Source of the DNA: Streptomyces roseochromogenus subsp. oscitans DS 12.976
Lineage (GTDB): Bacteria > Actinomycetota > Actinomycetes > Streptomycetales > Streptomycetaceae
Assembly (NCBI RefSeq): GCF_000497445.1
Contig: NZ_CM002285.1
Span: 740,299 to 782,046 of the forward strand
DNA: 41,748 nt
Direction of reading: 5' to 3'
Shown: positions 1 through 41,748 of the stretch, piece after piece
How positions within the stretch are numbered: the first letter of the stretch is position 1
Layout of the letters: each line of letters starts with the position of its first letter
Translations under genes and position numbers: made by a program
Notes under the pieces: model-generated
Databases searched by the model: none
Seen by the model: the letters and a program-made list of their open reading frames with translations, nothing else
Told to the model about the DNA's origin: nothing

Positions 1-52
1 GAGCCGGGATCACCGTGGCCCGGTGGTAGTAGCGGGGAAGGCCGTGGCCGGG

Positions 53-912
53 TCAGTGGGCGGCGTGGCGGTGGCCGCTTCGGGCGGACCGGTGGCGGTA
101 GCGGTGGGACAGGGCGTGGAAGGCCTCCTTCGGTTCCCAGTGCCAGCCGGAGGCGGGGTCGTCGGGCGGTCCTTGATGGTCTTGGTGAGGGCGTAGCTCG
201 CCATGTCGAGGTCGTGGCGCGGGCCGCCCGGGCGGTTCGGGGCGTCGGGGGTCACGAACTGGAAGGCCATCGCCGCGTACAGGTCCATCGAGGAGAAGGC
301 GTCGAGGAGTTGCATGAGATACGTCGCCTGGGTGCGCTCGCTGCGCACCGGATCGCCCTTGATCTCCGGGGGCGCCTTGTCGTGGTCGACGATGTCCCAG
401 CCCATCCCCGCGGTCTCGGGCGCCCCGACGTACGCGCAGGTGCCGAACTCGGTGACGGCCAGCGGCTTGCCCCACCGCAGATGGCGGCTCAACTCCCGTA
501 CGCAGTCGGCCTTGTGGGGGAGGTACGAGTAGTGGTCGATGCCGACGATGTCGAAGAGGCGCCAGTCGACCTCGTCGTCCTGGGCCGCGGCGTAGCTGAG
601 CCGGCCGTGGAAGACGGACCGGCCGACCGCCGCCGCCTTCGCCGTGAAGCGGTCCTGGCGGCGCTGCATCGCGACGGGGTCGACCCTGCCGTCGAGCAGG
701 TTCCGGACGCGTTCGAGGACGTCGGCTCCCGGGACGATGCCGGGCACGAAGAGCCAGAACCCGCAGCCCACGCTGAGATCCACGGCAGCGCCGTGCCTGC
801 GCAGCCGCTCCGCGAACCGGCCGGTCTCGGCGAGGTGTTCCAGGATGTCCTTGCGCATCCGGGCCGCGCTGAAGGCCTTGCCCGGCGTTTCCCCCGTACC
901 CACGGTGTACAC
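53..912 (-). pseudogene. Glycosidase-like (abortive-infection type) TIM-barrel protein, internally deleted and frameshifted
   Basis: The reading frame opens at a GTG (912) with [14 protein letters not shown] and includes FDIVGIDHYSYLPH, LAVTEFGTCAYVGA and RHDLDMASYAL. From memory this matches a roughly 370-residue actinobacterial family of cytosolic TIM-barrel proteins annotated as glycosidase-like or abortive-infection proteins. Two lesions are visible. Family members have about 45-50 residues between DILEHL and the ERLRRHGAAVDLSVGC block, and these are missing. Near 165-180 the family C-terminus (WHWEPKEAFHALSHRYR, ending at 53) continues in a different frame from the body. The open frame extends upstream to about 969 without a better start. 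The barrel cannot fold normally with a missing strand/helix pair, so I call it a pseudogene. The exact substrate is unknown. Confidence 0.6.
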
Positions 913-959
913 GACCCCGTGCCGGCGCAGCCCGCCCCGCGCGTCACGAATCCGCCCCG

Positions 960-1082
960 AGCACCTTCGTCAAGCGCTACGTCCCCGAGTCCAAGGGCCG
1001 CACCTCGAAACCCTCGAAGCCGAACTCCGGGCGCGCTTCTCCTGAACCATTCGAACCCTTCGAACCATTCGAACCCTTTGTA
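960..1082 (+). pseudogene. Possible C-terminal relic of an MFS sugar porter
   Basis: One plus-strand frame reads [18 protein letters not shown] and then a tail of EPF repeats. PESKGR resembles the PETKGR signature that follows the last membrane helix of sugar-porter MFS proteins. No membrane helices precede it; the sequence to the left belongs to the opposite-strand glycosidase relic. I therefore read it as the 3' stub of a sugar or inositol importer whose body has been deleted. The frame no longer has its own stop and runs on into the next relic. The position just before a sugar dehydrogenase/isomerase pair supports an importer, but the identification rests on one short motif. Confidence 0.35.
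1044..1079. repeat. Two tandem copies of an 18-base repeat
   Basis: Positions 1044-1061 and 1062-1079 are 17/18 identical, and each contains the palindromic core TTCGAA. The array sits 14 bases before the GTG of the dehydrogenase relic. In the sugar-porter frame it encodes EPF repeats. It could be a protein tail repeat or a regulatory element left from the operon promoter; the sequence does not decide. Confidence 0.7.
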
Positions 1083-1092
1083 AGGACTGACC

Positions 1093-1890
1093 GTGGCCGT
1101 ACGTGTAGGAGTCATCGGCGCCGGCTGGATCGGCCAGGAGCACATCCGGCGCCCGGGTGCTCCGCCGTGGTCGCGGCGGACGACGTGGACGCCGTCCTCG
1201 TGACGTCCTGGGGCCGGACCCACGCCGAGCATGTGCCGGCCGCGGTAGCCGCAGGGAAGCCGGTGTTCTGCGAGAAGCCCCTCGCCACCACCGTCGCGAA
1301 CGGTCTGAAGATCGTCGAGGCGGGGCAGGCGCACGGCCGCCGCCTGGTGCAGGTCGGCTTCATGCGGCGCTACGACGCCGGCTACCGGCAGCTGAAGCAG
1401 GTCATCGACTCCGGCCGGATCGGCGAGCCGCTGATCGTGCACTGCGCCCATCGCAACCCGGCCGTTCCGCTGTCGTACACCTCCGACATGGCTGCCCTGG
1501 ACACGGCGGTGCACGAGGTGGACGTGCTGCGCTGGCTGCTGTACGACGAGATCGTCTCCACGCAGGTGGTCACCCCGCGCGCCACCAGCAAGCGGTTCCC
1601 GCACCTGAAGGACCCGCAGATCATGCTCTTCGAGACCGCCAAAGGGATCCGCATCGACCTGGAGGTCTTCGTCAACTGCCAGTACGGCTACGACATCCAG
1701 TGCGAGACGGTCGGCGAGGAGGGGCTGGTCCGGCTGCCCGACCCGGCCGCGGTCGGCGTCCGCACCGCCGGAGCGCACAGCAGCGAGGTGCTGACGGACT
1801 GGGCGGGCCGCTTCGCGGACGCCTTCGACACCGAGTTCCATGAGTGGATCACGAACCTCACGGAGGGCGACGAGCCGACCGGCCCCTCGG
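1093..1890 (+). pseudogene. Gfo/Idh/MocA-family NAD-dependent sugar or inositol dehydrogenase, deleted at both ends
   Basis: A GTG start at 1093 follows an AAGGA site and encodes [16 protein letters not shown], the N-terminal Rossmann motif. The frame is then lost near 1150. The family sequence resumes in another frame at about 1167 ([13 protein letters not shown]) and continues through the cofactor motif [25 protein letters not shown] and [13 protein letters not shown]. About 45 residues between HIRR and ADDVDAV are missing, and the C-terminus stops at ATGPS-like sequence (DEPTGPS), where it is joined to the next gene. Intact members are about 335-340 residues and oxidise inositols or sugars. 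The K of EKP and the H of HEVD are retained, but the protein cannot be made in one frame. Confidence 0.75.
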
Positions 1891-1893
1891 GCG

Positions 1894-2682
1894 GAACTCG
1901 GCCACAAATACGTCGAGTTGTCCCCGCGCGACGACTTCATGCCGTTCTTCCTGCATCCGCGCGCCGACGACGAGAGGATCGCGGAGCTGAAGTAGTCCCT
2001 GCGCGACCACGGGGTCCAGCTCTCCTCCGTGCTGCCGCTGTACAAGTGGTCCTCGCCCGAGGAGACCGAGCGGCAGGCGGCCGTCCGCTAATGGAAGCGG
2101 ATGATCGAGATCACCGCTGACCTGGAATGCCCGCTGATGAACTCGGAGTTCAACGGCCGCCCCGAGCGTTCGGCGGAGGGCGAGGCCGCATTCTGGCGCT
2201 CGCTGGAGGCACTGCTGCCCGTGTTCGAGCGGGAGAGCATCGCGCTGAACCTGGAGGCGCACCCCGACGACTTCTGTGAGGAGAACACCCCCGCGGTCGA
2301 CCTGGTCCGTGCGGTCAACAGGCCCTGGGTGAACTACCCTGTACTGCGCCCCGCACCTGTCGGGGGCGGATCCGACGGCGGACATCGGGCGATGATGCGT
2401 TACGCGGGCGACAAACTGCAGCACGTGCACATCGCGGACATGTTCCACCACAAGGGTTCTTCCGGGCTGCGGTACATCCTCAGCCCGCCCGGCACCCCGG
2501 CCCGTATCCACCAGCACCTGGACATCGGGCAGGGCGAAGTGGACTGGGCGGCGTTCTTCGATAGTCTGCGGGAGCTGAAGTTCGACGGCGTGGCCACAGC
2601 CTGTGTGTTCGCCTGGGAGGAGAGAGCCCGGGAGTCCTCGGCGTTCATGCTGGAGCGGATCACGAAGGAACTGGCCGCCTAG
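1894..2682 (+). pseudogene. Sugar phosphate isomerase/epimerase (inosose dehydratase-like TIM barrel), decayed
   Basis: Starting at [15 protein letters not shown], the sequence follows an actinobacterial xylose-isomerase-like TIM barrel family found next to Gfo/Idh/MocA dehydrogenases: [64 protein letters not shown]. Lesions: the first roughly 27 residues are missing and the gene is fused to the dehydrogenase relic; TAG at 1993-1995; TAA at 2089-2091, where the family has a tyrosine (RYWKR); and two compensating frameshifts near 2336 and 2392. In the shifted frame the expected YCAPH appears. Only the part after 2101 is still open. Nonsense codons plus frameshifts make this true decay rather than a single sequencing slip. 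Confidence 0.75.
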
Positions 2683-2821
2683 GCCGTCCCCGGGCCGGGG
2701 CGGGTTGTTCAGGGCGGTGAGCGGAGTGTCACTCGTACGGGTACACCCGGTCCGACCGTCCGTGGCATATGGCGGGGTGTGTCGTTCGGCAGCAGTGTGA
2801 TGTTTGCCATGTGACTGTGAT

Positions 2822-2859
2822 GGGCCTGGGGTAAACGGGCAAGGTTCCCCGTTAGGCCC
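2822..2859 (+). other. Leader hairpin upstream of the acyltransferase
   Basis: GGGCCT at 2822-2827 pairs with AGGCCC at 2854-2859, and AACGGG at 2834-2839 pairs with CCCGTT at 2848-2853. This gives a 12-bp bipartite stem with a 6-base bulge on the left arm. It ends 29 bases before the ATG at 2889 and has no U-run, so it looks like a leader structure rather than a terminator. No known riboswitch class is recognised. Nothing else is evident in 2683-2888. Confidence 0.4.
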
Positions 2860-2888
2860 CACGCCAACCCTCTGCGGCAGGTGATTCG

Positions 2889-4070
2889 ATGACCACGGCG
2901 ACGACCCGGACGCTCCGGACGACGCCGCCCGCCCGTACCGGTGATTCGACCGCTCGGGATTCCCCAGCCGCCGTCATGCCCTCGCTGCCCTCTTTGACGG
3001 GTTTGCGATGGATGGCGGCGCTGCTGGTGTTCGGACTGCATGTGAACAATTTCGGCTATTTCGGAGGGACTGGTGGCCGCCTCGTTTCCTGGGGATTCGG
3101 CGCCGGTGCCACCGGAGTGTCGTTCTTCTTCGTACTGTCCGGCTTCGTCCTGACCTGGTCGGCTCGACCTCGCGACCGCGCGCTCGCCTTCTGGAGACGC
3201 CGCATCGCACGGATCTACCCGGTGCATCTGGTCACCCTGGCCCTGGCGCTGGTCATGGCGTACACGCTGGCGAACCAGCCGAAGCCGTCGCACAAACAGG
3301 CCCTGTCCAATGTGCTGCTGCTCCACTCCTGGTGGCATCCCTGGTGGCAGACACTGAACCCGGTGAGTTGGTCCCTTGCCTGCGAGGCGTTCTTCTATGC
3401 CTCCTTCCCGCTGCTGATCCTGCTGCTGCGCCGGCTCGGCGCGCGCGGTTCGGCCCTGCTGGCCGGTCTGTCGGTGGTGGCGGTGCTGGTGCTGGCGTGG
3501 ACGGACGCCCACGACTGGTGGACCTACACGCTGTACGCGCTCCCCGCCGCCCGGCTCCCCGAGTTCGTCCTCGGCGCGGCCACGGCGCGGCTGGTGCTGC
3601 TCGGCCGGTGGCGCGGGCCCGGCCTGGAGGCGTCGCTGGCCCTGGCGGTCATCGGCTACTTCCTCGTCCCGCAGGTCACCCCCGGCTACTCCGCCACGGT
3701 GTGCACCATCGCCGGGTTCGGGCTGCTGATCCCGGCCGCGGCGGTCGCGGACGTGCAGGGGCTGCCCTCGCTGTGGCGGCGCCGGCGGCTGGTGCGGCTC
3801 GGTGAACTGTCGTTCGCGTTCTACATGATCCATCTGCTGGTGCTGCGCGCCGCCACGCAGCTGCTCGGGACGAAGCCGCACTTCGGACTGCTGGCCGGGG
3901 TGGCCGTCACGACGACCGCGTTCGCCGTGTCGCTCGGGCTGTCCTGGCTCCTGTACGAGATGGTGGAGCAGCCGGGGAGACGCCTGCTGCTGCGCCCGCG
4001 GCGCCGCCCGGCTCCCCGGCAGGATCCGGACCGTACCCCTCACGAGGCACCGGCCGCGGCACGGGACTGA
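2889..4070 (+). CDS. Acyltransferase-3 family integral membrane acyltransferase
   Basis: 393 residues, ATG at 2889. After a polar N-terminus of about 32 residues the protein reads LPSLTGLRWMAALLVFGLHV, the typical entry of the acyltransferase-3 (OafA/YrhL-like) fold with its conserved R and H near helix 1. It continues with FFFVLSGFVLTWS, the RIARIYPVHL motif, WSLACEAFFYASFP and a late FYMIHLLVL. About ten hydrophobic segments are visible, and the C-terminus is a basic cytosolic tail. The family moves acyl groups (often acetyl) onto extracytoplasmic sugars, lipids or antibiotics; the acceptor cannot be told from sequence. It stands alone between decayed genes and appears intact. The divergence in gene quality between it and its left neighbours suggests it is independently transcribed. 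Confidence 0.85.
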   Translation: MTTATTRTLRTTPPARTGDSTARDSPAAVMPSLPSLTGLRWMAALLVFGLHVNNFGYFGGTGGRLVSWGFGAGATGVSFFFVLSGFVLTWSARPRDRALAFWRRRIARIYPVHLVTLALALVMAYTLANQPKPSHKQALSNVLLLHSWWHPWWQTLNPVSWSLACEAFFYASFPLLILLLRRLGARGSALLAGLSVVAVLVLAWTDAHDWWTYTLYALPAARLPEFVLGAATARLVLLGRWRGPGLEASLALAVIGYFLVPQVTPGYSATVCTIAGFGLLIPAAAVADVQGLPSLWRRRRLVRLGELSFAFYMIHLLVLRAATQLLGTKPHFGLLAGVAVTTTAFAVSLGLSWLLYEMVEQPGRRLLLRPRRRPAPRQDPDRTPHEAPAAARD

Positions 4071-4111
4071 GCCGGTTCCCGAGCCTTTCGGAGCCCTTGA
4101 CCGGCAGCACG

Positions 4112-4141
4112 AAAAATGCCCTCGGCTCTATCGCGGAGGGC
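4112..4141 (-). terminator. Terminator-like hairpin with U-run on the minus strand
   Basis: GCCCTC (4118-4123) pairs with GAGGGC (4136-4141). On the minus strand the stem is followed by ATTTTTC, so it would stop leftward transcription coming from the flavoprotein gene across the methyltransferase relic. The A-run on the plus side makes it potentially bidirectional. A second pair, two GGGCGCCC palindromes at 4178-4185 and 4194-4201, lies beside it. The rest of 4071-4316 shows no gene. Confidence 0.45.
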
Positions 4142-4316
4142 CTCGTGCCGGGGCACCATGAGCCCCGGAAGGCTTGCGGGCGCCCGCCGAGGGGGGCGCC
4201 CTGCTTCCCCTCCGCCGCCCGCTCAGACACCCGCCGAAGCCCTCGGGCCGAGCCCGGCGACCTGGCGTTCCGCCGTCCCCACCCCTAGGTTCTGCGCATC
4301 GGAAAAGGGGGGCGGG

Positions 4317-4548
4317 ATGGACCGGAACATCCGCACGGTGGAGGCCGACCGCTGGACGGAGGGTGCGGTCGGGTGGTGGGACGGTTTCTACGCGGAACGG
4401 GACAGACCGGTGCCGTTCTTCGCGGCGAAACCGGACGAGAACCTGGTGTCCTCCCTGGACCGCGGTCTGATCGCGCCGGGCCGGGCCCTCGACCTGGGCT
4501 GCGGCCCCGGCCGTAACGCGCTGCACCTCGCCGCAAGCGGTTTCGGGC
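4317..4548 (+). pseudogene. SAM-dependent class I methyltransferase, truncated after motif I
   Basis: ATG at 4317 follows an AAAAGGGGGGCGGG stretch. The protein opens MDRNIRTVEADRWTEGAVGW and reaches RALDLGCGPGRNALHLAASGF, the SAM-binding motif I and its following helix. The family should then give an acidic loop (motif II), but the frame continues into unrelated arginine-rich sequence and stops at 4730. About two thirds of a normal 200-220 residue methyltransferase is gone, so no activity is expected. The break lies near 4546. Confidence 0.75.
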
Positions 4549-4591
4549 GGCGTTGGCCGTGTCGCAGGTCTGGGCGGCTCCCTACGGAAGG

Positions 4592-4632
4592 CGGGGTCAA
4601 GCGGCTGACCCCGAGGCTTAGTTCATGTTTTG
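4592..4632 (+). terminator. Perfect 8-bp hairpin followed by T-rich tract
   Basis: CGGGGTCA (4592-4599) and TGACCCCG (4606-4613) form a perfect stem with a 6-base loop, followed by a T-rich run (to 4632). This fits a factor-independent terminator for rightward transcription and may have belonged to the gene whose 3' part was lost. A further inverted pair, GTTTTGA (4627-4633) and TCAAAAC (4673-4679), lies downstream in an unusually AT-rich patch next to the end of the flavoprotein gene. Confidence 0.5.
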
Positions 4633-4681
4633 ATTTAAGTGGTGAGGCGAGCGGGCGGCAAGCCGTCGGAAGTCAAAACCT

Positions 4682-6037
4682 TCAGAACCGCATGCCGTGT
4701 CCCCGGGTCAGGACGAGATGGGGATCGTAGCGCCGTTTGGCGTCGGCGAGGGCCGGCCAGCGGCTGCCGTAGTGGTCCCGCCAGTCGGCATCGGACAGGG
4801 GCAGGGCGTTGACGGGATAGGCGACGGCGCCGTAGGCACGGGCGAGTTCGTAGGCGGCGCGGTTGGCGGCCACCATCGCGGCCGCCGGCTCCGGACTGTC
4901 CGGCGGGGCCGTGCGCAACAGGGCGAAAAGGTGGAGGACTTGACCGGGGGGACAGCGGAAGAGGGGTGCGCGCAGCCGGCCGGAGAGCAGCGGGTACAGC
5001 AGGACGAGGCCGGTGTCGCGCAGGTCGGCGAAGGCCGCCTCGGCGAGGACGGCGCGGACCACGGACTCGGCGCTGTCGTGCGGGAGCAGCAGGTTGAGCC
5101 ACGGGTGCGGATACAGCCACTCCCCCGTCGCCCGCAGGACCTCCTCGTCGGTGTCCACGCGCTGGGCGAACTCGCCGTACCCGAGATCCTCGACCTCCGT
5201 GGCGGCGCGGTCGTGCGCGAGTCCGTCGAGCGGGGCGGTGTCGTCGGGCGGGCACGGGCCGGTGTGCGCGGCCACGGCCTCGATCATGTACTGCCAGCCG
5301 TGCTCGCCCGCCGGCCGGGCCTGGCCCTCCAGATACGTGAAGCGCTGTTCCTCGGCGAGCCGCCGCTGGTCGGCGAGGTAGCGGGTGAGGTCGGTGTAGT
5401 ACAGGCAGTAGCGGCGGACCCGGTCGGGGGCGGGGACCAGCCGCAGGGTGGCGGTCACGATGACGGCGCACTGGCCGAGGCCGGCGAGCACGGAGTGGAA
5501 CAGCTCGGGGTCCCGGTCGGGTGAGCAGACCCGGTGCTCCCCGGCTCCGGTCACCACCTCCAGCTCCAGGACCTGGTCCGCGACCAGGCCGTGCCGGTGG
5601 CCGGCGCCGCCGAGTCCGCCCGCGGACAGGACGCCGCCGACGCCCGCGCCGAGGTAGTCGGTGAGGACCGGCGGGGTGCGGCCGTGCGGGAGGGTGGCGG
5701 CCAGCACGTCCCGCCACAACGCGCCGGCCTGAACGGTCACTTGGCCGTCCGTCACGGGACCGACCCGGTTCAGCGCCCGCAGGTCCAGGACGATCCCGCC
5801 GTCCGACTGGCCCTGGCCGTACATCGAGTGTCCGCCGCCGCGCGCGCTCACCGCGATGCCCCGGGGACCGGCGAACTCCAGCAGGTCCTTGATCTCGGCG
5901 GCGGACTCCGGGCGCAGCACGCCGAGCGGCTCGGCCCGCACGAGGTGCCCGAAGTCCTGTGCGGCCTCCTGGAGGGTCTCGGGGCGGGTGTCCAGGGCCG
6001 GGCCGAAGCGGGCGGCGAGGTCGTGGGCCGTCGTCAT
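4682..6037 (-). CDS. FAD-linked oxidoreductase, cytokinin-oxidase/BBE-like
   Basis: 451 residues. The N-terminal half is a PCMH-type FAD domain: GVLRPESAAEIKDLLEFA, then SARGGGHSMYGQGQSDGG, with His70 in the GHS motif at the place where plant cytokinin oxidases attach FAD covalently, followed by VLTDYLGAGVGGVLSAGG and GLGQCAVIVTATLRLVPAP. The C-terminus ends with DWRDHYGSRWPALADAKRRY and then DPHLVLTRGHG, typical of the cytokinin-dehydrogenase C-terminal domain. No signal peptide is seen, so it is probably cytosolic. The family oxidises C-N or alcohol bonds with oxygen or quinone as acceptor; the bacterial substrate is unknown. It lies 44 bases downstream of the inositol-monophosphatase-like gene on the same strand, so the two may be co-transcribed. 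Confidence 0.8.
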   Translation of the reverse strand: MTTAHDLAARFGPALDTRPETLQEAAQDFGHLVRAEPLGVLRPESAAEIKDLLEFAGPRGIAVSARGGGHSMYGQGQSDGGIVLDLRALNRVGPVTDGQVTVQAGALWRDVLAATLPHGRTPPVLTDYLGAGVGGVLSAGGLGGAGHRHGLVADQVLELEVVTGAGEHRVCSPDRDPELFHSVLAGLGQCAVIVTATLRLVPAPDRVRRYCLYYTDLTRYLADQRRLAEEQRFTYLEGQARPAGEHGWQYMIEAVAAHTGPCPPDDTAPLDGLAHDRAATEVEDLGYGEFAQRVDTDEEVLRATGEWLYPHPWLNLLLPHDSAESVVRAVLAEAAFADLRDTGLVLLYPLLSGRLRAPLFRCPPGQVLHLFALLRTAPPDSPEPAAAMVAANRAAYELARAYGAVAYPVNALPLSDADWRDHYGSRWPALADAKRRYDPHLVLTRGHGMRF

Positions 6038-6081
6038 GCCGGAATCACATCAGACGGGCCCGGTGTGCGTCGAGATCGCCG

Positions 6082-6897
6082 TCAACTGCCTTCTGCTGCC
6101 TGCTTCTTGATGAGGTGCAGCAGGGCGGCGTGCGTCTGGGCGTCGGCCGCCGCGACGAGCCCGCCCGCGCCGGTGAGCACGGGCTCGCCCTGCAGACCGG
6201 TGACGGTGCAGCCGGCTGCCCGGCACAGTGCGATGCCGGCCGCGAAGTGCACGCTGTCGCGCAGGTCGCCGTCGGTGACGTAGGCGGCCCGGCGGCCGGC
6301 GGCGACCCAGGCCACGGCGAGCGTGCTGGAGATCACCCGGGGCCGGAAGCGGTCGGCGAAGCCCGGGTCGGCGAGCAGGCGGGCCGGGTGGAATCCGGGC
6401 GCGTTGGGGAACGGCGGGTCGAGGTTGACGTCCACCAGGGCGGACCCGGACGAGGGCGCGAGGCGCTCGTCGGCGCCGTCCCCGCGGACCCATGCCGTGT
6501 CGCCGTCGGTCCAGAACACCTCGCCGCTGAACGGGTCGGCGGTCGCGGCGGCCTTGACGTCGGGCCCCTCCCGCAGGGCCACGTTCACTCCGACGAGCAT
6601 GTTCCGTACGGCGTAGTTGAGGGTGCCGCACAGCGGGTCGACGAGCCAGCGGCGGTGGGCGTCGGCGGCGCCGGAGCGCCCGCTCTCCTCGCCGGTCACG
6701 GCGTCGTCGGGGCGGCCGGCGCGCAGCACGTCCAGGATGGCCCGCTCGGCGGCGAGGTCCGCCTCGGTCGCGAAGTCGCCGGCGGACTTGTCGTAGCGTG
6801 CGAGCCGGCTGCCGTAGAGATCACGGACCACGGCGGCGCCCGCCTGGGCCGCGGTCAGCGCCAGGCGGGCGTCGGATTCCCCGTTGATGATCGACAT
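6082..6897 (-). CDS. Inositol monophosphatase family protein with altered metal site
   Basis: 271 residues. The fold markers are GDFATEADLAAERAIL, VTGEESG with Glu70/Glu71, WLVDPLCGTLNYA and a C-terminal DSVHFAAGIALCRAAG. The family uses WxxDPIDGT, where both aspartates bind metal. Here the first (Asp87) is kept but the second is Cys90. From memory an actinobacterial subgroup shares DPLCGT, so this may be a subgroup trait rather than a fresh mutation. It is expected to be a Mg-dependent phosphatase-fold protein for inositol phosphate, a nucleotide phosphate or another small phosphoester; whether it is catalytic is uncertain. No signal peptide. It heads a probable two-gene unit with the flavoprotein. 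Confidence 0.85.
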   Translation of the reverse strand: MSIINGESDARLALTAAQAGAAVVRDLYGSRLARYDKSAGDFATEADLAAERAILDVLRAGRPDDAVTGEESGRSGAADAHRRWLVDPLCGTLNYAVRNMLVGVNVALREGPDVKAAATADPFSGEVFWTDGDTAWVRGDGADERLAPSSGSALVDVNLDPPFPNAPGFHPARLLADPGFADRFRPRVISSTLAVAWVAAGRRAAYVTDGDLRDSVHFAAGIALCRAAGCTVTGLQGEPVLTGAGGLVAAADAQTHAALLHLIKKQAAEGS

Positions 6898-6964
6898 GGA
6901 GGGCAGGATAGTCGCAGGTTCCCCGGCTGCTGGAGGGGTTGGGCCCCGGCTGACGCCGATGCGG

Positions 6965-8776
6965 TCAGCGGTGTGTGTATGCGGTTGCGGTGAGGGACAG
7001 GCTCTGTTCCGCGGCGGAGCGCCCCGCGCCCACGGAACTCCCGCTGTGATCCGTCCAGTTGCGCACCGGTGTGGTCTCGGCGAGTCGGCCGGAGGTGCCG
7101 GAGAGGCCGAGCACGAGTCCGCTGTAGCGGTTGACCAGACGGTAGCCGCCTCCGGAGGCGTTCGGGATCACGAACCACTGCTGTCCGGCGGTCGGCCCGC
7201 CGGCCGGCGCCCTGGTGACCGTGGGCTTGGCGCCCCAGGCGCGGCCCGCCGTCGAGCCGGAGTCGACGCCGAGCAGCCGGCCGCTCGCGGCGTTGGCGAG
7301 GGTGTAGGCGCCGTCGCCGGTCGGGGTGAAGACCCAGGCGTCGCGGCCCGATCCGGTGGGCCGCGCCAGCGAGGTCGTGGCGCTGCCGCCGGCCGCCTGG
7401 GCGAGGATCCGGCCCGCGCCGCTCGCGATGCGGTAGGCACGGCTCGTGTCCACCGGCGCAGCCGTGTGTGCGGTGGTGTCGATGGTGAGGTCGACGTACT
7501 CGCCGGAGGCGTCGTGCGAGCAGCCGAAGGCGCAGTAGGAGCGGAAGGACTTGCCGACGATCGTGGAGCTGGTGCGGTTGGAGCTGTCGAGGAACCAGCG
7601 GTACCAGGAGGCGTTGGTGTAGCTGCCGGTGTCCCCGATGAGGTGCCACTTCTGGGTCGTCAGGTCGTCGGTGGCGTAGAGGTACTGCGGTGAGTTCCCG
7701 CTCTGGTCGACGGCCTGCGGTTCGCCGATGTACAGCCCGAGATAGGCGTCGTAGGCGATGTTCATGACGAAGAGCGGCGAGGTCGGGGGCATCGTGCCGG
7801 CCGCGATCTGCTGGGCGGCCGTGCCGGTGTTGGCCGGGTCGTACTCGGCGGAGGCGGGAGTGTAGCCGGTGGGGTGACCGGCGTCGACGGGGACGATGTC
7901 GCTCTCCTTGCCGCCGGTGCCGGGCTGGGACCAGGCGCCGTCGTACCACTTGCGCCAGGCGCCGGGGGCCATCTTGGCCGAGATCGGGGCGCGGGCGACG
8001 TGCTCGTAGAACGCCTTCCAGCCGCCGTTCTTGTCGATGATCCGGGAGCCGTAATAGACGTAGAAGTAGCCGGAGGCGGTGTCGACGAAGAGGCGCTGGT
8101 CGCCGTCGCCGTAGGAGTACGTCTGGTTCGGGAAGGCCGTCGTGTCGCCCCGCTCGGTGCTGTACGGCGATGTGATCGCATGGTCCTTGATGGTCCAGGT
8201 GCGGCCCCGGTCGGTGGAGACGGCGTAGTCGATGGCGTCGTAGTGCAGTCCGTCACCGAAGGGCTGCGGGGTGAACTCGTTGTGGACCAGGCCGTACCAG
8301 TCGCCGGTGTCGGGGTCGACCCACACGCCGGACAGGTCGCAGTAGTTCTTCTGGGCGTAGCCGGAGCCGCTCGGTGCGTACGTCGCCGCCCGGCCGGTGG
8401 GGCTGTTGTTGCAGCGCCAGGTGGTGTCGTCGTTGCGGTCGGCGGGGTTGGCCGGGTTCACGGCCTTGCTCAGGGTCTTGTCGAAGGTCGCGGTGTCGAA
8501 GTCCTTGCCGGTGTAGAAGTCCCAGGTGCGCGGGTCCTTGGCGCCGTACAGGGCGGCGGACTGCTGGTAATGGAAGGTGCCGTCCCGGTCGAGGTAGGGG
8601 CCGGCGGGGGTGTCCGTGGGGTGGGTGAAGGGTACCGGGGTCCCCACGGTCACGGTGTAGCTGGCGTCGGCGGACGGCGCGGCCGGCGCCGGGGACGCGA
8701 GGCCGCCGCCCAGGACCAGGGCGGCAGTCGTCGACAACACCGCCACGGCGCCGCCTGCTCTGCTCAAGAGTCGCAA
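6965..8776 (-). CDS. Secreted beta-propeller protein with C-terminal ricin-type lectin domain
   Basis: I place the start at TTG 8776: AAGGAG at 8782-8787 is spaced 5 bases from it, and the product (603 residues) then begins with MRLLSRAGG and a hydrophobic stretch ending LASPAPAAP, a normal signal peptide. The open frame continues upstream to 8893, but that extension is polar and lacks a ribosome site. The body has propeller-like segments (GPYLDRDGTFHYQ, LSGVWVDPDTGDWYGLVHNE, DYAVSTDRGRTW, YFYVYYGSRI) reminiscent of GH43/sialidase-type five- or six-bladed folds. The last roughly 140 residues contain Q/A-x-W blocks (RDAWVFTP, GQQWFVI, YRLVNRYSGLVLGL) of a ricin-B-like beta-trefoil. It is probably an extracellular carbohydrate-active protein; no catalytic residues can be assigned with confidence. 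Confidence 0.7.
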   Translation of the reverse strand: MRLLSRAGGAVAVLSTTAALVLGGGLASPAPAAPSADASYTVTVGTPVPFTHPTDTPAGPYLDRDGTFHYQQSAALYGAKDPRTWDFYTGKDFDTATFDKTLSKAVNPANPADRNDDTTWRCNNSPTGRAATYAPSGSGYAQKNYCDLSGVWVDPDTGDWYGLVHNEFTPQPFGDGLHYDAIDYAVSTDRGRTWTIKDHAITSPYSTERGDTTAFPNQTYSYGDGDQRLFVDTASGYFYVYYGSRIIDKNGGWKAFYEHVARAPISAKMAPGAWRKWYDGAWSQPGTGGKESDIVPVDAGHPTGYTPASAEYDPANTGTAAQQIAAGTMPPTSPLFVMNIAYDAYLGLYIGEPQAVDQSGNSPQYLYATDDLTTQKWHLIGDTGSYTNASWYRWFLDSSNRTSSTIVGKSFRSYCAFGCSHDASGEYVDLTIDTTAHTAAPVDTSRAYRIASGAGRILAQAAGGSATTSLARPTGSGRDAWVFTPTGDGAYTLANAASGRLLGVDSGSTAGRAWGAKPTVTRAPAGGPTAGQQWFVIPNASGGGYRLVNRYSGLVLGLSGTSGRLAETTPVRNWTDHSGSSVGAGRSAAEQSLSLTATAYTHR

Positions 8777-8933
8777 CTGTGCTCCTTGTTGCCGAAGGGC
8801 CGGTTGCACGGAACGATCCGGCTCCGGCGGTTTCCCCGGCAATGGACTCCGCTGCTCCGCCTCTTGCACTTTCGCGCGCGTACGACCGCTCATGTGGCGC
8901 TGACGCGTACGTGCGTCCGCTCGTGGGCGCCGG

Positions 8934-10115
8934 TCAGGGCTCCTCGGGCGGGGCGGCGGACAGCGGGCTGTCCCAGGCCAGTTGGCGGATCAGGGCCGCG
9001 TCCGGCTCCATGGGACGGGCCACGACGCGGCCCGGGCGGGACGGGTTGCGGCTGCCGCGGGAGATGCCTCCGCTGACGGTGATGTTGTGTTCCGTCCGGG
9101 GACGGCGGTGCCGTTCGTAGGCGGTGAACGCGGCCGTTGGGTCGGGCAGGTCGCGCAGCGCCTTGGCGAGGACCACGGCGTCCTCCAGGGCCATGGAGGC
9201 ACCCTGGCCGGTCGCCGGGGAGGCCGCGTGGGCCGCGTCGCCGATGAGCACGACCCTGCCCTGCTGCCACACCGCGCCGAGCGGCATCTCCCAGGCGTTG
9301 GTGACCATGACGGGGCTCTCGGAGGCGGCCACGATGTCCGCGGCGGGTGTGGAGTCCTTGCGGAGCAGCGGCAGCAGTTCCTCGCGCCACGGGGCGCGGT
9401 GCGCGGAGCGGCTCGCGGGCAGGGGTTCCATGGTCACCCGGGCGAACCAGTACGTCTGTCCGGCCGTCGACACCGCGTACCCGAACGCGGTCTCGCTGCC
9501 CCGGACCATGGTGATGACGCCGGTGCCGTCCGCGCCGGGGGCGGTGCCGGAGTAGCCGTAGAAGACCCGCTGACCCGCGTACGAGGGGCGCACCCCGGGG
9601 GTGAGGAGGCGGCGCACGGTGGAGTTCAGCCCGTCGGCGCCGACGACGAGGTCCGCGTGGGCCGCGCTGCCGTCGGCGAACCGGGCGGTGACGCCGTGCG
9701 GGCCGTCCGTGACGGCGACCAGCCGGGCGCCGTGGCGCAGGCGGATGCCGCGCCGGTCCGCCTCGCCCTGCAGGGCCGCGTTCAGCTCGCCGCGGCGCAG
9801 ACAGCGGTAGCGCAGTGCGGGGTCGGCCATCTCGCCGAGCGGTGTGTGCGTCAGCTCGGTGCCCTCGTGGTCGAGCAGCCGCAGTGAAGTCAGCGGAAAA
9901 CCGACGGCCGTGACGGCGTCCGTCGCGTCGAGCTGGGCCAGGGCGCGCATGCCGTTGCTCGCCAGGGTCAGGAACGCCCCGATGTCCTCGGCCGTGTCCG
10001 GGTGTGCCTCGTACACGGCGACGTCGAATCCGGCTTTCCGCAGCCCGAGCGCCACCGCGGTCCCCGCGATCCCGCCACCGATGACCAGTACCCTCGTCAC
10101 ATCCGTCCCGCTCAA
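8934..10115 (-). CDS. FAD-dependent aromatic hydroxylase-type monooxygenase
   Basis: 393 residues. The dinucleotide-binding motif GGGIAG (residues 13-18) opens the protein. Other group A flavoprotein monooxygenase markers are the internal DG motif in VVGADGLNSTVR and the GD motif in VVLIGDAAHAASPATGQGAS, followed by MALEDA. This family (salicylate or p-hydroxybenzoate hydroxylase fold) hydroxylates aromatic rings or polyketides using NAD(P)H and oxygen. The substrate is not predictable. It is transcribed leftward, away from the Ppx/GppA gene, with a 186-base divergent gap. The benzoylformate decarboxylase operon nearby makes an aromatic substrate plausible, but that is inference. Confidence 0.85.
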   Translation of the reverse strand: MSGTDVTRVLVIGGGIAGTAVALGLRKAGFDVAVYEAHPDTAEDIGAFLTLASNGMRALAQLDATDAVTAVGFPLTSLRLLDHEGTELTHTPLGEMADPALRYRCLRRGELNAALQGEADRRGIRLRHGARLVAVTDGPHGVTARFADGSAAHADLVVGADGLNSTVRRLLTPGVRPSYAGQRVFYGYSGTAPGADGTGVITMVRGSETAFGYAVSTAGQTYWFARVTMEPLPASRSAHRAPWREELLPLLRKDSTPAADIVAASESPVMVTNAWEMPLGAVWQQGRVVLIGDAAHAASPATGQGASMALEDAVVLAKALRDLPDPTAAFTAYERHRRPRTEHNITVSGGISRGSRNPSRPGRVVARPMEPDAALIRQLAWDSPLSAAPPEEP

Positions 10116-10301
10116 GTGCCACTCCTCGCGCCGACAGTGGTGGTGACCATCTAAAGGCAGGTGGCGGGCTCACCGGTGGCTCGGGGCCGGGATCCGGACA
10201 TCGAGTGGCCCGAAGGGCTGAGCGGCGCGCCGGCCCGCGCCGTGCGCGGAAGTGACGCCTGTCTGACGGGTTTTTATCGGTGGAGTGGGTAGTCCCCGGC
10301 C

Positions 10302-11309
10302 ATGCGGGTGAGTGTGGTGGATGCGGGGTCGAACACGGTTCGGTTGGTGATCGCGGATGTGGAGGACGGTGTTCCGTTGCCGGTGCACACCGTCAAGTGG
10401 AAGCTGCGCCTGTCCGAACACGTCGGTGCGGACGGCACCATCGCCGACGAGGCGGTGGAGCAGTTGGTGCAGGCGGTGGCCGCGGCCGGGGCCACCGCCC
10501 GGAGGTGGCACGCGCCAGGGCCGCTGGCCTTCGCGACCGCGGTGGTGCGCGGCGCGCCGAACCGGCAGGAGGTGCTGCGCCGGGTGGCTGCCGGGACCGG
10601 TGTCCCCATGCGCACCCTGCCGGGTGAGACCGAGGCCGAGCTGACCTTCCTCGCGGCCCGGCGTTGGCTGGGCTGGCAGGCCGGCCCGCTCGCGGTGCTC
10701 GACATCGGAGGCGGCTCGCTGGACGTGGCCTTCGGCCGGGGCAGGCTGCCCGACTTCGCCGCGTCCCTGCCGCTCGGCGCGAGCCGGCTCACCCGGGAGT
10801 ACCTCGGCGTCCAGGACCCGCCGGGGCCCGGGGAACTGAAGGAACTGCGCCGCCGGATCCGCCATGAGCTGCGGGACGTGGCCTCGCGGATCCGCTGGGA
10901 AGGACCCCGCACCGCCGCGCTCAGCTCCCGTACCTTCCAGCAGCTGGCCCGGCTGTGCGGGGCGGCGCCCGGGCGGTACGGCCCGTTCGTGCAGCGGGAG
11001 TTGCGCTGCCGGGAGCTGCATGAGGCGGTCCGCACCCTTGCCGCACTGCCCGCCGCCGAGCGCGCCCTGCTGCCCGGCATCTCCGCGCCGCGCGCCGCGC
11101 AGAGCCTGGCCGGAGCGGTCGTCGGCCACACGGCGCTGAAGCTCATGGGGCTGCGCGGGGCCGTCGTCTGTCCATGGGCGATCCGCGAGGGCGTGCTACT
11201 GCGCTACATCGAGGACGGCGCGGCCTGGTGGACGGACGTCACAGATCCCGCCGACTCCACCCCACCGACCCCCACAGCACCTCTCCGCATCGCCAGCCCA
11301 CTGTCCTGA
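10302..11309 (+). CDS. Ppx/GppA family phosphatase (exopolyphosphatase-like)
   Basis: 335 residues, ATG at 10302. The actin-like ATPase fold markers are VVDAGSNTVRLVI at the N-terminus, FATAVVRGAPN, the second phosphate loop VLDIGGGSLDVAFG and LPLGASRLTREY. The length agrees with short actinobacterial Ppx/GppA proteins that lack the C-terminal HD-like domains of E. coli Ppx. These hydrolyse inorganic polyphosphate or pppGpp in the cytosol; actinobacterial genomes usually carry two. The proline/threonine-rich last 20 residues are not family sequence. It precedes the decarboxylase operon but is separated from it by a stretch of about 150 bases with no recognisable gene. Confidence 0.85.
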   Translation: MRVSVVDAGSNTVRLVIADVEDGVPLPVHTVKWKLRLSEHVGADGTIADEAVEQLVQAVAAAGATARRWHAPGPLAFATAVVRGAPNRQEVLRRVAAGTGVPMRTLPGETEAELTFLAARRWLGWQAGPLAVLDIGGGSLDVAFGRGRLPDFAASLPLGASRLTREYLGVQDPPGPGELKELRRRIRHELRDVASRIRWEGPRTAALSSRTFQQLARLCGAAPGRYGPFVQRELRCRELHEAVRTLAALPAAERALLPGISAPRAAQSLAGAVVGHTALKLMGLRGAVVCPWAIREGVLLRYIEDGAAWWTDVTDPADSTPPTPTAPLRIASPLS

Positions 11310-11463
11310 CCTGTCGCCGTGACGCAGTCACGGCAGGAGTTGCACCAGGGATCGGCGGCGGTGAGACGGGCGCCGGGGACGCTGTCAGGGATCAGCCGCC
11401 GCGCGGTCCGACCGTGGACCGGCCACGATCCGATCCCCAGTCACCATCCGGCCTCACTCACCC

Positions 11464-11640
11464 ATCGCCCAGGCCGAGACGGCGACGGACGGCACCCGGG
11501 ACGTGCTGGCCGGGGTGGTGTGGGCGGGCGGTCTCGGACTGGTGATCAACGGCGTACTGGTCGGCGTGGAGCGGCGGTTGTTCGCCTGGGCGCGGGAACC
11601 GCGCCCGGAGACCAGGAAGCCGGAGCGGGGCCGCCCATGA
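11464..11640 (+). pseudogene. C-terminal fragment of an ABC transporter permease (SsuC/TauC type)
   Basis: In the frame ending at TGA 11638-11640 the sequence reads TRDVLAGVVWAGGLGLVING, then VLVGVERRLFAWARE: the last membrane helix and cytosolic tail of a nitrate/sulfonate/taurine-type permease. Nothing resembling the first five helices or a start codon precedes it. The stop overlaps the ATG of the next permease (ATGA), as expected for a translationally coupled operon, which shows that this was the upstream permease gene. About 80% of it has been deleted. Confidence 0.65.
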
Positions 11641-12470
11641 CCGGGACACAGGGCGACGGGCGGCCCGGTGCGCCCCGCGCCACCGCCGTTCCCTTCCTCC
11701 TGCGCTGGTCGGTGCTGCTCGTCGCCGTCGTCTGCTGGGAGCTGGCCGCCCGTGCGCAGGACAGCGTCTACTTCCCGCCGCCGCTGCGCATCACCCGGCA
11801 CGCCCGCGACCTGTGGTTCTCGGGGCCTGTCGGGCATCTGTTCCTCACCTCCGCCGCCGTTGAGACCCTCCTGCCGAGCCTGGGCCGGATGGCGGCCGGG
11901 TTCGCGCTGGCCGCCGTCGCCGGGATCACTCTGGGGATGGCCATGGGCCGCTCCCGGGCGGCGTACGCGCTGTGCAACCCGGTGCTGCAGTTCGCGCGCG
12001 CCGTGCCGCCGCCCGCGCTGGCGCCCGTGTTCGTCGTCGTCTTCGACTTCGGTACGCCCATGCAGGTGGCGTCGATCGCGTTCAGCGCCGTATGGCCGGT
12101 GCTGGTCAACTCGGCCGAGGGCGCCCGGGCCACCGATCCGCTGCGGCTTGAGGTGGCGGCCGTGCTGCGGCTGACGGCGCCCGAACGGCTGTGGTTCCTG
12201 ATCCTGCCCTCGGCGCTGCCCCGGATCTTCGCGGGGCTCCGGCTCAGCCTGTCGCTGTCCCTGATCCTGATGGTGTTCTCGGAGCTGCTGCCGGGCAGCG
12301 ACAACGGTATCGGCTTCACGCTCACCGACGCCCAGACTCGCTCCGACCTGCTCACCGTGTGGTCGGCACTGCTGCTGCTCGGCGCACTCGGGTATCTCCT
12401 CAACACCGTTCTGCTGGCGGTCGAGAAACGGCTCGCCGGCCCTCGGACGTCCGCTGGGAGGACGGCATGA
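11637..12470 (+). CDS. ABC transporter permease, nitrate/sulfonate/taurine (SsuC) family
   Basis: 277 residues, ATG at 11637 overlapping the stop of the preceding fragment. Six hydrophobic segments are visible, beginning at FLLRWSVLLVAVVCWELAAR, and the cytosolic EAA-type loop reads EVAAVLRLTAPERLWFLILP, the contact to the ATPase. The family forms inner-membrane importers for small anions and aromatic or aliphatic acids, with a periplasmic-type binding protein (not present here). The next gene starts within its stop codon (ATGA at 12467-12470). With one permease deleted and the ATPase interrupted, this intact subunit probably has no partner from its own operon. Confidence 0.85.
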   Translation: MTGTQGDGRPGAPRATAVPFLLRWSVLLVAVVCWELAARAQDSVYFPPPLRITRHARDLWFSGPVGHLFLTSAAVETLLPSLGRMAAGFALAAVAGITLGMAMGRSRAAYALCNPVLQFARAVPPPALAPVFVVVFDFGTPMQVASIAFSAVWPVLVNSAEGARATDPLRLEVAAVLRLTAPERLWFLILPSALPRIFAGLRLSLSLSLILMVFSELLPGSDNGIGFTLTDAQTRSDLLTVWSALLLLGALGYLLNTVLLAVEKRLAGPRTSAGRTA

Positions 12471-14074
12471 CGACGACCACGGTGCGGGACGCGGTCATGC
12501 GGCTGCTGCGCGACACCGGCATGACCACGGTGTTCGGCAATCCGGGCTCCACGGAACTGCGGATGTTCCGGGACTGGCCCGACGACTTCACCTACGTGCT
12601 GGGCCTGCAGGAATCCGTCGCCGTCGGCATGGCGGCCGGACACGCCCTCGGCACCCGGAGTGCCGCCTTCGTCAGCCTCCACTCGGCCGGCGGGGTGGGG
12701 CATGCGCTCGGCGCGGTGTTCAACGCCTTCCGCGACCGGGTGCCGCTGGTGATCGTGGCCGGACAGCAGGCGCGCTCGCTGATCCAGCTGCGGCCGTTCC
12801 TGGGCGCCGACGAACCAGCCGTGTTCCCGCGCCCGTATGTGAAGTCGGCCCGGCAGCCGGAGCGGGCCGAGGACGTGCCGGCCGCGCTCGCCGAGGCGTA
12901 CCGGATCGCGATGACGCATCCGCGCGGCCCTGTGTTCGTGTCCGTGCCCGAGGACGACTGGGACCGGCCCGCCGAGCCGGTCGCGCCCCGCACGGTGCAC
13001 TCGGCGTTCACGGCCGACCCCGACGCCCTCGCCGCGCTCGCCGGCCGGCTGGCCGACTGTGCGCGCCCGGCGCTGGTAGTGGGCCCGGGCGTGGACGACG
13101 AGGACGCGCTGGAGCCGGTGCGGGCGCTGGCCGAGCGGATCCGGGCCGGGGTGTGGATCAGCCCGCTCTCCGGCCGCTCCGGCTTCCCGGAGTCCCACCC
13201 GCTGTTCCAGGGGTTCCTGCCGCCGGTCGCCCGTCAACTGGCCGCGCGTCTCGCCCCGTACGACGTGGTGGTCGCCCTCGGCGCACCGGTGTTCACCTAT
13301 CACGTGGCGGACGAAGGGCCGCCGCTCGCGCCCGGCACCGAGTTGTTCCACCTGGACTGCGATCCCGGCCAGGCCGCCTGGCTGCCCACCGGGACCAGCC
13401 TCGTCACCACCCTGCGGCCCGCGCTGGCCCGGCTCACCGGGCTGCTGAAGGAGCCCGACCGCGATCCGCCGCCGCCCCGGCCGGCTCCCGTCCCGGCCCG
13501 CGCGCGGGGGCATATCACGCCGGAGCTGTTCTTCGACCTGCTGCGCGCCCGGTTGCCGCACGACCGGGTCCTCGTCGAGGAGGCGCCGAGCCACCGTGAC
13601 ACGCTGCACGCGCGCGTGCCCGTCCAGCTGAGCGGAGGCTTCCTGACCACGGGCAGCGGGGCGCTCGGCTGGGGCCTGCCGCTCGCGGTGGGCAGGGCGC
13701 TCGCCGACCGGCGCCGGGTGGTGTGCGTGGTCGGCGACGGTTCGGCGCTGTACTCGGTGCAGGCGCTGTGGAGCGCGGCCCGGCACACGGCTCCGGTCAC
13801 CTACGTCCTGCTGGACAACGGCGGTTACGCGGCCGTCCGCGCGCTGGGCTGCCGGATCGGCATCACGTCCATACCCGGTACGGACATCACCGGGATCGAC
13901 TTCGCGGCGCTCGCGGAGTCCTTCGGCTGCCCGGCGGCCCGCGCCGAACACGCCGGGGAGCTGCCGGCCGCTCTGGACCACGCCCTCGGCCGCGGCGACG
14001 ACGCGGGCCCCTTCCTGCTGCACCTGCGCGTCACCGGCAGCGCGGGCACCCTGTACGGACCCTGGGCCGGGTGA
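12467..14074 (+). CDS. mdlC: Benzoylformate decarboxylase (thiamine diphosphate enzyme)
   Basis: 535 residues, ATG overlapping the permease stop. The active-site set known from Pseudomonas putida benzoylformate decarboxylase is present: Ser28 in FGNPGSTEL, the cofactor-activating Glu49 in LQESVAVGMAAG, His72 in SLHSAGGVGHALGA and His279 in GAPVFTYHVADEG. The thiamine diphosphate/Mg motif is VGDGSALYSVQALW (Asp424) ending in LLDNGGY. The enzyme converts benzoylformate, the second intermediate of mandelate breakdown, to benzaldehyde. Being embedded between ABC transporter genes suggests uptake of an aromatic 2-oxo acid or a precursor. The gene itself looks intact although its transporter is broken on both sides. 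Confidence 0.85.
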   Translation: MTTTTVRDAVMRLLRDTGMTTVFGNPGSTELRMFRDWPDDFTYVLGLQESVAVGMAAGHALGTRSAAFVSLHSAGGVGHALGAVFNAFRDRVPLVIVAGQQARSLIQLRPFLGADEPAVFPRPYVKSARQPERAEDVPAALAEAYRIAMTHPRGPVFVSVPEDDWDRPAEPVAPRTVHSAFTADPDALAALAGRLADCARPALVVGPGVDDEDALEPVRALAERIRAGVWISPLSGRSGFPESHPLFQGFLPPVARQLAARLAPYDVVVALGAPVFTYHVADEGPPLAPGTELFHLDCDPGQAAWLPTGTSLVTTLRPALARLTGLLKEPDRDPPPPRPAPVPARARGHITPELFFDLLRARLPHDRVLVEEAPSHRDTLHARVPVQLSGGFLTTGSGALGWGLPLAVGRALADRRRVVCVVGDGSALYSVQALWSAARHTAPVTYVLLDNGGYAAVRALGCRIGITSIPGTDITGIDFAALAESFGCPAARAEHAGELPAALDHALGRGDDAGPFLLHLRVTGSAGTLYGPWAG

Positions 14075-14077
14075 GGG

Positions 14078-14877
14078 ATGCTGCGCCTCGACTCCGTCAG
14101 CCGGCACTTCGGTGAGCAGCACGTCCTGGACGGCATCAGCCTCACCGTGCCCGACGGGCAACTCCTCAGCGTGGTCGGGCCCTCCGGCTGCGGCAAGTCC
14201 ACGCTGCTGCGGACCATCGCCGGGCTGCTGCCCGTGCGGGAGGCCACGGTGACGGTCGACGGGGCACCGGTCACCGGGGTGCCGGAGCGGCTCGCGGTCG
14301 TCTTCCAGGAGTACGGCCGCTCGCTGCTGCCCTGGCTCACCGTCCGCGACAACGTGGCCCTGCCGCTGCGCCGCCGGGGCCTCGGGCGCGCCGCCCGCCG
14401 CGCCGAGGCCGAGACGATCCTGGAACGCGTCGGACTGCACGGGGTCGCCCGGCGCCATCCCCGCGAGCTGTCCGGCGGCATGCAGCTGGGGGTGCCCCCA
14501 GGCCCTTAAGGCACTGGGGGAGGGTCGCCATCGCCCGCGCGCTGGTCTGCCGGCCCTCCCTGATGCTCATGGACGAGCCGTTCGGCTCACTGGACGCCGG
14601 CACCCGGGAGGATCTGGAGAACCTGCTCCTGGAGGTCCATCGCTCCGATGTCACGACCATCGTGTTCGTCACCCACGACATCGACGAGAGCGTGTACGTC
14701 GGCGACCGCGTCGTCGTCCTCTCCCCCGGCCCCGGCTCCCGCATTGTCCGGGACTTGGCGGTCGACCTGCCGGGCGAGCGCGACCAGATCAGCACGCGGA
14801 GCCTGCCGGGTTTCGTGGCCCTGCGCACGGAGGTGGGACGGGCGGTGCGGGGCGCTCCGCTGGGAGGGCCCGGATGA
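14078..14877 (+). pseudogene. ABC transporter ATPase (SsuB/TauB type), interrupted in its signature motif
   Basis: ATG at 14078 lies 3 bases after the decarboxylase stop. The product has Walker A GPSGCGKST (residues 34-42), the Q-loop in VFQEYGRSLLPW and LSGGMQ at the ABC signature. Immediately after the Gln codon a foreign stretch (14486-14523) reads LGVPPGP and a TAA at 14507-14509. Downstream, in another frame, the family sequence resumes with RVAIARALVCRPSLMLMDEP (Walker B), FGSLDAGTRED (D-loop) and VFVTHDIDESVYVGDRV (H-loop), ending at 14877. Removing the element restores a normal 255-residue ATPase. The product stops before Walker B, so no ATP hydrolysis is expected. Confidence 0.85.
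14486..14523. mobile_element. Short GC-rich hairpin element inserted in the ATPase gene
   Basis: The segment begins CTGGGGG-TG-CCCCCAG (14486-14501), itself a palindrome. The CCCCCAG arm (14495-14501) can alternatively pair with CTGGGGG at 14514-14520, enclosing GCC-CTTAA-GGC. The native codons on either side are CAG (14483-14485) and GTC (14524-14526). Allowing one or two native codons here, 32-35 bases are extra, which is not a multiple of three. It carries no gene and resembles small G/C-run hairpins scattered through Streptomyces genomes, so it is probably a non-autonomous, REP- or MITE-like element. A target duplication is not evident. Confidence 0.6.
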
Positions 14878-14925
14878 GCGAGTGCCACGATTCGCGGCGC
14901 GCGTCCGCGCCGGCCGGTTCGCGCG

Positions 14926-14962
14926 GGAGGGGTGACCCCGGATGCTCAGGGGCCACCCCTCC
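14926..14962. terminator. Nested hairpin between convergent genes
   Basis: GGAGGGGTG (14926-14934) pairs perfectly with CACCCCTCC (14954-14962), enclosing a second stem CCCC (14936-14939) / GGGG (14949-14952). It lies midway between the ends of the ATPase relic and the leftward propeller gene. There is no U-run on either side. It could be a bidirectional, Streptomyces-style terminator or another dispersed G/C-run hairpin. Confidence 0.45.
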
Positions 14963-14977
14963 GGTGCGCTCCGGCGG

Positions 14978-17617
14978 TCAGCGCAGGTCGCACACCTTCA
15001 CGGTGTAGATGCCCCGGCCGTGCGTCGCGGCGTACAGCGTGCCGCCGTCCGGGCTCGTCTTGAGCTGGAGGACCGCGACGGCCGGCAGGCCGCCGATGCG
15101 CTGCCAGGTGGTGCGGCCCGGCGCGCGGTAGACCACGCCGAGGTCGGTGGCGACGGCGAGGCCGCCGTCCGCCGTGACCAGGGCGGAGTCGGTGGGCACG
15201 TCGGGCAGGTTGGCCGAGATGTCCGTCCAGGTGGTGCCGCCGTCGGTGGACTCGAAGACGTGGCCGACGCCGGCGCCGGGGCCCTCGGTCCAGCGCCGGG
15301 AGAAGCCGTTGACGGCGAGGAAGACATGGTCGGCGTTCTTCGGGTCGACGGCGAAGCCGCTCAGGTAGCGGTTGGGCACCGTCCCGTCGACGGGCAGGCT
15401 GATGTCGTGCCAGCCGGTGCCGTCCGCGTTGCCCACGGCGATGCCGCGGGCGAAGCCCTGGTTGTTGCAGGGGCCGCACCAGGCGGCGTAGATCTTGCCG
15501 CCGGACGCGGCGACGGCGGTCGCGGCGCGGCCGGCGCCGAGGTCGTGCACGCTGGTCCACTCGGAGCCGCTGCGGATGGCGTAGCCGTGGGTCTGGACCC
15601 AGATGTGGCGGCCGCCGGCGATCCAGGTGTCGCCGTTCTTCATGTCCGCCGCGAGCGGGGCGATGAAGCGGGCCTCGCTGGTGGCGTTGTCGGGCGGGGC
15701 GACGGCGTACGAGGTGGCCTTGGACGCGTCCGTGGTCCAACTGCCATCGTTCACGGCGCAGTTCTGGGTGACCTGGACGGCGAGGTAGACGTACTCCTGG
15801 GCGATGTTGCAGCCGTTGGCCGGATCGGTGAGCGTGTCACCGCCGTCGCCGCCGAAGTTGGAGCCCATGACCGTGTCGTTGCCGCGCAGGATGGACTGGC
15901 CGTTGTCCTGGAGGCCGCCGGTGACGGACAGGCCGCCGTGGTCGAGGTCCTTGCCGATGCCTACGGAGTAGTACTGCAAGGTGTCGATGGTGCCGTCGTT
16001 GAGGGACGTCCAGTCGGTGGCGTGGCCGGAGGCGTCCTGGGCGCCGCTCACCGGGCGCCTGTAGACACCGCCGTCGTTGCCGACGTACACGAAGCTCCTG
16101 CCGTGGTAGCGGCCGATGGCGACGCCGTGCTGGTCGGAGTGGGTCGTCGGGTTGCAGTCACCGGTCTGCTTGGCCGGGTCGATGCTCCAGCAGGAAAAGG
16201 GGAAGTTCCAGTACGGGCCGACCGTCGACCAGTTGGCGCCGTCGTCCTTGGTCTCGTAGACCTCTTCCAGGCCGGCGTACACGTGCTGCGCGTCGCTCGG
16301 GTCGACGGCGAGGAACTGGTTGTACCAGGCCTGGACGCCGGGCATGTAACCGGCCGTGGTCAGCGCGGAGTTGTCGGCGGCGAGGCCCTTGTAGTCGGCG
16401 ATCTTCGTCCAGGGGCCGGTCGGCGAGCCGGACTTGGCGACGTAGATGCCCTCCAGGCCGCTGTCCGGGTTGGTGTTCAGCTGCTGCGGGGACTGGTCGA
16501 TGGCGTAGTAGCGGGAGCCGTCGGCGGAGCGGGCGAAGGTGACGTTGCCGACGTCGGCCGCGTCGGCCGGGAGGTCACCGAGGCCGCCGGTGATCCGGGT
16601 CCAGGCACCGCCCGCCTTGGTGTAGAAGCCGTTGTAGTCGTCGCCGCTGCGCCAGCCGACGGCGAGGAGCACCTTGGTGGGGTCCTTGGGGTCGATGGCG
16701 ATGTCGTTGGCGATGTTCTTGTACGGCGCGCTCGGGTCGCCCGCCTTCGGACCGCCCGGCAGATAGCCGGGGTTGGGTGCGAACTCCAGCTTCCAGGGAC
16801 CGCCCAGCTGCTGGGTGGAGTGGCTCCACACGCCTTTGCTGGTGGCCGCCCACACCGTGTCGCCGCCGAAGCGCAGCTCGTGGATGGTGGTGCTCTCCAG
16901 TTCGTCGCCGCCGACCCGGCTGCGCGTGGTGAAGGTGCCGTGGCGCGGGTGGGTGAGGACGTAGACGCCGCTGCCGAGATAGGCGTCGGAGCTGGTGGTG
17001 GCCTCACCGGTGCCCAGCCATAGCCGGCCCGCACCGTCGAGGGCGAGGGCACCGGTGGACTGGGCGGGCAGCCCGTCGCTGATGGGCTGCCAGTGGCCGC
17101 CTCCGGTGCGCGAGCGCCAGACTCCGCCGCCGGCGCTGCCCGCGTACACGTAGCCGTCGTCGTCGGCCGCGATCGCCGCCATCCGGCCGGTGACGTTTCC
17201 GCCGCCGCCGCTGGAGTTGGAGTCGATGTCGCGGTAGCGCGGATCGTCGGAGTCGTACGGCAGGTCGGTGATATTGCGCCAACTTCCGCCTGTTTCCCTG
17301 AGGTTGGTGAGGTCGTGCCACGCGGCGCCGTACGCGCCCGGTGCGACCACACCCGGTGAGGTGCGGGCCTCGGTGTACTGGTCCGCGCCCTCGGCGATCT
17401 CGTCCGCTTCGTTGCCGCCAGCGTCGTCCGCCGCCAGGTGCGGGGACTTGGCACCCATCGACTGCTCGCGTTCCTTGGCGAGTTGGCCGAGGACGCGGAC
17501 GCCGAAGGGACTCGTCGAGCGCCCGGAGGCGGCGGACGGGGGTATCACGACGAGTGCGGCGGATGCGGTGAGCGCACAGAGCGTGAACCACCGTCTTCTG
17601 CGGGTTGGTAGGGACAC
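14978..17617 (-). CDS. Large secreted BNR/sortilin-like beta-propeller protein (GH74-like fold)
   Basis: I choose GTG 17617: GGGAGG (plus-strand CCTCCC, 17624-17629) lies 6 bases upstream, and the product (879 residues) begins MSLPTRRRRWFTLCALTASA and ends its signal region at PPSAASG. The RRRWF run makes Tat export possible. The mature protein has repeated BNR-like blocks: GNVTGRMAAIAADDDGYVYA, GSAGGGVWRSRTGGGHW, ETKDDGANWSTVGPYW, HVFESTDGGTTWTDISANLP, TLYAATHGRGIYTV. These fit a double seven-bladed propeller as in GH74 xyloglucanases and sortilin-type proteins. Catalytic aspartates of GH74 cannot be assigned securely, so the function remains open (glycan hydrolase, binding protein or exo-enzyme). 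It is the last gene before the convergent hairpin. Confidence 0.75.
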   Translation of the reverse strand: MSLPTRRRRWFTLCALTASAALVVIPPSAASGRSTSPFGVRVLGQLAKEREQSMGAKSPHLAADDAGGNEADEIAEGADQYTEARTSPGVVAPGAYGAAWHDLTNLRETGGSWRNITDLPYDSDDPRYRDIDSNSSGGGGNVTGRMAAIAADDDGYVYAGSAGGGVWRSRTGGGHWQPISDGLPAQSTGALALDGAGRLWLGTGEATTSSDAYLGSGVYVLTHPRHGTFTTRSRVGGDELESTTIHELRFGGDTVWAATSKGVWSHSTQQLGGPWKLEFAPNPGYLPGGPKAGDPSAPYKNIANDIAIDPKDPTKVLLAVGWRSGDDYNGFYTKAGGAWTRITGGLGDLPADAADVGNVTFARSADGSRYYAIDQSPQQLNTNPDSGLEGIYVAKSGSPTGPWTKIADYKGLAADNSALTTAGYMPGVQAWYNQFLAVDPSDAQHVYAGLEEVYETKDDGANWSTVGPYWNFPFSCWSIDPAKQTGDCNPTTHSDQHGVAIGRYHGRSFVYVGNDGGVYRRPVSGAQDASGHATDWTSLNDGTIDTLQYYSVGIGKDLDHGGLSVTGGLQDNGQSILRGNDTVMGSNFGGDGGDTLTDPANGCNIAQEYVYLAVQVTQNCAVNDGSWTTDASKATSYAVAPPDNATSEARFIAPLAADMKNGDTWIAGGRHIWVQTHGYAIRSGSEWTSVHDLGAGRAATAVAASGGKIYAAWCGPCNNQGFARGIAVGNADGTGWHDISLPVDGTVPNRYLSGFAVDPKNADHVFLAVNGFSRRWTEGPGAGVGHVFESTDGGTTWTDISANLPDVPTDSALVTADGGLAVATDLGVVYRAPGRTTWQRIGGLPAVAVLQLKTSPDGGTLYAATHGRGIYTVKVCDLR

Positions 17618-17716
17618 CAGGGACCTCCCGGGATGCATCGACACTGCCGACGCAGGAGACCCGACCACTCCGGCGCGAAAACATCCGCCGCTTGGCCAAA
17701 TTTTGACGAGAACCTG

Positions 17717-18847
17717 TCAGTAGCTACGGTCCGGAAGGCGGTTCTTCCGGACCGCCGGGGAGGCCACCGCGCCCTGGGTGCGGAACCTGCCGACCGCTTT
17801 CAGCAGCTGGTCGGCCGGATCGCGCAGCCCGGGGTGGGCCAGCACGGTGTTGCGCAGCCCGCGGACCGGCCGGCGCCACAGCCGCTGGGCCAGCGCCACC
17901 GGATGGGCACGGGCGGCGAAGCCCTCGGCGACCCGCAGTTCGCGGGTCTTGAGCCAGTCCTTGTACTCCTTGTCACCGCGGCCCAGGTCCACCAGGGTCA
18001 CCCCGGCCCGGGCGGCCGCCTCGGCGGTTCGCAGATGCATCATCAACCCCGGTGAGTAGTAGTGCAGTTCGGGGTCGTAGGCGGTGAACCAGGCCGCCAG
18101 CACCGTGCTCGACCGGGGGCCGAAGTGGGCGGCGACCGGCCGGTCGCCCGCGTAGAGCACGGACAGCACTCCGGTGAAGTGCTCCTCGCGGACCCGGAAG
18201 AGATGGTCGACCAGACCGACGATCCACGGCCGGGCGAACCGGTCCATACGACTCGTCCTGCGGTACTGCGCGGACTTCCAGCGCATGAGCGTGCGCAGGA
18301 CGTCCGGGTCGCGCTCGTCGAACACGAACCGCACCTCTCCGATGTCCCGGCCGAGCCGCCGTTCCTTCTTCAGGGTCGTCTTGGCCAGCCCCGGATAGGT
18401 GCCGCGCAGCCACTCCGGATAGCCACCGTCGCCGGGCTTCACATCGATCACCGGTGAGGCGAAGGTGCCGGTGACATGCGGCGCGAACGGCCGTTGCTCC
18501 TGGACGAGATGGTCGAACTCGAAGATGCTGAGCCCGCAGGCTCGCAGCAGTTCCCCGGCGTCCCAGGTGACTCCGGGCCGGTGCACCAGGGCTTGGCAGT
18601 CGGACAGTCCGAGCCCGATGGCGCGTCCGGTGCCGAACGGCCCCCGCTCGTACGGAAAGAAGCCGGCGGGCGCCCCGTCCTGGCGCAGGACCGCCACCCG
18701 CGCCCCGGCCCGGTACCGGCCGACGCCGATCGCGAACTCCGGGGCGAGGAAGGGGTTGGCGTACTCGGGTGACTCGTCCATCGCGCGGTGCCAGGCCCCG
18801 CGCAGCTCGGGTGTCAGCTCGCCGGGTCTGTGGATGGTGATCTCCAC
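17717..18847 (-). CDS. CelD/BcsL-type GNAT-fold acetyltransferase
   Basis: 376 residues from a GTG at 18847 (VEITIHRPGELTPEL). The frame is open to an ATG at 18925, but that extra segment is basic, low in family character and lacks a ribosome site. The C-terminal half has the Acetyltransf_6/FemAB-like pattern: VLYAGDRPVAAHFGPRSS, LHYYSPGLMMHLRTAEAAAR, then VDLGRGDKEYKDWLKT, which forms the acyl-CoA-binding region. Such proteins acylate extracellular polysaccharide precursors or transfer aminoacyl groups in envelope synthesis. It lies upstream of, and on the same strand as, the secreted propeller gene, with a hairpin between them. The acceptor is unknown. Confidence 0.75.
   Translation of the reverse strand: MEITIHRPGELTPELRGAWHRAMDESPEYANPFLAPEFAIGVGRYRAGARVAVLRQDGAPAGFFPYERGPFGTGRAIGLGLSDCQALVHRPGVTWDAGELLRACGLSIFEFDHLVQEQRPFAPHVTGTFASPVIDVKPGDGGYPEWLRGTYPGLAKTTLKKERRLGRDIGEVRFVFDERDPDVLRTLMRWKSAQYRRTSRMDRFARPWIVGLVDHLFRVREEHFTGVLSVLYAGDRPVAAHFGPRSSTVLAAWFTAYDPELHYYSPGLMMHLRTAEAAARAGVTLVDLGRGDKEYKDWLKTRELRVAEGFAARAHPVALAQRLWRRPVRGLRNTVLAHPGLRDPADQLLKAVGRFRTQGAVASPAVRKNRLPDRSY
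17727..17754 (-). terminator. Perfect 11-bp hairpin overlapping the 3' end of the acetyltransferase gene
   Basis: CGGTCCGGAAG (17727-17737) and CTTCCGGACCG (17744-17754) form an uninterrupted 11-bp stem with a 6-base loop. It begins inside the last dozen codons and ends 8 bases before the stop codon (17717-17719). No immediate U-run follows on the minus strand. It could attenuate read-through into the propeller gene or stabilise the mRNA 3' end. Confidence 0.5.
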
Positions 18848-19310
18848 CTCAGTTCGACCGCCCTTCCGCGGGCTCCGCGAGCGGTGTGCCGGAAACGGCA
18901 CAGGCCGGTGAGGCGTGTGGATCATGGCTCATGGATCGCATGGCGACCGCTCCCCCCATGACGCGCCGGGCGCGTCCTGCCGCTGGTTCCGATGTGCGCG
19001 GAAATCCCCTCCGTGCGCGACCGCTCAAAGCTCGCGAAACAGTACGCACTCCGTCAAGGGTGCCCCAGGCGACGGATGATCCGCCACGGGTCTGCGGACA
19101 TCGGGGCCAACCCTTTGTAAAGGGTGTCCTCAGGGGGCGAGCGCCCCGGCTCGCCCGCCATGGCGCTCAGATCCTGTGTGCCGATCACCGACAGCAGTTC
19201 GAGAACGATGTACCGACCCTGGCCAAGCACCGGCAGACGTCCGAGGATTGACGACCGACCGGTGCGGTCTGCCCCGCACGAGAGTACGAAATCCCGACAG
19301 GCGGCAGCCC
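18848..19310. other. Gene-free stretch with one palindrome
   Basis: No reading frame here shows a recognisable family. The only structure I see is ACCCTTT-GT-AAAGGGT at 19110-19125, a perfect 7-base inverted repeat that could be an operator. The region should contain the promoter of the leftward acetyltransferase, but no convincing -35/-10 pair is visible. Confidence 0.5.
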
Positions 19311-19466
19311 ATGTCCTCCGCGTCCTCCCCTGCCCCGCACGGCCCCAACTTCCTGCGGGCGGTCACCGCCGGGCATGTGCGTGCCGCCGCCCGGCCGCTG
19401 CACCTCGGCGGCACGCTCCTCGTAGTGCAGACGGACGGCGTTCTTCCCGCCCCCGCCCGCTCCCTT
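19311..19466 (+). pseudogene. Relic of a PaaI-type hotdog thioesterase
   Basis: From an ATG at 19311 the frame reads PNFLRAVTAGHVRAAARPLH, then LGGTLLVVQTD and VLPAPARS. This matches the second half of PaaI-family acyl-CoA thioesterases (pattern G-x-V-x-A-x-A-R-P-L-H ... VVQTD ... QAVLPAP), but the usual 15-17 residues between TD and VLP (the D-GRxVAxxTQTQ strand) are missing, as is the N-terminal half with the catalytic HGG region. It is a fragment with an internal deletion, left in the gap before the GH31 gene. The frame runs on to 19547 without family sequence. Confidence 0.5.
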
Positions 19467-19506
19467 GACATGAACCTGCGTCAACCCCGAGGCTTCGTGC
19501 GTGAAG

Positions 19507-19544
19507 TTGCTCGATTGAAGCTCTTTTCAAGCGTATCCGAGCAA
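19507..19544. promoter_or_regulatory. Nested inverted repeats upstream of the GH31 gene (candidate operator)
   Basis: TTGCTCG (19507-19513) is mirrored by CGAGCAA (19538-19544), and within it TTGAA (19515-19519) by TTCAA (19526-19530). The block ends 51 bases before the GTG at 19596. Nested dyads of this size upstream of a glucosidase gene are typical of LacI-family sugar operators. No regulator gene is adjacent, so the protein that binds it is unknown. Confidence 0.45.
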
Positions 19545-19595
19545 TAGCCCGCAAGAACAGTCAGTCCGCAGTGCTGCGAGGGGAGCTGTTCCGCC

Positions 19596-22244
19596 GTGCA
19601 AAGACCACGAAGATTGCGCCACCGTGTGCCGTGGCCGGCCTGGGCACCGCTGGGGCTGGCGGCCGCCCTGGCCGCCACCGTGCTCACCGCCCCGGCGCCC
19701 GCCCACGCCGCCACCGCCTCCGGCGCCGTACTCGACCCCGCTCACGGCGACGTCAGCTGGCAGAGCCCGGTCTACCCCAAAGGCACCGGCGGGGGCACCG
19801 AGAGCTGTCCCGACGCGGCAGCCGACCCCGAGAACAAGGTCTGCGACCGCTTCGACCTGACGGTCTCGGTGCCGGACGGCTACTGGGACGACAACCCCGA
19901 GGGCGGCGTCCCGCTGTCGGTCAAGTGGGAGAAGCCCTCGGACGACTTCGACCTGTATGTGTACGACGACCACGGCAAGCAGGTGGCGTCGAGCGCGGGC
20001 ACCGCCGACCCGGAGGCCACGGTGATCCCGCGGGCGTCGGGGACGTACCACGTGCTGGTCGTGCCGTACGACGTGCACGACAACTCCTTCACGGGCACCG
20101 CGTACCTGCCCGCCACCACGGACGCCGGCGACCTCACGTCCTTCTCCGGCCGCGACGGCAGCTACACCGTCAAGGCAGGGCAGCTCACGGCGCAGGCCGA
20201 CTTTCTGACAGGCGGTCAACTCCGCCTGCAGGCCGACCCGTCAGGCTCGCTGAGCGATCCGGCCGGCACCGCGATCGTGCGCACACAGCCCGCCGTGGAG
20301 CGGCACACCTCGTCCTTCGACGCGGGTGAGTACTACGGCATCCGCTCCCCGCAGGCCGTGCTGCGCGTGTACAAGAAGCCGCTGCGCTTCGGGCTGTACA
20401 GGCCCGACAACCGCACCCGGATCTGGCAGGAGGACAAGCCGCTGCGCTGGTCGACCGGCGGGATGCGGCAGAGCCTCACGCGAGGCGCGGACGAGCAGTT
20501 CTTCGGCGGCGGAGAGCAGAACGGCAGCTTCTCGCACCGCGGGCAGACCATGTACGTGTCCAACAGCTTCGACTGGGACGAGGGCGGCTACAACAACTCC
20601 CAGCCCTTCTACCTCTCCAGCGCGGGCTACGGCGTCTTCCGCAACACCTTCGCCCCGGGCGTGTACACCTTCGGCTCGCCGGTCACCACCGGGCAGCAGG
20701 AACGGCGCCTGGACGCCTACTACTTCCTCGGTGACGCCAAGCAAGTGATCGGCAAGTACACGCAGTTGGTGGGCAAGCCGTTCATGCCTCCGGTGTACGG
20801 CCTGGAACCCGGTGACTCCGACTGCTATCTGCACAACGCCAACCGTGGCGAGCGGCACACCCTGGACGCGCTGAAGATCGCCGACGGGTATACCGGGCAC
20901 CAGATGCCGCTCGGCTGGATGCTGGTCAACGACGGCTACGGCTGCGGGTACGAGAACCTGGAGCAGACCGCCAAGGGCCTGCAGGACCACCACGCCCAGC
21001 TCGGCCTGTGGACCCAGGACGGCATCGGCAAGCTCGCCGACCAGGTCAAGGCGGGCCAGCGGGTGGCCAAGCTGGACGTGGCCTGGGTCGGCAACGGCTA
21101 CAAGTTCGCGCTGGATGCGTGCGACGCGGCGAAGAAGGGGATCGAGGACAACAGCGACGCGCGCGGTTTCGTCTGGCTGCCGGTGTCCTGGGCGGGCGCC
21201 CAGCGCTGCGGTGTGCTGTGGAGCGGCGACCAGAAACTGTCCTGGGACTACATCCGCTGGCAGATCCCGACGTACGCCGGGGCGACCATGTCCGGCATCG
21301 CCTACAACACCGGTGACGTCGGCAGCATCTACCGTCACGACGCCAAGATGTACGCCCGTGACCTGCAGTGGAAGGCGTTCCTTCCGGCCATCATGACCAT
21401 GGACGGCTGGGCGACCGACCTCACCACCAAGAAGCCAGCCGACCAGCAGCCCTGGCTGGACGGGGAGCCGTACACCTCGATCAACCGCAAGTACCTGCAG
21501 CTGAAGGAGCAGTTGCTGCCGTACATGTACACGCTGTCGGCCGAGGCCGCGAAGACCGGGGTGGGCGCGGTGCGTCCGCTGTGGCTGGAGTACCCGGACG
21601 ATCCGGGCACCCTGACGGACCAGGCGAAGTACGAGTTCCTGTCCGGACCCGACTTCCTCGTCGCCCCCGTCTACCAGGACTCCGACACCCGGGACGGCAT
21701 CTATCTGCCGAAGGGCACCTGGACCGACTACTGGACCGGGCGCACCTACCAGGGTCCGACCACGGTCAACGGCTATCACGCCCCGCTCGACACGCTTCCG
21801 CTGTTCGTGCGCGAGGGCGCGATCGTACCGATGTGGCCGAAGGGCACGACGAGTTGGCAGACCCGGGACCGGCACGAGCTGGACTGGGATCTGTATCCGG
21901 CGGCCCACGGCACGAGCCGCTACACCCTGTACGAGGACGACGGGGTGACCCGTGACTTCACCAAGGGCGCGGCCGCCGGTCAGCAGGTGTCCGTGCACGC
22001 CGACGGCCACGGGACGACCGTCTCGGTGGGCGCGAGCAAGGGTGACTACGCCGGCAAGGTGGACGCCCGTGCCTACCGGTTCACCGTGCACGGCGACTCG
22101 GCACCCCGGCGGATCCTCCTCGACGGCCGCCAACTGCCCGCCTCCGCCTGGTCGTACGACCCCGGCACACAGGTCACGACCATCACCACACCGAGTCTGT
22201 CACTGGAGCGGGGCTTCACTGTGCGTCTGGTCGACGAGCGGTAA
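19596..22244 (+). CDS. Secreted GH31 alpha-glucosidase/alpha-transglucosylase
   Basis: 882 residues from GTG 19596 (GAGGGGAG about 10 bases upstream). A signal peptide ends near TAPAPAHA (residue 38). Residues about 40-180 form a PPC-like beta domain (DDFDLYVYDDHGKQVASSAG, SGTYHVLVVPYD). Then come the GH31 N-terminal galactose-mutarotase-like domain (FGLYRPDNRTRIWQ, FFGGGEQNGSFSHRG) and the catalytic barrel. The nucleophile region reads KLDVAWVGNGYKFAL (Asp494) rather than the usual WxDMNE. The acid/base is Asp545 in WSGDQ, and IAYNTGDVG follows. From memory the DVAWVG variant is closer to 6-alpha-glucosyltransferase or isomaltosyltransferase-type GH31 enzymes than to plain alpha-glucosidases. 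It probably acts outside the cell on starch- or dextran-derived oligosaccharides. Confidence 0.85.
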   Translation: MQRPRRLRHRVPWPAWAPLGLAAALAATVLTAPAPAHAATASGAVLDPAHGDVSWQSPVYPKGTGGGTESCPDAAADPENKVCDRFDLTVSVPDGYWDDNPEGGVPLSVKWEKPSDDFDLYVYDDHGKQVASSAGTADPEATVIPRASGTYHVLVVPYDVHDNSFTGTAYLPATTDAGDLTSFSGRDGSYTVKAGQLTAQADFLTGGQLRLQADPSGSLSDPAGTAIVRTQPAVERHTSSFDAGEYYGIRSPQAVLRVYKKPLRFGLYRPDNRTRIWQEDKPLRWSTGGMRQSLTRGADEQFFGGGEQNGSFSHRGQTMYVSNSFDWDEGGYNNSQPFYLSSAGYGVFRNTFAPGVYTFGSPVTTGQQERRLDAYYFLGDAKQVIGKYTQLVGKPFMPPVYGLEPGDSDCYLHNANRGERHTLDALKIADGYTGHQMPLGWMLVNDGYGCGYENLEQTAKGLQDHHAQLGLWTQDGIGKLADQVKAGQRVAKLDVAWVGNGYKFALDACDAAKKGIEDNSDARGFVWLPVSWAGAQRCGVLWSGDQKLSWDYIRWQIPTYAGATMSGIAYNTGDVGSIYRHDAKMYARDLQWKAFLPAIMTMDGWATDLTTKKPADQQPWLDGEPYTSINRKYLQLKEQLLPYMYTLSAEAAKTGVGAVRPLWLEYPDDPGTLTDQAKYEFLSGPDFLVAPVYQDSDTRDGIYLPKGTWTDYWTGRTYQGPTTVNGYHAPLDTLPLFVREGAIVPMWPKGTTSWQTRDRHELDWDLYPAAHGTSRYTLYEDDGVTRDFTKGAAAGQQVSVHADGHGTTVSVGASKGDYAGKVDARAYRFTVHGDSAPRRILLDGRQLPASAWSYDPGTQVTTITTPSLSLERGFTVRLVDER

Positions 22245-22254
22245 AGGAATCGTA

Positions 22255-22288
22255 TGGTCTAGTCCAAAGAGCACGCTGGTCTAGTCCA
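22255..22288 (+). promoter_or_regulatory. Two 12-base DasR-like direct repeats before the chitinase
   Basis: TGGTCTAGTCCA occurs at 22255-22266 and again, identically, at 22277-22288, 22 bases apart. Streptomyces chitinase promoters carry paired 12-base repeats of the form TGGTCYRGACCA, and the DasR response element has the same core, differing here by one base (AGTCC for AGACC). DasR represses chitin and N-acetylglucosamine genes until glucosamine-6-phosphate accumulates, so chitin induction of the downstream gene is expected. A TTGACG (22294-22299) lies just downstream, but no clear -10 box follows. Confidence 0.75.
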
Positions 22289-22319
22289 ACTTATTGACGT
22301 GCCCGCAACACCTCCCGGA

Positions 22320-22355
22320 GGGTGGGGCTCCCCTGCTCTGGGGACCTCCCCACCC
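22320..22355 (+). repeat. Nested G/C-run hairpin in the chitinase leader
   Basis: GGGTGGGG (22320-22327) pairs with CCCCACCC (22348-22355), and inside it TCCCC (22329-22333) pairs with GGGGA (22340-22344). The architecture is like the element inserted in the ATPase gene and the hairpin at 14926-14962. It ends 9 bases before the GGAGG ribosome site, so it could influence translation. Confidence 0.55.
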
Positions 22356-22375
22356 CCACCCTCTGGAGGCACGCA

Positions 22376-23590
22376 GTGAGACGTCTTCGGGCATGTCTGG
22401 GCGCGGCGGCGGCCGTCACGCTGGCCGCCGCGGGCGCCACCGCGCTCGTCGCGAGCAACGCCTCGGGCGCGACCACCGCGCTCGGCAACCGGTGGTACGC
22501 CGCCGCCCCCTATCTGATGCCGCTGGACAACGACCCGCCGGACCCGGGCGCCATCATGGACGCCACCGGCCTCAAGGCCTTCCAGCTGGCCTTCATCCTC
22601 GCCCCCAACGGCGGTGGCTGCTCGCCCACTTGGGGCGGCACCGCACCCGTGTCCTCGGACACGGCCGTGCAGTCGATGATCAGCACGGTCCGCGCCAAGG
22701 GCGGAGACGTGTCCGTATCCATCGGCGGCTACGGCGGCACGAAGCTCGGCCAGGCCTGCGCCGACCCCGCGTCCACGGCGGCGGCGTACCAGCAGGTCAT
22801 CACCAAGTACGGCCTGCACGCTATCGACTTCGACCTGGAGGAGCCGGAGTACGAGAACACGGCCGCGATCCACAACGAGATCGGCGCCGCCAAGATCCTC
22901 CAGCAGAACAACCCGGGGCTGTACGTCTCGGTGACGACGGCCGGCACCGCGGACGGCACCGGCTGGTTCGGCAAGCAGATGCTGCTGGAGGCCAAGTCCC
23001 AGGGCTTCACCCCGAACAACTTCTCCATCATGCCGTTCGACGGCGGCTTCAACGGGGCGGCGAGCCAGACCAGCGCGCTGACCAACTTCAACTCGATCCT
23101 GCAGTCCACCTTCGGCTGGGACCAGGCCACGGCCTACGCCCACGAGGGCTTCTCGGGCATGAACGGCCGCAGTGACACGGGCGAGATCTTCACCCAGGCC
23201 GACTTCCAGACCGTGCTGGACTACGCGACGAGCCACAACATGGACCGGTTCACGTTCTGGTCCCTGAACCGCGACCGGCAGTGCAGCCCGCCGGACAACG
23301 GCGGTCGTACGTCCGGCACTTGCTCCAGCGTGGCACAGAGCGACTGGGACTTCGCCAAGTACTCGGTGAGGTTCGCGGGAGCCACCCCGCCGAGCATCAC
23401 CCCGACCCCCACACCGACGCCGACACCCACTCCCGCCTCCTGCAAGACCGCCTGGAGCGCTTCGGCGGTGTACACGGCCGGCGACGAGGTCTCGTACGGC
23501 AAGCACAACTGGAAGGCCAAGTGGTGGACCCAGAACGAGGTGCCCGGCGCCTCGGAATGGGGGCCGTGGCAGGACGAGGGCGCCTGCTGA
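22376..23590 (+). CDS. Secreted GH18 chitinase with C-terminal chitin-binding module
   Basis: 404 residues from GTG 22376, chosen because GGAGG (22365-22369) is 6 bases upstream and the product starts directly with a signal peptide (MRRLRACLGAAAAVTLAAAG, then ATALVASNASG). The catalytic barrel carries VSVSIGGYGG and AIDFDLEEPEYEN, with the GH18 DxDxE residues at Asp151, Asp153 and Glu155 (proton donor), and SIMPFDGGFNG. A PT-repeat linker leads to a CBM5/12-type module (CKTAWSASAVYTAGDEVSYG, KHNWKAKWWTQNEVPG) rich in exposed Trp. It cleaves chitin outside the cell. The two repeats at 22255-22288 suggest DasR control. Confidence 0.9.
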   Translation: MRRLRACLGAAAAVTLAAAGATALVASNASGATTALGNRWYAAAPYLMPLDNDPPDPGAIMDATGLKAFQLAFILAPNGGGCSPTWGGTAPVSSDTAVQSMISTVRAKGGDVSVSIGGYGGTKLGQACADPASTAAAYQQVITKYGLHAIDFDLEEPEYENTAAIHNEIGAAKILQQNNPGLYVSVTTAGTADGTGWFGKQMLLEAKSQGFTPNNFSIMPFDGGFNGAASQTSALTNFNSILQSTFGWDQATAYAHEGFSGMNGRSDTGEIFTQADFQTVLDYATSHNMDRFTFWSLNRDRQCSPPDNGGRTSGTCSSVAQSDWDFAKYSVRFAGATPPSITPTPTPTPTPTPASCKTAWSASAVYTAGDEVSYGKHNWKAKWWTQNEVPGASEWGPWQDEGAC

Positions 23591-23595
23591 ACCTC

Positions 23596-23624
23596 TTGAC
23601 GTGTCTGGTTCAGACCTCTAGCTT
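23596..23624 (+). promoter_or_regulatory. Promoter of the alginate lyase gene
   Basis: TTGACG (23596-23601) and TAGCTT (23619-23624) are separated by exactly 17 bases, a good vegetative-type Streptomyces promoter. The spacer contains the dyad GTCTG-GTT-CAGAC, which could be a repressor site. The promoter begins 5 bases after the chitinase stop codon. Confidence 0.6.
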
Positions 23625-23640
23625 CTCGGGTCACCGGCGA

Positions 23641-23683
23641 CCAAGGATGCGTTCAGCGTTCAGAATGCTGAACGCATCCTTGG
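23641..23683 (+). promoter_or_regulatory. Perfect 17-bp leader hairpin with an alternative fold
   Basis: CCAAGGATGCGTTCAGC (23641-23657) and GCTGAACGCATCCTTGG (23667-23683) are exact reverse complements around a 9-base loop. The loop-proximal part contains a second CGTTCAG (23657-23663), which can pair instead with CTGAACG (23668-23674) around AATG. The two folds are mutually exclusive. The element lies between the promoter and the lyase start at 23716. It might terminate chitinase transcription, attenuate the lyase mRNA, or be a regulator dyad. No U-run follows. Confidence 0.65.
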
Positions 23684-23715
23684 GTTCGACATCCGGTCCG
23701 ACGAAGGGACCCCCC

Positions 23716-24492
23716 ATGACCCGAACCCGGCTCCTCGCGGTGCCGACCACCGCGGGCCTCGCCCTCGCCCTCTTCCTGCTCGGCAGCCCCAGCGCCATCG
23801 CCGCCGACCCGCATGTCGCACCCGGCGGCAACTTCGACCTGTCGGTCTGGGAGCTCCAGGAGCCCGTAGGCTCCCCCGGCAGCCCGACCACCATCCCGTC
23901 GTCCCGGCTCCAGGGCGCGAACGGCTACCAGGACGCGTACTTCTACACCGACACCCATGACGGGGCGATGACCTTCTGGGCGCCCGAGAAGGGCGTCACC
24001 ACGCCGAACTCCCATTACGCCCGCTCCGAGCTGCGCGAGATGAACCGCGACGGCAGCCCCGCCGACTGGACGCTGTCCGGTTCGCACAAGATGACCGCGA
24101 CCCTGCGCGTGGTGTCCGTGACGAAGAACGTGTGCGTCGGGCAGATCCACCTCGGCAGTGGCGGCTCCTCCACCAAGCCGCTGCTTGAGCTGTACTACCA
24201 CTCCAACGGCGACATCGTCCTCGGCACGGAGAACTCGCCGTCCGGCGGGCAGACCCCGCACCCCGTGGGACATGTGCCGATCGGCAAGACCTGGAACTAC
24301 GCCATCGCCGTCTCGGGCGGGAACACCATCGACCTGACGGTCGACGGCACCACCACCCACTACGCCATTCCTTCGTCCTTCAACCAGTACAAGCAGTACT
24401 TCAAGGCCGGTTCCTACAACCAGTCCTCCTCGGACAGCACCACCAACGGCGCCCGTGTCGCGTTCTACGGCCTGACCGTCACACATGGCTGA
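23716..24492 (+). CDS. Secreted PL7-family alginate lyase
   Basis: 258 residues, ATG at 23716 after GAAGGGA. The signal peptide ends at SPSAIAA. The three family 7 polysaccharide lyase signatures are present: RSELRE (Arg103-Glu108), QIH (Gln143-His145) and YFKAGSYNQ (from Tyr228), which make up the active-site cleft of the beta-jelly-roll fold. These enzymes cleave alginate by beta-elimination; QIH, as opposed to QVH, is generally associated with acting on guluronate-containing stretches. At about 230 residues the mature protein is a single-domain lyase without a binding module. It is expected to be extracellular and independently regulated by the promoter and hairpin upstream. Confidence 0.85.
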   Translation: MTRTRLLAVPTTAGLALALFLLGSPSAIAADPHVAPGGNFDLSVWELQEPVGSPGSPTTIPSSRLQGANGYQDAYFYTDTHDGAMTFWAPEKGVTTPNSHYARSELREMNRDGSPADWTLSGSHKMTATLRVVSVTKNVCVGQIHLGSGGSSTKPLLELYYHSNGDIVLGTENSPSGGQTPHPVGHVPIGKTWNYAIAVSGGNTIDLTVDGTTTHYAIPSSFNQYKQYFKAGSYNQSSSDSTTNGARVAFYGLTVTHG

Positions 24493-24582
24493 CACGCGGC
24501 CCGACCTGCGCGACTGGTGGAATCGGCCGTAGGGCCGTAGCGTCGTGTGAGGTCGGACACAGCACGACGGGTGGGAGCGACC

Positions 24583-25050
24583 ATGCGCGGATCAGTGACA
24601 GGAACGGCAGTCATCCTCGCGGCAGGCGCCCTGGTGACGGCGGCCATGACAACGGCCCCGGCTTCGGCGAGTCCGCCCACCACGGCCTCCGTGGCAGTCA
24701 GGCCCGAGCGCCCGCGTCCCGTCCTCGTCGACTGCACCTGGCACAAGAACGTCCGCCCCGCCGACTTCATCCTGGCCTGCGGCGACGGCAACAGCCGTCT
24801 CGACGGGCTCCACTGGTCGCAGTGGGGCCCGCACGGAGCGACGGCCACAGGTGTGAACATGGTCAACGACTGCAAGCCGTACTGCGCGGCCGGCCACTTC
24901 CACGCTTACCCGGTGACCGTACGGCTCGACGACCCGAGGCCCTGGAAGAAGCAGCCGCGGGTGCAGCACTACACGCTGATGAGCCTGACCTACACCGGTG
25001 CCCGGCCGGAAGGCTTCAAGCCGGTCATGATCTACCCGCTCTGGGACTGA
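24583..25050 (+). CDS. Small secreted protein of unknown function
   Basis: 155 residues, ATG at 24583 with GGGAG 5 bases upstream. The signal peptide (MRGSVTGTAVILAAGALVTA ... ASA) is followed by a domain of about 110 residues with four cysteines in LVDCTWHKN, ILACGDGN and NDCKPYCAAGHFHAYPV, which suggests two disulfides. It ends with MSLTYTGARPEGFKPVMIY. From memory it is a common Streptomyces secreted family with no known role. No catalytic motif is visible. It lies between the lyase and the propeller gene, with its own upstream gap of 90 bases. Confidence 0.7.
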   Translation: MRGSVTGTAVILAAGALVTAAMTTAPASASPPTTASVAVRPERPRPVLVDCTWHKNVRPADFILACGDGNSRLDGLHWSQWGPHGATATGVNMVNDCKPYCAAGHFHAYPVTVRLDDPRPWKKQPRVQHYTLMSLTYTGARPEGFKPVMIYPLWD

Positions 25051-25159
25051 CGCCCCGGCCCCCGCCTCCGGCGTGTCCCGTGCGACCGGCGATCCTCGCC
25101 CCGTCATGTTGGTGTGACCTTGTCCGCGGCGCCCCGTGCGCCGACCGAAGAGAGGTCAC

Positions 25160-26152
25160 ATGCCCCGACTCCCTCGCCTGGCCGGAGCCGCCACGGCCGT
25201 GCTCGCGCTCGGCCTGGCCGCGGCGGCTCCGGCCGTCGGCGACGAGCCCCTGGTCACCGGTGCGCGCATCGTCGCCCACTTCGATCAGGCCGCCGGCCAG
25301 ACCCCCGAGAACATCGCGCTCGAACCCGACGGCTCCGCCGACCTGACCTTCGCCTTCGCGCGGCAGGTCGCCCGCGTCGCCCCGGACGGCACCACCCGGA
25401 TCCGCGCGACCCTGCCGGACGTGCCCCACCCGGCCACTCCTCTGGTCCACAGCGCCCTCGTCACGGGCATCGCCCGCGCGCACGACGGCACGCTGTACGT
25501 CGGCTTCGCCACCGGCACCAGAAGGACCGGCATCTGGCGCCTCACCCCCGGCGAGGAACCCGAGCAGATCGCCGAGTTGCCGCCGAACGGGTACCCCAAC
25601 GGCCTGGCGCTCGACGAGAACCGCGGGGTGCTGTACGCCACCGACTCGGTCCGCGGCACGGTCTGGCTCGTCCCGCAACAGGGCGGCCCGGCCATGGCCT
25701 GGGCGACGGGCACGGCCCTCGCTCCGCTCCCCGCGCCCGCCCCCGGCTTCGGCGTCAACGGCGTCAAGATCCACGACGACGCCGTATGGGTGTCCAACAG
25801 CGACCGCGGCACACTGCTGCGTATCCCGGTCCGCGCGGACGGCTCCGCCGGGCCCGTCGAGACGCGGGCCCGCGGGCTCGACGGCATCGACGACTTCGAC
25901 TTCACCGGCCCCGGGACGACCGTGCTGGCCGCGCTGGACAGCGCCAACGCCCTTGCCGTTGTCCGTCCGGACGGCAGCTCCAGCGTCGTGCTTTCCGCGC
26001 GGGACGGACTGTCCAACCCGACGTCGGTGGCCGTGCGCGGGCGCACCGTGTATGTGCCGGGGGCGGCGTACTTCAGGCAGCGGGATCCGAACTTGCTCGT
26101 CGCCGCGGTGGCGCTCCGCTTGGAGGGCCGTGCGGGGTCACGTCTGCCGTGA
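25160..26152 (+). CDS. Secreted SMP-30/NHL-type beta-propeller protein
   Basis: 330 residues from ATG 25160, preferred over an in-frame start at 25136 because AGAGAGG sits directly before it and the product then begins with a clean signal peptide (MPRLPRLAGAATAVLALGLA, then AAAPAVG). The mature part has six propeller-like repeats, for example GRVAPDGTTRIRATLPDVPH-type blades (seen as QVARVAPDGTTRIR), VTGIARAHDGTLYVGFATG, GYPNGLALDENRGVLYATDS, PGFGVNGVKIHDDAVWVSNS and RGLDGIDDFDFTG. This resembles gluconolactonase/SMP-30 or YVTN/NHL proteins. Metal-binding residues are not clear, so it may be a binding protein rather than a lactonase. Confidence 0.7.
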   Translation: MPRLPRLAGAATAVLALGLAAAAPAVGDEPLVTGARIVAHFDQAAGQTPENIALEPDGSADLTFAFARQVARVAPDGTTRIRATLPDVPHPATPLVHSALVTGIARAHDGTLYVGFATGTRRTGIWRLTPGEEPEQIAELPPNGYPNGLALDENRGVLYATDSVRGTVWLVPQQGGPAMAWATGTALAPLPAPAPGFGVNGVKIHDDAVWVSNSDRGTLLRIPVRADGSAGPVETRARGLDGIDDFDFTGPGTTVLAALDSANALAVVRPDGSSSVVLSARDGLSNPTSVAVRGRTVYVPGAAYFRQRDPNLLVAAVALRLEGRAGSRLP

Positions 26153-26164
26153 AACGCCGTCAGC

Positions 26165-26237
26165 CGTCTGCGGCGGCGTCGTGGCTGGTCGCGCCCACGC
26201 GGCGGTAGCCGCATATCAGACACAGCCCTGCGCCCCT
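26165..26237. repeat. 73-bp dispersed intergenic element, copy 1
   Basis: This segment is the same length as, and 64/73 identical to, 32341-32413. The core contains GCGGC-GGTA-GCCGC, a small hairpin, followed by a fully conserved stretch of 22 bases. It begins 13 bases after the stop of the secreted propeller gene, in the gap between that gene and the convergent pyc gene. It probably acts as, or rides on, a bidirectional terminator; similar elements occur in many Streptomyces gaps. Confidence 0.75.
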
Positions 26238-26277
26238 GTTGGCCGCGCCCCCTTCGGGGCGCGGCCGACGGAGCCCG

Positions 26278-29200
26278 TCAGGCCAGCTCGACCAGTAGGT
26301 CGCCGCCCTCCACCTGCTGGATGCGGTTGATGGCCAGGCGGGAGATTCGGCCTGCCTTGGGGGCGGTGATGGTGGCCTCCATCTTCATCGCCTCGATGGT
26401 GGCTACGGTGGCACCGGCCGCCACCTCGTCGCCCTCGGTCACGGCGAGGGTCACCACGCCGGCGAACGGGGCTGCCACATGGCCGGTGTTGGCGCGGTCG
26501 GCCTTCTCCGTCACCGGTACGTCCGAGGCCGCGGCGCGGTCGCGGACCTGGATGGGGCGCAGTTGACCGTTGAGCGTGGACATCACGGTGCGCATACCGC
26601 GTTCGTCGGCCTCGCCGATGGCCTGCAGTTCGATCAGCAGCCGGACGCCGGGCTCCAGATCGACGGCGTACTCCTTGGCCGGGCGCAGGCCGTAGAAGAA
26701 GGCCTTGCTGTCCAGGACGCTGGTGTCGCCGAAGGCCTGCCGGTGAGTGTCGAACTCCCGTGTCGGGGCGGGGAACAGCAGCCGGTTGAGGGTGGCCCGG
26801 CGGTCCTTGGCCAGCCCCTCCCGGTCCTCGGCGGAGAGTTCGGGCGCGGGCTTGGGCGCGGCCCGGCCCTGGAGTGCCTTGGTGCGGAACGGCTCGGGCC
26901 AGCCGCCGGGCGGGGTGCCCAGTTCGCCGCGGAGGAAGCCGATCACCGAGTCCGGGATGTCGAACCTGTCGGGTGTCTCCTCGAAGTTCTCCGGGGAGAC
27001 GCCGGCGCCGACCAGGTGCAGGGCCAGGTCACCGACCACCTTCGAGGACGGGGTGACCTTGACCAGGCGGCCGAGGATGCGGTCGGCGGCCGCGTACATC
27101 GCCTCGATGTCCTCGAAGCGGTCGCCGAGGCCGAGCGCCACGGCCTGGGTGCGCAGGTTGGACAACTGGCCGCCGGGGATCTCGTGGTGGTAGACGCGGC
27201 CGGTCGGGGAGGCGAGGCCCGCCTCGAACGGGGCGTAGATCCTGCGGACCCCCTCCCAGTACGGCTCCAGATCGCCGACCGCCTGCAGATCGAGGCCGGT
27301 GGGGCGGTCGGAGTGGTCGGTGGCGGCGACGAGCGCCGACAGCGACGGCTGCGAGGTCGTACCGGCCATGGAGGCCACCGCGCCGTCCACCGCGTCGGCG
27401 CCCGCCTGGATCGCGGCGAGGTAGGTGGCGAGCTGCCCGCCCGCCGTGTCGTGCGTGTGCAGGTGCACGGGCAGGTCGAACTCGCGGCGCAGCGCGGAGA
27501 CGAGCTTGGCGGCGGCCGGGGCGCGCAGCAGCCCGGCCATGTCCTTGACCGCGAGGACGTGCGCGCCCGCCTCGACGATCTGCTCGGCCAGCCGCAGGTA
27601 GTAGTCGAGGGTGTAGAGCCGCTCGCCCGGGTCGTTGAGGTCGGCGGTGTAGCAGAGGGCGACCTCGGCGATCGCGGTGCCGGTCTCGCGTACGGCCTCG
27701 ATGGCGGGGCGCATCTGGCCGACGTCGTTGAGGGCGTCGAAGATGCGGAAGATGTCGATGCCGGTGGCGGCGGCCTCCTGGACGAAGGCGTCGGTCACCT
27801 CGGTCGGGTACGGGGTGTAGCCGACGGTGTTGCGGCCGCGCAGCAGCATCTGCAGGCAGATGTTGGGCACGGCCTCGCGCAGCGCGGCCAGCCGCTCCCA
27901 GGGGTCCTCGGCGAGGAAGCGCAGCGCCACGTCGTACGTCGCGCCGCCCCAGCACTCCAGGGACAGCAGCTCGGGCAGGGTGCGGGCGACGACCGGGGCG
28001 ACGGCGAGGAGGTCCTTGGTGCGCACGCGGGTGGCGAGCAGGGACTGGTGGGCGTCGCGGAAGGTGGTGTCGGTGACGCCGATCGTCGGCGACTCGCGCA
28101 GCCGGCGGGCGAAGCCCTCGGGGCCGAGGTCGACCAGCAACTGGCGGGAACCGGCGGGAGGTTCGCCGGTCGGCAGCGGTGGCAGCTTGGTTACCGGGTC
28201 GAGCAGGTCGGGGCGTTCGCCGTGCGGCTTGTTGACCGTCACGTCGGCGAGGAAGGTGAGCAGCTTGGTGCCGCGGTCGGCGGAGGAGCGGGCGGTGAGC
28301 AGGTGCGGGCGCTGCTCGATGAAGGAGGTGGTGACGCGGCCCGCCTGGAAGTCGGGGTCGTCCAGGACGGCCTGAAGGAACGGGATGTTGGTGGCCACGC
28401 CGCGGATGCGGAACTCGGCCACGGCACGCCGGGCCCGGCCGACGGCGGCCCTGAAGTCCCGGCCCCGGCAGGTGAGTTTGACCAGCATCGAGTCGAAGTG
28501 CGCGCTGATCTCCGTACCGGCGTGGGTGGTGCCGCCGTCCAGGCGGATGCCGGAGCCTCCCGGGGAGCGGTAGGCGCTGATCCGGCCGGTGTCCGGGCGG
28601 AAGCCGTTGGCGGGGTCCTCGGTGGTGATACGGCACTGGAGGGCGGCGCCGCGCAGGGTGATGGTGTCCTGGGCGAGGCCGAGGCCGGCGAGGGTCTCGC
28701 CGGAGGCGATCCGCAGCTGGGCCTGGACCAGGTCGACGTCCGTGACTTCCTCGGTCACGGTGTGCTCGACCTGGATGCGCGGGTTCATCTCGATGAAGAC
28801 GTGGTTGCCGTCGCGGTCCAGGAGGAACTCGACGGTGCCCGCGTTGCGGTAGCCGATCTCACGGGCGAAGCGGACGGCGTCGTCGCAGATCCGCTCCCGC
28901 ACCTCGGGGTCGAGGTTGGGGGCGGGGGCCAGCTCGATGACCTTCTGGTGGCGGCGCTGGAGCGAGCAGTCGCGTTCATAGAGGTGGATGACGTTGCCCT
29001 CGCCGTCGGCGAGGATCTGCACCTCGATGTGGCGCGGGTCGACGACGGCCTTCTCCAGGAAGACGGTCGGGTCGCCGAACGCGGAGGCGGCCTCGCGGGA
29101 GGCGGCCTCGATGGACTCGCGCAGCTGGGCGGGTTCCGCCACGCGGCGCATGCCGCGCCCGCCGCCGCCCGCGACGGCCTTGACGAAGACGGGGAAGCCG

Positions 29201-29652
29201 ATCTCCTCGGCGGCGCGCACCAGTTCGTCCACATCCGTGGAGGGCTGGGAGGAGCCGAGCACGGGGACGCCGGCGGCGCGGGCGGCGGCGACCGCGCGGG
29301 CCTTGTTGCCGGTCAGCTCCAGGGTGGCGGCGCTCGGGCCGACGAAGGTGATGCCCGCCTCCTCGCAGGCGCGGGCCAGTTCGGGGTTCTCGGACAGGAA
29401 GCCGTAGCCCGGGTAGACGGCGTCGGCACCGGCCCGGCGGGCGGCGCCCACGATCTCCTCGACGGAGAGATAGGCCCGCACCGGGTGCCCCGGCTCCCCG
29501 ATCTCGTACGCCTCGTCGGCCTTCAGCCGGTGCAGTGAGTTGCGGTCCTCGTGCGGGAAGACGGCGACGGTGCGCGCGCCGAGTTCGTAGCCCGCCCGGA
29601 ACGCGCGGATCGCGATCTCTCCACGGTTGGCGACCAGCACCTTGCGGAACAT
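26278..29652 (-). CDS. pyc: Pyruvate carboxylase
   Basis: 1124 residues, ATG at 29652, single-chain type. Domains in order: biotin carboxylase (MFRKVLVANRGEIAIRAFRA; ATP-grasp loop KAVAGGGGRGMR; EMNPRIQVEHTVTEE), carboxyltransferase (GVTDTTFRDAHQSLLATRVR; lysine of AVKDMAGLLR, carboxylated in homologues; metal ligands in HLHTHDT), a PYC allosteric/tetramerisation domain, and the biotin carrier domain with EAMKMEA, where Lys1090 is biotinylated. It makes oxaloacetate from pyruvate, ATP and bicarbonate in the cytosol, replenishing the TCA cycle during growth on sugars or amino acids. Full length; no lesion seen. It is convergent with the secreted propeller gene and follows the rhomboid-like gene on the same strand after a 156-base gap. 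Confidence 0.95.
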   Translation of the reverse strand: MFRKVLVANRGEIAIRAFRAGYELGARTVAVFPHEDRNSLHRLKADEAYEIGEPGHPVRAYLSVEEIVGAARRAGADAVYPGYGFLSENPELARACEEAGITFVGPSAATLELTGNKARAVAAARAAGVPVLGSSQPSTDVDELVRAAEEIGFPVFVKAVAGGGGRGMRRVAEPAQLRESIEAASREAASAFGDPTVFLEKAVVDPRHIEVQILADGEGNVIHLYERDCSLQRRHQKVIELAPAPNLDPEVRERICDDAVRFAREIGYRNAGTVEFLLDRDGNHVFIEMNPRIQVEHTVTEEVTDVDLVQAQLRIASGETLAGLGLAQDTITLRGAALQCRITTEDPANGFRPDTGRISAYRSPGGSGIRLDGGTTHAGTEISAHFDSMLVKLTCRGRDFRAAVGRARRAVAEFRIRGVATNIPFLQAVLDDPDFQAGRVTTSFIEQRPHLLTARSSADRGTKLLTFLADVTVNKPHGERPDLLDPVTKLPPLPTGEPPAGSRQLLVDLGPEGFARRLRESPTIGVTDTTFRDAHQSLLATRVRTKDLLAVAPVVARTLPELLSLECWGGATYDVALRFLAEDPWERLAALREAVPNICLQMLLRGRNTVGYTPYPTEVTDAFVQEAAATGIDIFRIFDALNDVGQMRPAIEAVRETGTAIAEVALCYTADLNDPGERLYTLDYYLRLAEQIVEAGAHVLAVKDMAGLLRAPAAAKLVSALRREFDLPVHLHTHDTAGGQLATYLAAIQAGADAVDGAVASMAGTTSQPSLSALVAATDHSDRPTGLDLQAVGDLEPYWEGVRRIYAPFEAGLASPTGRVYHHEIPGGQLSNLRTQAVALGLGDRFEDIEAMYAAADRILGRLVKVTPSSKVVGDLALHLVGAGVSPENFEETPDRFDIPDSVIGFLRGELGTPPGGWPEPFRTKALQGRAAPKPAPELSAEDREGLAKDRRATLNRLLFPAPTREFDTHRQAFGDTSVLDSKAFFYGLRPAKEYAVDLEPGVRLLIELQAIGEADERGMRTVMSTLNGQLRPIQVRDRAAASDVPVTEKADRANTGHVAAPFAGVVTLAVTEGDEVAAGATVATIEAMKMEATITAPKAGRISRLAINRIQQVEGGDLLVELA

Positions 29653-29808
29653 TCTGGATTCCCTTCAGCTGCCTGCCGGCGACGAACACCATGGTGTCAG
29701 CCACGCCCTGCCGTACCTCGCGGCAACCTTAGGGGGTGCCCGCGCGTGTCGACGTGCGAAAACCATCACATTGACGAGGTGGGGGGCGCCACACGCGCGC
29801 GGTGGAAT

Positions 29809-30765
29809 TCAGCGTTCCAGGGAGGTCATCGCCGCGTCCTGGGAACGCTCGGCGGCCGCCTGAGCGGGCACGGACGGGGGCGGCGCGGGCGCGGGCACGA
29901 CCGGCGGCTCCCCGGAGGCGGGCGCGGGGATCGCGGGCACCTCCTGGGACGCGGGCGCGGGGCTCGCCGACGGCTCTTGCGACGCGGGCACGGGCTCCAC
30001 CGGCGGCTCGGCGGACGCGAACCCTCGCTCCCGGATGCGCAGCAGGGACCGCAGGCGCGCCTGGAGTCCAGGGCGGTGGCCGTGCAGGAGGCCGAGGAGG
30101 ATCGCCGAGCCCACGGCGATCAGATGCTCGCGGCCGGCCAGGTTGGGGACGGCGATGGACTCCCACACCATCGAGCCGCCGGTCATCGAGAACACCACGG
30201 GCGCGCGTTTGACCACGGCGAGATAGGTGAACAGGCCGACCACGGCCGCGGAGGGGCCGGTGTCCAGCACCTGCCCGTACGCGTGCGGCAGTCCGAAGCC
30301 CCACCACCCGGGGCCCAGCGCGATCATCACGCGGGCGGTGAGCGTGCCGGCCACGGTGGTGGCGTAGGCGATCGCCAGGGTACGGGCGCGGCCCAGGACC
30401 ACCTCGGCGAGCGCGAAGGCGAGGAACAGCTGGGTGATGCCCGCCCACACGGGCAGGTCCAGCGCGGGGACGTACAGCGACACGGGCGTGCGCAGCAGGG
30501 AGAGCCACAGCGGCAGATCGGCCCTGACGCCGCCGAGCCACTCCACCCACTGGGCGCCCAGTGGGTGCTGGGCGATGTCATGGAAGAAGACGACGCCGAA
30601 CGCGGCGACGAACCCCAGCAGCAGCCCGGACAGTCCGCGGTGCATGAGGCGTCGCACCGGGTCGACGACGATGGAGTGCCACTCGCCCCGCAGGGTGCGC
30701 CCGGTGAACCGGACGAGCCGTGCGAGTAACGGCCGGCACCATGGGATGCGCCCTTCAGTCGTCAT
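29809..30765 (-). CDS. Rhomboid-like integral membrane protein with proline-rich tail
   Basis: 318 residues with about six hydrophobic segments in the first 230. Two features recall rhomboid proteases: DTGPSAAVVGLF, with Ser172 in a GxS context, and REHLIAVGSAILLGLL, with His214 at the start of the last helix. Together these would form the Ser-His dyad of the actinobacterial rhomboid-like group. The glycine after the serine in GxSG is replaced by Ala, so activity is uncertain. From about residue 240 the protein is a cytosolic or exposed Pro/Ala-rich tail with imperfect PASQEP/PASGEP repeats. It is alone on its transcript or upstream of pyc. The function is not known. Confidence 0.55.
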   Translation of the reverse strand: MTTEGRIPWCRPLLARLVRFTGRTLRGEWHSIVVDPVRRLMHRGLSGLLLGFVAAFGVVFFHDIAQHPLGAQWVEWLGGVRADLPLWLSLLRTPVSLYVPALDLPVWAGITQLFLAFALAEVVLGRARTLAIAYATTVAGTLTARVMIALGPGWWGFGLPHAYGQVLDTGPSAAVVGLFTYLAVVKRAPVVFSMTGGSMVWESIAVPNLAGREHLIAVGSAILLGLLHGHRPGLQARLRSLLRIRERGFASAEPPVEPVPASQEPSASPAPASQEVPAIPAPASGEPPVVPAPAPPPSVPAQAAAERSQDAAMTSLER

Positions 30766-31221
30766 GAGACACGGCAGCCCATCGCCTTCGGCTCCGCCGA
30801 CACGTCCATCGCCCCCTTTTACCCCGCTCCCGGCATGCCGGTGGCGGGGCGTTTTTTGGTCATCCGCCCGTTTGAAACGTCATCGTATAGATGTACGGAT
30901 CTTGCCCCGTCACCGCACCCCTGCGTACGGAGCGCGACGGCCCCGCCTCAGCCGCCCTTCCCGCCTGCGGTCATGCGTCCGGTCCCTCCCCCGGTGTGGG
31001 CCTCTGTGGTGGTGAGGCCCGATCGCTGACAGTTCAGCGAGCCGGGAGGCGGGCGTCAAGATCCATTGCGGAAGCACACGGGTGTGGGAAGACCCACAGG
31101 TGTGCGGCGACGGAATCCGGGCCCGGGAGGCAACCTCGGCCCCCGCGGATCCGTCCTCCCATACAGGCTCCTGTACAGCCCTGTTGGGGAACTCCCTCTC
31201 CGCCAACCGGAGCAGCGCGCC
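30766..31221. other. Gene-free region upstream of the aldo/keto reductase
   Basis: I see no coding sequence here on either strand. It contains a plus-strand terminator (30822-30857) and, at 30883-30896, CATC-GTATA-GATG, a short dyad in an AT-rich patch that may belong to the promoter of the leftward rhomboid-like gene. A MerR regulator gene, expected next to the promoter at 31222, is absent. Confidence 0.5.
30822..30857 (+). terminator. Strong intrinsic terminator with no upstream gene on its strand
   Basis: CCCCGC (30822-30827) pairs with GCGGGG (30844-30849) around the perfect palindrome CCGGCATGCCGG (30830-30841), and is followed by G then six Ts (30852-30857). It terminates rightward transcription only. 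The nearest plus-strand gene to its left ends at 26152; in between lie only leftward genes. Confidence 0.7.
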
Positions 31222-31252
31222 TTGACTTCGAGAGCGCTCCAACTCGTAGCGT
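31222..31252 (+). promoter_or_regulatory. MerR-type promoter with 19-bp spacer
   Basis: TTGACT (31222-31227) and TAGCGT (31247-31252) are 19 bases apart, too long for normal RNA polymerase contact but typical of promoters untwisted by MerR-family activators. The spacer region 31225-31244 is a dyad with 14 of 20 symmetric positions centred on AGCG (between 31234 and 31235). The aldo/keto reductase ATG is 66 bases downstream of the -10 box. Confidence 0.55.
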
Positions 31253-31317
31253 CGCAGACGTCCGGCCCCGTGCCGTACCCACGACGATCGAGTGTGCAGG
31301 AAAGGCTGGCACATCAC

Positions 31318-32307
<990 letters not shown>

Positions 32308-32340
32308 GCGCCGAAGGGGGTGCCGGGAACTGTCGTCGGG

Positions 32341-32413
32341 CGTCTGCGGGTTCGTTGTGGTTGCTCACGCCCACGCGGCGGCAGCCGCATATCAGACACA
32401 GCCCCGCGCCCCT
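32341..32413. repeat. 73-bp dispersed intergenic element, copy 2
   Basis: 64 of 73 bases match copy 1 (26165-26237), with no gaps needed. As in copy 1 it lies shortly after the stop of a rightward gene (33 bases) and reaches the end of a convergent leftward gene; here it overlaps the MFS stop codon by 2 bases. The hairpin is GCGGC-GGCA-GCCGC. Confidence 0.75.
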
Positions 32414-33770
32414 AGGCTGTTGTACGCGCCGCAGTCGCCAAGTCCAGGTCCGTCGTCTCCGGCGCCAGGAAGTGGGAGACCAAACCGCCCAGGGCCAGGA
32501 CCGCGGCGCCCGCCAGCAGGACGAAGCGGGCACCGAAGTGGTTCAGGCCCATCGGGAGCAGGAAGGTGCCTATGGCGGCACCGACCCGGCTCATCGCGGT
32601 TGCGAAGCCCACGCCCGTGGCGCGCAGCGAGGTCGGGAACACCTCCAGCGGGTAGACGGCTGTGAGCGCGCTGGAGGCGGCGTTGAGGAAGATGAAGAAC
32701 AGGAAGCCGCCGACGATGACCGGCGTGGACTTCGGCCACATCGCGACCACGGCGAGCGCGGCCGCGGTGATCCAGAACGGCGGGATCAGCAGCTTGCGCC
32801 GGCCGATGCGGTCGACGACCAGGCAGCCGGCGGTGACCCCGGCAACGGCGGTGAAGGAGTAGACGAGCAGCGCGGCGACCGCGTTGTCGCCCATGTTCAG
32901 GGCGTCGAAGACCTGGGTCCAGAAGGTGCCGATGGCGAAGTACGGCAGCACCAGCGCGGCCCAGAACACACTCGCGAAGACCGTGCTGCGCAGGTGCCGG
33001 CGGCTGAACAGCGCGCGCAGGCCCTGCCGTTGGGGTTCGGCCGTCTCCGCCAGCTCGGCACTGACGTCGATGTCGATGCCGTAGCGCGCGATGAGCTGTT
33101 CGGCCTCCTCGCGTCGGCCCTTGCTGAGCAGCCAGCGCGCCGACTCCGGGACCCCGCCGCGCAGCGCCACGCAGACCAGGGCGATGACCGCGCTGCTGGC
33201 CAGTGTGTAACGCCAGCCGCCGTGGACGTCCGCGAAGACGGCACCGACGACGGTCGCGAGCGCGTAGCCGACGTACCAGCTGATCTCCAGGCTGGCGAGC
33301 AGCCGGCCGCGGCCCTTGCGGGGCGCGTACTCGGACAGCAGCGGGGCGCCGATGGCGTACTCGCCGCCGATGGCGATGCCCATCGCCAGCCGGATGAGGA
33401 AGAGCTGGAGTCCGTCGGTGACGAGGAACTGGAGCACCGAGCCGACCAGGAAGATCAGCATGTCCGCGAGGAACACCGGGCGTCTGCCGTAGCGGTCGGC
33501 GAGCCGGCCGAAGAGCGGTCCGCCGACGAAGATGCCGATCAGCGGGGAGGCGCCGACCAGGCCCTGCATCACCGTGGACAAGTGCAGATCGGTGGTCAGG
33601 GCGCCCATGGCCATGCCGATGCCGCCGATGATGTAGCCGTCGATGCCCTCGCCGATCTGTGTGGCGAGCTTCAGCTTGGTGTGCAGGCGGCGGCGTTCGC
33701 GGAGCAGGTCCGGCGAGACCGGCATGCCGGGCGTGTCGAACTGGTGTTCAGTCGTAGGCGTCGTTGCCAT
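32412..33770 (-). CDS. MFS transporter, sugar-porter/acid symporter type
   Basis: 452 residues with 12 predicted membrane helices. Signature loops are GRLADRYGRRPVF (between helices 2 and 3) and the matching VDRIGRRKLLI in the second half, with the PESARW motif after helix 6 and a C-terminal APETTDLDL like the PET motif of sugar porters. Such proteins import sugars, sugar acids or aromatic acids with protons. It lies 82 bases downstream of the aldehyde dehydrogenase and after the IclR gene on the same strand, so it is probably the importer for the substrate of the whole 32-41 kb regulon. Confidence 0.85.
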   Translation of the reverse strand: MATTPTTEHQFDTPGMPVSPDLLRERRRLHTKLKLATQIGEGIDGYIIGGIGMAMGALTTDLHLSTVMQGLVGASPLIGIFVGGPLFGRLADRYGRRPVFLADMLIFLVGSVLQFLVTDGLQLFLIRLAMGIAIGGEYAIGAPLLSEYAPRKGRGRLLASLEISWYVGYALATVVGAVFADVHGGWRYTLASSAVIALVCVALRGGVPESARWLLSKGRREEAEQLIARYGIDIDVSAELAETAEPQRQGLRALFSRRHLRSTVFASVFWAALVLPYFAIGTFWTQVFDALNMGDNAVAALLVYSFTAVAGVTAGCLVVDRIGRRKLLIPPFWITAAALAVVAMWPKSTPVIVGGFLFFIFLNAASSALTAVYPLEVFPTSLRATGVGFATAMSRVGAAIGTFLLPMGLNHFGARFVLLAGAAVLALGGLVSHFLAPETTDLDLATAARTTA

Positions 33771-33852
33771 GGGCGGTCCTTGTCTGGGGACGGACGGTTC
33801 CAGAGCCGTGGGGGGCGGGTCCGGCAGAGATGGGTGAAGAACGGGGGGTGGG

Positions 33853-35331
33853 TCAGGGGGTGGGCCAGTCCAGGGCGATGTACTGCGTCTCCAGGAACGC
33901 CTCGATGCCCTCGCGGCCGCCTTCCCGGCCGAGTCCGGACTGCTTGACGCCGCCGAAGGGTGCGGCCGGGTCGGACAGCAGGCCCCGGTTGACGCCGACC
34001 ATGCCCGCCTCCAGGCGCTCGGCGAGCCGCAGGGCGCGGCCGACGTCGCGCGAGTAGACGTAGGCGGCGAGGCCGTGGACGGTGGCGTTGGCGCGGGCCG
34101 CCATCTCGTCCTCGTCGGTGAAGGTGGTCAGCGGGGCGACGGGGCCGAAGACCTCCTCGTGGAGGATGCGGGCGTCGTCGGGGACGTCGGTGAGGACGGT
34201 CGCGGGGTGATAGAAGCCGGGGCCGCGCGGGGCGGTGCCCTGCGCGGCGATGCGTGCGCCTCGGTCGAGCGCGTCCTCGACGAGGGAGCGGATCTTGTCG
34301 ACGGCGGCGCGGTTGATCATCGGGCCGAGGGTGACGCCCTCCTGGGCGCCGGGCCCGGTGCGTACGGCGGCCATGGCGGCGCCGAACTTCGCGGTGAACT
34401 CGGCGGCGACGGCCTCGTGGACGTAGAACCGGTTGGCGGCGATGCAGACCTCGCCGCCGCCGCGCATCTTGGCGTCCATCGCCCCGCTCACGGCCGCGTC
34501 GACATCGGCGTCCGCACAGACGACAAAGGGAGCGTTGCCGCCGAGTTCCATGGTCACGTTGACGACGTTGGCGGCGGCCTGGCCCAGCAGGACCTTGCCG
34601 GTGGCGGTGGAGCCGGTGAAGGAGAACTTGCGGACCCGTTCGTCACCGAGCCAGGCGGAGACGACCTCGGGGGCGCGGTCCGTGGGCAGCACGTTCAGCA
34701 GGCCGTCGGGCAGACCGGCCGCGGCCAGCAGGGCGGCGACCGCGAGCGCGGTGAGCGGGGTCTCGGGGGCCGGCTTCAGCAGCACCGGGCAGCCGGCCGC
34801 GAGGGCCGGGGCGATCTTGCGGGTGGCCATGGCGGCCGGGAAGTTCCACGGGGTGACGAACGCGGTGACGCCGACCGGGTGCCTGCGTACGACGTGCCGG
34901 AAGCCGCCGCCGGGCGCGTCGCCGAACGAGGAGCCGATACGGACGGCCTCCTCGGCGAACCAGCGGAAGAACTCGGCCGCGTAGCCCACCTCGGCGAGCG
35001 CGTCCCGGCGGGCCTTGCCGTTCTCCCGGACGATCAGGCCGGCGAGCGTGTCGCGGTGCTCGATCATCAGCCGGAAGGTGTCGTGCAGGATCTCCGAGCG
35101 GCGCCGGGGCGAGGTGGCCCGCCAGCCGGCCGCTGCCTCCTCGGCGGCGGCGAGGGCCGCACGGGCGTCCTCCGCGCCGGCGTCGGACACCCAGCGCACC
35201 GGCTCGCCGGTGGCCGGGTCGTAGACCGGGTAGGTCCGGCCGTCGGCGGCCGGGAGCCAGCGGCCGCCGAGGAACACATCACCGTCGGCGAGCGGAGCCT
35301 TGGCGAGGGTGTCGATGCCGGCGAGGTTCAT
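33853..35331 (-). CDS. NAD(P)-dependent aldehyde dehydrogenase, succinate-semialdehyde dehydrogenase-like
   Basis: 492 residues. The catalytic pair is Glu262 in MELGGNAPF and Cys296 in GEVCIAANRFYV; they are 34 residues apart, as usual. Other markers are FVTPWNFPAAMATRKIAPAL, KFSFTGSTATGK, EEVFGPVAPL and PFGGVKQSGLGREGG. The sequence is closest to the GabD/succinate-semialdehyde dehydrogenase class, which oxidises small semialdehydes such as succinic, glutaric or 2-oxoglutaric semialdehyde. The usual GQTC around the nucleophile is GEVC, an atypical but cysteine-containing variant. It has its own promoter (35382-35410) with the shared GTTGY-N7-GCAAC dyad upstream and probably reads into the MFS gene. 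Confidence 0.85.
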   Translation of the reverse strand: MNLAGIDTLAKAPLADGDVFLGGRWLPAADGRTYPVYDPATGEPVRWVSDAGAEDARAALAAAEEAAAGWRATSPRRRSEILHDTFRLMIEHRDTLAGLIVRENGKARRDALAEVGYAAEFFRWFAEEAVRIGSSFGDAPGGGFRHVVRRHPVGVTAFVTPWNFPAAMATRKIAPALAAGCPVLLKPAPETPLTALAVAALLAAAGLPDGLLNVLPTDRAPEVVSAWLGDERVRKFSFTGSTATGKVLLGQAAANVVNVTMELGGNAPFVVCADADVDAAVSGAMDAKMRGGGEVCIAANRFYVHEAVAAEFTAKFGAAMAAVRTGPGAQEGVTLGPMINRAAVDKIRSLVEDALDRGARIAAQGTAPRGPGFYHPATVLTDVPDDARILHEEVFGPVAPLTTFTDEDEMAARANATVHGLAAYVYSRDVGRALRLAERLEAGMVGVNRGLLSDPAAPFGGVKQSGLGREGGREGIEAFLETQYIALDWPTP

Positions 35332-35381
35332 GGGCTGCTCTTTTCCTCCGTCCCGGACGGGGTTCCGTCCGATGCGCGGTG

Positions 35382-35410
35382 AATTTACGAGCGCGTCATA
35401 CGGCCGACAA
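35382..35410 (-). promoter_or_regulatory. Promoter of the aldehyde dehydrogenase/MFS unit
   Basis: On the minus strand TTGTCG (plus 35405-35410) and TAAATT (plus 35382-35387) are separated by 17 bases. The -10 box is 50 bases from the dehydrogenase ATG. The dyad at 35437-35453 begins 26 bases upstream of the -35 box. Confidence 0.6.
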
Positions 35411-35436
35411 GGCCACTCAGCCGGATCGCAACCGGG

Positions 35437-35453
35437 GTTGCTGTGAGGGCAAC
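35437..35453. promoter_or_regulatory. Candidate IclR operator, site 1
   Basis: GTTGC-N7-GCAAC. A third half-site, GCAACC (35428-35433), overlaps to form GCAACC-GG-GGTTGC with the first arm. The same GTTGY-N7-GCAAC arrangement occurs at 36303-36319. Confidence 0.55.
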
Positions 35454-35460
35454 TCGCTGA

Positions 35461-36249
35461 TCACAGAGGGGTCTTCCGGGGCAGCGGCGCGGGGCGGGGC
35501 TCCCAGCCGAGCAGCGTGGACACCCGGGCCGCGGCGCGAGCCGTCGTACGCCCGGCCTCGTCGAGCCGGTCGCCGAGGCGGGCCTTGGGCGCGGAGATGT
35601 TCAGCGCCGCGACGACCCGGCCGCGGAAGTCCCGTACCGGTGCGGACACGCCGACCAGGTCCGCCTCGAACTCCTCGCTGACCCGGGCGTACCCGCGTCG
35701 CCTGGCCTCCTGGATCAGCGACCACAGCTCGGGCACCGGCATCTCGCCCGTCGTGCCGAAGCGGACGTACAGCTCGTCCGGGGTGGCGTCGGCGAGCAGG
35801 ACCCGGCCGGCGGACAGCCGCCATGCGGGCACCCCGCGGCCCTCCCAGCCGTGCACGCGGAAGGAGTGCCCGGAGACCGACAGCAGGGTGAGCACCTCGC
35901 GGTCGTGCAGGACGCAGAGGTGGCTCGTCTCCTCCAGGTCCGCCGAGAGCGCGTGCATGACCGGCTCCGCGACGCGCACGAGCCGGCTCTCGGAGGTGCG
36001 GGCGACCAGCGAGAACAGCCGCCAGCCCAGGCGGTACTCCAGGGTGTCCGGGTCGCGTTCGACGATCCCCTCGGCGGCCAGGGCCTTCAGGGCGCGGGAG
36101 ATCTGGGTCTTCTCGCGGCCGACGAGCTGGGCCAGCCGGACCACACCGAGGCCTCCGGCGCGCTGCGCCTCGTCGGAGGCGAGGGCTTCCAGCAGATCGA
36201 TGTCCCGGCGCAGACCGTGCCCGCGCGCGGCGGAGGGAGTGTCCGTCAC
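35461..36249 (-). CDS. IclR-family transcriptional regulator
   Basis: 262 residues. The N-terminal winged helix-turn-helix is RDIDLLEALASDE ... GVVRLAQLVGREKTQISRAL, followed by KALAAEGIVERDP. The C-terminal ligand-binding domain includes HLCVLHDREVLTLLSVSGHS, LSAGRVLLADATPDEL and DFRGRVVAALNISAP. IclR proteins control catabolic genes, often divergently transcribed, in response to acids made in the pathway. It sits between the leftward dehydrogenase/MFS unit and the rightward fae operon, with a GTTGY-N7-GCAAC dyad in each of the two flanking gaps. The site positions upstream of the -35 boxes suggest activation of both units; 36303-36319 also lies 54 bases from its own start. Confidence 0.85.
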   Translation of the reverse strand: MTDTPSAARGHGLRRDIDLLEALASDEAQRAGGLGVVRLAQLVGREKTQISRALKALAAEGIVERDPDTLEYRLGWRLFSLVARTSESRLVRVAEPVMHALSADLEETSHLCVLHDREVLTLLSVSGHSFRVHGWEGRGVPAWRLSAGRVLLADATPDELYVRFGTTGEMPVPELWSLIQEARRRGYARVSEEFEADLVGVSAPVRDFRGRVVAALNISAPKARLGDRLDEAGRTTARAAARVSTLLGWEPRPAPLPRKTPL

Positions 36250-36302
36250 GGCGCCATCCTAGGCACGCCGATCCCTCGGAGAACCCCCAGGTCAGAGCTT
36301 GA

Positions 36303-36319
36303 GTTGTCCGGAGAGCAAC
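36303..36319. promoter_or_regulatory. Candidate IclR operator, site 2
   Basis: GTTGT-N7-GCAAC, the same half-sites and spacing as 35437-35453. It ends 25 bases before the -35 box of the fae promoter and lies 54 bases upstream of the IclR gene start, so one site could serve both directions. Confidence 0.55.
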
Positions 36320-36344
36320 CGGCATTTCGATTCCCTGGACCGCC

Positions 36345-36373
36345 TTGCCGACGGCAGGTGACGGACCTAGATT
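36345..36373 (+). promoter_or_regulatory. Promoter of the fae operon
   Basis: TTGCCG (36345-36350) and TAGATT (36368-36373) with a 17-base spacer. The leader to the fae ATG is about 115 bases; I see no strong structure in it. Confidence 0.55.
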
Positions 36374-36492
36374 CGCCGCATCGGGCCGTAGGAACTGCCC
36401 CGAATGCGGGGTTCACGCATGATGTGCGGTTCCGGCCCGCTCGCGTCCTGGTTCGCCCGTCGAACCCCGTCACCGAAGGTCCTGGAGTTCCG

Positions 36493-37068
36493 ATGCCTTC
36501 CCCGGAGTCATGTGCCGCGCCGGATTCATCCGCCGATTCCTTTGCCGCGACCGCGCTGATCGGCGAGTCCTTCGTCGGTGACGGCGTGAACGCCGCGCAC
36601 ACCAACGTCGTGATCGGCCGCAAGGGCGGCCCGGTCGAGACGGCCTGGGCGACCGCGCTGGCCACGCCGAGCGCCGGGCATGTGCCGTTCCTGACGGTCG
36701 TACGGCCGTCGGTGCCGGTCAAGCCGGCGACCCTGTTCGTCACCAAGGCCGCCGCCCGGGGCGACCTGCACGAGCGGGCCACCTGGGGCAGCGCTCAGGC
36801 GGGTCTGGCGCAGGGTGTCCTCGACGCGGTCGCGGAGGGCCTTCTCCCGGCCGGGGAGGCCGACGAGCTGCTGATCATCGCGGCCGTCTGGGTCAATCCC
36901 GGCGTCGACGACCTCGACGCCTCCTTCCGCAACCAGCGCGCGGCGGCCTACGGCGCCGTCCGGGCCGCGGTGACGGGCTCGCCCTCTGTGGCCGACGTGC
37001 TGGACGCGGCCGAGGAGGGCCCGGCGAACCCGTTCTACACACCGTCCGCGGAGGTGCTCGCCCGGTGA
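36493..37068 (+). CDS. fae: Formaldehyde-activating enzyme (Fae) homologue
   Basis: 191 residues, ATG at 36493 after CTGGAG. Family blocks are ALIGESFVGDGVNAAHTNVV, IGRKGGPVETAWATALA, GHVPFLTV, TLFVTKAAARG, TWGSAQAGLAQGVLDAV, IIAAVWVNPGVDDLDA and a C-terminal NPFY. His36 corresponds to the catalytic His17 of the methylotroph enzyme, which condenses formaldehyde with tetrahydromethanopterin. Compared with the canonical roughly 170-residue enzyme there is an N-terminal extension of about 19 residues. Streptomyces are not known to make tetrahydromethanopterin, so the role here is unlikely to be the classical one: an aldehyde-handling or carbon-carbon step in the pathway is an inference. Its stop overlaps the start of the enolase-superfamily gene. 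Confidence 0.85.
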   Translation: MPSPESCAAPDSSADSFAATALIGESFVGDGVNAAHTNVVIGRKGGPVETAWATALATPSAGHVPFLTVVRPSVPVKPATLFVTKAAARGDLHERATWGSAQAGLAQGVLDAVAEGLLPAGEADELLIIAAVWVNPGVDDLDASFRNQRAAAYGAVRAAVTGSPSVADVLDAAEEGPANPFYTPSAEVLAR

Positions 37069-38177
37069 AGATCACGGACATCTCGCTCGACCGGTTGCGC
37101 CTGGAGCTGGACCCGCCGTTCCGGGCGGCCTGGGACCCGGTGCCGCGCGGCCACTTCGACGCCACGATCGTGCGGGTGCACACCGACGAGGGGATCACCG
37201 GCATCGGCTCCGGCGACCTCATGGACGGCTTCGGCACCTACAAGCACCTGTTCGTCGGCGAGGATCCCCTCGACATCACCCGGCATGTGAAGGCCATCGA
37301 GACGGCCAGTTTCCATGGCGCCCCGTACTGGCCACTGGAGGCCGCGCTGTGGGACATCATCGGCAAGGTGCACGGCCGGCCGGTGTCCGAACTGTTCGGC
37401 AACGCGGCGAAGAAGCTGCCCGCGTACGCGTCCTCCGGCGAGCTGAAGTCCCCCGAGGAGCGGGTCGCGACCGCGCTGAAGGTGCGTGAGGCCGGGTTCC
37501 GGGCGATGAAGATCCGCATCGACCGAAACCGTGTCGACGAGGGTGTCGCGGCGGTCCGGGCCGTGCGCGAGGAACTCGGCGATGACTTCGACATCATGGT
37601 CGACCTCAACCAGGCCTGGCGGATGGCGGGCGACACCGCTGACGCCTCCGACCTCGCCAAGACCCGCAAGATCATCGCCCGGCTCGCCGAGCTGGACGTG
37701 TTCTGGGTCGAGGAGCCGCTGCCGTACGCGGACCTGGACGGGTTCAAGCGGCTGCGCGCCGAGAACCCGGGCGTGCGCATCGCGGCCGGCGAGATGCATC
37801 ACTCGGTGCCCGAACTGCTGCGCTACCTGGAGGAGGACGCCCTCGACGTCTACCAGATGGACGTCGTCCTCGCGATCGGTATGCACCGCGCCCGCACCCT
37901 CGCCGAGCTGGCCCAACTGAAACACCGTCAGTTCACACCGCACAGCTGGACGAACGGCATCGGGGTGCTCGCCAACCTGCATGTGTCGGCGGGCGTCGGC
38001 GGCGGCCCGTACTTCGAGTTTCCCTACGACCCGCCCGGCTGGACCCCCGAGCGCCGCGACTTCATGCTCGCCGAGCCGGTGCGCGTGGACGCCGACGGCT
38101 GTCTCGAAGTCCCGGACAGGCCGGGGCTGGGCGTGGAGCTGGACGAGGACGCGATCGACCGCTGGAGGGTGAAGTGA
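37065..38177 (+). CDS. Enolase-superfamily enzyme, mandelate racemase/acid-sugar dehydratase subgroup
   Basis: 370 residues from GTG 37065 (GGAGG about 10 bases upstream; overlaps the fae stop). The barrel carries the subgroup residues in order: Lys in RAMKIRID, the metal ligands Asp in IMVDLNQAW, Glu in WVEEPLPY and Glu in IAAGEMHH, then the Asp-His dyad in YQMDVVLAIGM and TPHSWTNGIG, and Glu in FEFPYDPPGW. This set is used for proton abstraction next to a carboxylate, most often beta-elimination of water from a polyhydroxy acid, less often racemisation. It is probably the first step after import by the MFS protein. The natural acid cannot be deduced from sequence. The next gene starts within its stop codon. 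Confidence 0.85.
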   Translation: MKITDISLDRLRLELDPPFRAAWDPVPRGHFDATIVRVHTDEGITGIGSGDLMDGFGTYKHLFVGEDPLDITRHVKAIETASFHGAPYWPLEAALWDIIGKVHGRPVSELFGNAAKKLPAYASSGELKSPEERVATALKVREAGFRAMKIRIDRNRVDEGVAAVRAVREELGDDFDIMVDLNQAWRMAGDTADASDLAKTRKIIARLAELDVFWVEEPLPYADLDGFKRLRAENPGVRIAAGEMHHSVPELLRYLEEDALDVYQMDVVLAIGMHRARTLAELAQLKHRQFTPHSWTNGIGVLANLHVSAGVGGGPYFEFPYDPPGWTPERRDFMLAEPVRVDADGCLEVPDRPGLGVELDEDAIDRWRVK

Positions 38178-39703
38178 CGTACGCGATCGAGGAGTTGCTG
38201 ACCCGCTCGTACGACGAGTGGCGGGCGGCGGCCGGAAAACTCGTCTTCGAGACCCGCCCGTTCATCGACGGCGTGTTCACGGACGCCGTCTCCGGCGAGG
38301 TGTTTCCGAGTACCTCCCCGCGCGACGGCGGGGTGCTGGCCGAGGTGCAGGCGGCCTCGGCCGAGGACGTCGACCGGGCCGTACGGTCCGCCCGTACCGC
38401 CTTCGAGGACGGCCGCTGGCGGGACCTCGCGCCCAAGGAGCGCAAGCGCATCCTGCTGCGCTGGGCGGAGCTGATCCTGGCGAACGCCGAGGAGCTGGCG
38501 CTGCTCGACACGCTGGAGATGGGCAAGCCGATCACCGAGTCGCTGCGTGTGGACGTGGCCAAGACGGCCGAGACGATCGCCTGGTACGCGGAGACGATCG
38601 ACAAGACGTACGACGAGGTCGCCCCGACCCCCGGTGACGCGCTCGCACTGGTCACCCGGGAGCCGCTCGGTGTCATCGGCGCCGTCGTCCCGTGGAACTA
38701 CGCGCTGCTGATCGCCAGTTGGAAGCTGGGCCCGGCTCTCGCCACCGGCAACAGCGTGGTGCTGAAACCGGCCGAGCAGACCTCGCTCGGCGCGCTGCGG
38801 CTGGCCGCGCTCGCCACCGAGGCGGGACTGCCGGACGGTGTGTTCAACGTGGTCCCCGGGCGGGGCGAGGTGGCCGGGCAGGCGCTGGGCCGGCACCCGG
38901 ACGTCGACAAGATCGCCTTCACCGGCTCGGCGGAGGTGGCCCGGCTCTTCCAGGTGTACGCGGGCGAGTCCAACGGCAAGCAGGTCGCCGTCGAGGCGGG
39001 CGGCAAGTCACCCCAACTCGTCCTGGCGGACGCCGACATCGAGGCCGCCGCCTCCGCCGTGGCCTGGGGCATCTTCTACAACGCGGGGCAGACGTGCAAC
39101 GCGGGCTCGCGAGTCGTCGTGCACGCGTCGGTCAAGGACGAACTCCTCGCCGCCGTACGCCGGATCACCGCCTGCACCTTCCGCGTTGGCGACCCGCTCG
39201 ACCCGGCCACGGTGCTGGGCCCGATCGTGGATGAGGCTCAACTCGCCAAGGTCCTCGGCTATATCGAGCGCGGCACACAGGACGGCGCTACCGTGCTGCT
39301 CGGCGGGAACCGGGTGCTCGCCGAGACCGGCGGCAGCTATGTGGAGCCCACCGTGCTCGACGAGGTGGCGAACACCTCGGTGGTCGGGCAGGAGGAGATC
39401 TTCGGACCGGTGCTCGCGGTGGTGTCGTACGACGATGACTCCGCCGACAACGCGGAAGGCGTACGGCTCGCGAACCAGAGCGACTTCGGGCTCGTCGCCT
39501 CCGTGTGGACCCGGGACGTGACCGTCGCCCACCGCACCGCGCGGCGGCTGCGGGCCGGCACCGTGTGGATCAACACCTTCGACGCCAGCGACGTCATCAC
39601 CCCGTTCGGCGGCTTCAAGGCGACCGGCGCGGGGCGCGACAGGTCCCTGCACGCGCTGGACGCGTACACGGCGCTCAAGACGACATGGATCAACCTCGCC
39701 TGA
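38174..39703 (+). CDS. Aldehyde dehydrogenase (PuuC/AldA-like)
   Basis: 509 residues from GTG 38174 in a GTGA overlap, with GGAGG immediately upstream. Catalytic Glu274 (VEAGGKSPQLVL) and Cys308 (NAGQTCNAGSR) are in place; VVPWNYALLIASWKLGPALA, IAFTGSAEVARLF and EEIFGPVLAVV complete the NAD-binding and substrate regions. It resembles gamma-glutamyl-aminobutyraldehyde or lactaldehyde dehydrogenases and oxidises an aldehyde to the acid with NAD. Tight coupling to fae and the dehydratase places it in the same pathway; it is a second aldehyde dehydrogenase besides the leftward one. A 59-base gap follows. Confidence 0.88.
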   Translation: MTYAIEELLTRSYDEWRAAAGKLVFETRPFIDGVFTDAVSGEVFPSTSPRDGGVLAEVQAASAEDVDRAVRSARTAFEDGRWRDLAPKERKRILLRWAELILANAEELALLDTLEMGKPITESLRVDVAKTAETIAWYAETIDKTYDEVAPTPGDALALVTREPLGVIGAVVPWNYALLIASWKLGPALATGNSVVLKPAEQTSLGALRLAALATEAGLPDGVFNVVPGRGEVAGQALGRHPDVDKIAFTGSAEVARLFQVYAGESNGKQVAVEAGGKSPQLVLADADIEAAASAVAWGIFYNAGQTCNAGSRVVVHASVKDELLAAVRRITACTFRVGDPLDPATVLGPIVDEAQLAKVLGYIERGTQDGATVLLGGNRVLAETGGSYVEPTVLDEVANTSVVGQEEIFGPVLAVVSYDDDSADNAEGVRLANQSDFGLVASVWTRDVTVAHRTARRLRAGTVWINTFDASDVITPFGGFKATGAGRDRSLHALDAYTALKTTWINLA

Positions 39704-39762
39704 ACCTTCATCAGGCGAACACTCCCCCTCTTTCTCTTCTCTCATCTCAGCGAGGACAACTG

Positions 39763-40698
39763 ATGAGGATCGGTTTCATCGGCCTGGGCAACATGGGACG
39801 CCACATGGCCCGGCACCTGATCCACGCGGGACATCTGGTCACCGTGCACGACACCCGGCCCGAGGCCGCCGCCGAGCATCTGGCGCTCGGCGCGCGCTGG
39901 GCCGACACCCCCGCCGACTGCGCCCGGGACGCCGAGTTCCTGATCACCATGCTGCCCAACCCGCGCATCGTGGAGGAGGTGCTGCTGCGCGGCGGGGCCG
40001 CAGAGGCGCTGCCCGAGGGCGCGCTGTGGATCGACATGTCGACGTCCACTCCGGCCGCCGCCGAGCGGGTCGCGGCCGAGGTGCTGGACGCGCGCGGGGT
40101 GCGCCGGCTGGACGCGCCGGTCAGCGGGATGGCGCGGGGTGCCGAGGCGGGCACGCTGCAGATCTTCGCGGGCGGCGCGGACGACGACTTCCGGATCGCG
40201 CTGCCGGTCTTCGAGACGCTCGGCGACTCCGACCGGGTACTGCACGTCGGCCCGCTCGGCGCCGGTTACACGGTCAAGCTCATGATCAACCTGTTGTGGT
40301 TCAGCCATCTGGTCGCCACCAGCGAGGTGCTGGCGATGGGCGTCAAGGCGGGCGTCGATCTGGGCGTGCTGCGGGGCGCCCTGCTCGCGTCGCCCGCCGC
40401 GTCACACTTCCTGGAGAACGACATCATGTGCGTACTCGCCGACGGCGACTACGACGACTCCTTCGCGATGGCGCTGGCCTGCAAGGACCTGGGCCTCGCC
40501 GTCGACCTCGGCCGCGATCTCAACGTCTCCGCGGAGCTGTCGGCGCTGGTCGAGCAGATCTACCGCCGCGCCAAGGCACGGCACGGCGACCTCGCCGGCG
40601 AGATGAGCCCGGTACGGCTCTACGAGGAGCTGGCCGGGCGGGAGTTCAGGCTGCCGTCGCCGGCCGCCGCGTTCGAAGCCACCGCTCTCACGGTCTGA
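39763..40698 (+). CDS. 3-hydroxyisobutyrate dehydrogenase-family reductase (tartronate-semialdehyde reductase-like)
   Basis: 311 residues, ATG at 39763 with GAGGA 6 bases upstream. The N-terminal Rossmann motif is GFIGLGNMGRHMARHL, the substrate motif DAPVSGMARGAEAGTLQIFA, and the catalytic Lys172 lies in GYTVKLMINLLW. The C-terminal helical domain contains KDLGLAVDLGRDLNV. The family interconverts beta-hydroxy acids and semialdehydes with NAD(P); GarR and GlxR reduce tartronate semialdehyde during glucarate and glycolate use. In this operon it probably handles a semialdehyde released from the sugar acid. Confidence 0.88.
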   Translation: MRIGFIGLGNMGRHMARHLIHAGHLVTVHDTRPEAAAEHLALGARWADTPADCARDAEFLITMLPNPRIVEEVLLRGGAAEALPEGALWIDMSTSTPAAAERVAAEVLDARGVRRLDAPVSGMARGAEAGTLQIFAGGADDDFRIALPVFETLGDSDRVLHVGPLGAGYTVKLMINLLWFSHLVATSEVLAMGVKAGVDLGVLRGALLASPAASHFLENDIMCVLADGDYDDSFAMALACKDLGLAVDLGRDLNVSAELSALVEQIYRRAKARHGDLAGEMSPVRLYEELAGREFRLPSPAAAFEATALTV

Positions 40699-40714
40699 CG
40701 CGACCGAGTCTTCC

Positions 40715-40760
40715 CAGGAGCCGCACGCCATGACTTCCGTCAGGAGCCGCACCCCATGAC
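40715..40760 (+). repeat. Tandem duplication of ribosome site plus start codon
   Basis: A 20-base block containing AGGAG and ATGAC occurs at 40715-40734 and again at 40741-40760 with one mismatch, period 26 bases. Each copy supplies a Shine-Dalgarno site and an ATG at the same spacing. The second copy starts the alcohol dehydrogenase gene. Confidence 0.85.
40730..40759 (+). CDS. Possible 9-residue leader peptide
   Basis: The upstream ATG of the duplicated start region opens MTSVRSRTP and ends at TGA 40757-40759, which overlaps the ATG of the alcohol dehydrogenase (ATGA). It has its own AGGAG. Translation would couple to, or compete with, the real start. No family; whether it is translated is unknown. 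Confidence 0.35.
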   Translation: MTSVRSRTP

Positions 40761-41748
40761 CGACAGCTTCACCCCTTTGAGTCTCGACACCGTCTGCCGG
40801 GTCGAGTTCGGCCCCGGCCGGATCGGGCTGCTGCCCGAACTGATCGCGGACACCGGTCACCACCGCGCGTTCGTCGTCACAGACCGGGGACTGCGCGCGG
40901 CCGGTGTCGCCGGGCGCCTCCTGAAGATCCTGGACGTGGCGGGAGTGGAGTACGCCGTGTACGACGAGGTGGCGCCCAATCCGTCCACCGGGAACGTCGA
41001 CGCGGGTGCCGCCCGGGCCCGCGCCTTCGGTCCGGCGGTGGTCGTGGCGCTCGGCGGCGGCTCGGTGCTGGACGCCGCGAAGGGCATCTCCCTGCTGGTG
41101 GGCAATCCGGACGCGGTCGCCGCCGACGCCGACCACCTCTGGGAGGCGGCCGACGGACTGCCGTTGATCGCCGTACCGACGACCTCCGGGACCGGCGCGG
41201 AGACCAACGGCTTCGGCGTCATCGAGGACGCGGCCGCCTGCCGCAAGGTGTACATCGGGCACCCGTCCGTCAAGCCCCGCATCGCCCTGCTCGACCCGGA
41301 GCTGACGCTCGGCCTGCCACCGGCGGCGACGGCCGCGACCGGCATCGACGCTCTCGTCCACGGCATCGAGTCGCTGGCCTCGCGCGGTGCCAACGCGTTC
41401 TCCCTGGCGTACGCCACCCAGGCCGTGGCGATGACCGGCCATGCCCTGCCGCTCGCCCACCGGGACGGTTCGGACCTCGACGCCCGCGCCGAGCTGATGA
41501 TGGGCGCGCATCTCGCGGGCCAGGCCCTGACCCTGTCCGGGCTCGGCCTGGTTCATGGCATCGGCCATGCGCTCACCGCCCACACCGGCACCCCGCACGG
41601 CGTCGCCCTGGCCGCCGTCCTGGAGGAGGTCATGGAGTTCAGCGCGCCGGCGGCGCGGGAGGCGTACGAGCGGGCGGCGCGGGCCCTGCGGGTGCCGCCG
41701 CCCGCCGACGGCGACGTGGGCGCGGGCGGCCGTCACGGCGGTACGGGA
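40756..41748 (+). CDS. Iron-containing (type III) alcohol dehydrogenase, 3' end outside the window
   Basis: 331 codons are present with no stop before the window edge; family members are about 370-390 residues, so most of the enzyme is included. Markers are VALGGGSVLDAAKG (NAD-binding), IAVPTTSGTGAETN, and the metal ligands in TGIDALVHGIE (Asp and His) and LVHGIGHALTAHTG followed by TPHG (two His). It interconverts an alcohol and an aldehyde, or reduces a keto acid as in maleylacetate reductases. As the last visible gene of the fae operon it is the fourth enzyme there that handles a carbonyl group. Start chosen at the second of two duplicated ribosome site/ATG units. Confidence 0.9.
   Translation, partial: MTDSFTPLSLDTVCRVEFGPGRIGLLPELIADTGHHRAFVVTDRGLRAAGVAGRLLKILDVAGVEYAVYDEVAPNPSTGNVDAGAARARAFGPAVVVALGGGSVLDAAKGISLLVGNPDAVAADADHLWEAADGLPLIAVPTTSGTGAETNGFGVIEDAAACRKVYIGHPSVKPRIALLDPELTLGLPPAATAATGIDALVHGIESLASRGANAFSLAYATQAVAMTGHALPLAHRDGSDLDARAELMMGAHLAGQALTLSGLGLVHGIGHALTAHTGTPHGVALAAVLEEVMEFSAPAAREAYERAARALRVPPPADGDVGAGGRHGGTG

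What the first reader, a model, noticed from the sequence alone, without database searches (positions are those of the whole stretch)
32412..41748. Uncharacterised acid-sugar regulon built around a Fae homologue
Seen: one divergent unit encodes an MFS importer, IclR, an enolase-superfamily dehydratase/racemase with a full catalytic set, two aldehyde dehydrogenases, a GarR-like reductase, an Fe-type alcohol dehydrogenase and Fae, with 4-base overlaps fae-dehydratase-aldehyde dehydrogenase. Known: Fae condenses formaldehyde with tetrahydromethanopterin in methylotrophs and methanogens, a cofactor not known in Streptomyces. Inferred: Fae here works on an aldehyde formed in polyhydroxy-acid breakdown, either as a catalyst with another carrier or as an aldolase/lyase replacement, since no aldolase gene is visible. 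This is the strongest candidate for a new pathway.
Basis: partly seen in the sequence, partly recalled or inferred. Interest (0 to 1): 0.78.

Follow-up and report, generated by a model that had tools for sequence, protein, structure and literature searches.

The report
Formaldehyde-enzyme relative in hydroxy-acid regulon
A soil Streptomyces carries a tightly regulated gene set that looks made for breaking down an unidentified hydroxy acid, and in it sits a relative of a formaldehyde-handling enzyme in a host without that enzyme's usual cofactor, which suggests that this branch of the family does something not yet described.

Summary
Window 32412-41748 encodes MFS, SSADH-like ALDH1, IclR, Fae family, mandelate-racemase-type dehydratase (Dht), ALDH2, GarR-like and Fe-ADH (cut by the window end), with 4-base overlaps fae-dht and dht-ALDH2. 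An operator-like palindrome occurs exactly twice in the 9.78-Mb genome, ahead of fae and of ALDH1. In 28 related loci IclR, Fae and GarR are in 28, MFS 27, ALDH1 26, Dht/ALDH2/FeADH 25; the next family is in 8. Dht lies in 39 of 60 Fae loci examined, always downstream of Fae on its strand. Mch, Ftr and beta-RFAP synthase are absent from this genome; Mch is in 1 of 45 Fae-bearing genomes tested, one that also has a canonical Fae on the same contig. This branch keeps the His, Lys and Gln shared with canonical Fae, differs at concerted positions and lies outside the canonical clade. My reading: an H4MPT-independent Fae-like enzyme acting on a pathway aldehyde, probably feeding the GarR/ALDH1 semialdehyde enzymes. 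Substrate and reaction are unproven.

The parts
32412..33770 (-). MFS importer (Sugar_tr)
   Evidence: in 27 of 28 related loci
33853..35331 (-). ALDH1, succinate-semialdehyde-dehydrogenase-like (TIGR01780 530 bits, below cut-off 646)
   Evidence: 26 of 28 loci; also beside Fae in Burkholderiaceae, Ensifer and S. clavuligerus plasmids
35425..35441 (-). operator-like site 2, GCAACNNNNNTTKCGAT, between IclR and ALDH1
   Evidence: one of only two exact matches in the genome; not in the alignment from which the pattern was drawn
35461..36249 (-). IclR-family regulator
   Evidence: 28 of 28 loci
36315..36331 (+). operator-like site 1 in the divergent iclR-fae region
   Evidence: exact copies on this side in 26 of 28 related loci (my count)
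36493..37068 (+). Fae-like protein, 191 aa, non-canonical branch
37065..38177 (+). Dht, mandelate-racemase-type dehydratase; 4-base overlap with fae
38174..39703 (+). ALDH2 (best model PuuC 564 bits, below cut-off 850); 4-base overlap with dht
39763..40698 (+). GarR-like beta-hydroxyacid dehydrogenase
   Evidence: 28 of 28 loci
40756..41748 (+). Fe-type alcohol dehydrogenase (best model lactaldehyde reductase), cut by the window end

Best explanation
This is an IclR-controlled catabolic module. MFS imports a hydroxy acid or its precursor; Fe-ADH and ALDH2 may oxidise it to the acid; Dht dehydrates the acid to a 2-keto-3-deoxy acid; and the Fae-like protein, without tetrahydromethanopterin, acts on the carbonyl compound formed, releasing or presenting a multi-carbon aldehyde (semialdehyde or hydroxyaldehyde) that GarR (or an aldo-keto reductase elsewhere) reduces and SSADH-like ALDH1 oxidises. 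Shown: gene set, shared operator-like sites, conserved core, absence of the H4MPT genes tested, divergence of Fae. Inferred: binding by IclR, the order of steps, the substrate and the lyase-like reaction.
For: A minimal set of importer + Fae + GarR or AKR + SSADH-like ALDH recurs in four architectures: L028; S. clavuligerus with an ABC importer and GarR 70%; four Burkholderiaceae plasmid loci with AKR and MFS; Ensifer with AKR and an ABC importer. GarR at E<=1e-80 occurs in exactly the 14 of 246 Streptomyces genomes that have the close Fae. Dht at E<=1e-60 occurs in 14 of 246, all with a Fae. Fae and Dht are co-oriented, Fae first, in 39 of 39 linked loci, at -4 bases in 28. Operator-like sites. 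H4MPT genes absent. Concerted residue changes with His, Lys and Gln kept. Genome G804 has a canonical Fae on the contig of its Mch gene, and a second, Fae-like gene next to Dht and GarR.
Against: No reaction has been measured. In the class of G415 the Fae-Dht clusters often carry class-III-like Zn alcohol dehydrogenases rather than GarR/ALDH1, a superfamily that includes formaldehyde dehydrogenases. 21 of 60 Fae loci have no Dht in the stretch examined; some have neither Dht nor ALDH1 nearby (L108, L110-L112, L114, L115), and several lie beside a HalD-like oxygenase instead. TIGR03126 still calls this protein Fae. In G021 Dht stands without GarR or a linked Fae. One dropped row, the Fae homologue L120 of Methylobacterium sp. 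DM1, does not show the conserved His.
Confidence: 0.4

Rival explanations
1. Formaldehyde capture with another carrier: the pathway releases formaldehyde (for example a tetronate dehydrated to 4-hydroxy-2-oxobutanoate, which could split to formaldehyde and pyruvate) and the Fae-like protein joins it to tetrahydrofolate, mycothiol or another carrier.
For: The His shared with canonical Fae is kept in 77 of 77 compared rows (L120 dropped beforehand). Class-III-like Zn-ADHs, relatives of formaldehyde dehydrogenases, stand beside Fae-Dht in the class of G415 (three proteins tested). D-threonate dehydratases giving 2-oxo-4-hydroxybutyrate are described in PMC10079672 (passages), and an aldolase joining pyruvate and formaldehyde to it in PMC8879981 (passages).
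Against: The most constant partners are semialdehyde-type enzymes; no formaldehyde-producing enzyme is constant among the neighbours seen. The three Zn-ADHs tested score below the cut-offs of the formaldehyde dehydrogenase models.
Confidence: 0.3
2. Accessory role: the Fae-like protein binds an aldehyde to protect or channel it (or supports Dht) without catalysing a step of its own.
For: Translational coupling of fae and dht is suggested by the 4-base overlap in 28 of 39 linked loci; small single-domain protein.
Against: Invariant His, Lys and Gln across all branches compared point to catalysis; Fae persists in clusters without Dht.
Confidence: 0.15
3. Ordinary Fae using H4MPT that escaped detection or is taken up.
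For: Passes the TIGR03126 cut-off; same fold as 1Y5Y.
Against: Mch, Ftr and beta-RFAP synthase absent here; Mch absent in 44 of 45 Fae-bearing genomes tested; residue pattern differs.
Confidence: 0.04
4. Fae is a passenger of a normal acid-sugar operon with no part in it.
For: Dht with IclR and the operator-like site exists without adjacent Fae in G021.
Against: Dht adjacency also in 14 of 32 loci outside the close relatives; the same ALDH family beside Fae in Pseudomonadota. Presence of Fae in 28 of 28 related loci is no evidence, since they were found by Fae.
Confidence: 0.04

Closest known systems
[quoted passage not shown] M. extorquens, PDB 1Y5Y/1Y60)
   Same: Fold (Foldseek E 3.6e-15, TM by target 0.81, from a model of mean pLDDT 68.5); sequence E 3e-26; His, Lys and Gln conserved
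   Different: No H4MPT genes found in the host; 65 of 66 Fae-like rows have Asn where 11 of 11 canonical rows have Asp, plus Gln to His and FIHW to WV[ND]P changes; catabolic context
Distant Fae homologues Fae2/Fae3 of Methyloversatilis (PMC5023235, passages seen)
   Same: Fae-family proteins without assigned function; single and double deletions gave no growth defect on methanol or methylamine, though fae3 is induced on methylamine
   Different: That host has the H4MPT pathway; whether Fae2/Fae3 belong to this branch was not tested
Galactarate/glucarate (Gar) pathway: dehydratase, GarL aldolase, GarR, GarK (recalled)
   Same: Mandelate-racemase-type dehydratase and GarR-like reductase
   Different: No aldolase or glycerate kinase among the genes conserved in the 28 loci; Fae and two ALDHs instead; family scores below equivalog cut-offs
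E. coli ygcE/ygcU/ygcW/ygcS cluster (recalled; not compared by sequence)
   Same: L040 and L042 carry an FGGY kinase, GlcD-like FAD oxidase, KduD-like SDR and MFS with the Fae core (families tested on L040)
   Different: Fae, GarR and IclR control; resemblance from family names only

Membership tests
Canonical Fae (H4MPT-dependent) | Fae domain above curated cut-offs | tested here: met
   PF08714 178 bits (cut-off 27); TIGR03126 134 bits (cut-off 118)
Canonical Fae (H4MPT-dependent) | Host has H4MPT synthesis / C1 pathway genes | tested here: not met
   PF02289, PF01913, TIGR00144 no match in the 9.78-Mb genome, controls ring; Mch in 1 of 45 Fae-bearing genomes
Canonical Fae (H4MPT-dependent) | Falls in the clade of H4MPT-cluster Fae | tested here: not met
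   11 canonical rows form a 100/100 clade, stem 2.09, without the window protein
Canonical Fae (H4MPT-dependent) | Invariant catalytic His (role recalled) | tested here: met
   His36 in the window; 77 of 77 rows (the divergent row L120 was dropped beforehand)
Canonical Fae (H4MPT-dependent) | Condensation of formaldehyde with H4MPT | not testable with these tools
   needs an enzyme assay
Mandelate-racemase subgroup of the enolase superfamily | Three metal-ligand positions, KxK/KxR and the His-Asp dyad (recalled) | tested here: met
   stretches present and aligned to 3bjs, 3sjn, 5olc, 4ggb, 3ozm
A named acid-sugar dehydratase (talarate/galactarate, arabinonate, galactonate) | Score above the NCBIfam equivalog cut-off | tested here: not met
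   best TalGalacDh 120.8 bits against 500
Single regulon under the local IclR | Shared operator-like site ahead of both gene sets, rare elsewhere | tested here: met
   2 exact sites in the genome, both here; reversed pattern 0; window shuffles mean 0.12 at up to 1 mismatch. The fae-side site was in the alignment that gave the pattern
Single regulon under the local IclR | Binding of IclR to the sites | not testable with these tools
   needs a binding assay

The most novel reading that the evidence does not exclude
The non-canonical Fae branch is a cofactor-free aldehyde lyase (an aldolase- or dehydratase-like enzyme using the conserved His and Lys) that supplies a semialdehyde to GarR/AKR and ALDH1: a new reaction type on the Fae fold and the missing cleavage step of a hydroxy-acid pathway found in Actinomycetota and Pseudomonadota.
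Probability: 0.27. Interest if true: 0.82.

Novelty: new variant of a known kind. Interest (0 to 1): 0.6.

Why it matters
Among the listed relatives, those with a source name are called 'formaldehyde-activating enzyme', 'aldehyde-activating protein' or 'tetrahydromethanopterin hydro-lyase' (120 rows listed in each), yet Mch, a marker of that cofactor's pathway, is in only 1 of 45 Fae-bearing actinobacterial genomes tested. If the branch does something else, an uncounted share of the 2359 hits and 3664 hits (overlapping sets, canonical and non-canonical together) carries a misleading name, and counts of H4MPT-linked C1 metabolism based on fae alone are inflated. The operator-like sites and the fae-dht coupling make the question directly testable.

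Tried and rejected
Canonical H4MPT role: rejected for this genome. An extra conserved cleavage enzyme nearby: none seen; after the eight genes the next family is in 8 of 28 loci. Literature on Fae with enolase-superfamily or acid-sugar genes: of the listings (titles and abstract starts only) (19 of 19 papers; 15 of 15; 13 of 13; 1 of 1; 10 of 1,050; 12 of 32; 6 of 6; 15 of 202), none looked like a description of this module; absence from print is not shown. Papers PMC11264596, PMC10315480 and PMC5209427 (passages) concern the glutathione-dependent Gfa type. PMC8153426 (passages) gives the canonical role. The ygc lead gave one paper, not opened (listing). The structure model is of modest confidence and added only the fold. 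Reading pocket contacts from 1Y60 was not possible: no coordinates at hand, and the structure paper is not held.

Weak points of my own handling. In the tree the label '2OG' was also given to L068 and L075, where I saw no oxygenase gene; the label rests on L070-L073 and L076 (by eye) and a Pfam test of L073 only. Nine near-duplicate rows and L120 were left out of the tree, and L120 (a divergent homologue without the conserved His) out of the residue counts. The operator pattern was drawn from an alignment holding the window's fae-side site and the G021 site, so those two are not independent finds; the ALDH1-side copies and the third copy in L040 are. Four of the eleven 'canonical' rows (L065, L117, L123, L125) were placed there by sequence, not by an Mch cluster. 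Of 47 Fae-bearing genomes seen, two with weak or partial matches (G759, G825) were neither tested for Mch nor fetched. Several fetched contigs are short (L070, L101, L103, L110, L111, L113), so a missing neighbour there means little. The Fisher value ignores phylogeny and block transfer. Gene calls in fetched loci come from my own codon-score script, which missed Fae in L068, L070 and L074 (Fae there was found by tblastn). Fae-Dht distances take the Dht start as aligned to the window protein. Most neighbour names are by BLAST to my reference set or by eye. Zn-ADH families were tested on three proteins, the aldo-keto reductase family on one. Of the nine plasmid records with Pseudomonadota Fae at 46-51% (H17-H25) I looked at five.
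Full report
What is there. The window lies at G000:C1:740299-782046 of a 9.78-Mb genome that is Streptomyces (closest relatives). Eight genes were confirmed: on the minus strand IclR, ALDH1 and MFS; on the plus strand Fae, Dht, ALDH2, GarR-like and Fe-ADH. fae/dht and dht/ALDH2 overlap by GTGA. Fe-ADH runs out of the window.

One regulon. Aligning iclR-fae intergenic regions showed a conserved imperfect palindrome, about GCAAC-N5-TTKCGAT. In the whole genome it occurs exactly twice, at window 36315-36331 (ahead of fae) and 35425-35441 (ahead of ALDH1), and its reversed control never; window shuffles give a mean of 0.12 at up to one mismatch against 2 seen. Of the 28 related loci, 28 hold at least one exact copy, 26 hold one on the fae side and 20 hold separate copies on the fae and ALDH1 sides (my counts). 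In L040, where MFS has moved downstream, a third copy stands before it. The pattern was derived with the fae-side sites in hand, so the ALDH1-side and MFS-side copies are the independent evidence. That IclR binds it is inferred.

A discrete module. Clustering the predicted proteins of the 28 loci gives IclR, Fae and GarR in 28, MFS in 27, ALDH1 in 26, Dht, ALDH2 and Fe-ADH in 25, and the next family in 8. These loci were found by Fae similarity, so Fae being in 28 is by construction. Three loci lack Dht: L028 keeps only the core; L040 and L042 have an FGGY kinase, a GlcD-like oxidase and a KduD-like SDR instead (families tested on L040). In 246 sampled Streptomyces genomes Fae is in 15, Dht (E<=1e-60) in 14, all with Fae, and GarR (E<=1e-80) in 14, exactly the 14 with a close Fae. 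The two exceptions are informative: G161 has Fae and GarR without Dht; G021 has Dht with an IclR (66%), an MFS (47%) and the operator-like site but no GarR at that threshold and only a divergent, unlinked Fae (33%) beside another ALDH1/MFS/IclR set. The Fae-Dht table is 14/1/0/231, but the block moves together, so the value is descriptive.

Reach beyond Streptomyces. Fae is in 17 of 396 sampled Actinomycetota, 20 of 249 genomes of the class of G415 (19 above the family cut-off; the Fae of G415 matches a Gaiellaceae entry at 100%) and 3 of 39 of the class of G433. In the phylum sample, the least biased one, Dht stands beside Fae in 8 of the 17 (G000, G067, G286, G354, G415, G446, G517, G606). 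Of 60 loci examined for Dht (28 + 16 + 16), 39 have it, always downstream of Fae on the same strand: 28 at -4 bases, 10 between -1 and +35, one at +192. Outside the 28 close relatives it is 14 of 32, one of the 32 being a canonical Fae. Others include Fae beside a HalD-like oxygenase (L070-L073, L076; by eye, family tested on L073) and Fae with none of these partners (L108, L110-L112, L114, L115). In five Pseudomonadota plasmid loci looked at (Fae 46-51%) Fae sits with an aldo-keto reductase, an SSADH-like ALDH (46-48% to ALDH1 in the four compared) and an MFS or ABC importer; in S. clavuligerus with an ABC importer annotated for glycine betaine, GarR (70%) and ALDH1 (52%).

Not the canonical enzyme. 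Mch, Ftr and beta-RFAP synthase are absent from this genome, and Mch is in 1 of 45 Fae-bearing actinobacterial genomes tested out of 47 seen. That one, G804, has a canonical Fae on the contig of Mch, with genes that read as formylmethanofuran genes (by eye), and a separate Fae-like gene next to Dht and GarR. Annotated neighbours of canonical Fae in five plasmid loci (L116, L118, L119, L121, L124) are mch and other H4MPT genes. In 77 aligned rows (L120 dropped) His, Lys and Gln are invariant, while canonical Asp is Asn in 65 of 66 non-canonical rows, canonical Gln is His in 63 of 66, and Phe of FIHW is Trp in 63 of 66. The 11 canonical rows form a fully supported clade on a long stem (68 rows). 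The tree does not say which type is older. The predicted fold is that of 1Y5Y, from a model of mean pLDDT 68.5.

How it may work. The most constant company of the non-canonical Fae is an importer, a GarR-like or aldo-keto reductase and an SSADH-like ALDH; these families act on semialdehydes or hydroxyaldehydes (family knowledge, recalled). No cleavage enzyme is conserved in the 28 loci. I therefore commit, at 0.4, to Fae acting on the carbonyl compound of the pathway and giving these enzymes their aldehyde; Dht, ALDH2 and Fe-ADH make the 2-keto acid in the form seen here. The main rival, at 0.3, is formaldehyde capture with another carrier, for which a tetronate route through 4-hydroxy-2-oxobutanoate would be a natural source (PMC10079672 and PMC8879981, passages) and which the class-III-like Zn-ADHs of the class of G415 would suit. 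The substrate is not identified: Dht scores far below the cut-offs of the named acid-sugar dehydratases.

Verdict. A real, conserved module holding a non-canonical Fae, with good evidence of shared regulation. It is a new variant of a known kind until its reaction is measured; Fae homologues of unknown function are already in print (Fae2/Fae3, PMC5023235, passages).

Noticed in passing
L104:5819-9017: Near Fae-Dht in genome G807 stand an aromatic-amino-acid-lyase-family gene and an MttB-family (trimethylamine methyltransferase) gene, which may hint at the substrate class in that lineage.
   Followed up: no
L070-L073, L076: Fae-like genes beside a HalD-like/2OG-Fe(II) oxygenase in other actinobacterial families; a second recurrent Fae partnership (by eye; Pfam HalD for L073).
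   Followed up: partly
L110, L112, L115: Fae-like genes lacking Dht lie about 1.6 kb downstream of a gene that reads as glycine decarboxylase P protein (by eye).
   Followed up: no
L066, L067, L069: In one family (f18) the Fae set lies within an amino-acid permease, agmatinase-family hydrolase and class III aminotransferase cluster; L066 has a 75-codon frame after Fae that may be a Dht remnant (by eye only, no BLAST match).
   Followed up: partly
window 31066-32307: A plus-strand frame that reads as an aldo-keto reductase (by eye) stands just outside the module; it is not among the conserved neighbours, although Burkholderiaceae Fae clusters hold an aldo-keto reductase.
   Followed up: no
window 26278-29652: Large minus-strand gene that reads as pyruvate carboxylase (by eye).
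   Followed up: no
L120:5974-6522: Methylobacterium sp. DM1 plasmid gene annotated 'aldehyde-activating protein' is a divergent Fae homologue without the conserved His, next to glutamate synthase-like and glnT genes.
   Followed up: no
TIGR03126 model: TIGR03126, an equivalog-domain model named formaldehyde-activating enzyme, accepts this non-canonical protein (134 against 118 bits), so automatic naming is likely to mislead.
   Followed up: partly
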